Positions 1 through 64,000 of a DNA stretch of 64,000 nt are shown one piece after another. The stretch is from positions 124,001-188,000 of the forward strand of contig NZ_KQ948936.1 of assembly GCF_001514235.1 (NCBI RefSeq), read 5' to 3'. A program made the position numbers and the translations under genes. This DNA is from Streptomyces caeruleatus (GTDB taxonomy: Bacteria > Actinomycetota > Actinomycetes > Streptomycetales > Streptomycetaceae). How positions within the stretch are numbered: the first letter of the stretch is position 1; each line of letters opens with the position of its first letter. Under the pieces are notes generated by a model that worked only from the letters and a program-made list of their open reading frames with translations, was not told the DNA's origin and did not search any database.

Positions 1-164
1 CGTTTCCGGTGTTCGTATCGGGGCGTGCGAAGTCGACCCGGTGACCCGGATCGCCAGAAGAAGTGTACGGGACCCGCGAGGCCCCGGGTGACGCCGCTGT
101 CCACAACCGGTGAGTTGTCCACAGATCCCGGCCATGATCGGCGGTGATACGGGACGGTTGCGGC
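1..164. promoter_or_regulatory. Upstream region of the M23-type peptidase gene
   Basis: No convincing gene lies between the window edge and the peptidase start. The stretch should hold the promoter of the peptidase gene, but I could not pick clear -35/-10 boxes by eye. Near its end TTGTCCACAG recurs in variant form (GTCCACAA, then TTGTCCACA) at about 100-123. What precedes the edge cannot be seen. Confidence 0.3.
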
Positions 165-773
165 ATGCGAGAGAAACGACGGCCTGGGGCGGCGAGGACA
201 TGCGGACGGCTGATGTTGCTGCTGCTCCTGACGGCGACCGCCCTGCTGGCACCGGTCCCCCGACTGACCCCGACCGCCCTGACCGTGCCTCCTGCGGCAC
301 CGGACCCGGCGGTGCCTGCGGTCGGCCGGGCTTGGCCCGTGGGCACACACCCCCCGATCCTCCGCGGCTGGGATCCCCCGACGGGCCCGTACGGCCCCGG
401 CCACCGCGGCGTGGACCTGTCGGCGCCCGCGGGGACGCCCGTACGAGCGGTGGCGGCCGGCCGAGTGTCGTTCGCGGGCCACGTCGCGGGAAAGGGCGTC
501 GTGTCCGTGGACCTGACGGACACGGGAGATCCACCACTGCGGGTGACGTACGAGCCGGTGCGGGCGACGGTGAAGGAGGGCGACGAGGTAGAGGCGGGAG
601 AGCCTGTGGGGACGGTGCAGCCGACCGGCTCACACTGCACGACGACCTGCGTCCACTGGGGCCTGCGAAAGGGCGACACCTACCTGGACCCGCTGTCACT
701 CCTGCCCCCATGGCTGCTCCGCCGGGGACCATCGAGACTGCTGCCGGTACTGGGGGTACCGCTGCCGTCGTAG
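165..773 (+). CDS. Secreted M23-family (LytM-like) peptidase, atypical active site
   Basis: Predicted exported cell-wall hydrolase of about 202 aa. A basic start followed by a leucine-rich stretch (residues 16-32) looks like a signal peptide or anchor. The C-terminal half has the LytM barrel pattern: H80 and D84 in GHRGVDLSAPAG, then CVHWGLR at 162-168. In classical M23 enzymes the last motif is HxH; here the first His is Cys (C162), so the zinc ligand H164 remains but the usual general base is missing. ATG at 165 was chosen; GTG at 144 in frame would add seven residues. The gene converges with the TetR gene across a repeat-rich gap. Family assignment is firm; peptidase activity is inferred. 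Confidence 0.8.
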   Translation: MREKRRPGAARTCGRLMLLLLLTATALLAPVPRLTPTALTVPPAAPDPAVPAVGRAWPVGTHPPILRGWDPPTGPYGPGHRGVDLSAPAGTPVRAVAAGRVSFAGHVAGKGVVSVDLTDTGDPPLRVTYEPVRATVKEGDEVEAGEPVGTVQPTGSHCTTTCVHWGLRKGDTYLDPLSLLPPWLLRRGPSRLLPVLGVPLPS

Positions 774-1159
774 CCGACTGGGCCGACCACGGCTGACGCT
801 CGCGCCCTGCCCGCACAGCCGCGGGCAGTCGTGCCGGCGGAGCGGCACCCGTCCCCCAGAGGGCGGCACCCCGCGAGTGCCTGGCAGCGCAACGCTCGGG
901 CCTCCGCCAAGACGCCGGGCATCCGTCAGTTCCGGGCAACGGAACACCCCGGCGTCACCCCCGACACCGGGCACCCGCCAGTTCCGGCCAACGGGACGAC
1001 ACCTGGGCCTCAACCCCGACACCGGCCCATCCACCAGTACGGGGCAGGACGACGTCCGGGCGTCAACTCCAACGCCGGGCACCCCCAGATCCGGGCAGCA
1101 CAACCACCCGCCCAGCCCCGCAGGGAACACACAGGGCACACGCAGAGCTCACGCAGAGC
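774..1159. other. Noncoding convergent gap with degenerate tandem repeats
   Basis: No gene is supported in this 386-bp gap between the convergent peptidase and TetR genes. The middle is occupied by four degenerate copies of a 53-bp unit (listed separately), and its right end by a short direct duplication of ACGCAGAGCTC at about 1140-1161. The open frames across it are proline/arginine/threonine-rich and follow the repeats, so they are judged not real. Confidence 0.6.
911..1125. repeat. Four degenerate tandem repeats of about 53 bp
   Basis: Units begin near 911, 963, 1018 and 1071 (spacing 52, 55 and 53). The shared skeleton is a start like ACGCCGGGCACCC, a middle like CCAGTTCCGGGCAACGG, and an end like CCGGGCGTCA. 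Copies differ at many positions, so the array is old or relaxed. It lies between two convergent genes, where it could act in termination or simply be a minisatellite. Confidence 0.7.
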
Positions 1160-1741
1160 TCAGCCCCGAACGCCCCGCAACGCCATGGAGACAGCCGCGT
1201 CCGTGATCGCCGAAGGCTCCTCCGCCGCCCCCAGTTCGATCCTCCGCACGGCCGCGTCCACCACGCCCTGCAACAGCATCGCCGCCAGCCGAGGCTCCGC
1301 GTGCCCCAGCTCCCGAAGCGCCTCGACGATCATCGCGACCAGCCCGCCGTGCGCCGCCCGGATCTTCTCCCGGGCCCCCGCGTCCAGCTCACTCGCCGAG
1401 ATCGCCACGACAGCACGGTGCCGCCGGTCCCCGACCAGCGCGAGCTGGCGGCGCACATACGCCTCGACCTTGCCCTCGGCCGTGGCCTCCCGCTCCATCG
1501 CCGCCGAGACCTCCGCGGCCCACACGGGAAAGTCGACCTCGCACAGCTCCTCGACCACGGCGGCCCGGGAGCGGAAGTACTCGTACACGGACGACCGCGC
1601 GAGGCCCGTCCGCTCGGCGAGGGCCGGGAAGGTCAGCGCCTCCGTCCCGCCCTCGGACAACAGGGAACGAGCCGCGTCCAGCAGGGCGGCTCGCTGCATC
1701 GACCGGTGCTCGGCCACGGAGGCCGCTCGAATCCTTGGCAC
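1160..1741 (-). CDS. TetR-family transcriptional regulator
   Basis: DNA-binding repressor of about 193 aa. The N-terminal TetR helix-turn-helix lies at residues 36-56 (TFPALAERTGLARSSVYEYF), followed by a helical ligand/dimer domain ending in VSMALRGVRG. GTG at 1741 (VPRIRAAS) is preferred; GTG at 1750 in frame would add VVD. It lies just downstream of whiG on the same strand (about 70 bp gap), so it may share transcription with it. Ligand and targets cannot be read from the sequence. Confidence 0.85.
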   Translation of the reverse strand: MPRIRAASVAEHRSMQRAALLDAARSLLSEGGTEALTFPALAERTGLARSSVYEYFRSRAAVVEELCEVDFPVWAAEVSAAMEREATAEGKVEAYVRRQLALVGDRRHRAVVAISASELDAGAREKIRAAHGGLVAMIVEALRELGHAEPRLAAMLLQGVVDAAVRRIELGAAEEPSAITDAAVSMALRGVRG

Positions 1742-1812
1742 GTCAACCACTGTACGGACGCACCCCCGCCGACGGGAGTCACTCCGCGCAACCCCGCACA
1801 CGTCCCGCCAGG

Positions 1813-2655
1813 TCAACGGCCGAAGCCGGCCAGCTTCGCCCGCAACTGGAGCACGGACTTGGTGTGGATCTGGCTGACCCGGCTCTCGGTCACCCCCAGC
1901 ACGTTCCCGATCTCGGCGAGCGTGAGGCCCTCGTAGTAGTACAGCGTCACCACGGTCTTCTCCCGCTCGGGCAAGGTGTTGATCGCCCGCGCCAGGAACC
2001 GCCGCAGCTCCCGGTCCTCGGCCACCTCGACCGGGTTGTCGGCGGCGGTGTCCTCCAGCGTGTCCATGACGCTCAGCCCGTCGCCGCCCTCGCCCCCGCC
2101 GTGCAGCAACTCCTCCAGTGCCACCACGTTGGCCAGCGACAACTGGCTGAACACCGCGTGGAGTTCGTCCACCGCGATGCCCATCTCGTCGGCCACCTCG
2201 GCCTCCGTCGGCGTCCGCCGCAGCCGTGCCTCCAGCGTCGCGTACGCGCGCTCCACGTTCCGCGCCTTCTGCCGCACCGACCGCGGAATCCAGTCCAGCG
2301 CCCGGAGCTCGTCGATCATCGCGCCCCGGATCCGGGTGATCGCGTACGTCTCGAACTTGATCTCCCGGTCGATGTCGAACTTCTCGATCGCGTCGATGAG
2401 CCCGAAGACCCCGGAGGACACGAAGTCGGCCTGCTCCACGTTGGGCGGCAGGCCGACACTCACCCGGCCCGCCACGTACTTGACGAGCGGCGAGTAGTGC
2501 AGGATCAGCTGCTCGCGCAGTCGCTCGTCCCCCGTCGCCTTGTACGACCGCCACAGCTCGTCGAGCGTCGAGGGAGCGGGCGGCCGCACGCTGCCACCGT
2601 CACGGGCGGCTGGGGGGATGGCCGCCCGGTCGGACCCGGAGGTGTGCTGGGGCAT
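1813..2655 (-). CDS. whiG: RNA polymerase sigma factor WhiG (FliA/SigD class)
   Basis: Sigma factor of 280 aa that commits aerial hyphae to sporulation in Streptomyces. Region 2 is clear ([20 protein letters not shown]), followed by region 3 and a region 4 HTH near the C-terminus ([20 protein letters not shown]). ATG at 2655 gives [13 protein letters not shown] and the exact length known for S. coelicolor WhiG. The upstream in-frame extension is rejected because it is low-complexity and not part of the family. WhiG is known to be held by the anti-sigma factor RsiG together with c-di-GMP. Confidence 0.97.
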
Positions 2656-2959
2656 TCGTTGCCTTGTGCCGTTCTGCCGTGATGTGGGGGTTCCTGGAGG
2701 AGCTGTCGGTCTGATGTCGCACTGGTGCCGTTCTGGGGACCTTCCGGTGTCGAGGTGCCGGTCTGAGTCGGAATTCACGTGAGCGTAGCGTGACTGAAGT
2801 GTCGCGGTGCGCGAAGGGCGGAGCACCAGCCGCACGCAGATACGTTCCGCTGGACGCCCCGCCAGGGCATCTCGGTCGCTCTACGTGATCATCGGAACAC
2901 CCCAACTGGGGGAATTCACAAGGGCGTCCGTGTTCCCCCGTACGGCCGAACACGCTCGG
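2656..2959. promoter_or_regulatory. whiG upstream region with three 11-bp repeats
   Basis: This 304-bp gap between whiG and dprA (both leftward) holds no supported gene. It must contain the whiG promoter. On the + strand GTGCCGTTCTG occurs at 2666-2676 and 2725-2735, with a one-base variant GTGCCGGTCTG at 2755-2765. I could not fix a -10/-35 pair. Confidence 0.4.
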
Positions 2960-4120
2960 TCAGCATCCACTGTGACCGGCCCGAACGGAGATCATCGCCT
3001 GGCGTGTCAACTTCCAGCCGTCGCCGTGTCGTTCGACGTAACCAAGTGAGCGGAGTTCGTACAGTCTCGCGACCGCGTCGTCCTCTGTGGTCTGCGCGCC
3101 GCGTGCCACCTCGTCCGCTGTGGCCGCGCGCCGGCCGGGCAGCGCGGCCAGGACTCTGCGCGCCCTCGGCTCCAGCAGATCGCGCGGCAGGACGGGCCCG
3201 CGTCGTTCCGGTGCGAGTTCTCCCATGTCGCCCACGAGTTCGACGACCTCGGCAGCGTCGGTGACGAGCACGGCGTCACCGCGCAGGAGTTCGTGCACGC
3301 CCGCGGAGAGACCGCTGGTGGCCGCGCCCGGGACCCCTATCGTGTGACGTCCGAGCCGCTGTGCGGCCCGGGCGGTGACCAGTGAGCCGCTGCGGTGGGC
3401 GGCCTCCACGACCACGGTGCCCCGGGTCAGGGCCGCGATCACTCGGTTGCGCACGATGAATCTGCTGGGCGTCGGATGGTCCCCCGGCGGCAGCTCACCG
3501 ATCACGAGCCCCTGCTCGGCGATCCTGTTGATCAACTGGGTGTGGCCGCGCGGATAGGGCCGGTCGACCCCGCAGGCGAGCACCGCGACGGTCGCTCCCC
3601 CGGCGCCGAGGGAGCCCCGGTGCGCGGCGCCGTCGACGCCATAGGCGCCGCCGGAGACCACCACCCAGCCCCGTTCGGCGAGCCCGCCGGCCAGCGTGGC
3701 GGCCATGTGCGCGCCGTACTCGGTGCAGGCCCGGGCCCCCACGACGGCGACGGACCGCAATGCCCACATCCGCAGACTGGCCCGCCCCCGCACCCACAAC
3801 CCGATCGGCCGGGCGTCCCCCAGATCGTCGAGCTGCCCCGGCCACTCGACGTCCCCCGGGCGGAGAAACCGCACCCCCGCTTCCCGGGCGACGGCGAGGT
3901 CCCGGCCGGGGTCGGCCCGCTGCCCTCGCGCCCGCAGCCCGTCCCACCGCTTGTAGCTCACTCCCGGCAGGGCCTCCGTCCCCTCCCGCAACCGCCGCAC
4001 CACTTCCCCCACGCCGTACTCCCGCACCCACCGCCCGGTGACCTCGTCGCCGGGCTCGACGACCCGGCTGAGAAAGACCCGGCCGAGCAGCTCGTCGTCC
4101 GGAGTCCCGCTCCCCGTCAT
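2960..4120 (-). CDS. dprA: DNA-processing protein DprA (Smf)
   Basis: Single-stranded DNA-binding, RecA-loading protein, 386 aa. The Rossmann-like core carries SVAVVGARACTEYG (residues 123-136), SGGAYGVDGAAHRG (156-169) and the FIVRNRVIAALT segment; a small winged-helix-like tail follows (about 300-380). ATG at 4120 overlaps the stop of the yifB/comM fragment (ATGA), so the two were one operon. In naturally competent bacteria DprA protects incoming DNA; in Streptomyces its role is less clear. Prophage insertion has cut dprA from its original promoter. Confidence 0.95.
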   Translation of the reverse strand: MTGSGTPDDELLGRVFLSRVVEPGDEVTGRWVREYGVGEVVRRLREGTEALPGVSYKRWDGLRARGQRADPGRDLAVAREAGVRFLRPGDVEWPGQLDDLGDARPIGLWVRGRASLRMWALRSVAVVGARACTEYGAHMAATLAGGLAERGWVVVSGGAYGVDGAAHRGSLGAGGATVAVLACGVDRPYPRGHTQLINRIAEQGLVIGELPPGDHPTPSRFIVRNRVIAALTRGTVVVEAAHRSGSLVTARAAQRLGRHTIGVPGAATSGLSAGVHELLRGDAVLVTDAAEVVELVGDMGELAPERRGPVLPRDLLEPRARRVLAALPGRRAATADEVARGAQTTEDDAVARLYELRSLGYVERHGDGWKLTRQAMISVRAGHSGC

Positions 4121-4785
4121 GTCAGCGCCCCGATGGCCATGGGCACACCGCGCGGGACGCCGGTGCGCAGTTGCAGCGCCAGGGCGACATCGGTCCCGTC
4201 GGGCCGGTCGTGGCCGACGAGGTCGGCGACGGTCCAGGCGACGCGCAGGACACGGTCGAGTCCTCGGGCGGTCAGCACACCGCGTTCCAGATTTCGTTCC
4301 GCCTCGTCCATGGCGCCGATCGCGGCGTACCAGCGGCTGCGCAGCTCCCGTCCGGGGATCTCGCTGTTGGTCCGCCAGGGCGTACCGGCGAGCCTCGCTG
4401 TCGCCCGCTCCCGGGCCGCGCGCACCCGGTCGGCGACGGTCGCGGTGGACTCGCCCCGGGCGCCGCGCTCGGTCAGCTGGGCGCGGGTGACCCGGTCCAC
4501 CTCGACGCGGAGGTCGACCCGGTCGAGCAGCGGTCCGGAGAGCCGGGCCTGGTAGCGGCGGATCGCAGAGGGCGGGCACTCACACATCTCGTCCGTCCGG
4601 GAAAAACGGCCGCACGGGCACGGGTTCGCGGCCAGCACCATCAGGAACTTCGCCGGGAAGCGCACGACGCCCGCGCTGCGCGCGATGACCACGTGCCCGG
4701 CCTCCAGGGGCTGCCGCAGAGCGTCGAGGGCCTGGCTGCTGAACTCGGGCGTCTCGTCGAGGAACGAGACGTATAAAACAAGTGG
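4117..4785 (-). pseudogene. 3' fragment of yifB/comM (Mg-chelatase-like AAA+), split by prophage
   Basis: C-terminal part of a YifB/ComM-family ATPase. It begins FLDETPEF at the attachment site and runs through the sensor motif AANPCPCGRF and the Mg_chelatase_C region to MAIGALT. Chromosomal sequence spans 4117-4761; the frame runs on into phage sequence to a TAG at 4786-4788 with no ATG before the internal Met at 4692, so the fragment is probably not made as a functional protein. The matching 5' part is at 46337-47317. Joining them at the AG core gives 542 codons, the length expected for one intact member. Confidence 0.93.
4739..4785. other. attL: attL (left prophage junction)
   Basis: Chromosomal half ends in CGTCTCGTCG-AG-GAA; the phage half is ACGAGACGTATAAAACAAGT plus GG (4764-4785). 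The phage half is the inverted copy of the phage half at attR (46311-46332), with two mismatches over 22 positions, as expected for the two arms of a serine-integrase attP. The inferred crossover dinucleotide is AG at 4760-4761, shared with 46335-46336. The identical stretches around it (CGTCTCGTC and AGGAA) mean the exact crossover could shift by a few bases. Confidence 0.85.
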
Positions 4786-4808
4786 CTACGGCCAGTAGAT
4801 ACAGCGTG

Positions 4809-6461
4809 TTACTGCGGGGCGTCGTCCGCCCAGGGGTCGGGCTCCCACACGGGATGAACCTCGATACGGGTCTCGCCGCTGCCCTCGACACCCTTCTTTC
4901 CCTTGGCGCCCCGAGTGAGCGCCACGCGCCGGACCAGGGACCGAAGAATGCCGTTTGTCTCGGGAGCCTCGAAGGTCTCCCACTCCTCCAACAGGCCGAC
5001 CGCAAGAGGCATCAGCGCCGCGCGCTCGGGAGTGGCCTCCACCGCGGCAAGCGCTTCGAGCGCTTCGGCAACGGCTTGCTTCTGCTTCACGATCCGTTCC
5101 CGCGCGGCCTCGAATACACCCTCGGGATACGACTCCGGATTCATGGCGCGGTCTACGGCGAGGTTCGTCAACGCGTTCGTCAAGCGGGTGTGCTCACCCT
5201 CCAGCCGTGCGCGTTCCCTTTCCTCACGGGCCCGCCGGTTGTCCCGCTCGACCGGTTCGGGCGTCGCCGGCGCGGCATCGACATCGGCGGCGACCTCGCG
5301 GGCAAGCCACCCGCGTACTTCGTCCTCGACGATGTATCGCTGAACCCATACCGGGTTTTCGCACAGGCCGTTTCGGCTCTGGCCGCACATATAGGCATAG
5401 CCGAGGACCCGACCGGACGCGCGGCGGGCCGAGGTCGCGGCGGCGCCCTCGCGGCACCCTCCGCACCGGATGAGCCCGGTAAGCGGGTACGTAGGGTTTC
5501 GGGCCCGAGGCGTCATTCTTCGGCGTTCGGCGACGTGCGCCTCGTATCGCTCCCACGTCTCCGGGGTGATGATCGCCTCGTGTGCGCCGTCGATGTGAAT
5601 CCACCGCGTACACCGGCCGCCGTTGGCTGTGTAGTCGCACCGGCAGTCAGGGTGATGTACGCGCAGCAGTCCGGCGGCGAACCCGGACAGCATGTAGCGG
5701 CGCAAGCTGTCTGCTCGCCACGGGTTCCCGTCGCCGGTTCGGTAGCCGAGGCCGTTTAGCCATGCGGCGAGGCTGCCGTACCCGTCGGGGACGGGGTACC
5801 CGTCGCCGATCTTGCGCGCGTACAGGTCCTCTATGTGGTCGCGCGCGCGTTCCTCGACCTCGTACCACTCCCTTTGTATCGTCCACTGTCCCGGGTCGGT
5901 GGGGTGCGGGATTCGGCGCGGGTGCCAGATGTAGCCCAGGCGTCGGCCGCCGGTCGCGGGTAGGCCGTGGGCCCGCCGCCACTGGTGCGTTTCCTTCCAC
6001 TGCTCGCCGGCGCGGTCGCTTTCGAACGTGGCGAGGTCGAACAGGATGCGCCGGTTGAAGCGGCCTACGGCGGTACGGGCGTCTACGTCTTCAGTGGCAG
6101 ACACAAGGTCGCCGCCGGCTTTCTCGACCCGGGCGAGGTTGACGGCGATGCCCATGTCATTGCGGCCGAACCGGCTGAACTTCCATACGACGATGCCGCG
6201 GATCTCGCCGGCCTCGACGCGTCGGATACAGCCCATGATTTTGCGCTTGAAGTTTCGGCCGGTCACGTCTGGGTCTTCTACATACTCAACGACTCGACGC
6301 GGGCCGCGACGCTCCCATGCCTGAATCGCTGTGCGCTGTAGATCAAGGCTGATCTTGTCCTCGCGCCACGTGGAAACGCGTAAGTAGGCGAGCCACTTTT
6401 CGGCGTCGTCGTCCGCGGGTGGTAAGCCGCGGAATGTGGGTGGTGTGTCAAGGATGGTCAC
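4809..6461 (-). CDS. int: Large serine recombinase (phage integrase)
   Basis: Site-specific integrase of 550 aa. The N-terminal resolvase domain carries the nucleophile S30 in AYLRVSTWRED and the arginine-rich KFSRFGRND segment. A recombinase domain (about 170-300) follows, then a zinc-ribbon with CGGC near 331 and a second Cys pair near 360-367, and a long charged coiled coil (about 415-480). This is the large serine integrase layout, consistent with the palindromic attP only 24 bp downstream. ATG at 6461 overlaps the upstream gene stop (ATGA). Leu27, three residues before the catalytic Ser, is a TTA codon (6381-6383), rare in Streptomyces. Confidence 0.96.
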   Translation of the reverse strand: MTILDTPPTFRGLPPADDDAEKWLAYLRVSTWREDKISLDLQRTAIQAWERRGPRRVVEYVEDPDVTGRNFKRKIMGCIRRVEAGEIRGIVVWKFSRFGRNDMGIAVNLARVEKAGGDLVSATEDVDARTAVGRFNRRILFDLATFESDRAGEQWKETHQWRRAHGLPATGGRRLGYIWHPRRIPHPTDPGQWTIQREWYEVEERARDHIEDLYARKIGDGYPVPDGYGSLAAWLNGLGYRTGDGNPWRADSLRRYMLSGFAAGLLRVHHPDCRCDYTANGGRCTRWIHIDGAHEAIITPETWERYEAHVAERRRMTPRARNPTYPLTGLIRCGGCREGAAATSARRASGRVLGYAYMCGQSRNGLCENPVWVQRYIVEDEVRGWLAREVAADVDAAPATPEPVERDNRRAREERERARLEGEHTRLTNALTNLAVDRAMNPESYPEGVFEAARERIVKQKQAVAEALEALAAVEATPERAALMPLAVGLLEEWETFEAPETNGILRSLVRRVALTRGAKGKKGVEGSGETRIEVHPVWEPDPWADDAPQ

Positions 6462-6829
6462 AGTGCCTTCCGTTCGAGTCGGTCCGTGTGGTGCGGGCGC
6501 AGTGTGATCACGTTGCCCGCGACCTGCTCGGCGCCGTCGGCGCGGTGTCCCGGTTCGGGCGGTGCGGGTGCGTCGAGCAGGCCGCGCGCGACGTGGTCGA
6601 GGGCGCGGGTGTATCCGGCGCGGTCGGCGTCGGCGAGCTGGTCGGCCGTGGCGCCCTGGGAGCGGTGCACAGTGCGGGCGATGATCAGGGGGACGGCTGT
6701 AAGGGTGAGGAACAGGCCGGCCCCGAATAAGTCGTTGTTGTTTCCGAGGAGTCCGATCACGCCGGCGGACAGTCCCACCATGAGCAGGGTGGAAGCGAAT
6801 GCGGGCAGGTATCGGTGGGTCACGCTCAC
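6458..6829 (-). CDS. Small membrane protein of the lysogeny operon
   Basis: Protein of about 123 aa with no recognised family. Two hydrophobic segments (about residues 8-26 and 33-52) separated by NNND suggest two membrane passes with a long soluble C-terminal tail. GTG at 6829 (VSVTHRYLP) is chosen because GGAGG lies about nine bases upstream. It sits 19 bp after the repressor and overlaps the integrase start by four bases, so all three are likely co-transcribed. Codon 34 is TTA (6728-6730). It could act in superinfection exclusion or simply be a lysogenic accessory gene; this is a guess from position. Confidence 0.75.
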   Translation of the reverse strand: MSVTHRYLPAFASTLLMVGLSAGVIGLLGNNNDLFGAGLFLTLTAVPLIIARTVHRSQGATADQLADADRAGYTRALDHVARGLLDAPAPPEPGHRADGAEQVAGNVITLRPHHTDRLERKAL

Positions 6830-6848
6830 TGTGCTGTGCCTCCGTGCG

Positions 6849-7304
6849 TTAGTTCTCCGCGATGCGCCGCTCGTGGTTCTTGGCACGCCGCCGTCGTAGG
6901 AATTCGGTTGTAGAGACGAACATCTCGACGTCGTCGGGGTCGTTGATGCCCATTTCAGCGGCGGCCTGCTCTGGTGTGAGGGGGCCGCCGGGCCGTGGGC
7001 CCTGGTGCTGTACTGCGGCTAGTTCGTCGCGGCTGAGGATGCCCGCAGCGACCAGTACCTCGGACAGCTGCAAGCCGAGTGCTGTCGCGAGCAGTTCGAG
7101 TACGCGGATGTCCTGGGCGCCTTGCTTGGCGTTGAGCATGCGGCTGATGGTGCCGGTGCCGATTCCTGAGTCGGTGGCGAACCTGGTTTGGCCGCCGCCC
7201 CTAGGTCGTAGGTCGTAGCCGCGGCGTTCGAGCTGATCCCTCAGCCAGGCCGCGAACTCTTCGGGGGTCGCCTTGTCGTTCCCCGGCGGGTTGCTGTGTT
7301 CCAT
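6849..7304 (-). CDS. Xre-family HTH repressor (candidate phage repressor)
   Basis: DNA-binding protein of about 151 aa beginning MEHSNPPGNDKATPEEFAAW. The HTH spans about residues 38-65 (TRFATDSGIGTGTISRMLNA), followed by LELLATALGLQLSEVLVAAG typical of Xre/SinR-type repressors, and a charged C-terminus. ATG at 7304 is chosen although long in-frame extensions exist upstream, because a good promoter ends six bases before it (see promoter entry), implying a leaderless message. Divergent from the Cro-like gene and first of the repressor-membrane protein-integrase operon: the classical position of an immunity repressor. Confidence 0.85.
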   Translation of the reverse strand: MEHSNPPGNDKATPEEFAAWLRDQLERRGYDLRPRGGGQTRFATDSGIGTGTISRMLNAKQGAQDIRVLELLATALGLQLSEVLVAAGILSRDELAAVQHQGPRPGGPLTPEQAAAEMGINDPDDVEMFVSTTEFLRRRRAKNHERRIAEN

Positions 7305-7314
7305 GGACGGAACA
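7297..7314. promoter_or_regulatory. Operator over the repressor start codon
   Basis: TGTTCCATGGACGGAACA is a perfect inverted repeat (TGTTCC / GGAACA, six-base spacer). It covers the repressor start ATG and overlaps the -10 box. Its core TCCATGGACGGAA is identical to the site in front of the Cro-like gene. Binding here would block the repressor's own transcription. Confidence 0.65.
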
Positions 7315-7339
7315 TATCGCGCGTGGACCGTACCACCAA
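7311..7339 (-). promoter_or_regulatory. Repressor promoter (leaderless transcript)
   Basis: On the minus strand TTGGTG (7339-7334) and TATGTT (7316-7311) are separated by 17 bp. The expected start of transcription, six to seven bases after the -10 box, falls on the A of the repressor ATG at 7304. No Shine-Dalgarno sequence is needed or seen, so the message is probably leaderless, as is common in actinobacteria and known for lambda cI from PRM. Confidence 0.6.
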
Positions 7340-7516
7340 CGTGATCCCCGGAACCTGTCCTGAACATGCGTAATAAGCACGGTTCACCCCCTTGAACAGC
7401 GGCCCCGCATCGAACAGGTGTCCGATCATTGTCGGGCATATGCCGGGTGTCAATGCGGTTTGGAAAGCGCATTCCCGGCCGCTTGTTCGACTCATCCGTC
7501 ACAGCTGCATGATACG

Positions 7517-7553
7517 TTCCATCCATGGACGGAAACGCTCCGGCCATGGAAGG
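7517..7553. promoter_or_regulatory. Tandem operator pair before the Cro-like gene
   Basis: TTCCATCCATGGACGGAA (7517-7534) is a near-perfect 18-bp palindrome centred on CCATGG. A second CCATGGAAGG begins at 7544, 21 bp (two helical turns) from the first CCATGG at 7523. The second half also provides the GGAAGGA ribosome-binding sequence of the gene at 7565. A closely related pair recurs at 15063-15098. A GATACG-like -10 box lies just upstream, but no good -35 was found. Confidence 0.65.
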
Positions 7554-7564
7554 ACGATGCCCGC

Positions 7565-7768
7565 ATGTACGACCGCGCCGCACTGGTCGCCGCCGCTCAG
7601 CAAGCGGGGGACCACACTCCGTCAGACACCGCAAGACGGTTGAAGGTTGCACGCAATACCGCATGGCGCCTGTGGAACGGACACACCGCCCCAAGTGCCG
7701 TAGTCACGGCAGCAGTTGAACAGCACTACGGCGTTTCAGCCGGTCAGCTCATCAAGAGGGCCGCATGA
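7565..7768 (+). CDS. Small Cro/Xre-like HTH protein
   Basis: Protein of 67 aa consisting of little more than a helix-turn-helix (DTARRLKVARNTAWRLWNGH), then a short helix with a YGVSAGQLI end. Position and orientation (first rightward gene, divergent from the repressor) match a Cro or early-activator role. ATG at 7565 has GGAAGGA ten bases upstream within the operator. Its stop overlaps the next start (ATGA). Confidence 0.75.
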   Translation: MYDRAALVAAAQQAGDHTPSDTARRLKVARNTAWRLWNGHTAPSAVVTAAVEQHYGVSAGQLIKRAA

Positions 7769-7956
7769 CCGGCGCCGTGATTCCCCGCGAGCAGGCCATC
7801 GCCAACGCCCGGCGCGTCCTCGACGCCGCCCGCGCCCGCCGCGACCGCGACCGCGCCGCCGGTCGGCTCCCCGCAGAGGTCGAGCTGATCATGCGCCGCC
7901 TCGAACGCCAGCAGCGCCAGCAGGCGCCCACCGTCGAGCACCGCGCCGCCGCCTGA
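7765..7956 (+). CDS. Small arginine-rich phage protein
   Basis: Hypothetical protein of 63 aa, one highly charged helix (AIANARRVLDAARARRDRDR then IMRRLERQQRQQ). It overlaps the preceding gene by four bases, which argues that it is translated. No family recognised. Two amphipathic helices could form a coiled coil or bind DNA, but no more can be said. Confidence 0.6.
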   Translation: MTGAVIPREQAIANARRVLDAARARRDRDRAAGRLPAEVELIMRRLERQQRQQAPTVEHRAAA

Positions 7957-7966
7957 AGACGAACGA

Positions 7967-7995
7967 GGGCCGCCCGGATGCGACCCGGACGGCCC
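7967..7995. terminator. Hairpin, possible attenuator
   Basis: GGGCCG-c-CCGG pairs with CCGG-a-CGGCCC around a seven-base loop, with one mismatch. No T-run follows, so it may pause rather than end early transcription, or shield the next gene's ribosome site. Confidence 0.4.
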
Positions 7996-8024
7996 TTGCG
8001 ACCGAAACCCCGAAAGGACCGATC

Positions 8025-8378
8025 GTGAACACCCGCCAGCCTACCGCCGCACCAGACGCCGAGGCCGAACGGAAGCGCCTCGCCCGCGCGGGCGTGATCG
8101 CCCGGCAGCTGGACCAGATCGCCCCCGGTACCGCCCGCGTGCGGACCGTTCCCGTGACGACCGACCGCGACGGCGAGCAGCGCGTCGCGACGTGGGTCGC
8201 CCTCGACGACGCCCTCGGCGGGCCGGTCGAGGCCGACCGCGAGGCGCACCGTGCCGCCCGCGGCCTGCTGCTGCGGATGTTCCCCGCCGCCGACTGGAGT
8301 CGCCCGCACGTCTACGACGCGATCACGGGCGACCTCGCCCTCGACGAGCCGGCCATGCCCGAGGAGCTGCACCGATGA
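8025..8378 (+). CDS. Hypothetical early phage protein
   Basis: Protein of 117 aa starting at GTG 8025 after GAAAGGA. Mixed alpha/beta composition with a predicted strand around RVRTVPVTTDRDGEQRVATW and a helical C-terminal half. No known domain recognised. Its stop overlaps the next ATG (ATGA), placing it in the ERF recombination operon. Confidence 0.65.
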   Translation: MNTRQPTAAPDAEAERKRLARAGVIARQLDQIAPGTARVRTVPVTTDRDGEQRVATWVALDDALGGPVEADREAHRAARGLLLRMFPAADWSRPHVYDAITGDLALDEPAMPEELHR

Positions 8379-8797
8379 TCCGCCCCACGCTCACCGCCGA
8401 CGGCCTCGCCGTCCGTCTGCCGATCGCCGACCGCGCCGAGCAGCTGCTCGACTCCCTCGCCCTCGCGTTCGCCGAGCACCCCGACGACGTCGCCGCCCTG
8501 CTCACCACGCACGCCGCGAACGTCGTCCGCCTCGATCACGCCGTCGTGAGCGAGGACATGCCCGAGTACGAGCGGGCGATGCGCGCCGCCGCCGCCGACG
8601 GGAGCCGCGAGGCCCTGCTCGCCGAGGCGCCGACCGCCGACAACCTCGACGACCTGCTCGGCCCCGACGACGCGCTCACGCTCGCCCGCCGCATCACCGG
8701 CCTCGCCGTACACGCCGACCCCCGCGCGGGCCGCATCACTCGCCGCCTCGCCGCACGCTTCCGCCGCCACCGCACGAACAGGACCACGCGCCCGTGA
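8375..8797 (+). CDS. Hypothetical early phage protein
   Basis: Protein of 140 aa, helical and acidic in the middle (AEHPDDVAALLTTHAANVV) with a basic tail. Overlaps both neighbours by four bases, so it is translationally coupled between the preceding small gene and the ERF gene. No family recognised. Confidence 0.65.
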   Translation: MIRPTLTADGLAVRLPIADRAEQLLDSLALAFAEHPDDVAALLTTHAANVVRLDHAVVSEDMPEYERAMRAAAADGSREALLAEAPTADNLDDLLGPDDALTLARRITGLAVHADPRAGRITRRLAARFRRHRTNRTTRP

Positions 8798-9867
8798 CTG
8801 TCACTCCCCTGCACCCCGGCCGCCCGCACACCGAGCCGCCCCTGTCCCTGTCCGACGCCCTCGCACGCGTTCAGGTCACCTACGTGCCCCCGCCCGCGGG
8901 CATGCCCGAGGACGCCCCGCGCATCTTCTCTGTGGTCAACGCCGTCATGCGCGACACGGTCCCCGTCGGCAAGAACCAGGAGAACCAGCAGCAGCGGTAC
9001 AAGTTCCGGGGCATCGACGACGTCATGTCGGCCATGGCCGGGCCGATGCGCGCCCACGGCCTGTTCATCCTGCCGAGCATCGCCGAGCACCGCGCCGAAC
9101 GCCGCGGCGACAAGATGACCCACGTCGTGATCACGATGCGGTACCACGTATACGGGCCCGCGGGTGACTGCCTGGTCGCGGACGTGCCCGGCGAGGCGAG
9201 CGATTTTGCCGACAAGGCCACCAACAAGGCTCAGTCGGCCGCCCTTAAGTACCTGCTGTTCACCGTGTTCATGATCCCCGTGGACGGCCGCAGCATCGAC
9301 GACGGCGACCGCGAGCACCCCGTCGAGCCGACGGCCGAGCACCGCGCCGAGCGCGAGCAGCGCCAGCAGCAGCGGCGCCAGCAGCGCGGGCAGGGACAGC
9401 AGCGCCAGCAGCAGCCGCGCCGCAGCAACCGCGCCGAGCCCGGACCGTGGGAGCGGTCGCCCGGCCAGCAGCAGCGACCGGCGGGCCCGCGCCGCGACTA
9501 CCTCGTCGAGGCACGGAAGGCGCCGACGCCCGAGGCGTTCGCGAAGGTGCGCGCCGCCGCCGTCGCCGACGGAGCCCCCGACACCTACCTCGCCGAACTC
9601 GACCAGGTCGCCGAACAGAAGCGGAAGGCCGCCCAGCAGCCGCCCCAGGCCGGGCAGCAGCGCGAGACGCCGCCCCAGGCCGAAGAACACGTGATCGCCG
9701 TCGGCGAGCTGTTCGACGCCGCCCGCAGCGCGGGCGTGACCGACCGCGCCGAGGTCGAGCAGCTGTTCAGCTCGCGCCACGGCGTGAAGCCGACCGAGGC
9801 CACCGTCGAGCAGCTGCGCGAGATGCGCGACGACCTGCTCGACGCCGCAAAGGGGGCGAGCGCATGA
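8794..9867 (+). CDS. erf: ERF-family single-strand annealing recombinase
   Basis: Phage recombination protein of about 357 aa. The ERF core is marked by YKFRGIDDVMSAM (around residues 69-80), followed by LFILPSIAEHRAERRGD and the conserved ATNKAQSAALKYLLFTVFMIP. A long glutamine/arginine linker (about 185-240) leads to a C-terminal helical region. ERF proteins anneal homologous single strands and normally work with SSB (gene at 15657). Starts at GTG 8794, coupled to the gene before it. Confidence 0.9.
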   Translation: MTVTPLHPGRPHTEPPLSLSDALARVQVTYVPPPAGMPEDAPRIFSVVNAVMRDTVPVGKNQENQQQRYKFRGIDDVMSAMAGPMRAHGLFILPSIAEHRAERRGDKMTHVVITMRYHVYGPAGDCLVADVPGEASDFADKATNKAQSAALKYLLFTVFMIPVDGRSIDDGDREHPVEPTAEHRAEREQRQQQRRQQRGQGQQRQQQPRRSNRAEPGPWERSPGQQQRPAGPRRDYLVEARKAPTPEAFAKVRAAAVADGAPDTYLAELDQVAEQKRKAAQQPPQAGQQRETPPQAEEHVIAVGELFDAARSAGVTDRAEVEQLFSSRHGVKPTEATVEQLREMRDDLLDAAKGASA

Positions 9868-10436
9868 CGGGCGAGCAGCCCGCCGCCGAGCAGCCGGTCG
9901 AGTCGCTGCGCGACCTCGCCACCGAAGAGGCCGTGTTGAAGCTGCTCGCCGAGCGCGTGGCCGCCGCACAGAAGGACGTCAAGGCCCGCACACAGAAGGC
10001 CCTCGACGCCGCCGCGAAGCGCGACGGGACCGAGCGCGTCGGGGCGTTCCTCCCCGACGGCGAGCAGGTCGCCACGATCTCACTCCGCAAGGGCGAGACG
10101 GGACCGGTCGTCAAGGACATGGAAGCCCTCGCCCGATGGGTGCGCCAGCAGTGGCCCGACGAGGAGTGGACCGAGACCCGCATCGTACGGACCGTCAAAG
10201 ACTGGAAACTCGCCGAACTGCTCGCCGAGATGGACGCCGCCGGCGCGGCGAAGCTGGTCGACAAGGTGACCGGCGAAGTCCTCGACGTGCCGGGCGTGAG
10301 GATCGAGCCCACCCGCGCGCGCACGCACGCGATCACGTGGCGCACGGACGGACGGGCCAAGGTCGCCCAGGCGTGGCGCACGGGCGCCCTGTCCAAGCAG
10401 CTCGCCGCCATCACGGCGGGGGGTGACGCCGCATGA
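9864..10436 (+). CDS. Hypothetical protein of the ERF operon
   Basis: Protein of 190 aa. N-terminal helices (LLAERVAAAQKDVKARTQKA) precede a compact domain with ARWVRQQWPDEEWTETRIV and KVTGEVLDVPGVRIEP. Small proteins of this kind commonly follow erf in actinophages and are thought to be recombination accessories, but I recognise no catalytic motif. Coupled on both sides by ATGA overlaps. Confidence 0.65.
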   Translation: MTGEQPAAEQPVESLRDLATEEAVLKLLAERVAAAQKDVKARTQKALDAAAKRDGTERVGAFLPDGEQVATISLRKGETGPVVKDMEALARWVRQQWPDEEWTETRIVRTVKDWKLAELLAEMDAAGAAKLVDKVTGEVLDVPGVRIEPTRARTHAITWRTDGRAKVAQAWRTGALSKQLAAITAGGDAA

Positions 10437-12127
10437 CGCGCACCCTCGACAAGGCCGCGCAGCTGATCGCCGAGCGGTTCACGGACGTGCCCGGACAGCT
10501 CGCCCTCGACGAGGGCGACACGCTGCGCGTCGGTTCTCTGTGCAGCGGGTACGGCGGCCTCGACATGGCCGTGTGCGACGTCCTCGGCGCGTCCGTGGCG
10601 TGGCACTGCCAGTACGACCCCGACGACAAACACCAGTACGCCGCGCGCATCCTCGCGCACCACTGGCCGGACGTGCCCAACCACGGCGACGTGACGGCCG
10701 TTGAGTGGTCGGACGTCGAGCCGGTCGACGTCCTGACCGCCGGTTTCCCGTGCCAAGACGTCAGCCTCGCAGGCAAGCGCGCGGGCGTCGTCGGCGACAC
10801 CGTCGTACCCGCGGGCGTCATGGCGTGCGGTAACTGCCGGTGGGGCGACCACGACCACGCGACGTGTGAAGCGGCGTCGCCGTCCGGCGCCGTCCCCTCG
10901 CGCCTCGCCGGCATGGCCGCCGCCGCCGCGGTCGCCGAACTCAACGCCCGCGACCTCGCCGACCCGGCGGGCCCGCCTCCCGAGCGCGTGATCAAGGGAA
11001 CGCGGTCCGGCCTGTGGTTCCACGTCGCCCGCGCGATATCCGTACTCCGACCCCGATTGGTTGTGATCGAGAATGTGCGCGGACTTCTCTCCGCCAAGGC
11101 CGTTCGCAGTGTGGGACCAGACGGCGCGCCTGTGGATGAGGACGACGGAGACGCCGACACTCTTCGAGCTATCGGCGCCGTACTCGGCGACTTGGCCGAC
11201 CTCGGGTTCGATGCGGAATGGCACGTGCAGCGCGCATCCGACGTCGGGGCCCCGCACCAGCGCGAGCGCGTTTTCATCATCGCGTGGCCTGCTGCCGACC
11301 CCGACAACGAGCGAGTGGAACGGGCCGGGGGCCCCGGACGGGAACCGCAACGACACGTTGCGGGCCCGCATCCGGCAGCTGCCGACGCCCAGGGCGAGGG
11401 ACAGCAAGGGCGTGGGGTACGAGGACGGCCTACCGGCGGTCGTGCAGCTGCTCAAGACCCCGACCGCGCAACTCGCGGTGAACGGGGGGTCGCAGCACCC
11501 GGAGAAGAGGAAGCGGGGCGGGCACGGTCCGACGCTCGCGGACGAGGTCGAACACCTGCTACCGACACCGACCGTGGCGGACTCCCGGGGAACGAGAACC
11601 CGGCGACTGGACGGGACGCCGTACGGGCAGGGGAACGGCGAGACGCTGACGGACGCCGCCAGGCTGCTGCCGACGCCGAGGGCGAGCGACACGGGGACGC
11701 CGGGCCGTCGGGCAAGCGAGGGGTTCCGGCCGCCGCTGTCCGAGGTCGTGCTACCGATGTTCCCGACGCCGAGGGCGAGCGACGGCACCAAGGCGAGCCC
11801 GAACCAGAAGTACGGCGACGGGACGCCGACTCTGGCGAACGCGGCGGCCTCGATTGGGGCCCCTACGGCCCCGCCGTCGAGCGGTGGGAAGCGGTCACGG
11901 GCCGACCGGCACCCCGGCCAACTGACGATCGAGGCCGCCTAACGGCCGCGTTCGTCGAGTGGATGATGGGATTGCCCGCAGGCCACGTCACGGCCGTGCC
12001 AGGCCTGTCCCGCCCCGCCCAGCTCAAGGCGTTGGGGAACGGCGTCGTGCCCCAGCAGGCCGCGTACGTGCTGCGCTTCCTGCTGTACCGCGCCGGTATC
12101 GCCGAGCGGTTCGGACTGGCCGCGTGA
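10433..12127 (+). CDS. DNA (cytosine-5) methyltransferase
   Basis: C5-type DNA methyltransferase of 564 aa. Motif I LCSGYGGLDMA (about 36-46), motif IV GFPCQDVS with nucleophile C107, motif VI IENVRGL (212-218), motif VIII QRERVFII (276-283), and C-terminal motifs with WMMGLPAGHVTAVPG and LKALGNGVVPQQ. Between VIII and the end lies a 190-residue low-complexity stretch full of ADAEGER-like repeats, where target recognition should be. That stretch is overprinted by a second open frame (next entry). Likely protects phage DNA from host restriction. Coupled to both neighbours by four-base overlaps. Confidence 0.92.
   Translation: MTRTLDKAAQLIAERFTDVPGQLALDEGDTLRVGSLCSGYGGLDMAVCDVLGASVAWHCQYDPDDKHQYAARILAHHWPDVPNHGDVTAVEWSDVEPVDVLTAGFPCQDVSLAGKRAGVVGDTVVPAGVMACGNCRWGDHDHATCEAASPSGAVPSRLAGMAAAAAVAELNARDLADPAGPPPERVIKGTRSGLWFHVARAISVLRPRLVVIENVRGLLSAKAVRSVGPDGAPVDEDDGDADTLRAIGAVLGDLADLGFDAEWHVQRASDVGAPHQRERVFIIAWPAADPDNERVERAGGPGREPQRHVAGPHPAAADAQGEGQQGRGVRGRPTGGRAAAQDPDRATRGERGVAAPGEEEAGRARSDARGRGRTPATDTDRGGLPGNENPATGRDAVRAGERRDADGRRQAAADAEGERHGDAGPSGKRGVPAAAVRGRATDVPDAEGERRHQGEPEPEVRRRDADSGERGGLDWGPYGPAVERWEAVTGRPAPRPTDDRGRLTAAFVEWMMGLPAGHVTAVPGLSRPAQLKALGNGVVPQQAAYVLRFLLYRAGIAERFGLAA
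11073..11942 (+). CDS. Overprinted gene inside the methyltransferase: LPTPxASD-repeat protein
   Basis: A 289-codon frame, shifted +1 relative to the methyltransferase, fully inside it. It encodes six spaced copies of a motif like LLPTPRASD, preceded by WPTSGSMRNGTCSAHPTSGP. The two frames read the same DNA repeat: LLPTPTASD in one, AADAEGER in the other. From about 11290 to 11850 this frame has mostly G/C third positions, better than the methyltransferase frame, which also shows unusual codons where the overlap begins. No strong ribosome site precedes ATG 11073. It could be a true nested gene, a segment read by frameshifting, or a conserved shadow. Confidence 0.45.
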   Translation: MCADFSPPRPFAVWDQTARLWMRTTETPTLFELSAPYSATWPTSGSMRNGTCSAHPTSGPRTSASAFSSSRGLLPTPTTSEWNGPGAPDGNRNDTLRARIRQLPTPRARDSKGVGYEDGLPAVVQLLKTPTAQLAVNGGSQHPEKRKRGGHGPTLADEVEHLLPTPTVADSRGTRTRRLDGTPYGQGNGETLTDAARLLPTPRASDTGTPGRRASEGFRPPLSEVVLPMFPTPRASDGTKASPNQKYGDGTPTLANAAASIGAPTAPPSSGGKRSRADRHPGQLTIEAA

Positions 12128-12654
12128 GCGCCACCACGCCCGTACAGGGCGTTCCCGCCGGTCTCGCGGTCGCGTTCGCCAGGCGCACCCGCGAGGCCGA
12201 GGGCGGACACCGCGAGTGGACCGGCACCCCCGCCAAGGGTGGGGGCCGGTTCCAGCACAAGGGCACCCCGTACACGGCGTTTCAGGCCGCGTTCATCCTG
12301 CGCACCGGACGACAGCCCGTCGGCACCGTCAAGCCGTCGTGCGACGTGCCGACGTGCTGCTCGCCCGCCCATGTCGACGACCAGGAGACCAGGCAGCGCG
12401 ACCGCGCCGCCCTCGCCGCCGTCAAGGGCATGGAGCACCGGCCGCCGAAGTGCGACCACGACCAGGCCGTACACGGCCGCCACCGTGCCGACGGCAAGCG
12501 GTACTGCGCCGAGTGCAACCGGCTTTCCAGTAAGCCGAGTTGCGAGCACGGAAACCCGCAGTGCCGCGACTCCCAGGTACGGCCGTACCCGTGCGGGCCG
12601 CGATGCGACGAGCACCAGCCGGCCCGTACCCGCCCGTACTACTCCGCCGCATGA
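12124..12654 (+). CDS. Degenerate HNH-like protein with Cys-rich tail
   Basis: Protein of 176 aa, GTG start overlapping the methyltransferase stop. Residues about 28-85 follow the plan of phage HNH_3 endonucleases (HREWTGTPAKGGGRFQHKG, then PSCDVPTCCSPAHVDD), but the catalytic first His of HxC is replaced by Pro/Ser. The C-terminal half has three Cys/His clusters (KCDHDQAVHG, YCAECN, CEHGNPQC) suitable for zinc. It may be a nuclease relative that kept only the fold, possibly for binding DNA. Compare the intact HNH protein at 15138. Confidence 0.6.
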   Translation: MSATTPVQGVPAGLAVAFARRTREAEGGHREWTGTPAKGGGRFQHKGTPYTAFQAAFILRTGRQPVGTVKPSCDVPTCCSPAHVDDQETRQRDRAALAAVKGMEHRPPKCDHDQAVHGRHRADGKRYCAECNRLSSKPSCEHGNPQCRDSQVRPYPCGPRCDEHQPARTRPYYSAA

Positions 12655-12658
12655 CTGC

Positions 12659-12697
12659 CCCGGGGCGAGGACGAGCCGCCGCGCCCCTCGCCCCGGG
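12659..12697. terminator. Strong hairpin between early genes
   Basis: CCCGGGGCGAGG pairs perfectly with CCTCGCCCCGGG (12-bp stem, 15-base loop). No T-run follows. Possible partial terminator or processing site ahead of the gene at 12724. Confidence 0.5.
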
Positions 12698-12723
12698 CGC
12701 CCCACTCAAGGAGCACAGCCCCC

Positions 12724-13686
12724 GTGACCTGGTTCAAAGTCGACGACACGTTTTACGGGCACCCGAAGACGCTCAAGGCCGGTAACGCCGCCGTCGGCCT
12801 GTGGGTCAAGGCCGGTGCCTACGCCGCCCAGCACCTCACCGAGGGCGTTGTACCGGGCGTCGTCGCCCAGCTGTACGGCACCGCACCGCAGGCCCGGAAG
12901 CTGGTCGCCGCCGGTCTGTGGCACGAGCACGGCCACACGTGCCCGCACCCGAAGTGCAAGCAGCCGGCCCCCGGCGACTACTACATGCACGACTTTCTGA
13001 TCTACAACCCGACCCGCGCCAAGGTCGAGGACGAGCGCGCGAGGGCCGCCGACCGGCAGCAGCGGGCCCGCGAACGCGCCGCCGAGCAGCGGAACCAGGA
13101 GCGTAATCCGTTCGATTCGTCGGCGAATCGTCCGCGAATCGACGACGATCCGTCGCCGGAAAATCGCGAACCGTCCGCGAATCAGATCGAGTTCCCGGAA
13201 GACATCGCAGGTCAGGAGTGGTCGTCACAGCGTGACGGTATGGACCCGTCACGGTCCCCCCGACCCGACCCGACCCGTCCCGCTGTACCTCCTACGGAGG
13301 TACAGCAAGCTAGCTACGGCTCGACCCCCGCCGTGCCGCCGAACCTTCGGCCGTTGCGTGACGCGCTCACCGCGGCGGGCGTCGTCGTCGAGTGGTCCCT
13401 CGCCGAGGCCGAGTGGTTCCGCCTTGAGGCGATCGTGAAGCGGACGGCCGTCCCCGCCCTGGTCGACCACGCCCGCGAGCAGTGGCGCCGCGCCCGTTCC
13501 CGCCCTCGCAGCGTCCGGTACTTCCTGCCCGGCTGGACCGCGCTCCCGCCTGTCCCCACCGGTGCCCCGACCGCGCCCGGAGCCGACGTGATCCCCCTCG
13601 ATGCCGCCCGCCCCGGCCGTGTGCAGCGCGCCGCCGACCTGTTCCGCACGGCCGCCCTCGACGACCCCCAGGAGTCCGCCCAGTGA
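12724..13686 (+). CDS. Phage replication-initiator-like protein
   Basis: Protein of 320 aa starting MTWFKVDDTFYGHPKTLKAG, the typical opening of a family of actinophage replication or helicase-loader-like proteins (winged-helix N-terminus, about 1-100, with CPHPKCKQPAPGD in it). A charged, proline-rich linker (about 105-200) is followed by a C-terminal helical domain (EWSLAEAEWFRLEAIVKR) resembling DnaD-type ends. Role in phage origin firing is inferred from family and position. GTG start after GGAG. Confidence 0.6.
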   Translation: MTWFKVDDTFYGHPKTLKAGNAAVGLWVKAGAYAAQHLTEGVVPGVVAQLYGTAPQARKLVAAGLWHEHGHTCPHPKCKQPAPGDYYMHDFLIYNPTRAKVEDERARAADRQQRARERAAEQRNQERNPFDSSANRPRIDDDPSPENREPSANQIEFPEDIAGQEWSSQRDGMDPSRSPRPDPTRPAVPPTEVQQASYGSTPAVPPNLRPLRDALTAAGVVVEWSLAEAEWFRLEAIVKRTAVPALVDHAREQWRRARSRPRSVRYFLPGWTALPPVPTGAPTAPGADVIPLDAARPGRVQRAADLFRTAALDDPQESAQ

Positions 13687-14366
13687 ACCGCCGCGAAGTC
13701 GCCGCCCTGCTCGCCTACGCCGTGAAGCTGGACCCCCGCAGCGCCCCGGCCGACCAGGCCGCCGCCGACGAAGTCCTCGACCAGTGGGCCGACCTGCTCG
13801 CCGACGTGCCGCCGACCGCGCCGCACCCCGCCGGACGTCACTGGGACGCGTCACAGGTCGTACGCCACCACATCGCGACCTCGCCGTACCCGATCAAGCC
13901 GTCGGACGTGTCGCGTCCGTGGCACGCGTTCCGCCGCGACGTGGTCGACCGGCACCACGACCCCGTTCCGGCCGTCGACCCGGACGACCCCGAGGCGTAC
14001 CGCGCCGCCCTGGTCGCCACCCGGCACGCCGTCGCCGTCGGTGCCGCACCGGCCGCGACGTTCCGCGAGTTGACCGGCGGGCCCGCCCCCGACGTCGCCG
14101 AACGCCTCGCCGCCCTCGGCGAGTACGTCCCGCGCAGCGTCGCCCAGGCCCTCGCCGAGTTCCGGCCGCGCCGAGCCGAGCGCGAGCGCCGCGCCGTCGA
14201 GGGACTGCCCGACCCGCTCGACGTCGCGTGCCCGTACGAGCAGTGCCGCGCCCGCAAGGGCGAGCCGTGCGTCAACTACCGCCGCAACCCGCGCAGCAGC
14301 GCGCACCCGTCCCGCCTCGACCTCGCCACCGCCCACCGCTACGCATCGAAGGAGCCGGCCGCATGA
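13683..14366 (+). CDS. Phage protein with C-terminal CPYxxC zinc motif
   Basis: Protein of 227 aa. The N-terminal 150 residues are helical (VAALLAYAVKLDPRSAP). The C-terminus has CPYEQCRARKGEPCVNYR followed by AHPSRLDLA, a CxxxC-C-H pattern common in small actinophage zinc-finger proteins. Overlaps the previous gene by four bases; likely works with the initiator-like protein. Exact function unknown. Confidence 0.65.
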   Translation: MNRREVAALLAYAVKLDPRSAPADQAAADEVLDQWADLLADVPPTAPHPAGRHWDASQVVRHHIATSPYPIKPSDVSRPWHAFRRDVVDRHHDPVPAVDPDDPEAYRAALVATRHAVAVGAAPAATFRELTGGPAPDVAERLAALGEYVPRSVAQALAEFRPRRAERERRAVEGLPDPLDVACPYEQCRARKGEPCVNYRRNPRSSAHPSRLDLATAHRYASKEPAA

Positions 14367-14842
14367 CGTCCGCCCGCAAGCACCCCGACCGCGCCCCCCA
14401 CCGCCGCCGCGCCTCGGCGACGGACCGCACGAAGAACACCAAGTCGTTTCGCGTCACGGGATCGTGGGACAAGAGGCCCGACCGGCCCGCGATCAAGGTC
14501 ACGTCCGACAAGCACGAACGCGACCGCGTCGCCCGCGAGATGTCCGAGCAGGGCGCGTACGTGATCGTCGAGAAGCACCGCGGACACGGCCTGTGGCGCA
14601 CGCTGTACGAACTCGACGGGCCCGCCCTGGTCGCCGAGCGCCGCGCCGCCGAGCAGGAGCAGCGCCGCCAGGCCGCCGAGGAGCGGCACCGCGCCGAGCA
14701 GGCCGAGGCCGCCCGCCTCGCCGCCGCCGAGCAGTCCGAGCGCGACCGCGCCGACCTCGCCCGGCTCATGGTGCGCCCGCCGGTCGCCCGCGAGCAGTGC
14801 GGACGCCGCGACGCCCGGCACGTCACCGGGGCGCAGCGATGA
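14363..14842 (+). CDS. Hypothetical basic coiled-coil protein
   Basis: Protein of 159 aa. A basic N-terminus (about 1-30) is followed by a compact segment SFRVTGSWDKRPDRPAIKV and QGAYVIVEKHRGHGLWRTLY, then a long Ala/Arg/Glu helix (AAEQEQRRQAAEERHRAE), probably a coiled coil. No family recognised. ATGA overlaps with both neighbours. Confidence 0.6.
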   Translation: MTSARKHPDRAPHRRRASATDRTKNTKSFRVTGSWDKRPDRPAIKVTSDKHERDRVAREMSEQGAYVIVEKHRGHGLWRTLYELDGPALVAERRAAEQEQRRQAAEERHRAEQAEAARLAAAEQSERDRADLARLMVRPPVAREQCGRRDARHVTGAQR

Positions 14843-15009
14843 TCCCGCCCGCCGCCGTCGCCGTCGTGCGCGCCGCCGTCGAGATCACCCTCGGCAACGG
14901 CCTACGGAATGCCGGGGACATGGCCGAGCAGGTCGTCGAGGAACTTACGGCCATGGGGTGGACTATCACTGCCGCCGAGCCCGACACCGACCGCCCAGCA
15001 GCCGCATAA
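14839..15009 (+). CDS. Small hypothetical protein
   Basis: Protein of 56 aa, one hydrophobic helix followed by an acidic helix (DMAEQVVEELTAMGWTITA). Coupled to the preceding gene by ATGA. Last gene before the operator-bearing gap at 15010-15137, so it probably ends a transcription unit. Confidence 0.6.
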   Translation: MIPPAAVAVVRAAVEITLGNGLRNAGDMAEQVVEELTAMGWTITAAEPDTDRPAAA

Positions 15010-15137
15010 CGCCTCGCAGGGGGCGGGAATCCGAACGTTCCGCGCCGCCCCCCGCGATGTATCTTCCATCCATGGAAGGCACGAGCCGACCATGGAAGAA
15101 CATTCGGAACGACCTACATCCTGACGGAGGTACATCC
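15010..15137. promoter_or_regulatory. Second operator region, before HNH/SSB genes
   Basis: Contains CTTCCATCCATGGAAG (15063-15078), a perfect palindrome with seven-base arms, and a second CCATGGAAG starting at 15090, 20 bp from the first CCATGG (15070). Over about 45 bp this aligns with 7517-7553. A third CATCCATGGAC covers the start codon of the HNH gene (15138). A TGTATC -10-like box abuts the first site as GATACG does at 7511. A GGAGG ribosome site lies at 15126-15130. Confidence 0.6.
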
Positions 15138-15653
15138 ATGGACCGGCCCACCCCGGCCGCACGGTTCGCCGACAAGGTGAACACCGCCGGCCCCTGGTCA
15201 CTCCGCCGGAACTGCCCCGGCCCCTGCCACCTGTGGGACGGCGCCCAGAACGAAAAGGGCTACGGCACGTTTTGGGTCGACGGCCGCACCGTCAAGGCCC
15301 ACCGCTACGCCTACCAGCAGGCCAACGGCCCCATACCCACCGGCCTCGAAGTCGACCACCGATGCCGCCGCCGCGAGTGCGTCGCCCCCGGCCACCTCGA
15401 AGCCGTCACCCACCGCACGAACATCCTCCGCTCGACGAACCACGTCGCCGCCCGCGCCGCCGTCACGCACTGCCCCGCCGGCCACGCCTACGACCAGGCG
15501 AACACCATCCGCGCGAAGAACGGGACGAGGAAGTGCCGGGCGTGCAAGAACGCGTCCGCCCGCGCCGCCCGCGCCGCAAAGCGCGAGGACCGCCGCGCCG
15601 TCGTCGAGCCCATCCGACCCCGTACCGCCCCCACCCTCGAAAGGGCCGCGTAA
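15138..15653 (+). CDS. HNH endonuclease
   Basis: HNH_3-type nuclease of 171 aa. The domain runs CHLWDGAQNEKGYGTFWV (about 34-51), VKAHRYAYQQANG, then the metal/catalytic motif VDHRCRRRECVAPGHLEAVT (about 75-94). A second Cys/His cluster follows (HCPAGHAYDQ ... RKCRACKNAS). Could nick phage or host DNA during replication or packaging. It is not beside terminase, so a packaging role is less likely than for cos-adjacent HNH proteins. Its start codon overlaps a CCATGGA operator-like site, so repressor may act directly on it. Confidence 0.88.
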   Translation: MDRPTPAARFADKVNTAGPWSLRRNCPGPCHLWDGAQNEKGYGTFWVDGRTVKAHRYAYQQANGPIPTGLEVDHRCRRRECVAPGHLEAVTHRTNILRSTNHVAARAAVTHCPAGHAYDQANTIRAKNGTRKCRACKNASARAARAAKREDRRAVVEPIRPRTAPTLERAA

Positions 15654-15656
15654 CCC

Positions 15657-16121
15657 ATGAGTGGCGACACCACCATCACCATGACCGGCAACGTCGTTGC
15701 CGACCCCGAACTCAGGTTCACCCCGTCCGGCGCCGCCGTCTGCAACTTCCGCATGGCCAACACACCCCGGAAGTTCAACCGCCAGACCAACGAATGGGAG
15801 GACGGCGAGCCGCTGTTCCTCGGCGTGGCCGTGTGGCGCCAGCAGGCCGAGCACGTCGCCGAGTCCGTACAGCGCGGCATGCGCGTGATCGTCGTCGGCC
15901 GCCTCACACAGCGCCAGTACGAGGACCGCGAGGGCAAGACCCGGTCGTCATACGAGATTCAGGCCGAAGAGGTCGCCCCATCCCTGCTGCGCGCAACCGC
16001 GGTCGTGACCAAGGCCGGAGGAAACCAGGGCGGCGCCCAGCAACAGCAGGCGCACGGCTACAGCCAGGCCCAGGGCGACCCGTGGGCGACCGGCGGACAC
16101 AGCAACGAGCCCCCGTTCTGA
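15657..16121 (+). CDS. ssb: Single-stranded DNA-binding protein
   Basis: OB-fold SSB of 154 aa. Typical features: [19 protein letters not shown] at the start, [29 protein letters not shown], a glutamine/glycine linker, and the C-terminal tip NEPPF that recruits partner proteins. Phage version of SSB, expected to coat single strands for the ERF protein. Starts three bases after the HNH gene stop; ribosome site AAAGGG lies unusually far. Confidence 0.95.
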
Positions 16122-16128
16122 TCGGGCC

Positions 16129-16157
16129 CCCGCGACCGGCGCGCGTCCGGTCGCGGG
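16129..16157. terminator. Hairpin after ssb
   Basis: CCCGCGACCGG pairs with CCGGTCGCGGG (11 bp) around CGCGCGT. No T-run. Likely reduces read-through from ssb or stabilises the 3' end. Confidence 0.5.
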
Positions 16158-16218
16158 CCCGCCCGCGCGCGCGAGCAGCACCTCGAACCCCTCGAACCCG
16201 AGACAGGAGCAACGCCCC

Positions 16219-16791
16219 GTGACCCGCATTCCCGACGCCGTCACCGTCGCGTCCCTCGACACTCACCGCCTGATCGTCACCGTGCCGAACGAGGGCCCGG
16301 CCGACATCGCGTGCAACCTCCCCCGACCGGTCGCCGCTCACATCCTGCGACAGCTCGTCGACGGCCTCGACAGCCCGGCCGGACGCTGCTCGACCGCCGT
16401 CGCGACCGGCCACCCGTGCCCGATCCATGACGCGCCCGCCTCGCCGTCCGAGGCACCGCTCGCCGCGAGCACACCAGCGCAGCGCGCCGCCGGCGAGGCC
16501 CGGCAGTGCCTCGCGTTCAACGCCGACCAGCAGTCACCGACCCTCGCATCGCTGCGCGACCTGCTGCTCGACACCGAAGCGCGCACCCCCGCCGCCGCCC
16601 TCACGACCGCGTACGTCCTGCTCGCCGCCCACACCCGCGAACTGTCCGCCCTCGCCAAGGAACACACCGACGCCACCCGCACCCGATGGGGCGTCACCCG
16701 CAGCACGCGCGGCCTGCTCACCGGCAAGGACAGCATCCGGAAGCTGCTCGACAGCCTCGCGACCGCCCTCGACGAGCAGGCCGACCAGTGA
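16219..16791 (+). CDS. Hypothetical early phage protein
   Basis: Protein of 190 aa, GTG start. The N-terminal third is beta-rich (RLIVTVPNEGPADIACNLP), with two Cys and CPIHDAP at about 60-75; the C-terminal half is helical (AYVLLAAHTRELSALAKEHT). No family recognised. First gene of a run ending at 18899 whose members overlap or nearly touch. Confidence 0.6.
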   Translation: MTRIPDAVTVASLDTHRLIVTVPNEGPADIACNLPRPVAAHILRQLVDGLDSPAGRCSTAVATGHPCPIHDAPASPSEAPLAASTPAQRAAGEARQCLAFNADQQSPTLASLRDLLLDTEARTPAAALTTAYVLLAAHTRELSALAKEHTDATRTRWGVTRSTRGLLTGKDSIRKLLDSLATALDEQADQ

Positions 16792-17009
16792 CCGGCGCAG
16801 CGTGGGCGATCGTCCTCGCCCTGGTCGTCGCGTCCGGCGTGCCCCTCGGCCTGTGGGCATGCCGACGCGACCCCGGCCCCCTCGCCCGCAACCGCGCCCG
16901 CGACGCCGACCGCGCCCTGTTGCGCCTCGCCAAGGGTGAGGGCCCATGCCCCCGCGGCTGCGCCACATGCCGAGTGCTCACCGAACGCGCCCAGGAGAAC
17001 GACAGATGA
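16788..17009 (+). CDS. Small membrane-anchored protein
   Basis: Protein of 73 aa. One N-terminal membrane segment (WAIVLALVVASGVPLGLW), then a basic soluble tail with CPRGCATCRVL, a short Cys cluster that could bind metal. GTG start overlaps the previous stop by four bases. No family recognised. Confidence 0.6.
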   Translation: MTGAAWAIVLALVVASGVPLGLWACRRDPGPLARNRARDADRALLRLAKGEGPCPRGCATCRVLTERAQENDR

Positions 17010-17782
17010 CCACCACCACCGAGCCGCGCCGACGGCACTCCCGCACCCGAGGCCGCGACCACGAACGCCGCGACCGGCGGGCCGCCCTCGACGTCCTGCT
17101 CGCCCGCGCCGAGCGGGGCGTGTTGTCCCGCGCCGAGGCCGTCGTGTTGCGGCAGTACGTCACCGAGGAGATGCGCACCGCCGACGACAGCCGCAAGGCC
17201 AACGCCGGAACGACGCGCGCCCTCGACCGGCACCGCGCCGCCGCCGACGCCGCGATCGTCGAGGCCGAGCGCAGCGCGAAGGGGTGGGAGGACACCGCCC
17301 GCACCTACGCCGCGAACATGGACAGCGCCCGCGCCGCCGTCGACCGCGTGCGCACCCTCGCCCGCCGTATGCGCGCCGGTTCCCCCCAGGGCGCCGCCGC
17401 CATCTACGCCGAGCGCATCGAACAGGCCCTCGACGACGACCGCGACGCCCTCGCCCCCGAGGCGACCGCCATACACGCAGCGTTCGCCGCCGTCGCCGAG
17501 TCTCCCGAGGCCCGCCTCGCCGAGCAGCAGCGCGACCACGACATCGCCCTCGCGACCGCCGAGCACCGCACACGCCGCCTCGGCGCCACGATGCAACGCA
17601 CCGTTGACCACTACCGCGAGCAGGCCAAGGCCGCCGAGCAGCGCCTCGCCGCCGTCCGGGCCGTTCTGCCCACGGAACCCCGGCCGCGCCTCGGACTGCC
17701 GAACGACCTCGCGTACGCCAACGGCACGCACGACCTCGCCGACGCCGTACGGGACGCCCTCGACACGGCGGGCCGGTCGTGA
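17006..17782 (+). CDS. Hypothetical coiled-coil protein
   Basis: Protein of 258 aa. Basic N-terminus, then almost continuous Ala/Arg/Glu helices with heptad character (about 40-220), ending in NGTHDLADAVRDALDTAG. Probably an elongated coiled coil. Coupled to both neighbours by ATGA/GTGA overlaps. Function unknown; early genes of this kind sometimes bind host proteins. Confidence 0.6.
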   Translation: MTTTTEPRRRHSRTRGRDHERRDRRAALDVLLARAERGVLSRAEAVVLRQYVTEEMRTADDSRKANAGTTRALDRHRAAADAAIVEAERSAKGWEDTARTYAANMDSARAAVDRVRTLARRMRAGSPQGAAAIYAERIEQALDDDRDALAPEATAIHAAFAAVAESPEARLAEQQRDHDIALATAEHRTRRLGATMQRTVDHYREQAKAAEQRLAAVRAVLPTEPRPRLGLPNDLAYANGTHDLADAVRDALDTAGRS

Positions 17783-18039
17783 CCGAGCAGCCGACCCCGC
17801 CGACGGCCGTCGACCCCGAGCAGCTGCGCGCAGCCGGCGAGCAGCTGGGCGCCGCAGTGCGCGCATGGGTCGAGGCCGTCGCCCCCGCCGTCCGGGCCGC
17901 CGCCGAACGCCTCGCCACCCTCGGCGAGCAGCTGCGCGAGGCCGGAGTCATCGACGACCAGGGCGCCCCGCGCCACCGTGACCGGCCCGCGTGGCAGTCC
18001 CCGTACGGGCCCGCCCGCACCCGCCGCCGCCAGCACTGA
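17779..18039 (+). CDS. Small helical hypothetical protein
   Basis: Protein of 86 aa, GTG start. A single long helix (QLRAAGEQLGAAVRAWVEAV) is followed by a basic, proline-rich tail. Coupled to the previous gene. No family recognised. Confidence 0.55.
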   Translation: MTEQPTPPTAVDPEQLRAAGEQLGAAVRAWVEAVAPAVRAAAERLATLGEQLREAGVIDDQGAPRHRDRPAWQSPYGPARTRRRQH

Positions 18040-18056
18040 GCACAGGAGCAGCCACC

Positions 18057-18899
18057 ATGACGACCACCCTCGCCCCCGCCGCCCCGCCGGTCGCCCACCG
18101 CGCCGCCGTCGACCTCGCCGCCGTGCGCGAGCAGTGGGGCGACCTGCTCGCCGCCATCGGCCGACGACCGGCCGCCGAGTGGCCGCCGCGCGAGTGCGCC
18201 GGGTTCCTCGACCAGCTCGCCGCCGCCGACCGCGCCGAGGACGACGAGCAGCCGGTCGAGGCCGTCGTCGGCCGGCTCCCCCTGCTGTTGCGCGAGCACC
18301 CGGCCCCGCTCAACCTCGACGCCCTCGACGCTGCGACCGAGGTCGAGCGCGAGCTGTTCGACCTCGCCGACGTCGTCGCCGAGCAGGTGCAGCGCCCCGT
18401 CCGACCGGCGCGCGACAGCCGGGGCCGGTTCGTCCCCGACCAGGCCGACACCGCCGACCCCGCACGGTGGCACCCGCCCACGCACCGCGACGCCGGACCG
18501 GCGAGCGCCGCCTCGGCCGGTAGCCGGGCGTTCGGGCTGCACTGGGCCGCCGTGTGGCTTGAGGGCCGGGCCCTCGGCGAGGAGTACGGCGACCTGTTCG
18601 AGCCGATGCCCGCCCGCCTGCTCGACGAGGTCGCGGCGACCGCGAGCCGGGCACGCCGCACGGTCGAGCGGGCCCTCGGCCGCGACGGCCGCACGACGGC
18701 CCTCGCCGAGGCATGCCCGTGGTGCGGGGGGAGCCTGACCGGCCGGACCCGTCCGGGCGGCGAGCCGGTCGTCAGCTGCTCGACCGGCGCAGCGTGCACC
18801 GCGCCCGCCGACGGCCGCCGGTCGGGAGTGTGGCGGGGGGCCGACCTGGTCGCCCTGTGGGCCGCCCTCGCCGACGCCCGGCAGCGACCGGCCGCGTAG
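18057..18899 (+). CDS. Hypothetical protein with C-terminal zinc-finger-like motif
   Basis: Protein of 280 aa, ATG 18057 after CAGGAGCAG. Helical over most of its length; the C-terminal 70 residues contain CPWCGGSLTGRTRPGGE, then CSTGAACTAP, a four-Cys arrangement suited to one zinc, ahead of VWRGADLVALWAAL. Last gene before a very strong terminator hairpin, so it closes the first early transcription unit. Confidence 0.6.
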   Translation: MTTTLAPAAPPVAHRAAVDLAAVREQWGDLLAAIGRRPAAEWPPRECAGFLDQLAAADRAEDDEQPVEAVVGRLPLLLREHPAPLNLDALDAATEVERELFDLADVVAEQVQRPVRPARDSRGRFVPDQADTADPARWHPPTHRDAGPASAASAGSRAFGLHWAAVWLEGRALGEEYGDLFEPMPARLLDEVAATASRARRTVERALGRDGRTTALAEACPWCGGSLTGRTRPGGEPVVSCSTGAACTAPADGRRSGVWRGADLVALWAALADARQRPAA

Positions 18900-18917
18900 G
18901 GCCGGACCCAAGTCGCC

Positions 18918-18947
18918 GGGGGCGCCGGGCAGTTGCCCGGCGCCCCC
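18918..18947 (+). terminator. Very strong terminator hairpin
   Basis: GGGGGCGCCGGGCA and TGCCCGGCGCCCCC form a perfect 14-bp stem with a two-base loop. It follows the gene ending at 18899 and precedes a new promoter region. No U-tract, as is common for Streptomyces terminators. Confidence 0.8.
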
Positions 18948-18948
18948 G

Positions 18949-19008
18949 TTGTGAACTGACTTGTGATCCGGCTTGTGAAGTCGCTTCAGAAGTGGCTACA
19001 GTGGTCAC
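18949..19008 (+). promoter_or_regulatory. 12-bp periodic repeats with embedded promoter
   Basis: Five consecutive 12-bp units: TTGTGAACTGAC, TTGTGATCCGGC, TTGTGAAGTCGC, TTCAGAAGTGGC, TACAGTGGTCAC. The first three share TTGTGA exactly. TTGTGA at 18973-18978 and TACAGT at 18997-19002 are 18 bp apart, a reasonable promoter for the gene at 19057. Spacing slightly over one helical turn suggests cooperative binding of a small regulator. Confidence 0.6.
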
Positions 19009-19056
19009 ACCGCGGCGGACCTCACCCGCCACCACCGACCAAGGGAGCGACCCCCG

Positions 19057-19920
19057 ATGAACACCAACCGCACGCGCTACCACGTGGGCTTTCACGAGAT
19101 CGGCCTCGACTCCGAGTACCGGGTCGAGTGCATCGGCGAGGACTTCGGGATGATCTTCGCGTGGCTCGAAGGGGACATCTCCGGAGTCGCCGAGGACGTC
19201 GAGGACGACGCCCCGTTCGACGAGCTGTACGCCCGCCTCGCCAGCTGCGACACCGTCGCCGAGCTGGTCGGCGAGCACACGGTCGACGCGTTCGTGTTCT
19301 TCGTTCGCCCCGTGACCGACTGCGGGTGCCCGTGCGACTGCGCCGAGACCGGACGCGCCGAGGAGTGCGACGGCACCCACCACCGCGAGGCCGCCCCCGA
19401 GCCCCAGCTCGCCGAGCCCGACGCCGAGGGCCGTTCCACGTTCGAGTTCAACGGCGACACGTTCGCCGTCTTCAACACGGCCAGCAAGCCCCTTGACGGG
19501 TACTGGGCCGTCGCCAAGATCCCCGCCGAGGGCGACATCTACCCCAGCCGCGACTACCTGTTCTCGGGCATCAGCACCCGCGAGAACGCGTTCGCCCTCG
19601 CCGTCGAGAAGCTGCGCCCCACCCGACTGATCACGTTCCTGCCGCGCCTCGGTCTCACCATCAAGGACGACGAGGAGACCCGCGACGCGTACGCGTACCC
19701 GACCGTCGACCGCGACGGGTGGGTCTGCGCGTGGTCGAGCTACGGGTACGCCGTGGTGTTCGAGGACCGCGTCGAGCGCGGCCACGTCTGGCCCGGACGC
19801 CCCATCGAGGCGAGCGTCACGGGGGCCGACGGCCGACAGCACGACCTCGACGGCGAGTGGAAGTTCTTCGAGCAGGCCGTCGCCGCCGTCCGCGCCCACG
19901 TCCTCGACGCCCGCGCCTGA
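19057..19920 (+). CDS. Hypothetical acidic phage protein
   Basis: Protein of 287 aa, strongly acidic. It has a Cys-rich loop CGCPCDCAETGRAEECDG (about 90-107) and a beta-rich C-terminal half (STFEFNGDTFAVFNTA, WVCAWSSYGYAVVFEDRV). First gene of the second early block, after its own promoter. No family recognised. ATG is preceded by AAGGGAG. Confidence 0.6.
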   Translation: MNTNRTRYHVGFHEIGLDSEYRVECIGEDFGMIFAWLEGDISGVAEDVEDDAPFDELYARLASCDTVAELVGEHTVDAFVFFVRPVTDCGCPCDCAETGRAEECDGTHHREAAPEPQLAEPDAEGRSTFEFNGDTFAVFNTASKPLDGYWAVAKIPAEGDIYPSRDYLFSGISTRENAFALAVEKLRPTRLITFLPRLGLTIKDDEETRDAYAYPTVDRDGWVCAWSSYGYAVVFEDRVERGHVWPGRPIEASVTGADGRQHDLDGEWKFFEQAVAAVRAHVLDARA

Positions 19921-19931
19921 CCGACCACCGA

Positions 19932-19956
19932 GGGGGCGCCCCGCGCGGGCGCCCCC
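19932..19956. terminator. Intergenic hairpin
   Basis: GGGGGCGCCC / GGGCGCCCCC, perfect 10-bp stem around CGCGC, between the genes ending at 19920 and starting at 19974. Confidence 0.6.
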
Positions 19957-19973
19957 ACCCGAAGGGACACCCG

Positions 19974-20327
19974 ATGTTCGTCGAGTTCTTCCCCGTGGTC
20001 GTGACGGCGTACCCCGCCGACGAGGATCACGCCCCCCTGCTGGTCGACCCCGCCGCCGCCCGCATGGTGCGCGCCGACCAGGTCGCCGACGGCGACACCG
20101 TCCTCGCGTCGTTCAGCGGCCCCCAGGGCCGCATGCCCGCCGCCGACTACTTCAACGACCAGTACACCGCCCGCCCCAAGCCCTACGACCCGACGTGCGG
20201 CTGTGGGTCGTGCGCCACCATGGCCGACCACGAGGGCCCCGTCGTCGACCTCGGCGACGACAACCCGTGGGACGTGTGCGACCCGTGGCCCGCCGCCGAT
20301 CCGGTCCTGATCATCCCCGCCGCCTGA
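19974..20327 (+). CDS. Small hypothetical protein with Cys cluster
   Basis: Protein of 117 aa, acidic. Starts MFVEFFPVVVTAYPADEDHA; later CGCGSCATMADHEG (about 82-95) could bind metal. Preceded and followed by strong hairpins. Ribosome site AAGGG. No family recognised. Confidence 0.6.
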   Translation: MFVEFFPVVVTAYPADEDHAPLLVDPAAARMVRADQVADGDTVLASFSGPQGRMPAADYFNDQYTARPKPYDPTCGCGSCATMADHEGPVVDLGDDNPWDVCDPWPAADPVLIIPAA

Positions 20328-20335
20328 CCGCCGAG

Positions 20336-20362
20336 GGGGCCCGCCCGCCGAGGGCGGGCCCC
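20336..20362. terminator. Intergenic hairpin
   Basis: GGGGCCCGCCC / GGGCGGGCCCC, perfect 11-bp stem around GCCGA, between the genes ending at 20327 and starting at 20381. Confidence 0.6.
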
Positions 20363-20380
20363 GCCGAGGAGCGAACCCCT

Positions 20381-20725
20381 GTGGAGACCTACGCAATGCG
20401 CGGCGCCGCCCGCAAGACGACCGGTCACTACCGCCGCCCCGGAACCCAAGAGCTGTACTGCGGGCGCCTCGCGGGCGGGCGTAACTGGATCTTCGCCGCC
20501 GTGCGCGGGTGGCACCTGTGCAAGCGGTGCGTACGGGCCGAGGCCCGCGACCGCGCCGAGGCCGAGGCCGTCGCCGCCCAGTGGCGGACCGAGGCCGAGG
20601 TCGAGGCCGTCGAGCCCGCCGGCATGCTGAGGACGCCCTCGCCGTGGCGACCGCGCCGCCCCGAACAGCTCACCCTCGACGGCGTACCGCACGCGCCCGA
20701 ACAGGTCGCCCTGTTCGCCGCCTGA
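20381..20725 (+). CDS. Small basic hypothetical protein
   Basis: Protein of 114 aa, GTG start after GAGGAG. Basic N-terminus, ELYCGRLAGGRNWIFAAVRG and HLCKRCVRAEA (CxxC), then a helix and a short tail PEQLTLDGVPHAPEQVALF. The two Cys clusters suggest a small zinc-binding protein. No family recognised. Confidence 0.55.
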   Translation: METYAMRGAARKTTGHYRRPGTQELYCGRLAGGRNWIFAAVRGWHLCKRCVRAEARDRAEAEAVAAQWRTEAEVEAVEPAGMLRTPSPWRPRRPEQLTLDGVPHAPEQVALFAA

Positions 20726-20732
20726 CCGCCTC

Positions 20733-20756
20733 GCCCGCCCTCGCCCGAGGGCGGGC
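20733..20756. terminator. Intergenic hairpin
   Basis: GCCCGCCCTC / GAGGGCGGGC, perfect 10-bp stem with a GCCC loop, between the genes ending at 20725 and starting at 20783. Confidence 0.6.
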
Positions 20757-20782
20757 CCGACCACCGACAGGAGCACCACCAC

Positions 20783-21310
20783 ATGAGCACCAGCGACCAC
20801 CAGCAGCCCGGCCCCGACGAGGGCGAGCCGGAAGCCCGGCCGCTTTCGTCGGTCGAGATCAGCCGACGCGTACGGCGCACCCGGACGGCGAGCGACCGGC
20901 CAGCAACCGAGAAGTTCCGCGACCAGCTGTTCGCCCTGATCACGGAGCACGAACGGGAGGTCGTCGCCGAGCGCGCCCTCGCGGGCGACCCGAACCCGAC
21001 CGACGCCGACCCCCTCGAATACGTCTACGAGATCGCCGAGCACTACGCCCAGCGCGAGCAGCGGACCGGCTACCTCGCCCAGCTCGCCGACGAACTCACC
21101 CTCGACGACGTGCGCGCGCTGCGCCTGGCAGGGGAGGCCGCCAAGGCGGCGACGCCGTTGGTCGTCATGGCCGAGACCAACCGCGGTAAGGAAGTTCCGC
21201 AGATCGCCGAAGAGGTCGGCCTTACCGAGTCCCGGGTGTACGCGATTCTGCGCGAGCAGCGGGCCGCCGACCCCGACGGAGTCAGCCCGCCCACCACCGA
21301 CGAGCAGTAG
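20783..21310 (+). CDS. HTH protein, possible late-gene regulator
   Basis: Protein of 175 aa, acidic N-terminus. A C-terminal helix-turn-helix (EVPQIAEEVGLTESRVYAIL) resembles sigma region 4 or AsiA/Xre-type HTHs; a helical middle (LADELTLDDVRALRLAGEAA) precedes it. Location just upstream of the packaging genes would suit a late transcription activator, but this is inference. Ribosome site CAGGAG. Confidence 0.65.
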   Translation: MSTSDHQQPGPDEGEPEARPLSSVEISRRVRRTRTASDRPATEKFRDQLFALITEHEREVVAERALAGDPNPTDADPLEYVYEIAEHYAQREQRTGYLAQLADELTLDDVRALRLAGEAAKAATPLVVMAETNRGKEVPQIAEEVGLTESRVYAILREQRAADPDGVSPPTTDEQ

Positions 21311-21325
21311 GCCCGCACACACAGC

Positions 21326-21364
21326 GGGCCCGCCCGGTTCCTCACAAACCGTATGGGCGGGCCC
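21326..21364. terminator. Intergenic hairpin
   Basis: GGGCCCGCCC / GGGCGGGCCC, perfect 10-bp stem with a 19-base loop, between the genes ending at 21310 and starting at 21394. Confidence 0.55.
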
Positions 21365-21393
21365 TGACCACCAGATCGGAGCGACCCCTACCG

Positions 21394-21687
21394 ATGGCTA
21401 CCGCCAACCCTACCCAGCAGCCGGCCAAGGTTCCGAACCTCCCGCCCGAGGTCGGCCGGTCCCTGTCCGTGCGCATCCTCGACGAAGGGATGTGGGACGA
21501 CTTACGCGTCATCATGCAGACCGGTTGCGACGCGTCCGCCGCCGTCCGACAGGCGTTGCTCATCCTCGCCAACGTGTACGACGGAGCATGGAAGCGCGGG
21601 ATCGTCCCGACGGGCGTCGCGCCCGAGATCGTGACGGCGAACGTCAAGCCGCACCGGCCCGTCCGACAGCCTGACCAGGACGTATGA
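21394..21687 (+). CDS. Small hypothetical protein with a TTA codon
   Basis: Protein of 97 aa. A segment VGRSLSVRILDEGMWDDLRV followed by CDASAAVRQALLILANVY looks like a ribbon-helix-helix or similar small DNA-binding fold. Codon 37 is TTA (21502-21504), the rare Leu codon read by bldA tRNA. It lies between strong hairpins and the packaging operon, so a regulatory role is possible. Confidence 0.6.
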   Translation: MATANPTQQPAKVPNLPPEVGRSLSVRILDEGMWDDLRVIMQTGCDASAAVRQALLILANVYDGAWKRGIVPTGVAPEIVTANVKPHRPVRQPDQDV

Positions 21688-21693
21688 CAGCCG

Positions 21694-21724
21694 CGCGCCC
21701 CGCTGTACGACACGGCGGGGCGCG
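21694..21724. terminator. Terminator hairpin before late region
   Basis: CGCGCCCCGC / GCGGGGCGCG, perfect 10-bp stem, eight bases after the stop of the 97-aa gene. Confidence 0.65.
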
Positions 21725-21782
21725 TGCGCGCGTCCGGACGCGAGGGCGTCATGCGCCCGCGCGCGGGCGTCATACAAGCCGC

Positions 21783-21812
21783 TTGCGCCGTTATCGTTCC
21801 GTGACCTAAAGT
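21783..21812 (+). promoter_or_regulatory. Candidate late promoter
   Basis: TTGCGC (21783-21788) and TAAAGT (21807-21812), 18 bp apart, in the only gap over 200 bp between the early block and the terminase genes. Weak match to consensus; chosen mainly on position. Confidence 0.4.
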
Positions 21813-21854
21813 GGGGCCCGTCTTCGGCGTGCCCGCACACGGACGCCCTACCCC

Positions 21855-21893
21855 GAACGCCCCGCCGCTCCCCCCGTAAGCGGCGGGGCGTTC
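21855..21893. terminator. Long hairpin in terminase leader
   Basis: GAACGCCCCGCCGCT / AGCGGCGGGGCGTTC, perfect 15-bp stem, lying between the candidate late promoter and the small terminase start at 21919. In that place it could be an attenuator that a late antiterminator must overcome. Confidence 0.6.
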
Positions 21894-21918
21894 GCATGCT
21901 CGCGGGAGGTGACCGCCC

Positions 21919-22443
21919 GTGGGACGACCCATCGACGACCGCGACCGCGAGCAGGTACGCGAGCTGCACGCCCAGGGCAAGAGCAGGAACCAGATCGCCC
22001 GAGCGATCCGCCGGTCGCCGTCGACCGTGTCGAAGATCGCCGGATCGTTCGAGCCGCCCCTCACGTTCGACCGCGCCGCCGAGGTCGCCGTCGCCACCGA
22101 AGTACGCCGCGCCGACCTCGCCGCCCGCCGCGCCGCCCTCGCCCTCGCGCTGCAAGGCGACGCCGAGCAGCTGCGCGCCCAGCTGTGGGCCCCCACCACG
22201 TACGGCGAGTTCGCAGGCAAAGAGGGCACGTGGCAACAGGTCGACCTCGACCGGCCACGGTTCGCCGACCAACGCCAGATCATGAGCGCCACCGCGACGG
22301 CCGTCGCTCAGTCCCTCAAGCTCGCCCCGGTTGAGGGCGGCGAGGGAGCCGAGCAGGTCAAGAGCATGCTTGGCGCCCTCGGCGACGCACTGACGCGCGC
22401 AGCCGGCGACGACGACGCCGACGGGGGCGCCGACGGGGGGTGA
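21919..22443 (+). CDS. terS: Terminase small subunit
   Basis: DNA-recognition subunit of the packaging motor, 174 aa. N-terminal HTH: REQVRELHAQGKSRNQIARA then RRSPSTVSKIAGSF; the rest is helical with an acidic, glycine-rich tail. Immediately upstream of the large subunit (four-base gap), as usual. GTG start after GGGAGG. Confidence 0.85.
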   Translation: MGRPIDDRDREQVRELHAQGKSRNQIARAIRRSPSTVSKIAGSFEPPLTFDRAAEVAVATEVRRADLAARRAALALALQGDAEQLRAQLWAPTTYGEFAGKEGTWQQVDLDRPRFADQRQIMSATATAVAQSLKLAPVEGGEGAEQVKSMLGALGDALTRAAGDDDADGGADGG

Positions 22444-22447
22444 GCCG

Positions 22448-23686
22448 GTGCTCGACCTCGACCGTCTGCCCCTGTCCCGTAAGCAGCTGCGCAGCATCGG
22501 CCAGGCCACGGCACGAATCAACCTGTGGCACGGCAGCGTCCGAAGCGGGAAGACCATCGCGAGCCTGCTCGCGTTCGTCATCGCCGTTGCCACCGCGGGC
22601 CCGTCCGGCCTGATCATCGTCTGTGGCCGGTCGCTGCAAACGATCGAGCGGAACGTACTCGAACCCCTGCAAGACCGCGCCCTGTTCGGTCCCCTCGCCC
22701 GGCATGTCGTGCACACCCGCGGGGCGACCACCGCGACGATCCTCGGCCGCACAATCCACCTGATCGGCGCCGCCGACGCCCGCGCCGAGGGCCGGCTACG
22801 TGGCCTTACCGCGCAGCTCGCGTACGTGGACGAGGCGACGCTACTCCCGGAAGGGTTCTGGACTCAGCTACTCGCCCGCCTGTCCGTTCCCGGCGCCCGG
22901 CTGTACGCGACCACGAACCCCGACTCGCCCCGGCACTGGCTCAAGACCGGGTACATAGACCGCGCCCACGAACTCAACCTCCGGGCGTGGCACTTCAAGC
23001 TGCGCGACAACCCGTCGTTGTCGCCCGAGTACGTCGCCGACCTCTCCGCCGAGTACGTCGGCCTGTGGCGTAAACGCATGATCGACGGCGCGTGGTGCGT
23101 CGCCGAGGGGGCCATCTACGACATGTGGGACGAGTCCCGGCACGTCGTCAGCGAACTGCCCACCATGCGCCGTCACCTCCTGGGCGTCGACTACGGCACG
23201 ACGAACCCCTTTTCCGCGATCCTGCTCGGCGAGGGAGTCGACGACCGGCTGTACGTCGTCGGCGAGTGGCGCCACGACTCCCGCGCCACACACCGCAGCA
23301 TGACCGACGCGCAGTACAGCGCCGCACTGCGGAAGTGGCTCGCCGCCCTCGACGTGGTCCCCGAGTGGACGTTCGTCGACCCCTCGGCGGCGTCGTTCTC
23401 AACGCAGCTGTGGCAGGACGGACACCCCGGCCTCGCCCGCGCCTCAAACGAGGTCGCCGACGGCATCCGATCCGTGTCGAGCCTGCTCGCCGCCGGTCGC
23501 CTGCTCGTACACGAATCGGCCGAGGGACTGCTCGACGAACTGCCCGGCTACAGCTGGGACCCCAAGGCCACCGAACGCGGCGAGGACGCCCCGTTGAAGG
23601 TGGACGACCACAGCGCCGACGCGTTGCGCTACGTGATCCACTCGACCGCCCACGAATGGCGGCACCTGCTCACCCTCGCCGCGTAA
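22448..23686 (+). CDS. terL: Terminase large subunit
   Basis: Packaging ATPase-nuclease of 412 aa, PBSX/Terminase_6-like. Walker A is HGSVRSGKTIAS (about 29-40), Walker B AYVDEATLLPE (about 126-136), a coupling motif is ATTNPDSPRHW, and the nuclease domain has GVDYGTTNPFS (about 243-253), FVDPSAASF and DDHSADALRYV. Length is normal. GTG start. Confidence 0.96.
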   Translation: MLDLDRLPLSRKQLRSIGQATARINLWHGSVRSGKTIASLLAFVIAVATAGPSGLIIVCGRSLQTIERNVLEPLQDRALFGPLARHVVHTRGATTATILGRTIHLIGAADARAEGRLRGLTAQLAYVDEATLLPEGFWTQLLARLSVPGARLYATTNPDSPRHWLKTGYIDRAHELNLRAWHFKLRDNPSLSPEYVADLSAEYVGLWRKRMIDGAWCVAEGAIYDMWDESRHVVSELPTMRRHLLGVDYGTTNPFSAILLGEGVDDRLYVVGEWRHDSRATHRSMTDAQYSAALRKWLAALDVVPEWTFVDPSAASFSTQLWQDGHPGLARASNEVADGIRSVSSLLAAGRLLVHESAEGLLDELPGYSWDPKATERGEDAPLKVDDHSADALRYVIHSTAHEWRHLLTLAA

Positions 23687-23697
23687 GGAGCCACCCC

Positions 23698-23877
23698 GTG
23701 GCCGCAACGTTCACCCTGCCCGTACACCTGACCGTCGGCGAGCACACCGTCGAGGTAGGCACGCTCACCCTCGCCCCCGGCGAGCAGCTGCGCCCCGCCC
23801 TCGCCGACCTGTTCCGCCGCGCCGCCGACGCGTGCGAGGCCACCGCACAGGAAGGGGGCGACGATGACACTCCCTGA
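23698..23877 (+). CDS. Small conserved-position phage protein
   Basis: Protein of 59 aa, GTG start after AAGGAG. A beta hairpin-like FTLPVHLTVGEHTVEVGTLT is followed by a helix PALADLFRRAADACEAT. It overlaps the portal gene by 14 bases. Unknown function; small proteins between terminase and portal are frequent in actinophages. Confidence 0.6.
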   Translation: MAATFTLPVHLTVGEHTVEVGTLTLAPGEQLRPALADLFRRAADACEATAQEGGDDDTP

Positions 23878-25339
23878 GAACGGCGCAGCGTGGCCGCCCC
23901 CGGCGTGGGCCCCGTACTTCGCCGAGATGCGCCTCGACGACGCGTGGTACAGCGGCGACCGGCGTCGCCTCGCGCGCGTCTACGGCAGCCACCCGCGCCC
24001 GACGGAACGCCGCCGGCTGTGGGGGCGTCGCATCGAGCAGCGCCCCGGACGGCCCGAGCACCGCCTACACGTGCCCCTCGCCGGCGACATCGCGTCGACC
24101 TCGGCCGACCTGCTGTTCGCCGACATGCCGACGATCAAGGTCGACGACAAGGCGACGCAAGACCGGCTTGAGCAGCTGCTCGACGAGGGGCGCGTACAAC
24201 AGACGTTGCTCGGCGGCGCCGAGCAGGCCGCCGCCCTGTCCGGCGTGTTCCTCCGTGTGACGTGGGACCGCGACCTTGTCGACCGGCCCCTGTTGACCGT
24301 GTGCCAGCCCGACGGAGCGATCCCCGAGTTTCGCTTCGGCATGCTGCGCGCCGTGTCGTTCTTCCGTGAACTGCCCGGCTCGACCGAGGCGACCGTATGG
24401 CGCCACGTCGAGCGGCACGAGTCCGGCCGCATCGTGCACGCCCTGTACCAGGGCACGCGCGACAACATCGGCCGCGCCGTCCCGCTCGCCGAGCACCCCG
24501 AGACGGCCGACCTGGTCGGCTCCCTCGGCGAGGACGGCGTCAGCATCGCGACCGGCATCCGCGACCTCACGGCCGCGTACCTCCCCAACATGCTGCCCAA
24601 CCGGCTGCACCGAGGGAGCCCGATCGGGCGCAGCGACTACGCGGGCGTACACGACCTGTTCGACGCCCTCGACACCACGTGGACATCGTGGATGCGCGAC
24701 ATACGGCTCGCCCGCGCGAGGCTGATCGTCCCCGACGGTTACCTACGCGACCACGGGGCCGGACAGGGCGCGTCGTTCGACGACGACCGCGAGGTCTGGC
24801 ACTCCCTCAAGATGCCGCCGAACGAGGGCAGCGGGATCACGCTGAACCAGTTCGAAATCAGGGTCGAGGAGCACCGCGCCACCGCCGAAGCGCTCACGCA
24901 CCAGGCAGCACAGGCCGCCGGGTACAGCCCGCAGTCTTTCGGCCTCGACGGCGACGGAGCAGCGATCACCGCGACCGAGGTCGACAGCAAGGACCAGCGG
25001 AGCATGGTCACCCGGAAGAAGAAAGCCGGGTACGCCCGCCACCCCCTCGCCGACATGCTGCACGTCATGCTGCAAATCGACGCCGCACAGTTCGGCAGCA
25101 GGATCACGCCCACGCGCCCGCGGGTGGAGTTCGGCGACGGCGTCGCGGAGTCCGAGCAGACGACGGCGAGCACGCTCGACCTGCTCAACCGCGCCGGGGC
25201 CGTGTCGACCGCGACGAAGGTCAAGATCCTTCACCCCGAGTGGGACGACACGGCGGTACAGGCCGAGGTAACGGCGATCCTCGCCGAGACCGGAGCAGCC
25301 GCGCCGGACCCCGTCGGGAACTTCCCCATGGCGGCGTGA
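23864..25339 (+). CDS. Portal protein
   Basis: Phage portal of 491 aa (A118/SPP1-like class by length and pattern). Key segments: WYSGDRRRLARVYGSH at the start, ADLLFADMPTIKVDD, a mid-stem region YAGVHDLFDALDTTWTSWMRD, and QSFGLDGDGAAITATEVDSK followed by the crown-like helix. Sits between terminase and the MuF-type head protein, the standard order. Confidence 0.92.
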   Translation: MTLPENGAAWPPPAWAPYFAEMRLDDAWYSGDRRRLARVYGSHPRPTERRRLWGRRIEQRPGRPEHRLHVPLAGDIASTSADLLFADMPTIKVDDKATQDRLEQLLDEGRVQQTLLGGAEQAAALSGVFLRVTWDRDLVDRPLLTVCQPDGAIPEFRFGMLRAVSFFRELPGSTEATVWRHVERHESGRIVHALYQGTRDNIGRAVPLAEHPETADLVGSLGEDGVSIATGIRDLTAAYLPNMLPNRLHRGSPIGRSDYAGVHDLFDALDTTWTSWMRDIRLARARLIVPDGYLRDHGAGQGASFDDDREVWHSLKMPPNEGSGITLNQFEIRVEEHRATAEALTHQAAQAAGYSPQSFGLDGDGAAITATEVDSKDQRSMVTRKKKAGYARHPLADMLHVMLQIDAAQFGSRITPTRPRVEFGDGVAESEQTTASTLDLLNRAGAVSTATKVKILHPEWDDTAVQAEVTAILAETGAAAPDPVGNFPMAA

Positions 25340-25357
25340 CCGACGGGGGGTGAGCCG

Positions 25358-27577
25358 GTGCCCATTCACCCGGGCATGGTCGAACCCCTCGCCGACCGCA
25401 CGCGCGACCTGTACGCCGAGGCCGAGGCGCGCCTGTTGGGCATCATCGCCCGGCAGCTCGCCGCCGGCCTCGACGCCCCAGGGTGGGCCGAGCGCAAGCT
25501 CGCCGCCGTCCAGCAGCTACGCCGCGCCTCACAGGCCGTTGTCGACGAACTCGGCAAGGCCGTGACGCTCGAAGTGTTCGACGCGGTCGCCTCGGCGTAC
25601 AACGAGGGACACCGCGCCGCCGTCGCCGAGTTGGGCGCCCTGTCCGACGACGCCCGCGCCCTGGTCGACGACGTCACCCCGAACGCACAGGCCGTCGACC
25701 GGCTCGCACAGGAAACGGTCGACGTGGTCACCTCGACGCACCGCTCGATTCTGCGGGCCGTCGTCGACCGGTTCCGGGCGATCGTCGCCGAGGTCACCGC
25801 CACGCCCCTACTCGGCACCGGCACCCGCCGACAGGCCACCCAAGACGCCATGCGCCGGTTCGCCGACGAGGGCATACGCGCGTTCACCGACCGCGCCGGG
25901 CGCCGATGGCAGCTCACCTCTTACGCGGAAATGGCCGTGCGCACCAGCGTGGCCCGCGCCGCGACCGAGGCGCACATGCGGACCCTGTCCGACGCCGGTA
26001 TCGACCTGGTGATCGTGTCCGACGCCCCGCGCGAGTGCCCGCTGTGCCGCCCGTGGGAGGGCCGCGTACTGGCCATCGACGGCCCGACCGGCGAGCGCAC
26101 GGTCGAGGTCGAGCACGCCCTCGACGATGGCCGCATGATCCCGGTACGGGTCGCCGGAACCCTCGACGAGGCCCGCCTCGCCGGGCTGCAACATCCCAAC
26201 TGCCGCCACTCCGTCAGCGCCTACACCCCAGGTCTGACAGTGCCTGAGCAGGCCACCAGCGACCCCGACGGGTACGAGGCCGGACAGCGACAGCGGGCGA
26301 TCGAGCGGAACATCAGGAAGTACCGGCTCCGCGAGGCCGCCGCCGTCACGCCCGAGGCGCAGCGCGCCGCACGGCTCAAGGTCAGGCAGTGGCAAAGCGC
26401 CATGCGGTCGCACCTCGCCGCACACCCCGACCTACGCCGGTTGCGGCACCGCGAACAGCCGGGCGCGTCGAACCTCCCCGAGAAGCGGACCGAGGCGACG
26501 CCCGAGCAGGTCGAGGCCGCACGTGTGTGGTCGGGAGACGCGCAGACCGTACGGGAGATGAGCGACGACCAGCTCGCCGCCGCCGAAGGTTCCCGCCTGC
26601 TCGACGGCCGCGCCCGCGCGAGGATCGAGGCCGAGGCCGACCGCCGCGACCTCGACGACCTGCTCGGCCGCATCCGGCCGGGCGGCACCCTCGCCGACGA
26701 CCTGACCGGGTTCAGCGACACCGAACTCGCCCGCGTGTTCGGCCACCTCGACGACGGCGACGCACTGCGCGTCATGGCGGAGATGGACCGGCGCGACCTC
26801 GCCACCCGCCTACCGGGCGTGTCCCCGGACCTGGTCGGCCTGTCCGACCACGACCTCGCCGCGCGCGCCCGCGACGCCGACCCGGACACGCTCGCCCTGG
26901 TCGCCGCCGAGGCCGGTCGCCGCGACCTGCTCGCCCGCCTGTTCCCCGGCGGGCAGCTGCTCGGCGACCTGTCCGGCGTGGGCGACGACGAACTCGCATG
27001 GTGCATGCAGTACGCCACCAGCGAGGAACTGCTCAGGATCGCCGCCGAGATGGACCGGCGCGACGCCGTCGACATGCCGCAGCCGGCGGGCACGGGCGAC
27101 GCCGTCGCCGACCTGCTCGCTGACCGCGACGCCCTCGCCGAGGCCATGGCACCCGCGCCGGACCCGGAGGAGTGGGGGCGCCTCGCCGACGACGAGACGT
27201 TCGCCGCCGAGGCCGCCGCCCTCGCCGCCGCCCAGGACGAGGACGGAGGCGAGAGGGACGAGCGGCACACGATCACTCGCCGCGAGGCCCGCGCCCTGTA
27301 CGACGAGTACGTGTATCGGCAGTACATACAGGCCGAGAACGATACAAACGGCTACCTGCTGAACAAGAAATCTCGCGCCTCCGGGATCAACCCGGTTTCC
27401 TTGTTCAGCGGGCCCGCGCGCATCGCGTACGCGCGCGCGTCCGACGAACTCAAAGAGTGGTGGAAGGAACACGGCCGACTCACACAGGCCGAGTTCATCG
27501 AGCAGGTAGTCGGCAAGCCCCAGCGATGGGCCGACGGCGCCCGCAAGAACGAATCGGACCAGCAGGCCAAGCGGTAG
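25358..27577 (+). CDS. MuF-type minor head protein with four-repeat C-terminal extension
   Basis: Protein of 739 aa, GTG start. Residues 1-300 are a minor capsid/MuF-like region with the paired motifs ECPLCRPWEGRVLAID and LQHPNCRHSVSAYTPG. After a basic linker, about 400-571 holds four repeats of roughly 45 residues with the pattern S/G-D-x-E/D-LA ... L..(I/M)AE.DRRDL. The last 150 residues (after DRRDAVD) include TITRREARALYDEYVYRQYI and ASGINPVSLFSGPARIAY. MuF proteins sit inside or at the neck of the head; long variable C-termini in this family can be ejected cargo or toxins. That role here is conjecture. Confidence 0.85.
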   Translation: MPIHPGMVEPLADRTRDLYAEAEARLLGIIARQLAAGLDAPGWAERKLAAVQQLRRASQAVVDELGKAVTLEVFDAVASAYNEGHRAAVAELGALSDDARALVDDVTPNAQAVDRLAQETVDVVTSTHRSILRAVVDRFRAIVAEVTATPLLGTGTRRQATQDAMRRFADEGIRAFTDRAGRRWQLTSYAEMAVRTSVARAATEAHMRTLSDAGIDLVIVSDAPRECPLCRPWEGRVLAIDGPTGERTVEVEHALDDGRMIPVRVAGTLDEARLAGLQHPNCRHSVSAYTPGLTVPEQATSDPDGYEAGQRQRAIERNIRKYRLREAAAVTPEAQRAARLKVRQWQSAMRSHLAAHPDLRRLRHREQPGASNLPEKRTEATPEQVEAARVWSGDAQTVREMSDDQLAAAEGSRLLDGRARARIEAEADRRDLDDLLGRIRPGGTLADDLTGFSDTELARVFGHLDDGDALRVMAEMDRRDLATRLPGVSPDLVGLSDHDLAARARDADPDTLALVAAEAGRRDLLARLFPGGQLLGDLSGVGDDELAWCMQYATSEELLRIAAEMDRRDAVDMPQPAGTGDAVADLLADRDALAEAMAPAPDPEEWGRLADDETFAAEAAALAAAQDEDGGERDERHTITRREARALYDEYVYRQYIQAENDTNGYLLNKKSRASGINPVSLFSGPARIAYARASDELKEWWKEHGRLTQAEFIEQVVGKPQRWADGARKNESDQQAKR

Positions 27578-27587
27578 GGGGCGCAGC

Positions 27588-27761
27588 GTGGGCACGCGCG
27601 AGGACATCGTCAGGGCAGTTGAAGCCGGCCGCGAGGCCGGACGGAACGGCGAGCCGCCGACCGCCTGCCCGTACCCGAGCACGTCAACGCTGCGTACCGC
27701 ATGGATTCGCGGCTATGCCGAGACCCGCCCCGTGTCGTCCCAACCGGAGACGACCAGCTAG
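27588..27761 (+). CDS. Rmf/CrpP-like small protein
   Basis: Protein of 57 aa, GTG at 27588 with a GGGG-rich site before it, ten bases after the MuF gene. The line AGREAGRNGEPPTACPYPST then RTAWIRGYAE matches the fold signature of ribosome modulation factor (G-x-x-A/G-x-x-G ... CPY ... R-x-x-W-x-x-G). Rmf in enterobacteria dimerises 70S ribosomes in stationary phase; CrpP is a plasmid-borne relative. Coding is further supported by the strong terminator right after it. Function in the phage is unknown. Confidence 0.75.
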   Translation: MGTREDIVRAVEAGREAGRNGEPPTACPYPSTSTLRTAWIRGYAETRPVSSQPETTS

Positions 27762-27784
27762 CACCACCGAGAGCACCGCCCCGA

Positions 27785-27813
27785 GGGGGCCCGCCAGGCG
27801 CGGGCCCCCTTTT
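27785..27813 (+). terminator. Rho-independent terminator with T-run
   Basis: GGGGGCCCGC / GCGGGCCCCC stem followed directly by TTTT, after the Rmf-like gene and before the scaffold gene. It splits the packaging/portal unit from the capsid unit, perhaps to let capsid genes be expressed more strongly. Confidence 0.8.
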
Positions 27814-27876
27814 GCATGCCCTGACACGCGGAGCGCCAGGCGCGCGCCGCCCTGACTACGGCTCCAGGAGGGCCCT

Positions 27877-28584
27877 ATGTCCACCCCGACCCCGTCCGCC
27901 CCGACCGCGCCCGCCGCACCGGCCGCGCCGCAGGCACCGGCCCCCGCCGCGCCGACCGCGCCGCCGACGCCCGCGGCACCGGCCGCCGCGCCGACCGCGC
28001 CGACCGCGCCGACCGCGCCCGAGGGCGGCGAACCGCAGGACGTCGCGAGCCTGCCCGCATGGGCCCAGAAGCTCATCACGGACACCCGCGCCGAGGCCGC
28101 CAACTACCGCACCCGCGCGCAGTCCGTCGAGCAGGGACAGCAGCCCGCCCCGCCGACCGCGCCGCAGGCACCGGCCGACGCCCCCGAGGGCGACGTAACC
28201 CGACTCCCGCAGTGGGCCCAGCGCGCCATCACGGACGGACAGACGGCCGCCCGCCGCGCCGCCGTACAGGCCGCGATCATCCAGGCCGCGCCCGCCGCCG
28301 GGGCCGACGTCGCCCGCCTGCTCGACTCCCAGTCGTTCGCCGCCGCCGTCGCGAGCGTCGACCCCGCCGACACCGCCGCGATTCAGCAGGCGATCACCAA
28401 CACCCTGACCGCACAGCCGTGGCTCGCCGTCACGCCGACCGGGCCCGCCCGCGGGGGCGCCGACTTCACCAGCACCGGAGCCGGCGAGGTCACGCCCGAG
28501 CAGTTCGCCCGCATGTCCTACGCCGAGCGCGTCGAGCTGCACCAGTCCGACCCCGACACGTACCGGCGCCTCGCCGGTTCCTGA
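27877..28584 (+). CDS. Putative scaffold protein
   Basis: Protein of 235 aa just before the major capsid gene. The first 48 residues are an Ala/Pro/Thr low-complexity arm. Two related helical units follow: SLPAWAQKLITDTRAEAANY and RLPQWAQRAITDGQTAARRA. The C-terminus ends PEQFARMSYAERVELHQSDP, then RRLAGS, a typical capsid-interacting tail. Scaffold role is from position and composition. Confidence 0.75.
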   Translation: MSTPTPSAPTAPAAPAAPQAPAPAAPTAPPTPAAPAAAPTAPTAPTAPEGGEPQDVASLPAWAQKLITDTRAEAANYRTRAQSVEQGQQPAPPTAPQAPADAPEGDVTRLPQWAQRAITDGQTAARRAAVQAAIIQAAPAAGADVARLLDSQSFAAAVASVDPADTAAIQQAITNTLTAQPWLAVTPTGPARGGADFTSTGAGEVTPEQFARMSYAERVELHQSDPDTYRRLAGS

Positions 28585-28649
28585 CCGCGCCCGGCACCGC
28601 GCCGGGCCCCCACGCCCGGCGACCGCGCCGGAGAAAGTGAGCAGCAGCA

Positions 28650-29507
28650 ATGCCGCAGACCACCGCCGCCGCGATGATCGTCCCCGAGGTATGGGGCGAC
28701 ATGGCACAGGCCCAGTTCCTCGGAAAGGTGCGCGTCGCCGGTTCCTCGGCCGTCATCGACGACAGCACCCTCGAAGGTGCGCCCGGCGACACGATCCACT
28801 TCCCGAAGTGGGGCGCCCTCGGCGAGCTTGACGAACTGTCCGAGTCCACTCCCATGACGCCCACCGCGATGTCGACCGACGACGCCACGGCGACGATCAA
28901 GGAAGTGGGCAAGGCCGTCGAGATCACCGACAAGGCGCGCCTTGTCTCCCTCGGCGACCCCGAGGCCGAGGCCCGCCGTCAGTTCGGCGTCCTCGCCGCC
29001 CGCAAGGTCGACGCCGACCTGATCGCCCAGGCGCAGAAGGACGAGACCGCGCAGGGCGGGGGCAACCCGTTCCGGTTCAGCACCGCCGCCGGTAAGACCA
29101 AGTTCACATGGCTTGACGCCATGGTGCCCGCCATCGGGCAGTTCGGCGACGAGTGGGAGCCGGACGACTTCGCCGGTCTCTACATCAACAGCGTGCAGCT
29201 AGGCGAGGCCATGGCCGACCCGCAGTTCGTCGACGCGTCCAAGCTGGGTTCGGGCGAGTCCGCCGCCGTGACCGGCAGCATCGGCCGTATCGGCGGCGTG
29301 TCCGTGTTCGTGACGAACCGTGTCACGGCCGGAAAGTTCCTGCTCCTCAAGACGGGTTCCCTCGGCCTGCTCTACAAGCGGCGCCCGCTGGTCGAGTCCG
29401 ACCGCGACATCCTCGCCCGCTCCACCGTCGTGACCACGACCCTTCACTACGCCGTGAAGCGGCTCGACGATCGCGGCGTCGCCGTCGGCACCCTCGCCAC
29501 CACCTGA
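28650..29507 (+). CDS. Major capsid protein
   Basis: HK97-fold capsid protein of 285 aa (N4-gp56/P22-coat-like actinophage group by pattern). MIVPEVWGDMAQAQFLGKVR, PGDTIHFPKWGALGELDELS, TDDATATIKEVGKAVEITDK and the C-terminal LLLKTGSLGLLYKRRPLVES are characteristic. Expected to be the most expressed structural gene; AGAAAG precedes the start. Confidence 0.93.
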   Translation: MPQTTAAAMIVPEVWGDMAQAQFLGKVRVAGSSAVIDDSTLEGAPGDTIHFPKWGALGELDELSESTPMTPTAMSTDDATATIKEVGKAVEITDKARLVSLGDPEAEARRQFGVLAARKVDADLIAQAQKDETAQGGGNPFRFSTAAGKTKFTWLDAMVPAIGQFGDEWEPDDFAGLYINSVQLGEAMADPQFVDASKLGSGESAAVTGSIGRIGGVSVFVTNRVTAGKFLLLKTGSLGLLYKRRPLVESDRDILARSTVVTTTLHYAVKRLDDRGVAVGTLATT

Positions 29508-29527
29508 TCAGGAAGGAGGGCGCCGCC

Positions 29528-29668
29528 GTGCTGCTGCGCCGCTACCACCCCCGTGACCCCGACGAGTCCGACACCGAGTCGGACGAGCAGGAGGTCACCA
29601 CCGACGCCCCGCAGGCCCCGAAGCCCGCGGGGCGTTCGCGTTCTGGCAAGAGCGCGAAGGAGGGGTGA
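29528..29668 (+). CDS. Small acidic-basic protein after capsid
   Basis: Protein of 46 aa, GTG start after AGGAGG. Acidic centre (DPDESDTESDEQE) and a basic tail (GRSRSGKSAKEG). A small gene at this position is common. Might be a head decoration or assembly factor, but composition alone cannot tell. Confidence 0.5.
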   Translation: MLLRRYHPRDPDESDTESDEQEVTTDAPQAPKPAGRSRSGKSAKEG

Positions 29669-29671
29669 CCG

Positions 29672-30061
29672 GTGGCCCGGATCTACGCCACCCCCGAGCA
29701 ACTGACGGCGTGGACCGGGCAGCCGGCCCCGACCGACGCCGAGCGCCTGCTCGCCCGGGCGTCCGAGGACATCGACGACGCCCTACTCACCGCCTGCTAT
29801 CCCACCGACGCCGCCGGAATGCCGACCGACCCGGCGATCGTGCAGGCCCTCGCCGACGCCACGTGCGCGCAGGTCGAGTACCAGCTCGCCACGGGCGACG
29901 ACGGCACGGGCGCGGCGGGCCGGTGGGGAAGCGTGTCCATCGGCCCCGTGTCGCTCGGCGACCGCCGCGACTCCCCACAGGCCGCCGCCGACGTCGACCT
30001 CGCCCCCCGCGCCCACCGCGCGCTCAAGCGGGCCGGACTGCTGCCGGGGGTGATCTGGTGA
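29672..30061 (+). CDS. Head-tail connector (adaptor)
   Basis: Protein of 129 aa, GTG start. IYATPEQLTAWTGQPAPTDA then LLARASEDIDDALLTACYP is the pattern of gp6/gp15-type adaptor proteins that bind the portal. First of four overlapping neck genes. Confidence 0.8.
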   Translation: MARIYATPEQLTAWTGQPAPTDAERLLARASEDIDDALLTACYPTDAAGMPTDPAIVQALADATCAQVEYQLATGDDGTGAAGRWGSVSIGPVSLGDRRDSPQAAADVDLAPRAHRALKRAGLLPGVIW

Positions 30062-30375
30062 ACGTCCCCCGATGGCTGCTGCGGCACCGGATCAAGGTCG
30101 AGCCGTACCTCGGCGACAGCGCGTACGGCCCGCAGTACGGCCCGCCCGTCGAGGACGTGCCCGCCCTGGTCGCCGAGACGATCCGGACCGTGCGCGACCG
30201 CGAGGGCCGCGAGGTCACCAGCACCGCGCAGATCATCGCCGAGCCCGGCCTCAACTGCCCGGCCGAGTCGCGGATCACCCTCCCCGACGGCCGGACCACC
30301 CGAGCGATCAGCGTCGCTCAGCACACCGCGCCGGGGCTCCCGGTGCCGCAGTCCACGGAGGTGAGCGCCGAGTGA
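30058..30375 (+). CDS. Head closure (stopper) protein
   Basis: Protein of 105 aa, GTG start overlapping the adaptor stop. Beta-rich: LLRHRIKVEPYLGDSAYGP, PALVAETIRTVRDREGREV, SRITLPDGRTTRAISVAQHT. This matches small barrel-type stoppers that follow the adaptor. Name given mainly by order and fold impression. Confidence 0.75.
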   Translation: MNVPRWLLRHRIKVEPYLGDSAYGPQYGPPVEDVPALVAETIRTVRDREGREVTSTAQIIAEPGLNCPAESRITLPDGRTTRAISVAQHTAPGLPVPQSTEVSAE

Positions 30376-30725
30376 CCCAACGGACCCGGCTCCGATGGAA
30401 CGGGGCCGCCGCCATGCGCGGCACCCGCGCGGGCGCCGTGCGAGGTCTGCGCATCGCCGCCGAGCACGTCCTCGCCGAGTCACGCAAGATCGTGCCGATT
30501 GAAGAGGCCACCCTCGAACGGTCGGGCGTGGCCACGGTCGACGAGTCGTCGCTCACGGCCGCCGTGGCGTACGACACCCCGTACGCGATCAGGCAGCACG
30601 AAGAGATGAACTACCGGCACGACGCCGGTCGCTCGGCGAAGTACCTCGAACGCCCCCTCACGCAGGAAGCGGGCAGGGTCGCCGAGATCATCGCGGCGCA
30701 GCTGCGGAGGTCACTCCGTGGCTGA
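30372..30725 (+). CDS. Neck/HK97 gp10-like protein
   Basis: Protein of 117 aa. GLRIAAEHVLAESRKIVPIE, LERSGVATVD, VAYDTPYAIRQHEEMNYRHD and KYLERPLTQEAGRVAEII follow the HK97 gp10 / minor capsid family plan. Sits between stopper and tail terminator as expected. GTG start, overlapped on both sides. Confidence 0.82.
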   Translation: MTQRTRLRWNGAAAMRGTRAGAVRGLRIAAEHVLAESRKIVPIEEATLERSGVATVDESSLTAAVAYDTPYAIRQHEEMNYRHDAGRSAKYLERPLTQEAGRVAEIIAAQLRRSLRG

Positions 30726-31146
30726 CCTCGACCCGCTCGACGGCGTCGCCCGCCTGCTCGCCACGCGCGGCCTGGCCACCTACGACCCGACCGGCACAAC
30801 CGGCGATCTGTTCGTCGAGGTCATGCCGCCCGCGCCCGATGCCGCGGTCGCCCTGTGGCTGTACGACGGCGAGGCGCCCGACACCCGCAACGCCTACGAC
30901 ACCCCGCGCCTACAGGTGCGCGTACGCGGCGGGCCCGACCCGCGCGTCTCCCGCCGCCGCGCGTGGGCGATCTACAGCGCACTTCACGGCCTCGCCGGCG
31001 TCGAGTTGCCCGACGGGACGTGGCTTGTCCTCGCCGCCGCGCGCGGCACCCCGGCCCCGATGGGGCTCGATTCCACCGGCCGACACGAACACGTCGTGAA
31101 CTTCGACCTCGACGTGTCGGCCCCCACCGACCACCGCACCGAATAG
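30718..31146 (+). CDS. Tail terminator protein
   Basis: Protein of 142 aa. LDPLDGVARLLATRGLATYD, ALWLYDGEAPDTRNAYDTPR, LQVRVRGGPDPRVSRRRAWA and the C-terminal FDLDVSAPTDHR are typical of tail-completion proteins in actinophages. Overlaps the preceding gene by eight bases. GTG start. Confidence 0.75.
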   Translation: MADLDPLDGVARLLATRGLATYDPTGTTGDLFVEVMPPAPDAAVALWLYDGEAPDTRNAYDTPRLQVRVRGGPDPRVSRRRAWAIYSALHGLAGVELPDGTWLVLAAARGTPAPMGLDSTGRHEHVVNFDLDVSAPTDHRTE

Positions 31147-31157
31147 GAGGCCCCTAC

Positions 31158-31613
31158 GTGGGACGCCCCATCGACGCCCGCGGCTGGGAATTCGAGGTCG
31201 AGACCGACACCGCAGGCACGTTCGTGCGGATCGGCAACCTCACCAGCTGGACCCACAACCCGGGCGAGAACGAAGAGACCGCCGACACGACCACCTTCGA
31301 CAGTGACGGCTATTACGAACAGGACGTGATGCAGCGCGGCGCGACGATCGAGGTCAGCGGCCTGTACGCGGCGACGTCCGGCACCCGCGACCGCGGACAG
31401 GACTACATCGACAAGACGTGGGCGTACAAGTTCGGCGAGGAGTCGCGCGGGACCATGCGGTACCGGCACACCTCGCAGACCGAATGGACCGTGTGGGAAT
31501 GCACGGTCACGCCCGGCGAGACCGGCGGCGAGACCAACGCCAAGACCTCATGGGGTGCGACGTTCACCCGGTGCGGCGCCCCGACTACCGCCGCGGTGGT
31601 GACGACGCCGTGA
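31158..31613 (+). CDS. Major tail tube protein
   Basis: Protein of 151 aa, GTG start after AGGAGG. Beta-sandwich tube protein pattern: WEFEVETDTAGTFVRIGNLT, ETADTTTFDSDGYYEQDVMQ, ATIEVSGLYAATSGTRDRGQ. Immediately precedes the tail assembly chaperones, the fixed order in siphoviruses. Confidence 0.85.
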   Translation: MGRPIDARGWEFEVETDTAGTFVRIGNLTSWTHNPGENEETADTTTFDSDGYYEQDVMQRGATIEVSGLYAATSGTRDRGQDYIDKTWAYKFGEESRGTMRYRHTSQTEWTVWECTVTPGETGGETNAKTSWGATFTRCGAPTTAAVVTTP

Positions 31614-32074
31614 CCGAGCCCCTGATCGAGCAGGCCGAGGGCGAGGTCGTGGTCGCCGACTTCGACGCGTTTTTCGCCGAGCAGGCCGAGCCGGAACGCA
31701 AGGGCGTACCGCTCAAGCTGTACGGCCGCACGTACACCCTCCCGCCGACCCTGCCCGCCCTGTTCACTCTCCAGCTGCACCGCGTGCAGCACTCCGCCCG
31801 CCCCGACGACATCCGGCGCCTGCTCGGCTCCCTGTTCGGCCCCGACGCCGTCGACCACTGGACCGAGGCGGGCATGTCCGACCGTCACCTCGGCATCGTC
31901 CTTCTGTGGTCGACCGCCAACGTCGCCGAGCCGGGCGCCGTGTCCATGGAACGCGCCGCGCAGCTGTACGACGAGCGCGAGGCCGCCAAGGGAAAAGCGG
32001 CGGCGCGGCGGGCCCAGGGCAAGCCCCGCCCCAAGGGCAAGGGCAAGCCGCGGAGTTCTGGCAAGCGGTCGTAG
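31610..32074 (+). CDS. Tail assembly chaperone G
   Basis: Protein of 154 aa, GTG start. GVPLKLYGRTYTLPPTLPAL and HRVQHSARPDDIRRLLGSLF fit the gpG-like chaperone family; the last 35 residues are Lys/Arg/Gly-rich. It contains the slippery heptamer GGGAAAA at 31990-31996 in the right phase (G GGA AAA), from which a longer fused product is expected. Confidence 0.88.
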   Translation: MTEPLIEQAEGEVVVADFDAFFAEQAEPERKGVPLKLYGRTYTLPPTLPALFTLQLHRVQHSARPDDIRRLLGSLFGPDAVDHWTEAGMSDRHLGIVLLWSTANVAEPGAVSMERAAQLYDEREAAKGKAAARRAQGKPRPKGKGKPRSSGKRS

Positions 32075-32271
32075 CCAACTGGGGCGCGGTCGAGTCCGAC
32101 CTCGCCCAGACGTACAGCCTGTCGGCCGAGGACATCGCGCGCCTGTCCACGCGCGCGTTCCTGGTCCGTCTGTCCGGCCTCCCCTCCGAATCCCGGTTCG
32201 CGCACGCGTGGCGGAACACGCCCCGCATGGTGACGGACCCCGACGAGATCGCCCGACTCACGGGGCGGTGA
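31610..32271 (+). CDS. Tail assembly chaperone GT (product of -1 frameshift)
   Basis: Ribosomes slipping back one base at GGGAAAA (31990-31996) would read codons 1-129 of the G protein and then continue from 31996 to the stop ending at 32271, adding 91 residues (SGGAAGPGQAPPQG ... EFWQAVVANWGAVESDL ... RLTGR), about 220 aa in total. The downstream frame has no start of its own in good context. A minority fused chaperone before the tape measure gene is a conserved trait of siphoviruses. Confidence 0.85.
31990..31996 (+). promoter_or_regulatory. -1 programmed frameshift site
   Basis: Heptamer GGGAAAA placed as G GGA AAA in the frame of the G gene; both tRNAs can re-pair after a one-base slip. 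It closely resembles lambda's GGGAAAG. The G+C-rich sequence after it may form a stimulating structure. Confidence 0.85.
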
Positions 32272-32322
32272 TCAACAACCACAACTGAATAGCGCGCGGC
32301 GCGCGCCGATGGGGGGTGCTCC

Positions 32323-34548
32323 TTGTCCCTCACCATCGGCGAGCTGACCGGTTTTATCGACCTCGACGACTCTGGGGCACAGGCCGGAGTCGACCGCACC
32401 GAGGCCGCTCTCGCCGGTCTCCAGCGCGACACGGACGGCCGGTTGCGCGACATGCGCGGCCGGTTCGTCGCGGCCGGCGCGGAGATGGGCGGCGCCCTCG
32501 GCGACGGTATCGGCGGGGGCGCCGAGGAAGCCGGGCGCGGCCTGGCCGGTATCGGCCCGCTGATCGGCGCGGCGGCGACCAGTACGAAGCTGCTCGCCGG
32601 CGGCGCGGTCGTCGCGGCGGGCGCCCTCGCCGCCGTCCCACTGGCCGTGATCGGCCTCGGCGCGAAAGTCCTCGCCGAGAACGAGCAGGTCAAGGGCGCG
32701 TTTACCGACCTTGGCGAGCACGTCAAGGGGCGAATGCAGGAACTCGCCGCCCCGCTGGTCGAGCCGTTCGTCAACGCGGCTGACCAGCTGGGCGGCATCT
32801 TCGACGACCTCGCCCCGCAGATCGGCGCCCTGTTCGAGGGCGTCGCCCCGCTGGTCGAGCCGCTGGTCGACGGCATCGGCGCCCTCGCCAAGGGCGCAAT
32901 GCCCGGCCTGGTCGCCGCTGTTGAGGCCGCCGGGCCGGTCATCGACGCACTGTCGACTGGCCTCGGCGCGGTCGGCGACGGCATCGGCGGGTTCTTCGAG
33001 GGCGTCGCCACAGGCGCCGGGGGCGCGGCCGAAGGACTCGGCGGCCTGCTCGGCGCGGTCGGCGAGATCCTGCCCGCGCTCGGCGGCCTGATCGGTTCCC
33101 TCGCCGAGGCGGGCGGGCCGGTCCTGTCCGCCCTCGCGGGCGCCCTCGGCCCCTTGGTGTCGTCCCTCGCGGACGCCCTCGGCCCCGCCCTCGCCTCCCT
33201 CGGCCCGCCGCTCGCGCGGCTGGTCAAGGCACTGGGCGACGGACTACAGCCGATCGTCGATGCGCTCGGCCCGGTGCTCGCCGCCGCGGCGGACGCATTC
33301 GGCGTCCTGATCGACGCACTGTCGCCGATCCTGCCCGTCATCGGCGAGCTGGTCGCGTCGCTGCTGCCCGCCGTCACGCCGCTGCTGACGGCCCTCGGCG
33401 ACGTCATCGCCCAGGCGGCGCCGGTCGTCCTGCTGCTGGTCGACGCGCTCGCGGGCGCGCTTCGGCCGATCATCGCGCAGCTGCCGGGCCTGGTCGCTCC
33501 GTTCGCCGCAGTCCTCGGGGATCTTGCGGAAACGGTCCTGCCGATCCTCGCCCGGCTGATCGTCGCCCTGTCGCCGGCCCTCGCCACGGTCGGCGAGGCG
33601 TTCGGGCAAATCCTCGTCGCCCTCGCCCCGCTACTGCCCGCCATCGGCGAGCTGCTGATCGGCGCCCTCACGGCGCTTATGCCGATCATCGAGCCGCTGA
33701 TCGGCCTGGTGGGACAGCTCGCGTCCATCCTCGCGAACGGCCTCGCCGCCGTGATCGAGCAGGTGGTCGTACCGATCATCGGCGCCATCGTCGCGCTGCT
33801 GCAAGGCGACTTCGGCAAGGCGTGGCAGTTGGCCAAGACGGCCGTATCGAACGCCGCGAAGCTGATCGGCGAGGCCGCGACCAGACTCGGCGAGTGGGTC
33901 GGCAAGGGCATATCCGCCGCCGTCGACTGGATCAAGGGACTGCCCGGCCGCGCGTACAACGCCCTCGCCCCGCTCGCCGGGCAACTGCGCGACCGCGCGG
34001 TATCCGCCCTGCGCAGCTTCAAAGACTCGATCGTCGCAAAGGCGGGCGAGGCTATCGCGTGGGCCCGAGGACTGCCCGGCCGGATCTCCTCGGCGATCGG
34101 GAACCTCGGCTCCCTGCTGGTCGACAAGGGCAAGGACATCGTTCGCGGCCTACTCAACGGCGTTAAGAGCATGGGCGGTTGGCTCAAGTCGCAGTTGATC
34201 AGCTTCGCGAAGAACATGATTCCCGGCCCGATCGCCGACGCCCTCGGCATCGCGTCGCCGTCCAAGGTCATGGCGCGCGACGTGGGCCGCTGGATTCCCG
34301 CCGGCCTGGTCAAGGGCATTCAGGGCGGCGCCGGGGCCGTGGACCGCGCAATGTCCAGCCTGGTAACCCCGCCCGCCGTCCCGTCCCTCTCGCCCGCCCT
34401 CGCGGGCGCGGGCGCGTACGGCTCACCCTTCGCCGCCGCCTCGACCGGCGGCGCCCTGGTGCACGTCGAGCACTGGCACGCCGCCGAGAACGGCACCCCC
34501 GACGACAACGCCCGCGCGCTCGCGTGGCTGGCCAAGGCAAGGGGGTGA
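32323..34548 (+). CDS. Tape measure protein
   Basis: Protein of 741 aa, largest with the MuF protein. Helical and hydrophobic, with many repeats of LGPVLAALAD character and probable membrane segments (about 85-115 and 330-520). Near the C-terminus comes GLLNGVKSMGGWLKSQLISF and LGIASPSKVMARDVGRWIPA, diagnostic of siphovirus tape measures. TTG start at 32323, no better in-frame start. The length would imply a tail of roughly 110 nm if 1.5 angstrom per residue holds. Confidence 0.93.
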   Translation: MSLTIGELTGFIDLDDSGAQAGVDRTEAALAGLQRDTDGRLRDMRGRFVAAGAEMGGALGDGIGGGAEEAGRGLAGIGPLIGAAATSTKLLAGGAVVAAGALAAVPLAVIGLGAKVLAENEQVKGAFTDLGEHVKGRMQELAAPLVEPFVNAADQLGGIFDDLAPQIGALFEGVAPLVEPLVDGIGALAKGAMPGLVAAVEAAGPVIDALSTGLGAVGDGIGGFFEGVATGAGGAAEGLGGLLGAVGEILPALGGLIGSLAEAGGPVLSALAGALGPLVSSLADALGPALASLGPPLARLVKALGDGLQPIVDALGPVLAAAADAFGVLIDALSPILPVIGELVASLLPAVTPLLTALGDVIAQAAPVVLLLVDALAGALRPIIAQLPGLVAPFAAVLGDLAETVLPILARLIVALSPALATVGEAFGQILVALAPLLPAIGELLIGALTALMPIIEPLIGLVGQLASILANGLAAVIEQVVVPIIGAIVALLQGDFGKAWQLAKTAVSNAAKLIGEAATRLGEWVGKGISAAVDWIKGLPGRAYNALAPLAGQLRDRAVSALRSFKDSIVAKAGEAIAWARGLPGRISSAIGNLGSLLVDKGKDIVRGLLNGVKSMGGWLKSQLISFAKNMIPGPIADALGIASPSKVMARDVGRWIPAGLVKGIQGGAGAVDRAMSSLVTPPAVPSLSPALAGAGAYGSPFAAASTGGALVHVEHWHAAENGTPDDNARALAWLAKARG

Positions 34549-35867
34549 CCATGGCGCCCGGTTCCCTGATCACCCGTCCGGGACAGGTGCAGTACGGCGA
34601 GCTGCTGCTCGGCGCGGGCACCCCGTACCGGTGGCGTGGCATCACAGGGTGGGAGGAACTTCCCGCCCTCGACTCCGGAACGGTGCCCCGCAGCGACGCA
34701 CACGGCGCGTTCCCCGGCGGCCTGCTCGCACAGGCCCGGACGATCGGCCTCGACGGGCTGGTCATCCGGGCCCCGCGGGCGTCCGTCGGCGCGGTCGTCG
34801 CCGCCCTCAACCGCGGCACGGTGCCGGTCGAGGACGAGGTACCCCTCGTCGCGTGGCTCGACGACCGCGGGCCCCTGCTCGCGTACGCGCGGGCGACCCG
34901 CCGCGCGGTACCGGCGACCCTCGGGTACCGCCTCGGCACGATCACGGGCGGCGCGATCGAGTTCGTGGCGACCGACCCGCGCCGGTACGCCCTCGCCGAG
35001 CAGGCCGTCACGGCCAAGCTGCCCGCGCCAGAAAGCGGCCTGACGTGGGACACCGACCCCGAGCAGGTCCTCGACGCCGACCAGGCCGCAGGCGTGGGCG
35101 AGCTGTGGCGCTGGTGGTCGGACGGCGACCCCGTCATCGCCGGCAACGGCGTTGGAACCGTCAGCGTTCGCCCCCTGTCCGCCGGCGGCGAACTGGTGTG
35201 GACGTCCGAACACGGCGACTTCGGTTGGCCTGTGTCCGTCGGCGCCACGGCAACGTTCACGGCGGCACTCGCCGCCGCACAGGCCGCGACGATCATCCTC
35301 CGGTGGTGGGACACGACCGGCGCGTACATCGCCGACTCGACCAGCGACGCCGGCGAGGCCACGTTCACCGCGACCGCGCCGACGGGCGCCGCATGGGTGC
35401 AGCCGGTCGTACTGCTGCCCGCCGCCCTCGCCTCGCCCGTCCCGATCAGCACGTCGTCACTGCTGATCGGCTCGCCGTCCGGCGTCCTGTCGTGGCCGCT
35501 CGACTTCGGCACGCCAGGCAGCACCGGCACCCTGTCGGCCGTCAACGTCGGCGACGCCGCAACACATCCCGTGATCGAGTTCCGGGGGCCGGTCGAACGG
35601 CCGTCGCTCACCAACGTGAGCACAGGCGACGTACTCGAATACGACCTCCCGCTCACCGCCGAGGACGTGCTCACCGTCGACACCGCGGCGGGCACCGTGA
35701 CCCTCAACGCGACCGCCTCGCGGATCTACACCGCGACCCCCCGATCGGTGCCCGAGCAGACGTTCACGCTCCCGCCGGGGGCGTCTCAACTGCACTTCCG
35801 TGCCGCGCCAGGCAGCACCGACCCCACCGCGAACGCGACCGTGCGCTACCGCTCGGCCTACTGGTAA
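34545..35867 (+). CDS. Distal tail (Dit-like) protein
   Basis: Protein of about 440 aa. GTG 34545 overlaps the tape measure stop (GTGA); ATG 34551 is an alternative two codons later. N-terminal Dit-like barrel (VQYGELLLGAGTPYRWRGIT; LGYRLGTITGGAIEFVATDP) and an inserted galactose-binding-like region (about 170-310) before a return to the barrel. Would form the hub at the tail tip. Confidence 0.78.
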   Translation: MTMAPGSLITRPGQVQYGELLLGAGTPYRWRGITGWEELPALDSGTVPRSDAHGAFPGGLLAQARTIGLDGLVIRAPRASVGAVVAALNRGTVPVEDEVPLVAWLDDRGPLLAYARATRRAVPATLGYRLGTITGGAIEFVATDPRRYALAEQAVTAKLPAPESGLTWDTDPEQVLDADQAAGVGELWRWWSDGDPVIAGNGVGTVSVRPLSAGGELVWTSEHGDFGWPVSVGATATFTAALAAAQAATIILRWWDTTGAYIADSTSDAGEATFTATAPTGAAWVQPVVLLPAALASPVPISTSSLLIGSPSGVLSWPLDFGTPGSTGTLSAVNVGDAATHPVIEFRGPVERPSLTNVSTGDVLEYDLPLTAEDVLTVDTAAGTVTLNATASRIYTATPRSVPEQTFTLPPGASQLHFRAAPGSTDPTANATVRYRSAYW

Positions 35868-35880
35868 GGAGACACCCCCC

Positions 35881-36882
35881 GTGACCGTGCGCTCGGCATG
35901 GCTGCTGCCCCAGGGACAGACCCGCGAAGACACCCGCCTGACCCCCGTATCGCCCGTCGCCCACGAGTCGCCGATGCGCGTCCGTGACGGCGTCATCCCC
36001 GGCGGCGACCCGTTCGCCGCGACCGGCACCGCCGCAATGCAACTCCAGATCGGTGCCGGACGCGCGTACGTACAGGGCACCGACGCGCAGGGCGCGTACC
36101 CCGTCGCCAACGACGGCCCCGTGACCCTGACGTTTCCCGACGGCGACGCACAGTTCGCCCGGATCGTTTCCGTGGCGATCAGGGTGTACGACGCCCTGTT
36201 CGACGTCCAGGGGCAGAACCTCGCCCGTCTCGAACTCGTCCTCGGCGAACCGGCGGCGACCCCGACCGCACCGGCCATGCCCTCGGCCTGTCTGCGCCTG
36301 TGGGACGTGACCGTGCCCCCGGGCGCTTCGGCGGGCGCGGGCGGTATCCCCTGGGCGTCCGCCCTGGGCGACCGGCGCCGGTACACCACGGCCGCGGGCG
36401 GGATCATCCCGCGCGGGTGGGGACTCGGGTTCGGCGGCGCGTACGACGGCCAGTACCGCGACAACGGCAGCGTGTTGGAGCGCTGGAACGCGACCGCGGG
36501 TGAGTGGCAGACCTACCGCGCGCCCCGTCAGACGGAGTCGACCACGTCCGGGTTCGTCGTCTCCTCCGGCTACACGCTGAACAGCTTCACCGCGCGCCGC
36601 AACCCGAACGCGGGCGTGGCTTCCTTCCTGCTCGAAGTCGTCCGCAAGGGCGCTCAGCTCAACGTGGACGCCGCGGGCAACATCAACGACGAAGTGATCG
36701 GCACCCTGCCGAGCGGGTGGCGGCCGGTCATGGACGCCGAAGTGTCCGTGTCGGACGGGTTCGGCGAGGGCACCGCCCGCCTCAGCACCGCAGGCACGAT
36801 CACCCTCCGCACGTGGACCGGAAACGGCGCGCTGCGCAACGACCGCAATCTACGGGCGTCGTACACGTTCCTGCTGCCGTGA
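35881..36882 (+). CDS. Minor tail protein
   Basis: Protein of 333 aa, GTG start after AAGGAG. N-terminal SPMRVRDGVIPGGDPFAATG and QLQIGAGRAYVQGTDAQGAY are frequent in actinophage tail proteins; the C-terminal half is beta-rich with RLSTAGTITLRTWTGNGALR. Lies between the Dit-like protein and the Gp37-like protein. No enzymatic motif seen. Confidence 0.72.
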   Translation: MTVRSAWLLPQGQTREDTRLTPVSPVAHESPMRVRDGVIPGGDPFAATGTAAMQLQIGAGRAYVQGTDAQGAYPVANDGPVTLTFPDGDAQFARIVSVAIRVYDALFDVQGQNLARLELVLGEPAATPTAPAMPSACLRLWDVTVPPGASAGAGGIPWASALGDRRRYTTAAGGIIPRGWGLGFGGAYDGQYRDNGSVLERWNATAGEWQTYRAPRQTESTTSGFVVSSGYTLNSFTARRNPNAGVASFLLEVVRKGAQLNVDAAGNINDEVIGTLPSGWRPVMDAEVSVSDGFGEGTARLSTAGTITLRTWTGNGALRNDRNLRASYTFLLP

Positions 36883-37994
<1,112 letters not shown>

Positions 37995-37995
<1 letters not shown>

Positions 37996-38807
37996 TGCCG
38001 TTCGTCCCACAGGACGTACTCGACCGCATCGCCGCCCTCGAACGCGAGGTACGGCAGCTGCGCGGGCGGGCGCAGATGCGCCCCGCCCTCAACCAGGTGT
38101 TGAACGGCGACGTAGTGATCGGCGAGGGCGGGCGCCTGTTCGTCCGCGACCCCGACGGCACCCCCGTGTTCGAGACCGGGCAGAGCCCCGCGGGCGACTA
38201 CTTCACCCGCATGCGCCGCGACGACGGCGCACGCGCGATCAGCATCGGCGCCAACAGCTACCCCGACGACGACGCCCCCTCTCAGATGGTCCGCGTATGG
38301 GACCGGAACCAGAACGTCATCGTCATGGATGACTACTACTCCGACGAATTCCTCGGCCGCCCGTGGATGCCGGTACAGCTGCACCCCACCGAACGGCAGG
38401 ACTACGACGGCACGACGTACCAACCGGCGTGGCTAGGCACCACACCGGCGCACAACGCCGTTCTGTACCTGTCCCTGTCGACCTACGCCAACACGGGCGG
38501 GGGACAGGCGCGCGTCGTCCTCTCACATGACGGCGTCGAGACCGAACTCGACGAGTGGGACTGCCCGGCTAACCAGTGGACCGGCCGCACCATCACGCGC
38601 CCGCTCGACGGCCTGCGCTTCCTGTCGTACTTCACGCTCCGCGTTGAGCACCGCAACAAGTCGGCCGGGCAGAACGTCGAGACCCGCCTGTATTCCGCGT
38701 ACACCCGGAACACGTTCACCGAGACCGAGGCGCCCGACGTGCCGGTCACGGCCACCGCGAACGCCGCGACCGCCGAGCCCCTCGCCGCGCCCGTCGAGGA
38801 GGTGTAG
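37995..38807 (+). CDS. Tail protein with N-terminal coiled coil
   Basis: Protein of 270 aa, GTG start overlapping the previous TAG by one base. Residues 5-26 form a coiled coil (DVLDRIAALEREVRQLRGRA), then a beta-rich region (GEGGRLFVRDPDGTPVFETG). The rest is beta-rich, ending in a threonine/alanine tail. Likely trimeric, attaching fibres to the tip. Confidence 0.7.
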
Positions 38808-38809
38808 CG

Positions 38810-40540
38810 ATGCCGCTCCCCGAGCAAATCCCCACTGTCCGTGTGACGGGCCGTTTCCTGTCTCCCGCCGGCGATCCCCTTACGGGACAGGTCGTGTTCC
38901 GTGCGCCGAGCCTGATCACGTTCGGCGCGTACGACGTGATCCTCGGCGGGCCCGTCACCGCGCCGCTTGACGCCACGGGCGCGTTCGAGGTCGAGCTACC
39001 GGCCACCGACGCGCCCGGCATGAACCCGAGCAGCTGGTCGTACAGCGTCGCCGAACAGCTCGCGGGCGTCGCGATGAACCGCGTTTATCAGGTGTTGCTA
39101 CCGGCCGATACGCCCGAGGTCGACCTCGCCGACATCGCGCCGACCGACCCCTCGACCCCGACCTACGTCGCCGTACGCGGCGACAGCGCGTACGAGGTCG
39201 CCGTCGAGGCCGGGTTCGTGGGCACCGTCGCCCAGTGGCTCGCGTCCCTGGTCGGCGCCCAGGGCGTCAAGGGCGACACCGGAGCGACCGGCCCGCAGGG
39301 AGCGCAGGGCGCCCAGGGACCGCAAGGCATCCAGGGACCGGCGGGCGCACCGGGCGTCGTCCAGTCCGTCAACGGCAAGTCACAAGCCGCGGTCGTCCTC
39401 GCCGCCGCCGACGTCGGCGCCGTGGCCAACAACGGCGGATACAGCCGCATGGACGGCACGTTGCACGTCGTCTACGCAGGCACTCAGGCCGACGTGTTCA
39501 AAGCCTCGGATGCGGCACAGTCGAAGTACACCGCCGTCAACAAGAACGCCGAACTGATCACCAACGCCACCGCCACGTTCACCGACGTGCGAATCGGCGG
39601 CACGGGCGGCACCTTCGGCGGAGGAGTCGGCGGCGTCCTCGCGTTCGCCAACGCCGCCACGCCGCCCACGACGAACCCCGCGGGCGCCCTGTTGTGGGCC
39701 GAGGGCGGCACGTTGAAGGTACGGCAGGCCGACGGAACCGCGTTCACCCTCGGAGCCGGGGGCGGCACCGCGCCGGTAACGTCCGTCAACACCCGGACCG
39801 GCGACGTAGTGCTCGCCGCGGCCGACGTGGGAGCCGAGGCCGCCGGTACGGCCGTCCTGCTCGCCGGAACGCAGACGATCACCGGTTCGAAGACGTTCAG
39901 CGCCATACCGTCGAGCAGCGCGGCGCCGACCACCGCGAACCACCTCGCCCGCAAGTCCTACGTAGACGCCGCAGCGTTCGCCGGCGAGTGGTCGCCCGCC
40001 GACCACGGCCTCGCCGCGTGGGCATTCGACCCCGCCCTCGGCCAGTCGACCGCCCTGTACCCCGGATCGGGCCCCATCCGCGTGACGGCCGTCATGCTGC
40101 GCGCCGCCGTGACGATCAACCGAATCGTGTGGTTCGCGACCGGCTACGCGGGCGGCCTCACAACGGGGTCATGGGCGGCGATCTACAACAGCAGCGGCAC
40201 CCGCGTTGCGGCGACCGGCGACATGTCGACCGCCGCCTACGAGCCGGCCGAAGTCCACAACGCCGGCGGCGCGACGATCAACTCGCCGTTGACCGCCGCC
40301 TACTCCGCGCCCGCCGGTCTGTACTACGTGGCGTGGCGCTTGCAGTACAACACCACGACCGGTGACGGCCCCATGATGCTCGCCGCCGAGTCCGGCGCGG
40401 GCGCCCCGCCGAACGTCTTCGGGTACACCGCCGTCCGCCGGTTCGGTGTCTACTCGACCGGCGCCGCCTCGGCCCCGGCCTCGATCACCGTCGCGAGCAT
40501 GGAGAACGGCGCGAACCGCTTTTGGGTCGCCCTCGCGTAG
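38810..40540 (+). CDS. Tail fibre with collagen-like segment
   Basis: Protein of 576 aa. An N-terminal beta domain (VTGRFLSPAGDPLTGQVVF), a collagen-like Gly-x-y run (GDTGATGPQGAQGAQGPQGI, about 155-180), then two related passages SVNGKSQAAVVLAAADVGAV and SVNTRTGDVVLAAADVGAEA, and a C-terminal beta domain likely to touch the host. Typical receptor-binding or hyaluronidase-like fibre plan. Best candidate for host range. Confidence 0.82.
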   Translation: MPLPEQIPTVRVTGRFLSPAGDPLTGQVVFRAPSLITFGAYDVILGGPVTAPLDATGAFEVELPATDAPGMNPSSWSYSVAEQLAGVAMNRVYQVLLPADTPEVDLADIAPTDPSTPTYVAVRGDSAYEVAVEAGFVGTVAQWLASLVGAQGVKGDTGATGPQGAQGAQGPQGIQGPAGAPGVVQSVNGKSQAAVVLAAADVGAVANNGGYSRMDGTLHVVYAGTQADVFKASDAAQSKYTAVNKNAELITNATATFTDVRIGGTGGTFGGGVGGVLAFANAATPPTTNPAGALLWAEGGTLKVRQADGTAFTLGAGGGTAPVTSVNTRTGDVVLAAADVGAEAAGTAVLLAGTQTITGSKTFSAIPSSSAAPTTANHLARKSYVDAAAFAGEWSPADHGLAAWAFDPALGQSTALYPGSGPIRVTAVMLRAAVTINRIVWFATGYAGGLTTGSWAAIYNSSGTRVAATGDMSTAAYEPAEVHNAGGATINSPLTAAYSAPAGLYYVAWRLQYNTTTGDGPMMLAAESGAGAPPNVFGYTAVRRFGVYSTGAASAPASITVASMENGANRFWVALA

Positions 40541-40562
40541 CTCGCCGCCCCTTCCTTCCCGT

Positions 40563-40593
40563 ACGCCCGCGCACACCGCGCCGGGCGTTTTTT
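40563..40593 (+). terminator. Rho-independent terminator after tail fibre
   Basis: ACGCCCG / CGGGCGT stem followed by TTTTTT, 23 bases after the fibre stop. Ends the structural unit ahead of lysis genes. Confidence 0.85.
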
Positions 40594-40611
40594 CATGTCT
40601 GGAGTAGCCCC

Positions 40612-41403
40612 GTGGCACGCATGCCCGGCGCCGTCTGGCGCCCGATCACCATCAACCACACCAAGGGCGGGCAGCAGTCCGTACGCGGCGTCGTCGTCCA
40701 CATCATGGATGGCACGTACGCGGGCACCGACTCGTGGTTCCGCAACGCCAAGGCCAAGGCGTCGAGCCACTTCGGCACCAGCCGAGCGGGCGCCCTGTGT
40801 CAGTGGGTCGACACCGCCGACCGCGCGTGGGCCCAGGCCGACGGAAACCGTACGTGGCTGTCCGTCGAGAACGAGGGCCGCGGCGGCGACGCCCTCACCG
40901 ACGACCAGCTCGACCGCAACGCCGAGGTACTGGCGTGGGCCCACAAGACCTACGGCGTGCCGCTCCAGGTCGCCGACGGCCCCAGCGGTCGCGGCCTCGG
41001 CTACCACGCGATGGGCGGTAGCGCGTGGGGGTCGCACCCGTCGTGCCCCGGCTCGCGCGTCGTCGCCCAGCTCGCCGAGATCGTCCGCCGGGCGAAGAAC
41101 CTCGCGGGCGGCACCGCGCCGAGCGACGACGAGCCCAGCACCTACACGCCGCCGAAGTTCCCGACCGGCCTCGCCCCGAACAAGGCCAAGCCGTCCGCGA
41201 AGACGCTACAGCGCGCGCTCAAGGCCGCCGGCTACATGGCCAAGAGCGTGAAGGAGTCCGACAACTACGGCCCACAGACACAGGCCGCCGTCGTCAAGTT
41301 CCACAACGCGCACCCGCAGTACCGCGCCGCCAGGGTCACCCGCGACCCGGCCATCGGCCCGCGCGGGTGGGCCGCCCTGTTCCGCCTCGCCTACGGCAAG
41401 TAG
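40612..41403 (+). CDS. Endolysin: N-acetylmuramoyl-L-alanine amidase with PG-binding domain
   Basis: Lysis enzyme of 263 aa. Amidase_2 (PGRP) domain about 10-165 with zinc-ligand positions in VVVHIMDGTY (H30), the mid-domain SHFGTSRAG and the final HPSCPG; it cleaves the amide between MurNAc and the stem peptide. C-terminal peptidoglycan-binding_1 domain about 190-262 (KTLQRALKAAGY ... NYGPQTQAAVVKFHNAHP). No signal peptide, so release depends on the holin-like proteins next door. GTG start after GGAG. Confidence 0.93.
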   Translation: MARMPGAVWRPITINHTKGGQQSVRGVVVHIMDGTYAGTDSWFRNAKAKASSHFGTSRAGALCQWVDTADRAWAQADGNRTWLSVENEGRGGDALTDDQLDRNAEVLAWAHKTYGVPLQVADGPSGRGLGYHAMGGSAWGSHPSCPGSRVVAQLAEIVRRAKNLAGGTAPSDDEPSTYTPPKFPTGLAPNKAKPSAKTLQRALKAAGYMAKSVKESDNYGPQTQAAVVKFHNAHPQYRAARVTRDPAIGPRGWAALFRLAYGK

Positions 41404-41410
41404 GCACCCG

Positions 41411-41440
41411 CCCGCCCCGGCACCACACCGCCGGGGCGGG
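41411..41440. terminator. Hairpin between endolysin and holin genes
   Basis: CCCGCCCCGG / CCGGGGCGGG, perfect 10-bp stem around CACCACACCG. Confidence 0.6.
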
Positions 41441-41477
41441 CCCGCGTCCCCACACACTCCGAAACGAGGAACCCCCC

Positions 41478-41720
41478 ATGAGCCCCGCCAACAAGCGCAC
41501 CGTACGCACCGTCATTCAGGGCGCCGTCATGTTCGCCGTCGCCCTCCCCGCCATCGTGAACGCGTCCGGCGTCCCCGCCTCCCTGCCATGGGTCGCCGGT
41601 GGCCTCGCCGTCGCGGGCGGCCTCGCGCGCGTCATGGCCCTGCCCGCCGTCGAGCAGCTGCTCGACCGAATCGGCCTCGGCCTGGTCGACGACACCGCGC
41701 CGGAGGACGCTCCGAAGTGA
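41478..41720 (+). CDS. Holin-like membrane protein
   Basis: Protein of 80 aa with two hydrophobic helices (GAVMFAVALPAIVNASGV and LPWVAGGLAVAGGLARVMAL) and an acidic C-terminus. Size, topology and position after the endolysin fit a small holin. ATG after CGAGGA. Confidence 0.8.
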   Translation: MSPANKRTVRTVIQGAVMFAVALPAIVNASGVPASLPWVAGGLAVAGGLARVMALPAVEQLLDRIGLGLVDDTAPEDAPK

Positions 41721-42061
41721 CGACCAACCCCTCGCCGTCGGACCCGGCCGCGGTCGCCCTCGAACTGGAACGCATACGGAGGACGATCGAGGTCGGGCAT
41801 GCCCGCATCGACGGTGCCCTCGCCCTGCTGGTTCAGCGACACGACCAGACCGACGAGCAGATCAAGGATCACGCCCGACGGCTCGACGACCACGACGTAC
41901 GCCTCGACGTGATCGAGCGCGGCGAGACCGAGCGCCAGAAGCGCAACGACGCCCGCCTCGACGCCCTCGAACGGGCCCGGTGGCCGCTCCCGTCCATGGC
42001 CGCCCTGGTGGGCGTGATCGGCCTCGCACTCACCCTGTGGCAGTTCGCCACCCGAGCATGA
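41717..42061 (+). CDS. Second holin-like / lysis accessory protein
   Basis: Protein of 114 aa, GTG start overlapping the holin stop. Coiled-coil body (LELERIRRTIEVGHARIDGA; DEQIKDHARRLDDHDVRLD) with one C-terminal membrane helix (MAALVGVIGLALTLWQFA). Proteins of this plan follow holins in many actinophages. May be an antiholin or lysis regulator. Confidence 0.72.
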   Translation: MTTNPSPSDPAAVALELERIRRTIEVGHARIDGALALLVQRHDQTDEQIKDHARRLDDHDVRLDVIERGETERQKRNDARLDALERARWPLPSMAALVGVIGLALTLWQFATRA

Positions 42062-42064
42062 GCA

Positions 42065-42104
42065 ACGCCCCCCATACGGCCGTTCGTGGCCGTACGGGGG
42101 GCGT
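42065..42104. terminator. Strong bidirectional terminator
   Basis: ACGCCCCCCATACGGCC / GGCCGTACGGGGGGCGT, 17-bp stem with one G-T type mismatch. It lies between the lysis genes and the leftward regulator gene ending at 42127, so it can serve both directions. Confidence 0.8.
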
Positions 42105-42126
42105 CTCTCTGCGTTCGGGCACCGCC

Positions 42127-43479
42127 TTACGCAGCGGCGACCAGCTCGCGGGCCCGATCGTTGAAGTCGGCGACAAGCCGATGCCCCCCAAAGGGCTGCA
42201 TGCGCCGCTGTAGATCCTGCACCGCCTCGACGGCCCGCGACGACTTGACCTGTCCCGCGAGCTTGAGCGTTCGCACACCGGCCGAGTGCGCGGCCTCAAG
42301 GTCGCGCCGTTGCAGGTGGGACACCGCAAGCGCCGCTTGCGACATCGCGCCTCGGCGGGCCCGTTTCTGCATTTGTGCGTGTTCGATGGACCGGCGGGCG
42401 TGCTCCTCGGCCGAAACGGCGTCGCCCAGGTCGCGGAAGGTGTTCGCGTGCTCCCCGTGCAGGTACGCCGGGTCGATGAACGCCGCCCAGTCCGGTTCGC
42501 TGTCGAGGTCGACGTGTTCGTGTGCCCGTTCCGATTGGGCGACGGCGTGCGCTGCTGCCGACTTCTCGCCGAGCAGCGCAAGCGCGCGCGCCTCAAGGCA
42601 CCACAGGTCAGCCAGGCAGGCCGCCGACGTGGTCCTCGACAGACCTTGACGGCCGGCCTGTGCGAGGCGTCGGCCCTCGGCCGGGTCCCCGAGCAACGTC
42701 GCTTGATCGGCCATGCCCGCGAGGACGTGCGCACCGAGCGCCGGGTTACGTGATTCCTCGGCGAGGCGTAGCGACTGGATCAAGTAGCGCTGAGCGATGC
42801 TGTGTTCGCCGTTGTCGTAGGCCATCCAGCCCAGTAGGTACGTCTGTTCGGCCGCCGCCTCGCACAGTGCGCGCCGCACGTTCTCACCGTGGGCCCGGCG
42901 CAACAGCGGGTATACGTGCGCGTTCATGTAGTCGGCGAGCACCAGCCTGCCCGACCCTCCGCCCTGGAAGATGTCCATGCGCTGAAAGGTCGTGAACATG
43001 TTCTTCACGGCGGACACGTCCTCAAGACGTACCCGCGGGCCCGGTTCTGGTTCCTGATCAAGGGTGTTCAACAGCCAGTCCCGCGAGGGCCCGACCCCCG
43101 CGACGGCCGCAAACGGTGCGGCTGCAAGGAACTTCCGTCGATCCACGTCAGCTCTCCCCAGGTCTGCGACGACTTCCACCGTAGCGGCGTAACTGGGGTT
43201 GTACACGAGCGAAGCGTCGATCTCTCCACTGTCGCCGAGCCCGAGATCGTACGTCGTGACCCGAAAGCCGAAGTGGTCCGAGAACACAGCGGCAAGGATG
43301 TCCGGGACAGGCGCCCGCGGCGTCTCACCTTGGAGCCAGCACCGAACGCGCGTCGTATCCGGCGAGACCTGGGGTTGATCCCACTGCAACGCCTTTGATT
43401 TCACGCGTCGCGCTAACTCCCCGCGAGTCATCCGCGACCGGTCCAGCCATTGAGCGAGCTTGTCGTTCGGCGCCTTCAT
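42127..43479 (-). CDS. HTH/TPR transcriptional regulator of right-end cassette
   Basis: Protein of 450 aa. N-terminal HTH-like segment (MTRGELARRVKSKALQWDQP, with VRCWLQGETP) of the Streptomyces TPR-regulator class, a linker, then alternating helical repeats to the end (AEQTYLLGWMAYDNGEHSIA; ALAVSHLQRRDLEAAHSAGV). Such regulators in Streptomyces often sit beside small HATPase-type genes, as here. Codon 22 is TTA (43414-43416). ATG 43479 was chosen over upstream GTG/ATG since it starts the conserved region. Transcribed away from the cassette it probably controls. Confidence 0.85.
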   Translation of the reverse strand: MKAPNDKLAQWLDRSRMTRGELARRVKSKALQWDQPQVSPDTTRVRCWLQGETPRAPVPDILAAVFSDHFGFRVTTYDLGLGDSGEIDASLVYNPSYAATVEVVADLGRADVDRRKFLAAAPFAAVAGVGPSRDWLLNTLDQEPEPGPRVRLEDVSAVKNMFTTFQRMDIFQGGGSGRLVLADYMNAHVYPLLRRAHGENVRRALCEAAAEQTYLLGWMAYDNGEHSIAQRYLIQSLRLAEESRNPALGAHVLAGMADQATLLGDPAEGRRLAQAGRQGLSRTTSAACLADLWCLEARALALLGEKSAAAHAVAQSERAHEHVDLDSEPDWAAFIDPAYLHGEHANTFRDLGDAVSAEEHARRSIEHAQMQKRARRGAMSQAALAVSHLQRRDLEAAHSAGVRTLKLAGQVKSSRAVEAVQDLQRRMQPFGGHRLVADFNDRARELVAAA

Positions 43480-43631
43480 CCTCAGCCCTCCTGCGACGGG
43501 GGGTAGCGAAAACGACACCCTTCGACACCCCCCTCGACGGTACCCCCAACTTCGTTACGCGTGTTGCCTAGTTCGAGGAACCATCCGGCCCGCCAATCGG
43601 GCCGTGACAGTCCACCCGTAAGGGGAGACGC

Positions 43632-44072
43632 ATGATCGAACGACAGCGGGACACCACGCCCGCCTGTTGCGCCCCTCCCAGTGGCCCGCCGCCGGTCCTG
43701 CTCTTGGAGGGCGAGCCCAAATCAGCCAGTGCGGCACGCGAGTTCGTGCGCGAGTTCGTCCGGTACCACGTCCCGGACGCGTCCGAGGACTACGTCGAAA
43801 CGGTCGTGTTGGTGGCGTGCGAGATGGTCACCAACTCGATCCGGTACGGCACCGAGCCCGGCGACTCGCTACGGCTCACGCTCGACGCCGATCACATCCG
43901 CACCAGAGTGGAGGTACAAGACCCTGTGAGACGCCGACCCCAGCCCCGTCCCGAGTCCCGCGAACGCGACCGCGGACGCGGCCTGATCATCCTCGACGCC
44001 CTGTGCGTCGACTGGGGCGTAACCGACGCCCCGTTCGGCAAGACCGTGTGGGCGGAGGTGAAGTCACCATGA
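43632..44072 (+). CDS. HATPase-domain protein (RsbW/anti-sigma-like)
   Basis: Protein of 146 aa. GHKL ATPase signature: N-box VLVACEMVTNSIRYG (about 57-71) and G-box RDRGRGLIILDAL (about 113-125). Streptomyces encodes many such stand-alone domains, related to anti-sigma kinases. Divergent from the TPR regulator across 152 bp. ATG after AGGGGAG. Stop overlaps the next start by four bases. Confidence 0.88.
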   Translation: MIERQRDTTPACCAPPSGPPPVLLLEGEPKSASAAREFVREFVRYHVPDASEDYVETVVLVACEMVTNSIRYGTEPGDSLRLTLDADHIRTRVEVQDPVRRRPQPRPESRERDRGRGLIILDALCVDWGVTDAPFGKTVWAEVKSP

Positions 44073-44542
44073 CGACGCCGCTCGACGTGCCCCCGGGCCC
44101 CGGGTTCGTCGCCACGGTGGCCGCCGCGACCGGCATCCACCGCACCGAAGCGGGTGACATCGCCCAGCTGCTCATCACGCACCCCGGACCGCGCCGACCG
44201 AACGAGACGCCCGAGAGCGTCGAGTGCGGCATGCGGCGCCTCGCAACCGCGCTGCACCTTGGCCCCGGCGACGAACAGCCACCCGTGATCGGTGCACAGA
44301 TCATGATCCGGCGTGGGTTCGCCGCCCTCGACTACGGCCACGATCAGTACGTGATGACGATCCCCTCGCCGTCACAGGACTGGTTAGCCCTGCTCGACGT
44401 GGGCGCGGTCTGCCGCGTCTGCTTGGTGATCGCTCCCCTCGCCCTCGCGGCCGATCAGGCCGAGACCGACGCGCACATCCGCGAAAGCCTCGCCCGCGGC
44501 CTGCTCATGTGGGGAACCACCTACGCCCGTCGCCGGTTCTGA
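44069..44542 (+). CDS. Unknown protein of right-end cassette
   Basis: Protein of 157 aa, coupled to the HATPase gene. N-terminal VAAATGIHRTEAGDIAQLLI; middle QIMIRRGFAALDYGHDQYVM; C-terminus VCLVIAPLALAADQAETDAH. No domain recognised. Codon 106 is TTA (44384-44386). Co-expression with the ATPase suggests a partner role. Confidence 0.7.
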   Translation: MTTPLDVPPGPGFVATVAAATGIHRTEAGDIAQLLITHPGPRRPNETPESVECGMRRLATALHLGPGDEQPPVIGAQIMIRRGFAALDYGHDQYVMTIPSPSQDWLALLDVGAVCRVCLVIAPLALAADQAETDAHIRESLARGLLMWGTTYARRRF

Positions 44543-44614
44543 CCGACCTTCGACGGACGGGCCGCCCCGAAGTGGATTGGACTCCGGGCCGACCCGCTGG
44601 GGCCGAGCGTACCC

Positions 44615-44649
44615 GGCGCTCCGGTCAGCACACAGCTGACCGGAGCGCC
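44615..44649. terminator. Perfect 15-bp hairpin before the synthetase-like gene
   Basis: GGCGCTCCGGTCAGC / GCTGACCGGAGCGCC around ACACA. It could end the HATPase operon or act as an attenuator for the synthetase-like gene. No T-run. Confidence 0.7.
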
Positions 44650-44730
44650 CCCGCCCGGCCCCGCCCAGGTCACACAGCACACCCGCCGCACCACTGCGCA
44701 GTTCTGCCCACTTAACGAGGGGAAGACAGG

Positions 44731-45849
44731 GTGACAACCGCATACCCCGTATCACCGAACACCGTCCTGGCGAACGCGCTCAGCCACGCCGAGGACGTGC
44801 TCACGCCCCGAGTCCTCGACGCCGCACCCGAGCGGATCGTGTTCGTCGTCGGGACACAGATCAACGGAGCACCGCACATCGGTACCTCTCTCGTGCAGTC
44901 CCTCACTTTCGCCACCGCAGCCCGCATCCGGGGCAAGTTCGGCGTACCGGCCGAGGTCCAGTTCGGCGCCCTCGACAACGCCCCGTACGCCGTCGTCACC
45001 GACCACGAGACCGGCCACCGCTACCAGCGGGCATACGCGCAGGCCCTCGGCGAACAGGGCGTCGTCGAGCAGGTCGACAAGCTGTACCGCCCCCTGTTCA
45101 CCATCCTGTCCGAGCGGCTGAACGTCCCGTACACCGTCGAGACCTACAGTCAGCAGCAGGCTGGCGAGCACTTCCGCCGCACATGGCTGCGCGCGCTCCC
45201 CCGCATGGACGCCGCGCGCTGGTGGCTTGCCCCGTCCTCCGGGGTCGCGCACATCCGGGTTCCCTGCCCGAGGCCCGCATGTGGTTGGGCCGAGAAGCAC
45301 GCCGAGCGGACCCACGTTCAGCACGTCGGCCCCGAGCGGGCGATCGTGTCGGCCGTCTGTCTGCACCACGGCGAGTACGAGGTCAAGATCGACCCGACCG
45401 GCGAGGGGTACCTCGACCTTGCCACGCTGTACCGAAACCTGATCAAGGAACTCGCCGTGACTGGCAAGACCGGCACGTTGTACGTGATGGTCAAGGGCGG
45501 CGATTGGGTGTTCGGCTCTCAGCTGGTCGACGGCGCCTTACAGGCCCTCGGCCTCACGCAAGGACAGCTGCCCGCCCGCCTGTTCTGCCCGATGATCCTC
45601 AGCGACACTGGCGCCAAGCTGTCCAAGTCGCTCATTCGGGAGGGACGCGCGGCCTTGCCCGAGGGCGCCGCCCCTTGGATGCTCGACACTCGGGACTGGC
45701 CCGGATCGTTGGCCGAGTACGTCGACCGACTGCTCAGCATGGCCGAGGTCGTCCTGTCCGACCCCCGGCACTTCTTCCGTTCGTACTCCGCCGGCGAACT
45801 CAGCCGGATGATGACCGCACCAACACCTAGGAGCGTTTCCGCCCCATGA
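44731..45849 (+). CDS. Class I aminoacyl-tRNA-synthetase-like protein, catalytic domain only
   Basis: Protein of 372 aa. The class I signature motifs are present: HIGT at 49-52 (HIGH motif) in NGAPHIGTSL, and KLSKS at 296-300 (KMSKS motif). A zinc-knuckle insertion has C179, C184 and C210 with His nearby. The layout recalls class I lysyl-type synthetases but stops about where the anticodon-binding domain should begin, so it may charge something other than a tRNA anticodon-selected partner, modify tRNA, or activate an amino acid for a small molecule. GTG after GGGGAAGACAGG. Codon 270 is TTA (45538-45540). Confidence 0.8.
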   Translation: MTTAYPVSPNTVLANALSHAEDVLTPRVLDAAPERIVFVVGTQINGAPHIGTSLVQSLTFATAARIRGKFGVPAEVQFGALDNAPYAVVTDHETGHRYQRAYAQALGEQGVVEQVDKLYRPLFTILSERLNVPYTVETYSQQQAGEHFRRTWLRALPRMDAARWWLAPSSGVAHIRVPCPRPACGWAEKHAERTHVQHVGPERAIVSAVCLHHGEYEVKIDPTGEGYLDLATLYRNLIKELAVTGKTGTLYVMVKGGDWVFGSQLVDGALQALGLTQGQLPARLFCPMILSDTGAKLSKSLIREGRAALPEGAAPWMLDTRDWPGSLAEYVDRLLSMAEVVLSDPRHFFRSYSAGELSRMMTAPTPRSVSAP

Positions 45850-46202
45850 CGGACACCGCCGCTCGCGTCCGCGAGCTGAACCTCTACCGGCGATACTTCG
45901 ACCTGGTCGCCGCAGGCGAGAAGACGACAGAGGTACGGGTCAAGTACCCGCACCTCGCCGACCTCGCCGCGGGCGACGTGATCCGATTCCGGATCAAGGG
46001 CACCGACGAGACATGCGACGTGCGCGTACGGCAGGTCACCGAGTACCCCGATTTCGAGGCCCTGCTCGACGGCGAGGGACCGGCGAACGTCAACCCGACA
46101 GCGACCCGCGAGGAACAGCTCGCCAACATCCGCACCATCTACCCGCCCGAAAAGGAAGCGCTCGGCGCTCTGGCAATCAAGATCGAACTACTCGCCCCCT
46201 GA
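45846..46202 (+). CDS. ASCH-domain protein
   Basis: Protein of 118 aa, one ASCH domain. The family motif G-x-K-x-x-E-x-R appears as AAGEKTTEVRVKYP (about 22-35), followed by DLAAGDVIRFRIKGTDE and VRQVTEYPDFEALLDGEG. ASCH domains bind RNA or act on modified nucleosides (for example E. coli YqfB, an acetylcytidine hydrolase). Overlaps the synthetase-like gene by four bases (ATGA), so the two are made together. Confidence 0.88.
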   Translation: MTDTAARVRELNLYRRYFDLVAAGEKTTEVRVKYPHLADLAAGDVIRFRIKGTDETCDVRVRQVTEYPDFEALLDGEGPANVNPTATREEQLANIRTIYPPEKEALGALAIKIELLAP

Positions 46203-46205
46203 CGG

Positions 46206-46240
46206 CCGCGCCGCCCCTGTCCCCCGCGGGGGCGGCGCGG
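46206..46240. terminator. Hairpin after the ASCH gene
   Basis: CCGCGCCGCCCC / GGGGCGGCGCGG, perfect 12-bp stem, three bases after the ASCH stop. Confidence 0.7.
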
Positions 46241-46254
46241 TCCCCTGAGCACAC

Positions 46255-46293
46255 GACGGCCCCGGTTCCTCCGAAAGAGGTACCGGGGCCGTC
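46255..46293. terminator. Terminator hairpin next to attR
   Basis: GACGGCCCCGGT / ACCGGGGCCGTC, perfect 12-bp stem, 18 bases before attR. With the preceding hairpin it should insulate the phage from leftward host transcription of the yifB 5' fragment. Confidence 0.7.
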
Positions 46294-46310
46294 GCCTGTC
46301 TCCTCGCGGC

Positions 46311-46356
46311 CCACTTGCTTTACACGTCTCGTCCAGGAAGAGGACGCCCCGGTGGG
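46311..46356. other. attR: attR (right prophage junction)
   Basis: Phage half starts CCACTTGCTTTACACGTCTC and ends at GT (46311-46332). After the short core (CC-AG, 46333-46336) the chromosome resumes as GAAGAGGACGCCCCGG within yifB/comM. Its phage half mirrors that at attL. The shared core around the crossover is CGTCTCGTC-S-AGGAA. Confidence 0.85.
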
Positions 46357-47318
46357 ACAGGGACACCGCGCCGGGCCGCGCGATGCCCTGCCCGCCGCCG
46401 ACGAGCGCCTGCATGGTCGCCGAGTGGTGCGGGGCGCAGTAGGGCGCGACGTCGATCAGGGGCTTGCCCGGGGGCAGCAGTCCCGCCACCGAGTGCACCG
46501 CCGTGACCTCCAGTGACTCCTCTCTGGCGAGCCGGGGCAGGATGGCCGGCAGTCGCTCCGCGAGCATCGTCTTGCCGGCGCCTGGCGGCCCTTCCAGGAA
46601 CAGGTGGTGCCCGCCGGCCGCGGCGACCTCCACGGCCGTGCGCGCCGACATCTGGCCCACCACGTCGGCCAGGTCGTGCCCGTGGTCGGGCTGGGCGGCG
46701 CCCATGCTGTGGATGCCCGTGGCCGCGCCCGTCCCCGGCACGCGCAGTCCCGCGAGCAGCGGATCGGGGCGGCCCTGGTCGTCGGGTTCCTCGTCGGGTA
46801 CGGGTTCGTCCGCGAGGACGGCGATGAGCTGGCGCAGGCTGCGCACGCCCAGGACGGAGACGCCCGGGACCAGCGAGGCCTCGGCCGCGGCGCACTCCGG
46901 CACGACGACCTGCTCGTAACCGGCGTCCGCAGCCGCCAGCACCGCGGGCAGGATGCCCCGTACGGGGCGCACCCGTCCGTCCAGGCCCAGCTCGCCGATC
47001 ATCACGATGTCGGCGAGGACCTTGGGATCGATCCGCTCGGAGGCGCCGAGGACGGCGCACGCGACGGCCAGGTCGAAGCCGCTGCCGGCCTTGGGCACCG
47101 ATGCCGGGCTGAGTCCGACGGTGAGCTTCTTCTGCGGCCACTCGCCGCCCGAGTTGACGACGGCCGCCCGCACCCGGTCCCGGCTCTCCGTAAGGCTCTT
47201 GTCCGGCAGCCCCACCAGCGTGAACGCCGCGACCCCCGGCTCCAGGTCGGCCTGGACCTCGACCACGACGCCTTCGACTCCCACGAGGGCCACCGAGCAT
47301 GTCCGTGCGAACCCCATG

Positions 47319-47681
47319 TCAGGCCACCCCCCGCGCGTGCTCGACCACGGGCGCGCCGCGGTCGGGCAGGACGATGCCGACCAGGTCGATGCGGACGCCT
47401 CCGGGTGGGGCACCGCCGTGCGCGTGGATCCAGTGCTCCGCGAGGCCCCGCAGGCGCTGCGCCTTCTCGGGGGTCACCGCGGCCATCGGATGCTCGTAGC
47501 CGCTGGTCCTGCGGGTCTTCACCTCGCACACGACCAGCGTGTCGCCGTCCCTGGCGACGATGTCGATCTCTCCGGTCCTGCCACAGCGCCAGTTGCGCTC
47601 CAGAACCGTCATTCCGGCCTCGGCCAACCGCCGCGCGGCCAGATCCTCGCCGTACCTGCCGAGTGCACTGCGTGCGTTCAT
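47319..47681 (-). CDS. yraN: YraN family (UPF0102) putative nuclease-fold protein
   Basis: Protein of 120 aa. [40 protein letters not shown] with the D/ExK nuclease signature, and [14 protein letters not shown] are diagnostic. Restriction-endonuclease-like fold, activity not established. Usually found next to yifB/comM and dprA, as originally here. Confidence 0.92.
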
Positions 47682-47798
47682 GTCGGCACCACCTCCGGCG
47701 CCAACGATGAGGGCAGCTCAGCGAGCTATTGGATCTTGGTGGACAAGTCCGCGACTGTGGATATCTCCCTCACCCCTGCGGGTGAAGGTCACCGGGCG

Positions 47799-48107
47799 TC
47801 ATCCACCCGGAAGCTCGAGGTCGCTCTTGTTCAGCTCCTCGATGTTCACGTCCTTGAAGGTGAGCACACGAACCTGCTTCACGAACCGCGCCGGCCGGTA
47901 CATGTCCCACACCCAGGCGTCCGCCATGGACACCTCGAAGAACACCTCGCCCTGAACCGAGTGCACCTGCATCTCGTAGTCGTTGGTCAGGTAGAAGCGG
48001 CGCTCGGTCTCGATCACATACTTGAACAGACCGACGACATCGCGGTACTCCCGATAGAGCTTGAGCTCCATCTCGGTCTCGTACTTTTCGAGGTCCTCGG
48101 CGCTCAT
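47799..48107 (-). CDS. DUF2469 conserved actinobacterial protein
   Basis: Protein of 102 aa: MSAEDLEKYETEMELKLYRE, FRYVIETERRFYLTND-like centre, and DVNIEELNKSDLELPGG end. Highly conserved in actinobacteria, function unknown. AT-richer than its neighbours because of conserved Tyr/Phe/Lys content. About 117 bp separate it from yraN. Confidence 0.9.
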   Translation of the reverse strand: MSAEDLEKYETEMELKLYREYRDVVGLFKYVIETERRFYLTNDYEMQVHSVQGEVFFEVSMADAWVWDMYRPARFVKQVRVLTFKDVNIEELNKSDLELPGG

Positions 48108-48163
48108 GGCATGTTCCCCTTCAGCCGTGCGATCCCACCATTGTGCGCCAGTCCCGTCAGCAC

Positions 48164-48700
48164 CTAGACAATTTCGGGGTCAAGGGTGACGGACCGGGCA
48201 GGGGGACCTTCGTCGAGCAGTGTCCGCAGCAACTCGGCGAGTCTGGTCGGATACACCGTCTCATGTGCCTGGGCAAGTTCCTCACACGTCCACCAGCGCG
48301 CTCCGGCGACGCTGCGCCGCTCCAGTTCGGTGAGCGCCACGGCCCGGGTCTCCGTCTGCGTCGTACGGGCCAGGTAGTACCACTCGTCCTGGTCCCAGCG
48401 CCGCCCCGCGAACGGGAACGAACAAATCCGCCGCCACAGCACGGGGCCGAGCTCGACCTCCGTGATACCGGTCTCCTCGGCGAGTTCCCGCAGCGCGGCC
48501 TGCGCACGGCTCTCGTCGCCCTCGACGCCGCCGCCCGGGGTGAACCACCAGTCGTCGGCGGGATCCTCCGGCTCATGGCCGTGCAGCAGCAGGATGCGGT
48601 CCCGCGGGTCCAGGAGGACGACCCGGGCCACCTTGCGCAGCCCACCCTCGTAGGAGTCGCCGTAAGGGTTCGTGCCCATGTCCGTCGGCTCAGCGGACAC
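48164..48700 (-). CDS. NUDIX hydrolase
   Basis: Protein of 178 aa. The Nudix box is complete: GGGVEGDESRAQAALRELAE then ETGI (about 65-88). Hydrolyses a nucleoside diphosphate linked to another group; substrate unknown. GTG 48700 overlaps sipZ by 11 bases; ATG 48679 (MGTNPYGDS) is an alternative seven codons later. Confidence 0.88.
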   Translation of the reverse strand: MSAEPTDMGTNPYGDSYEGGLRKVARVVLLDPRDRILLLHGHEPEDPADDWWFTPGGGVEGDESRAQAALRELAEETGITEVELGPVLWRRICSFPFAGRRWDQDEWYYLARTTQTETRAVALTELERRSVAGARWWTCEELAQAHETVYPTRLAELLRTLLDEGPPARSVTLDPEIV

Positions 48701-49466
48701 TCGCGGCCTCCGGGCCCGGCCGGGCCCGCTTGCTCCGCCGGTTCGCGATCGGGCCGTACGCACCGCCGCCCAGGACGAGTACCCCGCCCACGACGATCAG
48801 CACGACCATCGTCCGCAGCGGACCCGGCGACGACAGCGCGCCGAGCTGTTCGAAGCTCGTGGGGCGCTCCAGCATGCCGTCCATGGGCCAGACGACGGCG
48901 TCCACCCGGGCCGACACCGCGCCGCGCGCGACGGTGCCGCGGGCGGCGTCCGTGAGGTGGGCCGTGGAGTCCAGGGAGCCGCTGCGCTCGTCGCCGAGCA
49001 GGAAGAGCCTGCCCTTGGGGACCGTCACCGTGGGGAAGTTCTGGAGGTCTTCCAGGCCGTCCTTGGCCAGGTACGGCTCGTCGATCTGCTTGCCGTTGAC
49101 GGTCAGCTTGCCGTCCGTGCAGCAGGCCACCGTGTCGCCGCCGATCGCGACCACGCGCTTGACGACGGGCGCGTTGCTCACCCAGGTCTTGTCGGTGAAG
49201 ACGACGACATCGCCCCGGCGTATCTCGCCGCCGTCGACGCGCTGGGCCAGCACCCGGTCGCCCGCACCGATCGTCGGCGCCATCGAACTGGTGGGCACGG
49301 TGTACGGCCGGTAGATCACCGCTCCCCAGACGAATCCGCCCAGGAACAGCACCAGGCCCAGCGCCACGGCCAGCCCGGACAACCGCTGTCCGGTCCGGCT
49401 GCCCGCCGGGCCACTGCTCGCGCCACCGCTACGCGGCGCCGTACGTGTCGTGCTCTCGCCACCCAT
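48690..49466 (-). CDS. sipZ: Type I signal peptidase (SipZ position)
   Basis: Membrane serine protease of 258 aa that removes Sec/Tat signal peptides. N-terminal membrane helix (LAVALGLVLFLGGFVWGAVI), Ser motif TVPTSSMAPTI, Lys motif in APVVKRVVAIGGD, box D/E LFLLGDERSGSLDS, and a second C-terminal membrane helix. Fourth of the sip run from rplS; in S. lividans the fourth gene (sipZ) likewise starts an operon with unrelated genes, here NUDIX and others. Confidence 0.9.
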   Translation of the reverse strand: MGGESTTRTAPRSGGASSGPAGSRTGQRLSGLAVALGLVLFLGGFVWGAVIYRPYTVPTSSMAPTIGAGDRVLAQRVDGGEIRRGDVVVFTDKTWVSNAPVVKRVVAIGGDTVACCTDGKLTVNGKQIDEPYLAKDGLEDLQNFPTVTVPKGRLFLLGDERSGSLDSTAHLTDAARGTVARGAVSARVDAVVWPMDGMLERPTSFEQLGALSSPGPLRTMVVLIVVGGVLVLGGGAYGPIANRRSKRARPGPEAASVR

Positions 49467-49608
49467 GGGTCCGCACCCTACCCGGCGGTACCGACACCGG
49501 GCAGCCCCTCCCGAGACCCCTGGGTCACAGGCTCGGCAAAGCTTTTCCAAGCTCCCGGCACCGGGCGGGGCGCGAGGCCCGCGCCGCTCCCGGAAGGTGC
49601 TCAGCCCG

Positions 49609-50577
49609 TCAGCGGGTCTCGGCCGCCTTGATCCGGCGCCGACGCCACACCACCAGCGGCACCGCGCCGGCCAGGGCGAGCCCCTGCGGCGCGACCGTCA
49701 GGGCCGCGGACCGGGCGCTCAGGTTCTGCTCGAAGGTGTCCGGAACCGGCAGGTTGTCCCAGCGGTTGATCGGCCAGGCGATCACGATGGCGCGGCCGAC
49801 GACCTCGTCGACGGGGACCATGCCGTGGTTCTTGTCGGCCTGGTTGTAGCGGGAGTCCCGGGAGTTCTGCCGGTGGTCGCCCATGACCCAGATGAAGCCC
49901 TCGGGCACCTTGACCTTGAACTGGCCGCCCTGGTCGTCCTGGCTGCACGGCGTGTTCCCGGGGTAGACGTAGGACGCCTCGCTCAGTGCCTTGCCGTTGA
50001 CCTTCAGCGGGCCGGTGCCCTCGCACTCGATCGTGTCGCCGCCGACGCCGATGACACGCTTGATGAGGTCCTTCTCCTCCGCCGACGGCATCAGGCCGAT
50101 CCAGCTGAGGAAGGTCTGCAGGGCGTTCGGGTCGGGAGTGGGCTCGCCGGCCAGCCAGTTGTCGGGGTCGTGGAACACGACGACCTCGCCGCGCTCGGGC
50201 TCCGAGCCGAACCAGGGGGTGAGCTTGTCCACCAGGACGCGGTCACCCTGCTGGAGGGTGTTCTGCATCGAGTCGGACGGGATAGAGAACGCCTGCACCA
50301 GGAACGTCTTGATCAGCAGCGCGAGGACAAGCGCGATGCCGATGAGAATGGGCAGCTCCTTCCAGAAGGAACGCTGCTTCTTCGGCTTGGGGACCGCTCC
50401 CGACCCCTCACCGCCGGTCGGGGGCTGCCCACCCGACCCTCCTGCCTCGCCGTCCCCTCCGGAGTCATTCCCGGAGGTCACGGCGCCGTCCGCGGCCGGG
50501 TCGGCGGCGCCCACGGGACGTCCGCGGTGCTCCTCGCCGTCGTGCCCGGACCGTGCGCCAACCGCCACATCCCCCAC
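49609..50577 (-). CDS. sipY: Type I signal peptidase (SipY position)
   Basis: Protein of 322 aa. Long disordered N-terminus (about 60 aa), membrane helix (LPILIGIALVLALLIKTFLV), Ser motif SIPSDSMQNTL, Lys motif DLIKRVIGVGGD, box D/E WVMGDHRQNSRDSR, and a C-terminal membrane helix. GTG 50577 is supported by AAGGAG seven bases upstream, which makes it overlap sipX by 113 bases. In S. lividans SipY is the major signal peptidase. Confidence 0.9.
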   Translation of the reverse strand: MGDVAVGARSGHDGEEHRGRPVGAADPAADGAVTSGNDSGGDGEAGGSGGQPPTGGEGSGAVPKPKKQRSFWKELPILIGIALVLALLIKTFLVQAFSIPSDSMQNTLQQGDRVLVDKLTPWFGSEPERGEVVVFHDPDNWLAGEPTPDPNALQTFLSWIGLMPSAEEKDLIKRVIGVGGDTIECEGTGPLKVNGKALSEASYVYPGNTPCSQDDQGGQFKVKVPEGFIWVMGDHRQNSRDSRYNQADKNHGMVPVDEVVGRAIVIAWPINRWDNLPVPDTFEQNLSARSAALTVAPQGLALAGAVPLVVWRRRRIKAAETR

Positions 50578-51556
50578 GCCAACTCCTTACTCTGTGCCGC
50601 TGCCTGCCCCATGCGCGGCGCAGGCCCACCACTCCCATAACGAGCGGGAGTTCCGCAGGGGTCGGGAGTTGGATCGTTCCGTTCGAATCGTCGGAGGCAA
50701 CCCTATGCGACAGCGGGTCGGAGGCGGTCGACCCGGTCGCCGAGTCGGACACGGAAGCGTAGGTATTCGGCTCGTCCAGGGTGCTCCAGTGGCCGAAGGG
50801 CCAGGCGATCCACATGGCGCGGCCGACCACCTCGTCCTCGGAGACCGTGCCGCCGTAGTCCTGGTCCTGATGTGCCCGGGAGTCCGCGGAGTTGGCCCGG
50901 TGGTCGCCCATCACCCAGAGTCGGCCCTGCGGGACCGTGATGTCGAACTGCGCGTTGGAGGGCGCGTTGCCGGGGTACAGATAGTCCTCGTTCAGGGGTA
51001 CGCCGTTGACGGTGACCCGGCCCTGTGAGTCACAGCACTTGACGCGGTCTCCGCCGACGCCGACGACGCGCTTGATGAGGTCCTTCTCGTCGTCGGACGG
51101 CAGCAGGCCGATGAAGGTGAGTGCCTCCTTGACCTGCTTGACGACGACGGGGTCCTCCTTCTTCACCGTCGTCTGCTCGTCCTGGAGCCAGCCGCCGGGG
51201 TCCTTGAAGACAACGACGTCCCCGCGCTGCGGCTTGGAGCCGAACCAGGGGGTGAGCTTGTCGACCAGGACGCGGTCGCCGATCTGGATCGTCTGCTCCA
51301 TGGAGCCGGACGGGATCACGAAGGCCTGCACGAGGAAGGTCTTCAGGACGAGCGCTATGAGGACGGCGACGCCGACGAGGAGGGGTATCTCCTTCATCGC
51401 GGAGCGCCTGCGGCGCCGCTTGACCTTGCGCTGGAGCTTGCGCCGCTCCGCGCGTGTACGACCGCCCGCGGGGCTGGCGGCACGCCGGGAACCGGTGGGC
51501 AGCAGATTGTCGGCGGCACTGCTGGGTACGCCACGCGGCTTGCCACGATTACCCAT
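50465..51556 (-). CDS. sipX: Type I signal peptidase (SipX position)
   Basis: Protein of 363 aa. Basic N-terminus (RRKLQRKVKRRRRRSAMKEI), membrane helix, Ser motif VIPSGSMEQTI, Lys motif DLIKRVVGVGGD, box D/E WVMGDHRANSADSR. The last 50 residues are Arg/Gly-rich and lie over the start of sipY, an unusual extension that may have grown by loss of an earlier stop. ATG 51556 gives MGNRGKPRG and overlaps sipW slightly. Confidence 0.9.
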   Translation of the reverse strand: MGNRGKPRGVPSSAADNLLPTGSRRAASPAGGRTRAERRKLQRKVKRRRRRSAMKEIPLLVGVAVLIALVLKTFLVQAFVIPSGSMEQTIQIGDRVLVDKLTPWFGSKPQRGDVVVFKDPGGWLQDEQTTVKKEDPVVVKQVKEALTFIGLLPSDDEKDLIKRVVGVGGDRVKCCDSQGRVTVNGVPLNEDYLYPGNAPSNAQFDITVPQGRLWVMGDHRANSADSRAHQDQDYGGTVSEDEVVGRAMWIAWPFGHWSTLDEPNTYASVSDSATGSTASDPLSHRVASDDSNGTIQLPTPAELPLVMGVVGLRRAWGRQRHRVRSWRGGCGGWRTVRARRRGAPRTSRGRRRPGRGRRRDLRE

Positions 51557-52271
51557 GCATGCCCTCCGCTGCGGCTGCGGGCACGCGCGCGTAGGCGTCC
51601 GGACGGTGCAGTCGGGTCCAGTGGGCGGCCGGCCACACGATCCAGTCGGCGCGGCCGATGACGTCGTCGACCGGGACCATCCCGCCGCCGGGCGAGCCCA
51701 GATGGTCACGGGAGTCGCTGGACGTGCTGCGGTGGTCGCCGAGGACGAACAGCCTGCCGTCGGGCACGAGGAGGTCGAAACGCACCGTGGAGGGGGTGTC
51801 TCCGGGGAACAGGAACGTCGACTCGTCGACCGACCGGCCGTTCACCTGGATCCTCCCCTCCTTGTCACAGCAGACCACGTGGTCTCCCCCCACACCCACA
51901 ACGCGTTTGATGTAGTCGGCATCCCCGAAATACCCAGTTCCATCGAACACGACAACATCACCGCGCCGCGGTTCGGCACCGAAACGGTACGCCAACTTAT
52001 TTACGAGAACGCGGTCGCCGATCCTCAATCCGGACTCCATGGATCCGCTGGGAATCTCGAACGGCCGTAGCACGAACGTGTTGAGCAGCAGCAGAAGGAC
52101 CAGGAAGACGAGCAGGGTCAGGCTGATCCGCCCGCCCGGGAGCCACTCGGTGAACCGCGACACCAACGCGAAACGCGACCGTCCCTCCTGCCCCTCGGTG
52201 TCCGAGATCTCCTCGGAGTCGGAAGGGCGGGAGGAGCGGTCGCGCTCCGTCTGCTGTGCTTCGGTGTCCAT
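51549..52271 (-). CDS. sipW: Type I signal peptidase (SipW position)
   Basis: Protein of 240 aa, first of the four tandem signal peptidases after rplS. Single membrane helix (LTLLVFLVLLLLLNTFVL), Ser motif EIPSGSMESGL, Lys motif DYIKRVVGVGGD, box D/E FVLGDHRSTSSDSR. Overlaps sipX by eight bases. Likely the promoter-proximal gene of the sipWXY operon. Confidence 0.9.
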   Translation of the reverse strand: MDTEAQQTERDRSSRPSDSEEISDTEGQEGRSRFALVSRFTEWLPGGRISLTLLVFLVLLLLLNTFVLRPFEIPSGSMESGLRIGDRVLVNKLAYRFGAEPRRGDVVVFDGTGYFGDADYIKRVVGVGGDHVVCCDKEGRIQVNGRSVDESTFLFPGDTPSTVRFDLLVPDGRLFVLGDHRSTSSDSRDHLGSPGGGMVPVDDVIGRADWIVWPAAHWTRLHRPDAYARVPAAAAEGMHG

Positions 52272-52331
52272 CGGAGCCAGATGTTATCCGGCCCCGCTTT
52301 GGACCCCGCGGGGGCGAGCCCCCGAAAGCGC

Positions 52332-52682
52332 TCAGTTGTCGCGCTTCTCCTTGATCTTCGCCGCCTTGCCGCGCAGGTCACGCAGGTAGTACAGCTTGGC
52401 GCGACGCACGTCACCGCGGGTGACGAGCTCGATCTTCTCGACGATCGGGGTGTGCACCGGGAAGGTGCGCTCGACGCCGACGGAGAACGAGACCTTGCGG
52501 ACCGTGAAGGTCTCGCGGACACCGGCGCCCTGGCGGCGGATCACAACGCCCTTGAACTGCTGCACACGGGAGCGGTTGCCCTCGATGACGCGGACGTGGA
52601 CGTTGACCGTGTCGCCCGGGCGGAAGGCCGGGACGTCGCTGCGCAGCGACGCGGCGTCGACGGTGTCGAGCAGGTGAGACAT
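52332..52682 (-). CDS. rplS: 50S ribosomal protein L19
   Basis: Ribosomal protein of 116 aa, beginning [20 protein letters not shown] and ending [11 protein letters not shown], the standard actinobacterial L19. ATG 52682 is chosen; a nine-residue extension upstream is not part of the family. Last of the rpsP-KH-rimM-trmD-rplS order conserved in bacteria. Confidence 0.98.
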
Positions 52683-52815
52683 TTCGTCTGCTTTCTTCGC
52701 CCATGCCACAGGTCATAGGCGGTAGCTAGGTGTTTCGAAGGATGCTGTCCGTGCCGGGGCGGGCGTCGTGTCCCCCTGTGGCAGGGGCGCACGCCGGACG
52801 ACGCACAACAGCGAC

Positions 52816-53649
52816 CTATTCTTCCACGCCCTCGGTCCTGCGCCAAAATCGACCGAAGCGCTCCCCCTCCGGGTCGGGCATCCAGCCCAGGATGGAGAGC
52901 ATCTCGCGGTCCTTCTTGTCGAAGGCCTTGGGGTCGCAGCGCTCGATCAGGTCGGGCCGGTTGGCCGTCGTACGCCGCAGGGCCTCGTCCCGGCGCCAGC
53001 GGGCGATCTTGCCGTGGTGGCCGCTGAGCAGCACGTCGGGGATGTCCCGGCCGCGCCACTCGGGCGGCTTGGTGTAGACGGGGCCTTCAAGAAGGTTGGC
53101 CATCGCGCCGGGCGCGAAGGAGTCGTCCCGGTGGGACTCGGCGTTCCCGAGGACGCCGGGCAACAGGCGGGCCACCGCCTCCGTGATGACCAGGACGGCC
53201 GCCTCGCCGCCGGCGAGGACGTAGTCGCCGATGGACACCTCGTGGACCGGCATCCGGGTCGCGTACTCGTCGATGACCCGGCGGTCGATGCCCTCGTAGC
53301 GGGCCGGCGTGAAGATCAGCCAGGGTTGCTCGGAAAGCTCGACGGCGAGTTCCTGGGTGAAGGGGCGCCCGCTGGGCGTGGGCACGATCAGGGCGGGCCC
53401 GCCGGAGCCCGTCTCGTAGCCGTCCGCCAGCACGGAGTCCAGCGCGTCGCCCCAGGGGTCGGTCTTCATGACCATGCCGGGTCCGCCGCCGTACGGCGTG
53501 TCGTCGACCGTGTTGTGGCGGTCGTACGTCCAGCCGCGGAGGTCGTGCACATGGACGTTCAGCTGTCCACGCGCGCGTGCCTTGCCGACGAGGGAGACGT
53601 TCAGGGGCTCCAGGTACTCGGGGAAGATCGTGACGACGTCGAGCCGCAT
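52816..53649 (-). CDS. trmD: tRNA (guanine-N1)-methyltransferase TrmD
   Basis: Protein of 277 aa that makes m1G37 in tRNA and prevents frameshifting. SPOUT knot motifs: [44 protein letters not shown] and SIGDYVLAGGEAAVLVI. Overlaps the rimM stop (TGATG). Confidence 0.98.
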   Translation of the reverse strand: MRLDVVTIFPEYLEPLNVSLVGKARARGQLNVHVHDLRGWTYDRHNTVDDTPYGGGPGMVMKTDPWGDALDSVLADGYETGSGGPALIVPTPSGRPFTQELAVELSEQPWLIFTPARYEGIDRRVIDEYATRMPVHEVSIGDYVLAGGEAAVLVITEAVARLLPGVLGNAESHRDDSFAPGAMANLLEGPVYTKPPEWRGRDIPDVLLSGHHGKIARWRRDEALRRTTANRPDLIERCDPKAFDKKDREMLSILGWMPDPEGERFGRFWRRTEGVEE

Positions 53650-54200
53650 CAGCCCTCGGCCTCCGCGTCGCGCGACGAGGCCACATCGGCCTGGTCGTCG
53701 ATCAGGCCGGGCGGCGGCGTGATGACGGCCCGCTGCTCCTCCAGGTCGATCTCGGTGACGATCTCCGAGACGAAGGGGATCATCACCTCGCTCCCGTCGG
53801 GCCGCTCGACGATGAAGAGGTCCTGGGAGGGCAGGTGCGAGATCTCGGTGATACGACCGACCTCGACCCCGTCCGCGGTCACCACGTCCAGGTCCATGAG
53901 CTGGTGGTCGTAGTACTCGTCCTCTTCCTCGGGCAGCTCGTCCGGGTCGATCTCGGCGATGAGGAGGGTGTTGCGCAGCGCCTCGGCGCCGGTGCGGTCC
54001 TTGACCCCCTCGAAGCGCAGGAGGAGCCGGCCGCTGTGGACCCGGCCGGTCTCGATGGTGAGCGGCCCGGTGGCGGCCGGGTCGGTGGCCAGGACGGCGC
54101 CGGGGGCGAGCCGCAGTTCCGGCTCGTCGGTACGGACCTCGACGGTGACCTCGCCCTTGATGCCGTGGGCGCGGCCGATCCGTGCGACTACCAGCTGCAC
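53649..54200 (-). CDS. rimM: Ribosome maturation factor RimM
   Basis: Protein of 183 aa assisting 30S head assembly around S19. N-terminal RimM domain ([20 protein letters not shown]) and C-terminal PRC barrel ([20 protein letters not shown]). Length and context normal. Confidence 0.97.
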
Positions 54201-54283
54201 GAGTTCAGATCTCCTGTCGTACGACTACGGGCCGGGGACGGCCCAGTGGCCTTCCCCGGCCCGAGCCGGTGCTGCGTTCGGCG

Positions 54284-54523
54284 TCAGCGGACGTGGTCCA
54301 CGTCGACGAGGTCGACGCGGACACCGCGGCCGCCGATGGCGCCCACGACGGTGCGCAGAGCGCGTGCGGTGCGGCCGTTACGGCCGATCACCTTGCCGAG
54401 GTCGTCGGGGTGGACCCGGACCTCCAGCACGCGTCCGCGGCGCAGGTTGCGCGAGGCGACCTGCACATCGTCCGGGTTGTCGACGATGCCCTTCACGAGG
54501 TGCTCGAGAGCCTCCTCGAGCAT
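54284..54523 (-). CDS. khpA: KH-domain RNA-binding protein (KhpA-like)
   Basis: Protein of 79 aa: LEEALEHLVKGIVDNPDDVQ, a KH core with GKVIGRNGRTARALRTVVGA. Small RNA-binding protein found between rpsP and rimM in actinobacteria and Gram-positives. Two bases from rpsP. Confidence 0.95.
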   Translation of the reverse strand: MLEEALEHLVKGIVDNPDDVQVASRNLRRGRVLEVRVHPDDLGKVIGRNGRTARALRTVVGAIGGRGVRVDLVDVDHVR

Positions 54524-54525
54524 GC

Positions 54526-54945
54526 TCAGGCCTCGGTCGACTCGGACTCGGCCGCGGCCTCGTCCTTCTTGTCAGCCTTCTTCTTCTGGGTGATCGCCTC
54601 ACCCTTGCCCTCGTCGTCGCCACCGAGGGCCTCGAACGAGGGGCGAGCCTTCTTCGGCTCGGCGACGAGCAGCGGCGCCGGGGCGGGCTCGCCCTTGAAC
54701 TTCTGCCAGTCGCCGGTCTTCTTGAGGATCGCCATGACGGGCTCGGTCGGCTGCGCGCCGACACCCAGCCAGTAGGCGACACGGTCCGCGTCGACCTCGA
54801 TGACCGACGGGTTGTACGTCGGGTGGTACTTGCCGATCTCCTCGATCGCACGACCGTCACGACGGGTACGGGAGTCGGCGACGACGATGCGGTAGTGAGG
54901 CGAACGGATCTTGCCCAGACGCTTCAGCTTGATCTTGACTGCCAC
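54526..54945 (-). CDS. rpsP: 30S ribosomal protein S16
   Basis: Protein of 139 aa: [20 protein letters not shown] and [13 protein letters not shown]-type core, with a Lys/Glu/Ala-rich C-terminal extension usual in actinobacteria. First gene of the unit; AGGAGA precedes the start. Confidence 0.97.
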
Positions 54946-55276
54946 GGGAGTGGGTTCTCCTGGATTTGACGTGGTTGGGCACGGCGAGAATGCCGCGTGG
55001 GGTTGCGGTACCCGAGTGCCCGATGGACGCGTCAGCCGGAGGAGAGAGGGGTCCTGTGCGACTGTCGAGTACAGCTAGCCATTGTGCCACACACTGCGGG
55101 TCACCTCCGGCGGAGGGGGCGGCGAGGCTGTGCGGGCACGCTTGACAGGCACCCGGCGCCCCGGGTGCCGCGAAGGTCGGCCGCGGTACCGGCCACAGCG
55201 GCACCCGACGCACACGTGCGTATCGACGCCGTACGTCCCGACCGGCAGCCACGAGATGCCGGTGCGCGACGAGGCG
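54946..55276. promoter_or_regulatory. rpsP upstream / SprT-like downstream region
   Basis: This 331-bp gap holds no supported gene. It should contain the promoter of the ribosomal protein unit and the 3' end of the SprT-like gene. I see no clear promoter boxes and no strong terminator hairpin. Confidence 0.4.
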
Positions 55277-55873
55277 CTACGCCGCTCCGACCACCTCGGG
55301 AATCCGGAACGGCTTCCCGCAGCCGCCGCACACGATCGGCGCCTGCGCCAGCACCGACGGAACGACCCGGACGTTACGGCCGCAGTCGCAGACCGCCTTG
55401 ACGCGGACGCCGCCGCCGGAGGAGCCGTGGCGGGCGGCCGGGCCCCGGAAGGTCCTGCTGGTGTCGGCGGAGGTCGCCGCGGTGTGGGCCTTCAGGGCGC
55501 GCTGGAGGCGTTCGATGGTCGGGCGGTAGCGGCGCTTGGCCTCGGGGTTGAGCGTGACCAGGGAGAAACCGCTGCTCGGGTGCGGTTCCTCGGGGTGGTC
55601 CAGGCCCAGCTCCTCGGCGATGGCGAGGAATCTGCGGTTGTGGTAGCGGCCGGCCCGGGAGGTGTCGCGGACGCCGCGCGCGGCGGCGATGCCATGGACT
55701 GCCTCATGAAGCAGTCGCTCGAAGGAGAGCTCGTGACCGCAGGCGGACGACGACTCCCCGATCAGTGACTCTGGCGCGGCGAGATCCGGCAGCTCGGGGT
55801 GGTACCGCTGAATGTCGGCCCACGCCTGCGCCAGCTCTGCGGCGAGAACAGGTGGTGTCTGTGTCGTGCTCAC
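55277..55873 (-). CDS. SprT-like putative zinc metallopeptidase
   Basis: Protein of 198 aa, GTG 55873 (VSTTQTPPVLAAEL). The active-site motif HEAVHG lies at about residues 66-71 in FERLLHEAVHGIAAARG; the C-terminus has CDCGRNVRVV and CGGCGKPFR, a four-Cys zinc ribbon. This plan matches SprT/Spartan-like proteins in actinobacteria. A 21-residue longer start is possible but less likely. Confidence 0.8.
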   Translation of the reverse strand: MSTTQTPPVLAAELAQAWADIQRYHPELPDLAAPESLIGESSSACGHELSFERLLHEAVHGIAAARGVRDTSRAGRYHNRRFLAIAEELGLDHPEEPHPSSGFSLVTLNPEAKRRYRPTIERLQRALKAHTAATSADTSRTFRGPAARHGSSGGGVRVKAVCDCGRNVRVVPSVLAQAPIVCGGCGKPFRIPEVVGAA

Positions 55874-56134
55874 GTAATGACAACGAGCCGGAGTGCCGCT
55901 GTGTTCCGATTCCGGGCCATCCCAAATAATTTGCACGTACCCGTCAGTTGCGAATGATGCGCCACGACGAGGGCGGGTGCGCCGATCTGCGGAGAAGCCT
56001 CACAGCTCATACCAAGGTGGTGCGTAGTCTGACGTACGCCCCGGCGCGTACGCCCTGTCCACGCGCCGGTGTGGTTGTGGTTCGCGCATGCACAAGAGGC
56101 GATTCGGCCGCTCTCGCTCCCCACCGGCGTCAGC

Positions 56135-57550
56135 TCAGTAAGCGCGCGCCACGACCGCGACGTTACCGGGCGCGTCGTCGGCGTCCGGCACCGCCCCGTC
56201 CTCGGTGACCAGACACCGTACGGTCACCGCGTGCTCGGCCAGCCTGGCCTCGCCTTCTTCGCCGAGCGTCGCCCACGGGACGCGCGCCCAGCCGCCGGCG
56301 ACGGCCGCCTCGACGGCCTCGTCGACCGTCGTCACGTCGGTGGTGCGGGATTCTCGGCGCTCGCGGGCCTGGGTCAGCAGCAGCGCCTGGTCCTCTTCGA
56401 GGACCGTGGGGAGCAGTCGTACCAAAGACTCGATGGCCACCGGCTCCTTGCCGCCCGGGATGCGGCGGGCCAGCATCGCGGTGCCGTTCTCCAGGTCACG
56501 GGGGCCGACCTCGATGCGGACGGGCACGCCCTTGAGCTCCCAGTCGACCGCGCGGCGGCCGAAGGGGGTGTCGGTGCGGTCGTCGACATGGACGCGGACG
56601 CCTGCCGCCGTCAGCTGATCGCCGATCTCGCGGACCTTGGCCAGAACCGCTTCGTCGCCCTTGATGGCGAGGACGACGGCCTGGATCCCCGCGAGGCGCG
56701 GCGGGACCCTGAGGCCGTTGTCGTCGCCGTGCATCATCACGAGGGCGCCGATCATGCGGGTGGTCGAACCCCAGGAGGTCTGCCAGACCAGTTCCTGGGT
56801 GCCGTCCTTCGACAGGTACGAGGTGTTGAAGGCCCTGGCGAAGTTCTGGCCCAGCTCATGGCTGGTCGCCATCTGGAGGGCCTTGCCGTCGCCCATCATG
56901 CCTTCGAGCGTCAGGGTGTTGACGGCGCCGGCGAAGCGCTCCTTGACGGTCTTGCGGCCGGCGACGACGTCCATGGCGAGGACGTTCACCATGAAGTCCT
57001 CGTAGACCTCGCGGTGGATGTGCGCGGCGAAGTCCCGGGCGTCCTCGTAGGTGGCGTGCGCGGTGTGGCCCTCCTGCCAGAGGAACTCGGTCGTACGCAG
57101 GAAGAGGCGGGGCCTGAGTTCCCAACGGACCACGTTCGCCCACTGGTTGATCAGCAGGGGCAGGTCGCGGTAGCTCTGCACCCACTTCGAGAAGTAGTCG
57201 TTGATGATCATCTCGGAGGTGGGGCGGACGACCGCCGGCTCCTCCAGCTCCTTGCCACCGCCGTGCGTGACGACCGCGAGTTCCGGCGCGAAGCCCTCGA
57301 CGTGGTCGGCCTCACGGGTGAGGTACGACTGCGGGATCAGGAGCGGGAAGTACGCGTTCTGCGTGCCCGTCTCCTTGATCCGGGCGTCCATCTCGGCCTG
57401 CATCCGCTCCCACAGCCCGTACCCGTACGGTCGGATGACCATGGTGCCGCGCACCGGACCGTTGTCGGCCAGCTCCGCCTTGGCGATCAGATCCTGGTAC
57501 CAGCGTGGGAAGTCCTCCGCCTGCGGCGTCAGAACGGGTGCCTTTGCCAT
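56135..57550 (-). CDS. proS: Prolyl-tRNA synthetase, short (archaeal/eukaryotic-like) type
   Basis: Class II synthetase of 471 aa. MAKAPVLTPQAEDFPRWYQD, the motif 2 region RWELRPRLFLRTTEFLWQEG, THAT-like GHTAHATYEDA, motif 3 in GTAMLARRIPGG-type context, and the C-terminal domain ending VAVVARAY. The long bacterial editing insertion is absent. Streptomyces commonly has a second, longer bacterial-type enzyme elsewhere, which would make this a possible duplicate. ATG 57550 chosen; upstream extension lacks family similarity. Confidence 0.93.
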   Translation of the reverse strand: MAKAPVLTPQAEDFPRWYQDLIAKAELADNGPVRGTMVIRPYGYGLWERMQAEMDARIKETGTQNAYFPLLIPQSYLTREADHVEGFAPELAVVTHGGGKELEEPAVVRPTSEMIINDYFSKWVQSYRDLPLLINQWANVVRWELRPRLFLRTTEFLWQEGHTAHATYEDARDFAAHIHREVYEDFMVNVLAMDVVAGRKTVKERFAGAVNTLTLEGMMGDGKALQMATSHELGQNFARAFNTSYLSKDGTQELVWQTSWGSTTRMIGALVMMHGDDNGLRVPPRLAGIQAVVLAIKGDEAVLAKVREIGDQLTAAGVRVHVDDRTDTPFGRRAVDWELKGVPVRIEVGPRDLENGTAMLARRIPGGKEPVAIESLVRLLPTVLEEDQALLLTQARERRESRTTDVTTVDEAVEAAVAGGWARVPWATLGEEGEARLAEHAVTVRCLVTEDGAVPDADDAPGNVAVVARAY

Positions 57551-57747
57551 GGCGCGATGGTACGGGCCCACGTTGCCGGAATGTGAATTTTGGCCACGTA
57601 CACAGGGAAGCCTCAAGCAGGGCTCCGCGACCCCTGGACGCGACGTCGGGTGCGGAGTTTCCTGGCATACGTGGGGATGTGAGCGCATGTCACGGGGGCC
57701 ACGGAATCGGAGCCAGAGGCAACTCTCTGCGGATTGGGGCGCTTTAG

Positions 57748-58605
57748 ATGACACCTACGCTCGTGCGGCAGCACCTGCCTCACGCGGGAGCTGCGGCCCG
57801 CGTGGACCTGTGTGCACGCGCGCGTGACTGGTCCGAGATCCAGGAGCGGATGCTGGTTCCGCTCTACGAGGCCGTCTACGAGCGAGTGGAGGCCGGCCCG
57901 GGCACCCGGCTGCTGGGGCTCGGCTGCGGCAGCGGGCTCGCCCTGCTGATGGCGGCGTCCAGAGGCGCGACCGTCACCGGCGTCGAGTCCTCCTCCCCCG
58001 AACGACTGGCCCTGGCCCGGCGGCGGCTGCTGCCCGAGGGGTGGGACACGCGCGCGCGTGCCGACACGCGGCTCGTCGACGGCTCGCCCGGCGACGCGGC
58101 CGATGCCGAAGCGCCCGCGTACACGCTGGTGACCGCGTTCGAGCCCATCGGGTGCCTCGCGGGTGACTCGGAGGGGCTCGGCGAGGCACTCGCGGCCGCG
58201 ACACCGCTCGCCGAGCGGGGGGCGCCCGTGGTGCTGGCCGGCTGGGGTCCACCGGAGCGCTGCGCCACCTCGTCCGTGCTGCGGGTCGCGACCAAGCTGG
58301 CCGATCCCCTGCGCAGTACGGGCAGTTGGCGGCCCGCCCTGCGCGACGATTTGGAGGAGGTCGCCCAGCGCGCGGGGCTCAGGCCGGACGGCTCGGGGCG
58401 GGTGGCCTGTCCGTTCGGGTACGCGGACGTGGACAGTGCCGTACGGGGGCTGCTGTCGACGGGGTTGTTCGACGCGGCGATCACGGCAACCGATCGGGCC
58501 CAGGTCGACAAGGAGGTGGCGGAGGCCCTGCATCCGCATCTGCGGCCGGACGGGACGGTGTGGATGCCGAACGTGTTCCGGTACCTGATCGCCCGGGTGC
58601 CCTGA
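57748..58605 (+). CDS. SAM-dependent methyltransferase
   Basis: Protein of 285 aa. Motif I LLGLGCGSGLALLMAASRG (about 54-72), then VTGVESSSPERLALA. The other motifs are weak but the Rossmann pattern holds. Substrate unknown. Transcribed rightward, divergent from proS and convergent with ftsH. Confidence 0.82.
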   Translation: MTPTLVRQHLPHAGAAARVDLCARARDWSEIQERMLVPLYEAVYERVEAGPGTRLLGLGCGSGLALLMAASRGATVTGVESSSPERLALARRRLLPEGWDTRARADTRLVDGSPGDAADAEAPAYTLVTAFEPIGCLAGDSEGLGEALAAATPLAERGAPVVLAGWGPPERCATSSVLRVATKLADPLRSTGSWRPALRDDLEEVAQRAGLRPDGSGRVACPFGYADVDSAVRGLLSTGLFDAAITATDRAQVDKEVAEALHPHLRPDGTVWMPNVFRYLIARVP

Positions 58606-58636
58606 GCCCGGGGAGGGCCAGGGCCTGCCGTTCGGG

Positions 58637-60592
58637 TCATGTCGGCGTCGCGGGGCCCTGGGCGTCGTCCTTCGTCAGCCTCGTGATCCCCGCGATCCGG
58701 TACGCGTCCGCCTCCTCCAGCGTCTCGTTCTCCAGCAGCGCCTCGGCCAGGGCGTTCAACTGCCCCCGGTGGTCCTGGAGTTTGCGGCAGGCCTCCTCGT
58801 AGCACTCGTCGACGATCCGGCGCATCTCGGCGTCGATCACGTCGAGGGTCTGCGGGGCGGCCGCGAGCCCGTACGCCTGCTGGGGGTCGCTCGGCAGGGC
58901 GGACAGCCGGCCGACCCGCTCGCTCATGCCCCAGCGGGCCACCATGGCGCGCGCGATGTTGCTGACCTGTTCGAGGTCGTTCTCGGCGCCCGTGGTGACG
59001 ACGCCGTAGACCACCTGTTCCGCGGCCATGCCGCCCAGGGCGCCGATGATGCGGCCGCGCAGATAGCCCTCGGAGTGCGCGTACCGCTCGACCTCGGGGG
59101 TCGACATCGTCACGCCGAGGGCGCGTCCGCGCGGCACGATGGTGATCTTTCGTACGGGGTCGGCGCCCGGCTGGAGCATGCCGAGGAGGGCGTGTCCGCT
59201 CTCGTGGTACGCGGTGCGCCGGCGGTCCTCCTCGGGCATGACCAGGGTGCGCTCGGCGCCGAGCTGCACCTTCTCCAGGGCTTCGGAGAGGTCCGCGCCG
59301 GTCACCTGGTCCTGTTTGCGCTTGACCGCGAGCAGGGCGGCCTCGTTGGCGAGATTGGCCAGATCCGCACCTGTCATGCCCGGGGTGGTGCGGGCCACCT
59401 GGGTGAGGTCCACGTCCTCGGCGAGCGGGATCGCGCGGGTGTGGATGCGCAGGATGGCCTCGCGGCCGCCGCGGTCCGGCGGGGAGACGTTGACGACCCG
59501 GTCGAAGCGGCCGGGGCGGGTCAGGGCCGGGTCCAGGATGTCGGCACGGTTGGTGGCGGCGATGACGATCACGCCCTCGGAGCCGGAGAAGCCGTCCATC
59601 TCGGTGAGGATCTGGTTGAGCGTCTGCTCGCGCTCGTCGTGGCCGCTCACCGAGGCGCCGCCGCCGCGCGCCCGTCCAATGGTGTCGATCTCGTCGATGA
59701 AGATGATCGAAGGTGCCACTTTGCGTGCCTCGGCGAACAGTTCGCGGACCCGGGAAGCGCCGACGCCGACGATCATCTCGATGAACTCGGAGGCGGAGGC
59801 GGAGAAGAACGGCACGTCCGCCTCGCCCGCGACCGCGCGCGCCAGCAGGGTCTTGCCGGTGCCGGGCGAACCGGCGAGCAGCACGCCGCGCGGCATCTTG
59901 GCGCCCATCCTGCGGTAGGCGTCAGGGTTCTCCAGGAAGTCGACGACGTCGTCCAGCTCGCCCTTGACCTCGTCGATGCCGGCCACGTCGGCGAAGGTGG
60001 TGCGCTCCTTGCCGGGCTGGAGCTCCACCGGCTTGGGCGGTGCCTTGCGGCCGAGCATGCCGCCCGCGCCGCCGAGCCCGGAACTCATCCGCCGGGCCAC
60101 GAAGATCCAGACGGCGAGCAGGAGGACGATCGGGATCAGGGAGAACAGCAGGTTGGAGACGACGCCGCGTTCCTTCACGACCGGTTGTGCCGTCACCGTC
60201 ACGTCGTGGCTCTCCAGTTGCCGCCAGAGGTCGTCGTCCGCGAAGGCCGGCCGCTGGGTCTTGAACCGGGTGTAGTCGCCGTCGCCGTCGGGGTTGTCCC
60301 GGGCCTTCTTGAGCTCGCCCTGGATCGCGTCGCCCTTGGAGTAGATCGTGTCGACATTGTCGGCGTCGACCTGTCTGCTGAACTCCGTGTAGGAGATCGT
60401 CGGCTCGTTGCCCTGGTCGAGGTACGTCAGCCCGACATAGGCGAGCAGGAACACGACCACCGCGGTGAGGAGCAGGCTCCACCAGCGACCGCGCATCCGT
60501 CGGCCACGGGGCCGCCCGGGCGGCTCGTCCGGTGTGCCCTCGGTGCGCCACGGCTGGTCAGGGGCCTTGCGTGGTGGCGCGGCATTGCTCAT
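58637..60592 (-). CDS. ftsH: FtsH-family ATP-dependent zinc metalloprotease
   Basis: Membrane protease of 651 aa. N-terminal membrane helix (SLLLTAVVVFLLAYVGLTYL), a periplasm-side domain, second helix (LFSLIPIVLLLAVWIFVARR), AAA+ domain with Walker A LAGSPGTGKTLLA, second region of homology ATNRADILDPALTRPGRFDR, and peptidase motif YHESGHALLG. Degrades membrane and regulatory proteins. Streptomyces has more than one FtsH; this is the copy beside ffh. Confidence 0.95.
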   Translation of the reverse strand: MSNAAPPRKAPDQPWRTEGTPDEPPGRPRGRRMRGRWWSLLLTAVVVFLLAYVGLTYLDQGNEPTISYTEFSRQVDADNVDTIYSKGDAIQGELKKARDNPDGDGDYTRFKTQRPAFADDDLWRQLESHDVTVTAQPVVKERGVVSNLLFSLIPIVLLLAVWIFVARRMSSGLGGAGGMLGRKAPPKPVELQPGKERTTFADVAGIDEVKGELDDVVDFLENPDAYRRMGAKMPRGVLLAGSPGTGKTLLARAVAGEADVPFFSASASEFIEMIVGVGASRVRELFAEARKVAPSIIFIDEIDTIGRARGGGASVSGHDEREQTLNQILTEMDGFSGSEGVIVIAATNRADILDPALTRPGRFDRVVNVSPPDRGGREAILRIHTRAIPLAEDVDLTQVARTTPGMTGADLANLANEAALLAVKRKQDQVTGADLSEALEKVQLGAERTLVMPEEDRRRTAYHESGHALLGMLQPGADPVRKITIVPRGRALGVTMSTPEVERYAHSEGYLRGRIIGALGGMAAEQVVYGVVTTGAENDLEQVSNIARAMVARWGMSERVGRLSALPSDPQQAYGLAAAPQTLDVIDAEMRRIVDECYEEACRKLQDHRGQLNALAEALLENETLEEADAYRIAGITRLTKDDAQGPATPT

Positions 60593-60632
60593 ATCTGGAC
60601 GTTACGGCAGATGCCGGGCCCCGGCATGCGCT

Positions 60633-60663
60633 GAGGGCGCCCCTCCTGCGGAAGGGCGCCCTC
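60633..60663. terminator. Terminator between ffh and ftsH
   Basis: GAGGGCGCCC / GGGCGCCCTC, perfect 10-bp stem around an 11-base loop, downstream of the ffh stop. Confidence 0.7.
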
Positions 60664-60729
60664 GATGACGTACGCGATCGGCTGTCAGGCCTTTGTGCTC
60701 TCGGACTCCTGAGTCCCTGAGCTCTTGGG

Positions 60730-62283
60730 TCAGCCCATGAACTTCTTGAACTCGTCCGGCAGCTCGAAGTCCTGCCCGGCCTGCTGGCCAGGCAGCCCGA
60801 GCGCGCCCCCGGCCTGAGCGGCGGCGGCCCTGCGGGCGGCCTCCTCCTGCTCCTGCTGCTTGCGCTTCATCGGGTTGCCGGAGCGCTGCTTGCCCTTGGC
60901 CTTCTTCGGCTGCTTCTTCGCACGGCCGGGACCGCCGCCCATGCCAGGCATCCCCGGCATACCGGGCATGCCGCCGCCCTGGGCCATGCGGGACATCATC
61001 TTGCGGGCCTCGAAGAACCGCTCGACGAGGTTCTTGACCGCGCTGACCTCGACACCGGAACCGCGGGCGATACGGGCGCGCCGCGAGCCGTTGATGATCG
61101 TCGGCTCCTGGCGCTCGGCCGGGGTCATCGACTTGATGATGGCGGCCGTGCGGTCGACGTCACGCTCGTCGAGGTTGTTGATCTGGTCCTTGATCTGCCC
61201 CATGCCCGGGAGCATGCCGAGCAGCTTGCTGATGCTGCCCATCTTCCTGACCTGCTCCATCTGGGACAGGAAGTCGTCCAGGGTGAAGTCCTGGCCCTTC
61301 TTCGACGCCAGCTTGGAGGCCATCTTCTCGGCCTCGGCCTGGTCGAAGGTCTTCTCCGCCTGCTCGATCAGGGTGAGCAGGTCACCCATGTCGAGGATGC
61401 GGGAGGCCATCCGGTCCGGGTGGAAGGCGTCGAACTCGTCGAGCTTCTCGCCGTTCGACGCGAACATGATCGGCTTGCCGGTGATCTGCCGGATCGACAG
61501 GGCGGCACCACCGCGGGCGTCACCGTCGAGCTTGGAGAGCACCACGCCGTCGAAGCCGACGCCGTCGCGGAAGGCCTCCGCGGTGTTGACCGCGTCCTGA
61601 CCGATCATCGCGTCGACGACGAAGAGGATCTCGTCCGGCGAGACCGCGTCCCGGATGTCCGCGGCCTGCTGCATCATCTCCTGGTCGATGCCCAGGCGGC
61701 CGGCGGTGTCCACGATCACGATGTCGTGGACCTTGGCCCTGGCGTGCTCGATGGAGTCCTTGGCGACCTTGACCGGGTCGCCGACGCCGTTGCCCGGCTC
61801 GGGCGCGTAGACCGCGACGCCCGCGCGCTCGGCGACGACGCTCAGCTGGTTCACGGCGTTGGGGCGCTGGAGGTCACAGGCGACCAGCAGCGGCGAGTGG
61901 CCCTGCTCCTTCAGCCAGCGGGCGAGCTTGCCCGCGAGGGTCGTCTTACCGGCACCCTGCAGACCCGCCAGCATGATCACGGTCGGCGGCTGCTTGGCGA
62001 ACCGCAGACGCCGGGTCTCGCCGCCGAGGATCGTGACGAGCTCGTCGTTGACGATCTTCAGGACCTGCTGGGCCGGGTTCAGCGCCTTGGAGACCTCGAC
62101 GCCGAGCGCGCGCTCCTTGACGTTCTTGATGAACGTCCGGACGACAGGCAGCGCCACGTCCGCTTCGAGGAGCGCGATGCGGATCTCGCGCGCGGTGGCG
62201 TCGATGTCCGCCTCGGAGAGCCGTCCCTTGCCGCGCAGGTTCTTGAAAGTCGCTGAGAGGCGATCGGAGAGAGTATCGAACAC
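60730..62283 (-). CDS. ffh: Signal recognition particle protein Ffh
   Basis: SRP54 GTPase of 517 aa. N domain, G domain with P-loop GLQGAGKTTLAGKLA, DTAGRLGIDQEMMQ and the TKLDGDARGG-like motif, then the M domain with methionine-rich helices (MAQGGGMPGMPGMPGMGGG) and a basic tail. GTG start 62283. Targets membrane proteins to the translocon with 4.5S-like RNA. Confidence 0.98.
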   Translation of the reverse strand: MFDTLSDRLSATFKNLRGKGRLSEADIDATAREIRIALLEADVALPVVRTFIKNVKERALGVEVSKALNPAQQVLKIVNDELVTILGGETRRLRFAKQPPTVIMLAGLQGAGKTTLAGKLARWLKEQGHSPLLVACDLQRPNAVNQLSVVAERAGVAVYAPEPGNGVGDPVKVAKDSIEHARAKVHDIVIVDTAGRLGIDQEMMQQAADIRDAVSPDEILFVVDAMIGQDAVNTAEAFRDGVGFDGVVLSKLDGDARGGAALSIRQITGKPIMFASNGEKLDEFDAFHPDRMASRILDMGDLLTLIEQAEKTFDQAEAEKMASKLASKKGQDFTLDDFLSQMEQVRKMGSISKLLGMLPGMGQIKDQINNLDERDVDRTAAIIKSMTPAERQEPTIINGSRRARIARGSGVEVSAVKNLVERFFEARKMMSRMAQGGGMPGMPGMPGMGGGPGRAKKQPKKAKGKQRSGNPMKRKQQEQEEAARRAAAAQAGGALGLPGQQAGQDFELPDEFKKFMG

Positions 62284-62388
62284 GGCGCTCGCGGTCCTCG
62301 GGGTCGGTGGCAGCTGGAATCGCCCTCCAGGGTATCCCGGCCACGCAGGTTGCCGGGATCCCTCGGTTCAGAGCCTTGGCACAGGGTC

Positions 62389-64000
62389 TCAGCCCCGCAG
62401 CGTCTCCTCCACCTTGCGTGCCACGGCGGCCGCCTCCTCGCTGGGCAGCGGCGCTCCCTCGGGCCCTGTGACATAGAACGCGTCGACGGCGTTGGCACCC
62501 AGCGTGCTGACATGCGCACTGCGCATCCGCACCGCCGCGTCCTCCAGGGCCCGGCCGATCCGGAACAGCAGCCCCGGGGCGTCCTGGGCCCGCACCTCGA
62601 TCACCGTGGCCAGCCGGGACGCGGCCGGATGGACCGACACCCTCGGCGGCGGGGGCACGACACCCCGGCGGCGCGGATAGGCCGCGTCCCGCTCGGCGAG
62701 GCGGCCCGCGATGTCCAGGGTGCCGTCCAGCGCGCGCACGAGGTCGGCGCGCAGCCGGGTGGCCTGCGGCAGGGAGCCGTACTCGGCGGCGACCCGCCAG
62801 TTCAGCAGCAGGACTGCGCCCTCGACACCGTCGGGCAGGTCCAGGGCGCGCAGCTCGGCCGTGCGCACGGTGAGGCGGTGCATCGCGAGGACGCCGGCCA
62901 CCGCGGGCAGCACGCCCGGCTGGTCCGGTACGGCGATGAGGAGTTCCACGCCGAGCGGCTCGGGATCGCCCGAGGGCTCCTCCGACGGTGGCTCGGTCTG
63001 CGCGCGCAGGGACAGCACCGGGCTGCCGGTCGCCATGGCCTCGATGGCGAGGCGCTCCTGCTCGGCGGTGGGCGCGGCGGCCTCGGGCTCGTCCAGGTCG
63101 TCCCCCGCGAGCACGGCGGCGACCCGTTTCACCAGGTCGGCGACGAGGGACCCCCGCCAGGACGACCAGGCTGCCGGGCCGGTGGCCAGCGCGTCGGCCT
63201 CGGTCAGGGCGTGCAGCAGCTCCAGCGTGCCCTGCGAGCCGACCGCCTCGGCGACCGAGCGCACGGTGGCCGGGTCCTCCAGGTCGCGCCGGGTGGCCGT
63301 GTCGACGAGCAGCAGGTGATGGCGTACGAGGGCGGAGAGCACGGCCACGTCGTCGCGGTCGAAGCCGATCCGCGCGGCGACGTCCTTGGCGATGATCTCG
63401 CCGGCCACCGAGTGGTCGCCGGGCCAGCCCTTGCCGATGTCGTGCAGCAGCGCGGCGACCAGGAGGAGGTCGGGGCGGTGGACGCGGCGGGTGAACTCGG
63501 AGGCCCGCACGGCCGTCTCGATCAGGTGCCGGTCGACGGTCCAGATGTGCACGGCGTTGCGCTGCGGGCGGCAGCGCACCCGCTCCCAGTCGGGGAGAAG
63601 CCGGGTGATCAGGCCCTCGGCCTCCAGTGCCTCCCACACGTCGATCGTGGGGCGGCCGGAGCCGAGCAGGGTCACGAGCTGCTCTCGCGCCTCGGCGGGC
63701 CAGGGCGTGGGCAGCGGACGCACGGTGGCCGCCATACGCCGTACGGCGTGCAGGGAGAGCGGGAGCCCGGCCTGCGCGGCGGCGGCCGCGGCGCGCAAGG
63801 GGAGCACGGGGTCGCGTTCGGGGCGCGCGGCGCGGGCGAGCACCACCTCGCCGTCCTGTTCGACCACGCCCTCGGCGAGGGGGGACCTCTCCGCCGTCGG
63901 CTTCCCGCCGCCCAGCATGGCGCGCAGCCTCGGCCGCACGGCGCGCGAGCGCAGCACGCGCCCCACTTCACGCCAGGTGACATCGCTGGCGTACGAGATG
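62389..64000 (-). CDS. glnD: PII uridylyltransferase GlnD (3' part, runs off window)
   Basis: C-terminal 537 residues or so of the bifunctional sensor of nitrogen status; the frame is open to the window edge. HD domain with LLHDIGKGWPGDHS, two ACT domains (ELLIAVPDQPGVLPAVAGVL and VIEVRAQDAPGLLFRIGRAL). The nucleotidyltransferase domain lies beyond 64000. In Streptomyces it adenylylates/uridylylates PII in response to nitrogen. Confidence 0.95.
   Translation of the reverse strand, partial: ISYASDVTWREVGRVLRSRAVRPRLRAMLGGGKPTAERSPLAEGVVEQDGEVVLARAARPERDPVLPLRAAAAAAQAGLPLSLHAVRRMAATVRPLPTPWPAEAREQLVTLLGSGRPTIDVWEALEAEGLITRLLPDWERVRCRPQRNAVHIWTVDRHLIETAVRASEFTRRVHRPDLLLVAALLHDIGKGWPGDHSVAGEIIAKDVAARIGFDRDDVAVLSALVRHHLLLVDTATRRDLEDPATVRSVAEAVGSQGTLELLHALTEADALATGPAAWSSWRGSLVADLVKRVAAVLAGDDLDEPEAAAPTAEQERLAIEAMATGSPVLSLRAQTEPPSEEPSGDPEPLGVELLIAVPDQPGVLPAVAGVLAMHRLTVRTAELRALDLPDGVEGAVLLLNWRVAAEYGSLPQATRLRADLVRALDGTLDIAGRLAERDAAYPRRRGVVPPPPRVSVHPAASRLATVIEVRAQDAPGLLFRIGRALEDAAVRMRSAHVSTLGANAVDAFYVTGPEGAPLPSEEAAAVARKVEETLRG

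Follow-up and report, generated by a model that had tools for sequence, protein, structure and literature searches.

A second gene is nested in the +1 frame of a C5-cytosine DNA methyltransferase gene in the window analyzed here, a stretch of 64,000 nucleotides from the 10.3 Mb genome of Streptomyces caeruleatus. The original prediction had left a choice between a real nested protein and a variable domain reached by frameshifting. The substitution pattern in +1, the dN/dS ratios and the motifs support the former, in the sense that the nested frame is a real, selected gene, and comparison of loci indicates that many other phages have a gene nested within a gene in this way. We consider it likely that the locus encodes a two-polypeptide C5 methyltransferase, with a catalytic chain, alpha, and a nested specificity subunit, beta, resembling M.EcoHK31I and M.AquI with a different division of the conserved motifs. 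In such an enzyme alpha, read in frame 0, would supply catalytic motifs I-VIII, IX and X and a shapeless linker in the gap between VIII and IX. Beta would be translated from its own ATG at 11073, within the codons of the ENV motif, with a Shine-Dalgarno-like site in the codons before it. The N-terminal domain and LPTP array of beta would replace the target recognition domain, and the two chains would assemble into an active enzyme.

The alpha open reading frame covers positions 10433-12127 of the forward strand (frame 0, 564 amino acids) and matches Pfam DNA_methylase (4.4e-27) and phrog_116. It is a C5-cytosine DNA methyltransferase with the DNA_methylase domain, ENV, motif VIII and the GNxV of motif X all present. 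Motifs I-VIII are followed by approximately 180 residues predicted to be unstructured and then by motifs IX (RLTAAFVEWMMGLP) and X (QLKALGNGVVPQQA) at 11936-12061 (+), in frame 0 and constrained in that frame; we take these to be IX and X from the known motif order of C5 enzymes. Beta occupies 11073-11942 (+) in the +1 frame, starts with ATG and encodes 289 amino acids comprising an N-terminal domain and LPTP modules, so that both reading frames are as described when a nested open frame of 289 codons was first proposed inside the methyltransferase gene. Its translation matches phrog_1008, named 'DNA methyltransferase' (6e-30, best over residues 9-114), and gave no match in a Pfam search. A viral contig of 37,945 bases contains the nested frame and the N part of alpha, both at 100% protein identity to the window. 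The closest named phages with the gene are Streptomyces phages Darolandstone and Raleigh, in whose records 'DNA methylase' is the sole annotation at the locus.

Three stretches can be told apart along the overlap. From 11073 to 11282 (+) the DNA appears to be dual-coding, for ENV to motif VIII of alpha and for the N-terminal domain of beta. The stretch 11283-11850 (+) holds the LPTP modules and is selected as beta, with frame 0 reading as a predicted unstructured, stop-free linker. The C-terminal tail of beta (..PGQLTIEAA, 11851-11942 (+)) overlaps a conserved alpha stretch (WGPYGPAVERWE..DDRGRL) and is common to close relatives in the alignment. The modules, all on the forward strand, are LLPTP at 11289-11303, LPTP at 11379-11390, LLKTP at 11448-11462, LLPTP at 11556-11570, LLPTP at 11664-11678 and FPTP at 11760-11771. 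Six [LF][PK]TP motifs (four LPTP, one LKTP and one FPTP) thus bear out the number originally claimed, compared with 0.13 on average and never more than 2 in 5,000 synonymous permutations of frame 0. The accompanying claim that one DNA repeat yields two protein repeats also stands, as frame 0 reads ADAEGER/AADPDNER-type text there.

Base composition follows the same pattern. Third-position GC, said to be high in the nested frame, is 0.93 in +1 over 11283-11850 (GC by codon position 0.68/0.61/0.93, compared with 0.92/0.68/0.61 in frame 0), and frame-0 GC3 is 0.91-0.92 in the N and C parts of alpha. Unusual codons had been noticed in the methyltransferase from just before the overlap; codons ending in A or T do rise at about 11033, from 0-15% per 20-codon block before this position to 15-60% in the blocks from 11033 to 11932. 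The length of the +1 frame proves nothing, because +1 was also stop-free in 12% of trials with permuted frame 0; its openness is therefore not significant alone, and the case rests on the motifs and the substitution pattern.

LPTPxASD proteins had been said to occur in other actinophages, and tblastn finds them in 121 phage records; among the 40 LPTP matches listed, features were named methylase, methyltransferase or hypothetical protein. Relatives lacking the nested frame, an outcome that the original prediction had named as counting against it, did not turn up as the rule: nearly all of those examined keep it, with exceptions such as loci L065 and L058. For the N-terminal domain of beta we used a profile of the first columns of a 40-sequence alignment. 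All 252 matches of this profile among 276 sequences (repeats included; the 24 sequences without a match are left out of the 252) overlap alpha in +1, and no stand-alone beta gene was found with it among the 276. The 252 include 74 of the 76 loci fetched with beta queries.

The LPTP array is found in different arrangements with motifs VIII, IX and X. In a group of loci termed class C it shares a chain with motifs IX and X, and alpha ends soon after motif VIII. Regular expressions place IX and X both in beta at 50 of 249 loci and both in alpha at 94 of 249, counts that are lower bounds because the expression for motif IX failed at many loci, 51 of them with X in alpha and 28 with X in beta. Motif IX is in beta and X in alpha in two named phages, Acinetobacter phage ABMM1 and Lacticaseibacillus phage R23.9. 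At L065, which was spotted by eye and gives no match to the beta N-terminal profile, the array lies between VIII and IX in a single chain in frame 0; a search with this locus returned itself and one distant locus only. In the window, beta ends ahead of most of motif IX and ahead of X. The number of LPTP modules varies between close relatives. Taken together, the class C fusion, the split in ABMM1 and R23.9, L065 and the linkage to alpha place the LPTP array at the target-recognition position, and beta probably makes the DNA-recognizing part of the enzyme. From the sequence we infer that beta is translated in vivo and that its LPTP modules recognize the DNA target; assembly of alpha with beta is suggested by the linkage, the fusion and precedent.

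Beta could instead be a genuine overlapping gene with its own function, such as an anti-restriction or DNA-binding protein, acting independently of alpha. We regard this as improbable. Beta does have its own start and stop, and AlphaFold of beta alone gives no identifiable fold (mean pLDDT 49, pTM 0.20), a poor model that equally provides no fold support for a recognition domain. Against independence, the N-terminal domain never occurred without an overlapping alpha in the profile search, whose matches include 74 of 76 loci fetched with beta queries, beta is joined to IX and X in class C, L065 carries the array between VIII and IX, and the predicted structure of alpha has no structured stretch in frame 0 at the position where target recognition would be expected.

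Several loci depart from the common layout. L049 and L115 were considered as alpha-beta fusions and not used as evidence: motif VIII is missing and ENV leads straight into beta text in one frame, so they are likely frame slips, degraded copies or assembly errors. In L026, L027, L033 and L036 the +1 beta stops partway and more LPTP modules follow in frame 0 up to motif IX, with the frame switch near the beta stop codon. Beta also comes in a second form, undetected by the beta profile and with another N-terminus, in +1 frames of L175 (about 1863-2351) and L199 (from 2655); the overlap is kept, an LPTP stretch is present and the C-terminus resembles motif IX (LNPAWVEWLMGYP and LSPEWTEIAMGYP). A second, divergent LPTP-type locus (L090/L091) is present in the same bacterial genome at G000:C15:145879-146538 (-).

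The predicted structure of alpha is consistent with a specificity part located elsewhere. Residues 292-469 lack secondary structure in the AlphaFold model (10-residue pLDDT means of 26-45 over 291-470). Over most of the N and C catalytic regions pLDDT exceeds 80, and the mean for the whole chain is 60. Residues 117-191 and 225-244 are low as well, which means that the overlap is not the only poorly modelled stretch. The top PDB match of the folded part is M.HhaI (E 1.1e-11); mouse, human and plant DNMT matches were set aside as sharing only the catalytic fold. The target recognition domain of C5 methyltransferases sits between motifs VIII and IX, and AlphaFold predicts no structured domain of this kind there in the alpha chain.

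Frame 0 is nevertheless kept open across this stretch. The C part, located by profile with stops ignored, was found in 247 of 257 loci with an alpha motif, in frame 0 at 153 of them, in +1 at 88 and in +2 at 6. When it is in frame 0, that frame has no stop between motif VIII and the C part at 22 of 23 unique loci with GC below 0.52, where permutation of +1 synonymous codons gives 0.9 expected; the figures are 3 of 4 at intermediate GC (0.5 expected) and 101 of 101 at GC above 0.60 (39.2 expected). Loci with the C part in +1 have a stop-free frame 0 in 3/56, 0/5 and 0/19 cases at low, intermediate and high GC. These results suggest that alpha is read through to IX and X wherever these motifs are on alpha. 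The exceptions with the C part in frame 0 are L257, with 24 frame-0 stops, and L076, with 7; the enzyme is possibly further divided there, into three pieces. Considering the openness of frame 0 together with the missing predicted structure, frame 0 appears to encode a linker at the expected position of the recognition domain.

The start of beta carries its own signals. A TGA in +1 just 5' of the start (11064-11066 (+), a stop at codon -2) means that +1 translation must begin at 11073 or later. The ATG at 11073-11075 arises from the AAT-GTG of the catalytic ENV of motif IV (GAG AAT GTG, 11069-11077 (+)). A Shine-Dalgarno-like site, GGTTGTGATC, lies at 11059-11068 (+) within the L-V-V-I codons of alpha. 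Its duplex with the 16S tail was computed as -14.6 kcal/mol on L003, which has a sequence identical to the window, and no same-phase control position within 60 codons matches this strength.

Start positions were surveyed in 127 unique loci with both motifs, obtained from 173 sequences after 25 without a motif match and 21 duplicates were left out. At 37 of the 127 the +1 frame is closed just before ENV, and 36 of these 37 have AAT at ENV. Among the GC-rich loci of this group AAT is used at ENV in 31 of 32, compared with 13 of 163 for the other Asn codons of those genes. The +1 frame is open further upstream at 70 loci, where GC-rich members have AAC at ENV (58 of 60) and an ATG occurs 22-27 codons upstream of ENV in 48 of the 70. 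A third group of 15 loci has its first start about 6 codons past ENV, and 5 of the 127 have no LPTP motif in +1. For 33/36 starts at ENV, 38/49 at '-24' and 12/18 at '+6', the last with the start position fixed at +6, the anti-SD match at the start belongs to the strongest 5% found at positions within 60 codons. In the '-24' group the R-K-G codons ahead of the ATG often read AAAGGA or AAGGGA. These comparisons show selection for the start codon of beta and an unusually strong anti-SD match before it; codon choice at ENV and the anti-SD matches are signatures of internal initiation rather than frameshifting.

Initiation signals of this kind bear directly on the other option of the original prediction, frameshifting. 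As spelled out here, ribosomes would shift to +1 after motif VIII and back before IX, producing a single N-LPTP-C polypeptide. Constraint does pass from frame 0 to +1 near motif VIII and return to frame 0 near the C part, L065 has an N-LPTP-C enzyme in one chain, and methyltransferases appear among the genes known to contain a frameshift in the relevant passage of the PRFect paper (PMC10885494). However, this route requires two compensating shifts, the +1 constraint reaches upstream into ENV-motif VIII toward the selected ATG, and an enzyme made by shifting has no need for an open frame 0 in the LPTP region, which at low-GC loci with the C part in frame 0 is open far more often than expected. 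The frame switch of constraint is accompanied by a separate, selected ATG with its anti-SD match. The frameshifting option is thus unsupported, and we consider it very unlikely.

Between the window and Darolandstone, the +1 frame has a dN/dS of 0.14 over 11283-11850, compared with 3.65 for frame 0; in two further ungapped pairs the +1 ratios are 0.13 and 0.20 and the corresponding frame-0 ratios 4.3 and 2.0. Over the same stretch the +1 translation shares 94.7% of its amino acids with that of Darolandstone, and the frame-0 translation 81.6%. Substitutions at frame-0 positions 1/2/3 number 29/9/6 here, 20/11/33 in the N part of alpha and 5/3/17 in its C part; because frame-0 position 1 is the +1 wobble position, the LPTP frame is the one conserved as protein. 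The pattern extends to other loci, many of which are interrelated, so that locus and pair counts are not independent events. At least 25 disjoint GC-rich pairs exist, and the 25 compared give 1086/522/537 with position 1 largest in 25/25. Low-GC disjoint pairs give 188/97/81 with position 1 largest in 6/7, the sole exception being L202/L211, where position 3 is marginally largest. Class C pairs, whose frame 0 closes soon after motif VIII, give 932/377/271 with position 1 largest in 20/20.

Constraint on both frames, as originally claimed, is found in 11073-11282 only. The alpha protein is conserved over this stretch, from ENV to motif VIII, and frame-0 4-fold divergence in six disjoint pairs is 49/230, compared with 139/374 in the non-overlapped flanks (p 4e-5); the drop is smaller when only the upstream flank is used for comparison (50/162). 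With the beta N-terminal profile, the +1 translation of ENV-motif VIII scores above each of 60 synonymous permutations in 187 of 191 other loci, some of them close relatives of profile members (median 73.6 bits observed, 23.7 permuted). The four failures are L058, L065, L175 and L199; L175 and L199 have a different beta N-terminus and L065 has its LPTP array in frame 0. Dual coding rests on these permutation and 4-fold tests, because +1 dN/dS in 11073-11282 is only 0.69-0.99 (pairs with L015 were excluded for this segment, as an indel distorts their values). In the beta tail, 11851-11942, 4-fold divergence in the six disjoint pairs is 32/99, with no significant loss of synonymous divergence in frame 0.

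In 11283-11850 the claim of double constraint fails, as amino-acid constraint there is that of +1. Constraint in a single frame had been put forward as an outcome speaking against the nested gene; it does hold in this stretch, yet the constrained frame is the nested one. The frame-0 stretch is not constrained as protein and seems only to be kept stop-free. Co-selection of both frames, with the frame-0 LPTP stretch having its own protein function in some phages, is a most unlikely reading. Cys-rich modules (CPTCGC..FCAGC..CTDPELGR) recur in L008, L019 and L022; the window, in contrast, has no such module, its frame-0 dN/dS exceeds 1 and no structure is predicted. The Cys-rich insert of these three loci is perhaps zinc-binding, and frame 0 rather than +1 may be constrained there. 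That the methyltransferase frame alone is functional and the LPTP frame a shadow of GC-rich ADAEGER repeats can practically be dismissed: +1 openness is unremarkable and ADAEG with C- or G-ending codons gives PTPR in +1, but the +1 wobble position takes more substitutions than either other position in all GC-rich and six of seven low-GC pairs, frame-0 dN/dS is 2.0-4.3, and GC3 is 0.93 in +1 against 0.61 in frame 0.

A two-polypeptide enzyme would change how such loci are read. Many phage 'DNA methylase' annotations would be gene pairs, with the likely specificity part absent from records such as those of Darolandstone and Raleigh and present elsewhere as a split gene or hypothetical protein. 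Wander gp79/gp78 is annotated as two 'DNA methylase' genes, and Samy gp49/gp50 as a methyltransferase and a 'domain protein', gp50 being noted as related to phrog_1008. In Rhodococcus phage ReT1v-2 (L173:2001-2675) beta is called a hypothetical protein next to a 153-base 'DNA methyltransferase' scrap, and the annotation misses the alpha frame, N part included, that spans both called features. If the proposed reading is correct, a clone of alpha with recoded codons would no longer encode beta and should yield an inactive enzyme. In addition, the locus is a testable and exceptionally clear instance of dual coding, with many examples in nature, where selection on the two frames can be followed separately along a single gene. 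A broader proposal, to which we give even odds, is that phages of several phyla keep the recognition half of the enzyme as a modular gene out of frame inside the catalytic half. The array would be reshuffled to change specificity as the enclosing frame reads a shapeless linker, the start and ribosome-binding site would be spelled by conserved-motif codons, and motifs IX and X would have changed frames repeatedly.

In searches of the open-licence PMC literature we recognized no paper describing such a nested arrangement in phages. PMC9409062 was considered as a source on phrog_1008 and overprinting and rejected, since the passages in question concern phrog_10089 and lambda Rz. The phrog_1008 family is named for a methyltransferase, whereas beta of the window has no catalytic motifs.

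Two characterized enzymes offer the closest comparisons. Lee et al. (1995) reportedly found the gene for the small M.EcoHK31I polypeptide within that for the large one, read in a different frame. The window shares this layout: here too the gene for the first polypeptide holds another, out of frame, whose selection is read from sequence. According to the passages on these enzymes in PMC3404938, the large M.EcoHK31I polypeptide carries motifs I-VIII and X, the small one only IX, and the predicted TRD was placed in the large subunit; beta of M.AquI carries the rest of the variable region and motifs IX-X. The window differs from M.EcoHK31I (YGGCCR) in having motif IX in alpha, in frame 0, and an LPTP array as beta, and the division with IX in beta and X in alpha is found instead in L174 and L175. 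It differs from M.AquI in that alpha carries IX and X in frame 0 and encloses beta fully, and a small polypeptide with the variable part, IX and X is found in class C relatives, for example L028, L063 and Wander gp79/gp78. Since its motif division differs from both, the window system is a member of neither type. Several short tandem recognition units between motifs VIII and IX also characterize the multispecific enzymes known from Bacillus phages, for example SPbeta and phi3T, and the LPTP array resembles them in this tandem layout. It differs from them in frame, since their units are in frame within one chain.

What the first reader, a model, noticed from the sequence alone, without database searches (positions are those of the whole stretch)
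42127..46202. Right-end cassette: TPR regulator, HATPase protein, unknown protein, synthetase-like enzyme and ASCH protein
Five non-structural genes sit between lysis genes and attR, where phages carry lysogenic accessory genes. A class I synthetase-like enzyme with HIGT and KLSKS motifs but no anticodon-binding domain is fused by an ATGA overlap to an ASCH-domain protein. This pairing suggests a joint act on RNA or a nucleoside: for example amino-acid activation onto a modified base with ASCH as reader or eraser, or a self/non-self device for other phages. The divergent regulator/HATPase pair would give its own control. I know no described system of this composition.
Basis: partly seen in the sequence, partly recalled or inferred. 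Interest (0 to 1): 0.72.

Follow-up and report, generated by a model that had tools for sequence, protein, structure and literature searches.

The report
Phage-borne synthetase-like enzyme paired with ASCH
A Streptomyces prophage carries two coupled genes, a stripped-down relative of the enzyme that loads lysine onto tRNA and a small protein of an RNA- or nucleotide-binding fold; the same pair, sometimes fused into one protein, recurs on phages, plasmids and mobile islands of many actinobacteria, and its job is unknown but directly testable.

Summary
Observation confirmed: five genes lie between the lysis genes and the right attachment site of a Picard-like prophage inserted in comM. The conserved unit is not the five-gene cassette but its last two genes. 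The enzyme (SYN, 372 aa) is a LysRS-I-type class I catalytic core (Z 18.2; 20.5 in a fused relative) with intact PHIGT, KLSKS and a zinc site but no anticodon domain. It is followed, usually by an ATGA overlap, by an ASCH protein of the archaeal PH0355/PF0469 type in 79 of 80 loci from a genome scan (the exception ends at a contig edge) and in 43 of 43 full-length cases in a Streptomyces sample. The two are fused in Pseudonocardiaceae. Distant relatives in Pseudonocardiaceae and Macrococcus also lie beside ASCH-like genes, so the link is probably ancestral. ASCH survives intact where SYN is broken or lost (21 loci); the reverse was never seen. The YqfB catalytic threonine is glutamate here, so a YqfB-type eraser is unlikely. 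Best reading: a mobile aminoacylating device whose nucleotide or RNA partner or product is bound by ASCH. Chemistry and benefit are inferred, not shown. I found no published description.

The parts
44731..45849 (+). SYN: LysRS-I-like class I synthetase catalytic core, 372 aa, GTG start, no anticodon-binding domain
44872..44886 (+). HIGH-type signature PHIGT (residues 48-52)
   Evidence: sequence; P48, H49, G51, T52 invariant in 32 aligned relatives
45265..45369 (+). zinc-ribbon-like site C179, C184, C210, H213 in the connective region
   Evidence: C184, C210, H213 invariant, C179 over 90%; the C..C...C..H pattern found in all SYN clades tested
45616..45630 (+). KMSKS-type signature KLSKS (residues 296-300)
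   Evidence: invariant in 32 relatives
45846..46202 (+). ASCH-domain protein, 118 aa, translationally coupled to SYN by ATGA
   Evidence: PF04266 E 2.7e-12; PDB 1xne, 2z0t, 1s04; same ATGA overlap or short gap in nearly all relatives
45915..45938 (+). ASCH signature G-E-K-T-T-E-V-R (residues 24-31, GxKxxExR)
   Evidence: YqfB spacing from PMC6972931
44069..44542 (+). unknown protein, phrog_12213, ATGA overlap with HATPase; not part of the constant core
43632..44072 (+). HATPase_c_2 protein (anti-sigma-factor-type kinase-like fold); frequent but not constant neighbour
42127..43518 (-). NsdA-family TPR-like regulator, divergent
   Evidence: NF053720 E 5.4e-124; phrog_10886; an NsdA-family regulator also beside SYN in the integrative-element group
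44615..44649 (+). 15-bp perfect hairpin between the unknown gene and SYN; likely terminator or processing site, not conserved upstream of SYN elsewhere
4827..6452 (-). serine integrase of the prophage, 49% identical to Picard integrase
46330..46350 (.). approximate attR: comM reading frame interrupted after VLFLDET (left half resumes near 4770)

Best explanation
SYN and ASCH form one mobile two-component aminoacylating enzyme. SYN, a class I LysRS-derived core that has lost the anticodon-binding domain, activates an amino acid with ATP (inferred from the invariant PHxGT and KLSKS). The ASCH protein, which in fused relatives occupies the C-terminal place where LysRS-I has its anticodon-binding part, binds the nucleotide-type partner: either the acceptor (an RNA or a nucleoside/nucleotide) or the aminoacylated product. 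The pair thus makes and handles an aminoacylated RNA or nucleotide, and phages, integrative elements and plasmids carry it as an accessory gene pair under host-type developmental regulators (NsdA-like TPR proteins, HATPases). Shown: fold relationship, intact catalytic motifs, near-obligate pairing, fusion, mobile distribution, probable ancestral linkage to ASCH. Inferred: amino acid activation, nature of acceptor, biological benefit.
For: SYN model: LysRS-I 1irx Z 18.2, 291 residues aligned, ahead of BshC 17.3 and other aaRS at 13.3 or less; fused relative: LysRS-I Z 20.5 and ASCH domain on PH0355 Z 18.1, rmsd 1.4. Macrococcus relative matches PF01921 (LysRS-I) at E 9e-5, below the curated cut-off; profile comparison E 2.4e-4. 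ASCH beside SYN in 79/80 and 43/43 ASCH-clade cases. Single-chain fusions. Tree: the SYN family forms one clade apart from LysRS-I, with ASCH or ASCH-like genes in both deep branches and absence only in nested lineages. A Pantoea relative sits with LOG-family and non-canonical-NTP pyrophosphatase genes, pointing to nucleotide chemistry.
Against: No activity, amino acid or acceptor was demonstrated. ASCH is retained without intact SYN in 21 loci, which a simple enzyme-subunit model does not explain. ASCH proteins of the YqfB type did not bind tRNA in vitro (PMC9599836), so RNA binding cannot be assumed. Relatives without ASCH occur in biosynthetic clusters, so ASCH is not needed for every SYN-family reaction. 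The distant ASCH-like proteins (phrog_3136) are ASCH only by a weak profile match (E 0.0017 against controls at 0.065 or worse).
Confidence: 0.4

Rival explanations
1. Toxin and antidote (addiction or conflict module): SYN makes a harmful aminoacylated nucleotide or wrongly aminoacylated RNA, and ASCH binds or neutralises SYN or its product. Elements use the pair for maintenance or against competitors; hosts that lose SYN keep ASCH as protection.
For: Asymmetry in the same 393 Streptomyces genomes: intact SYN without ASCH 0 of 43, intact ASCH with truncated, frameshifted or absent SYN in 21 loci; length alone would give 0.76^21 = 0.003. ASCH in SYN-less loci still shows dN/dS about 0.3, as in paired loci. 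Mobile-element carriage and decay of SYN copies. Toxin-antitoxin modules fused in one chain are known in general (own knowledge).
Against: ASCH is more conserved than SYN, unusual for an antitoxin. Loci are related, so the 21 are not independent, and 5' truncation favours survival of the 3' gene. Most dN/dS signal predates SYN loss. No PADLOC match.
Confidence: 0.27
2. Small-molecule amide ligase like MshC, BshC or the MetRS-like peptide ligases: SYN joins an amino acid to a non-nucleotide metabolite, and ASCH is a sensor or regulator of that pathway.
For: BshC is the second-best structural match, Z 17.3 and 18.2. SYN relatives sit in biosynthetic clusters: with PALP, OCD, OTC, AurF and methyltransferase genes; with AdoMet decarboxylase, methyltransferases and M20 amidohydrolase; with ATP-grasp ligases and an MFS transporter in Macrococcus. 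Precedent: class I aaRS paralogs as peptide ligases (PMC2922099).
Against: The mobile clade has no constant third gene that could supply or modify a metabolite. ASCH folds with nucleotide/RNA-binding proteins, and its constant presence is hard to explain if no nucleotide is involved.
Confidence: 0.2
3. A reduced lysyl-tRNA synthetase that charges a tRNA or tRNA-like RNA for translation or as an antibiotic-insensitive spare.
For: LysRS-I fold and motifs.
Against: No anticodon-binding domain; the host keeps a full LysRS-I; no tRNA gene in the window; the GKDH-type motif of LysRS-I aligns to GGDW, so the amino acid site has changed.
Confidence: 0.08
4. Passenger genes without selected function.
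For: Patchy presence, 63 of 393 genomes including many fragments.
Against: 125 invariant positions of 372 in 41 relatives, coupling kept in nearly all, dN/dS well below 1 for ASCH.
Confidence: 0.05

Closest known systems
Class I lysyl-tRNA synthetase (LysRS-I, PF01921; PDB 1irx)
   Same: Catalytic-core fold, HIGH and KMSKS signatures, zinc-type connective region
   Different: 372 aa against about 500-580; C-terminal anticodon-binding part absent; GKDH-type motif replaced by GGDW; forms a separate clade
Truncated aaRS paralogs such as GluQ-RS (YadB)
   Same: Class I core without anticodon domain acting outside translation
   Different: GluQ-RS is a GluRS paralog acting on queuosine (own knowledge); SYN is of the LysRS-I branch and carries an ASCH partner
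MshC / BshC (mycothiol and bacillithiol cysteine ligases)
   Same: Class I synthetase fold recruited for amide or thiol-cofactor synthesis; high structural similarity (Z 17-18 for BshC)
   Different: Chromosomal thiol pathways, no ASCH; MshC is CysRS-like
MetRS-paralog peptide ligases (Aravind et al. 2010, PMC2922099)
   Same: Class I aaRS paralogs recruited to non-ribosomal synthesis, spread across bacteria
   Different: MetRS branch with cupin and lysine monooxygenase; the paper's text does not mention ASCH
YqfB-type ASCH amidohydrolases
   Same: ASCH fold, K and R of the signature
   Different: Catalytic Thr24 of YqfB replaced by invariant Glu29
PF0469 / PH0355 / PF0455 archaeal ASCH proteins of unknown function
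   Same: Nearest solved ASCH structures, rmsd 1.4 for PH0355
   Different: Synthetase partner not examined there; function unknown
Streptomyces phages Picard and Mojorita (Picard gp25-gp29)
   Same: Same gene order beside the serine integrase, SYN 79.5% identical
   Different: Regulator gene differs (DNA-binding protein plus DUF397 instead of NsdA-like)

Membership tests
Class I aminoacyl-tRNA synthetase catalytic fold | Rossmann-type core with HIGH and KMSKS signatures | tested here: met
   PHIGT and KLSKS invariant; best structural matches are class I aaRS and aaRS-like proteins
LysRS-I (PF01921) as a family member | Score over the Pfam gathering cut-off | tested here: not met
   Window SYN has no Pfam hit at E 1; Macrococcus relative 21.9 bits against a cut-off of 27
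LysRS-I (PF01921) as a family member | C-terminal anticodon-binding domain | tested here: not met
   372 aa; model aligns only to 1irx residues 3-339 (chain of 507)
LysRS-I (PF01921) as a family member | Lysine specificity | not testable with these tools
   Only indirect: LysRS-I motif aligned to GGDW
ASCH domain (PF04266) | Profile match over cut-off and GxKxxExR signature | tested here: met
   47.7 bits against 21.2; GEKTTEVR; PH0355 fold, rmsd 1.4, for the fused relative
YqfB-type N4-acylcytidine amidohydrolase | Catalytic Lys21, Thr24, Arg26, Glu74 | tested here: not met
   K26 and R31 kept, the Thr24 position is an invariant Glu (residues from PMC6972931); by motif spacing, YqfB itself was not aligned
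ZmASCH-type ribonuclease | Tyr47, Lys53, Ser128 cleft residues and ssRNA cleavage | not tested
   Residues known from PMC5615036; no alignment to ZmASCH was made
GluQ-RS-like tRNA-modifying synthetase | GluRS-branch core acting on queuosine in tRNA-Asp | tested here: inconclusive
   GluRS structures score lower (Z about 12) than LysRS-I; activity not testable
Toxin-antitoxin system | Toxin cannot be kept without the antitoxin; antitoxin can | tested here: inconclusive
   0 of 43 against 21 loci, not phylogenetically corrected; toxicity untested
Known anti-phage defence systems (PADLOC) | Profile match of core genes | tested here: not met
   No match for the five window proteins or, apart from a weak methyltransferase hit, for neighbours

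The most novel reading that the evidence does not exclude
A new class of conflict device: a LysRS-I-derived enzyme that aminoacylates a nucleotide or RNA other than by ordinary tRNA charging, held in check by an ASCH protein that recognises the aminoacylated product, spread as a two-gene or single-chain unit by phages, integrative elements and plasmids, with orphan ASCH genes kept by hosts as immunity.
Probability: 0.22. Interest if true: 0.87.

Novelty: new variant of a known kind. Interest (0 to 1): 0.68.

Why it matters
Synthetase paralogs freed from translation have repeatedly turned out to run new chemistry (queuosine glutamylation, thiol cofactors, peptide ligation). This one is a LysRS-I-branch family with a near-obligate partner of nucleotide/RNA-binding fold; full-length or fragmentary copies occur in about 1 in 6 sampled Streptomyces genomes, largely on mobile elements, and relatives sit in biosynthetic clusters of unknown product. 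It offers an entry to an unknown aminoacylation reaction and a possible function for the PF0469-type ASCH proteins, whose role is unknown. The asymmetry of loss gives a concrete, cheap toxicity test.

Tried and rejected
Sequence search of SYN against PDB, single and profile: nothing significant; only fold comparison showed the relation. Rfam and tRNA scans of the window: nothing, so no obvious RNA substrate gene. Conserved RNA or hairpin upstream of SYN: the window's hairpin is not conserved. Relatives of the Macrococcus ASCH-like protein and of the Pantoea synthetase in viral contigs: none; Macrococcus ASCH-like in phages: none. First hhalign to LysRS-I failed because wrong reading frames were taken; repeated correctly. 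First Pfam calls failed on a coordinate slip. Mantel test of SYN against ASCH distances is high (r 0.70), but SYN against HATPase is also high (0.87) in the smaller set, so it does not single out the pair. Idea that PycTM (Pycsar effector) is a constant partner: seen in only a few plasmid-type loci. Idea that ASCH is a YqfB-type eraser: catalytic Thr absent. I have not proven that the phrog_3136 proteins are ASCH domains. A search for a paper on the diaminopropionate-type cluster gave nothing useful.
Full report
Observation. The window lies in a 10.3-Mb Streptomyces-type genome (its genus group contains the named Streptomyces loci). The five ORFs stand at the stated coordinates with the stated overlaps. 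Families: NsdA-family TPR-like regulator (NF053720, E 5e-124), HATPase_c_2, an unknown phage family (phrog_12213), a protein matched only by phrog_35625 'tRNA synthetase', and an ASCH domain. The prophage is Picard-like: its serine integrase is 49% identical to Picard's and the same module, with the regulator replaced, lies between lysis genes and integrase in Picard.

The conserved unit. A genome-wide scan gave 170 relatives, of which the best 80 were kept with flanks, plus 10 viral contigs. With home-made gene calls (compared with Picard's annotation) and clustering, ASCH follows SYN in 86 of 91 loci, and tblastn finds it in 79 of 80 genome loci, the exception being cut by a contig edge. The stop-start overlap is usually ATGA. 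Upstream genes differ by group: HATPase, NsdA-type regulator and a methyltransferase, often on integrative elements with excisionase-like, MobC-like and MobB-like relaxase genes; two unknown proteins with a TPR-type regulator, DUF218 and WbqC; XRE-type regulators; phage genes; plasmid genes, a few with a Pycsar-type transmembrane protein. So the five-gene cassette is one local arrangement around a two-gene core.

Fusion and depth of the link. In one Streptomyces genome, in a 96-kb Streptomyces plasmid, in Actinokineospora and in other genomes of the same family group as it or near it, SYN and ASCH are one polypeptide; plasmid annotation of Prauserella also names the fused product an ASCH-domain protein, while in Amycolatopsis AA4 the annotated ASCH gene starts just at the end of the SYN match. 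In this form an AAA_28 P-loop protein and a helical protein usually precede it. At 26-31% identity, SYN relatives lie beside ASCH-like genes of phrog_3136 in a conserved cluster of the same family (present in every such cluster except one cut by a contig end; also in a rearranged Streptomyces-group locus) and in Macrococcus plasmids, where the ASCH-like gene overlaps the synthetase gene. These ASCH-like proteins carry the K..E.R signature and match the window's ASCH profile at E 0.0017 against controls at 0.065-0.76: suggestive, not proof. A tree separates the SYN family from LysRS-I (support 0.96) and places the two ASCH-less groups (a cluster with PALP, AurF, OCD and OTC genes; Pantoea) inside ASCH-bearing branches, though with weak local support of 0.51 and 0.73. 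An ancestral link with later losses is the simplest account.

What SYN is. No sequence match in PDB. The AlphaFold2 model (pTM 0.83) matches class I LysRS 1irx best: Foldseek E 4e-6, Z 18.2 over 291 residues, then BshC 17.3, then other aaRS at 13.3 or below. The fused relative (pLDDT 87.6, pTM 0.85) gives LysRS-I Z 20.5, BshC 18.2, others 15.2 or less. PHxGT, the KMSKS-type motif and the C..C...C..H zinc pattern hold in nearly all SYN clades. The anticodon part is absent. The LysRS-I GKDH-type motif aligns to GGDW, so the amino acid pocket has probably changed. Neighbouring 2,3-diaminopropionate-type genes (PALP, OCD) in one relative's cluster hint at a diamino acid substrate; this is inference.

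What ASCH is. Family PF04266, nearest solved structures the archaeal PF0469, PH0355, PF0455 proteins. YqfB, the characterised ASCH amidohydrolase, uses Lys21, Thr24, Glu74 with Arg26 (PMC6972931). In the window family K26 and R31 are kept and the Thr position is Glu29, conserved in paired genes and in fusions. A YqfB-type hydrolase is therefore unlikely; binding is the safer reading. YqfB proteins themselves did not bind tRNA (PMC9599836), ZmASCH cleaves ssRNA (PMC5615036), so family membership alone does not say RNA.

Asymmetric loss. Searching the same 393 genomes with SYN and with ASCH: 43 of 43 full-length SYN of the ASCH-bearing clade have ASCH within 24 bases downstream. Of loci with damaged SYN, 12 not cut by contig ends keep an intact ASCH with its start; some frameshifts could be sequencing errors, but about six keep only some 30-78 terminal SYN codons. 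Nine more loci have ASCH with no or a trace of SYN. No locus has intact SYN with broken ASCH. Length alone gives 0.003 for 21 such loci, but they are not independent and 5' truncations favour the 3' gene. ASCH dN/dS is 0.30 in these and 0.28 in paired loci, largely history before the loss. This is the best clue for an antidote-like or independent protective role of ASCH.

Mechanism. I commit to an aminoacylating enzyme whose nucleotide-type partner or product is bound by ASCH (0.4). The antidote reading (0.27) is compatible with it in part: ASCH could bind a product that is harmful when free. Steps shown: fold, motifs, pairing, fusion, mobility, asymmetric loss. Steps inferred: adenylation, acceptor, benefit to the element.

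Known or new. Recruitment of class I synthetase paralogs to other chemistry is a known kind (Aravind et al. 2010, PMC2922099; review PMC12945691); none of the texts I could search describes ASCH with a synthetase of the LysRS-I branch. The library holds open-licence papers only, so absence there is weak evidence. I call it a new variant of a known kind.

Noticed in passing
4770 and 46345 (window): Prophage splits the chromosomal comM (Mg-chelatase) gene; both halves share only a few residues (FLDET) at the junction, as expected of a serine integrase.
   Followed up: partly
L172, L176, L177, L178: Biosynthetic cluster with PALP, AurF N-oxygenase, OCD, carbamoyltransferase, methyltransferase, SYN relative (44%) without ASCH, often MFS transporter; product unknown, probably 2,3-diaminopropionate-derived.
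   Followed up: partly
L173, L174, L203, L205, L206: Conserved cluster (same family group as Actinokineospora relatives): ASCH-like, HTH protein, M20 amidohydrolase, AlaDH-like, two methyltransferases, SYN relative, AdoMet decarboxylase; product unknown.
   Followed up: partly
L186 and L187 (Macrococcus plasmids): Mobilizable plasmids carry an HTH-MFS-ATP-grasp-ATP-grasp-SYN-ASCH-like gene set, a likely small-molecule pathway.
   Followed up: partly
L188:9192-12972 (Pantoea plasmid): Methyltransferase, SYN relative, LOG-family protein, DMT transporter, non-canonical purine NTP pyrophosphatase in one run: looks like a nucleotide-derived metabolite cluster.
   Followed up: no
L183, L207-L211: Recurrent three-gene unit: helical protein of about 270-316 aa, AAA_28 P-loop protein, SYN-ASCH fusion.
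   Followed up: partly
L218:3741-4097, L219:3608-3964: Orphan ASCH gene at the same chromosomal place in two Streptomyces genomes, without SYN.
   Followed up: no
L224:3432-4334, L226:2876-3778: A second Streptomyces ASCH lineage (about 45% identity) as a roughly 300-aa protein with an unexamined C-terminal part.
   Followed up: no
L225:1622-6491: Tandem duplicate of a regulator-like protein plus ASCH (47%) unit.
   Followed up: no
44615-44649 (window): 15-bp perfect hairpin just upstream of SYN.
   Followed up: yes
L190:5182-5664: Pycsar effector-like protein (PF18967) directly upstream of SYN+ASCH on a linear Streptomyces plasmid.
   Followed up: partly
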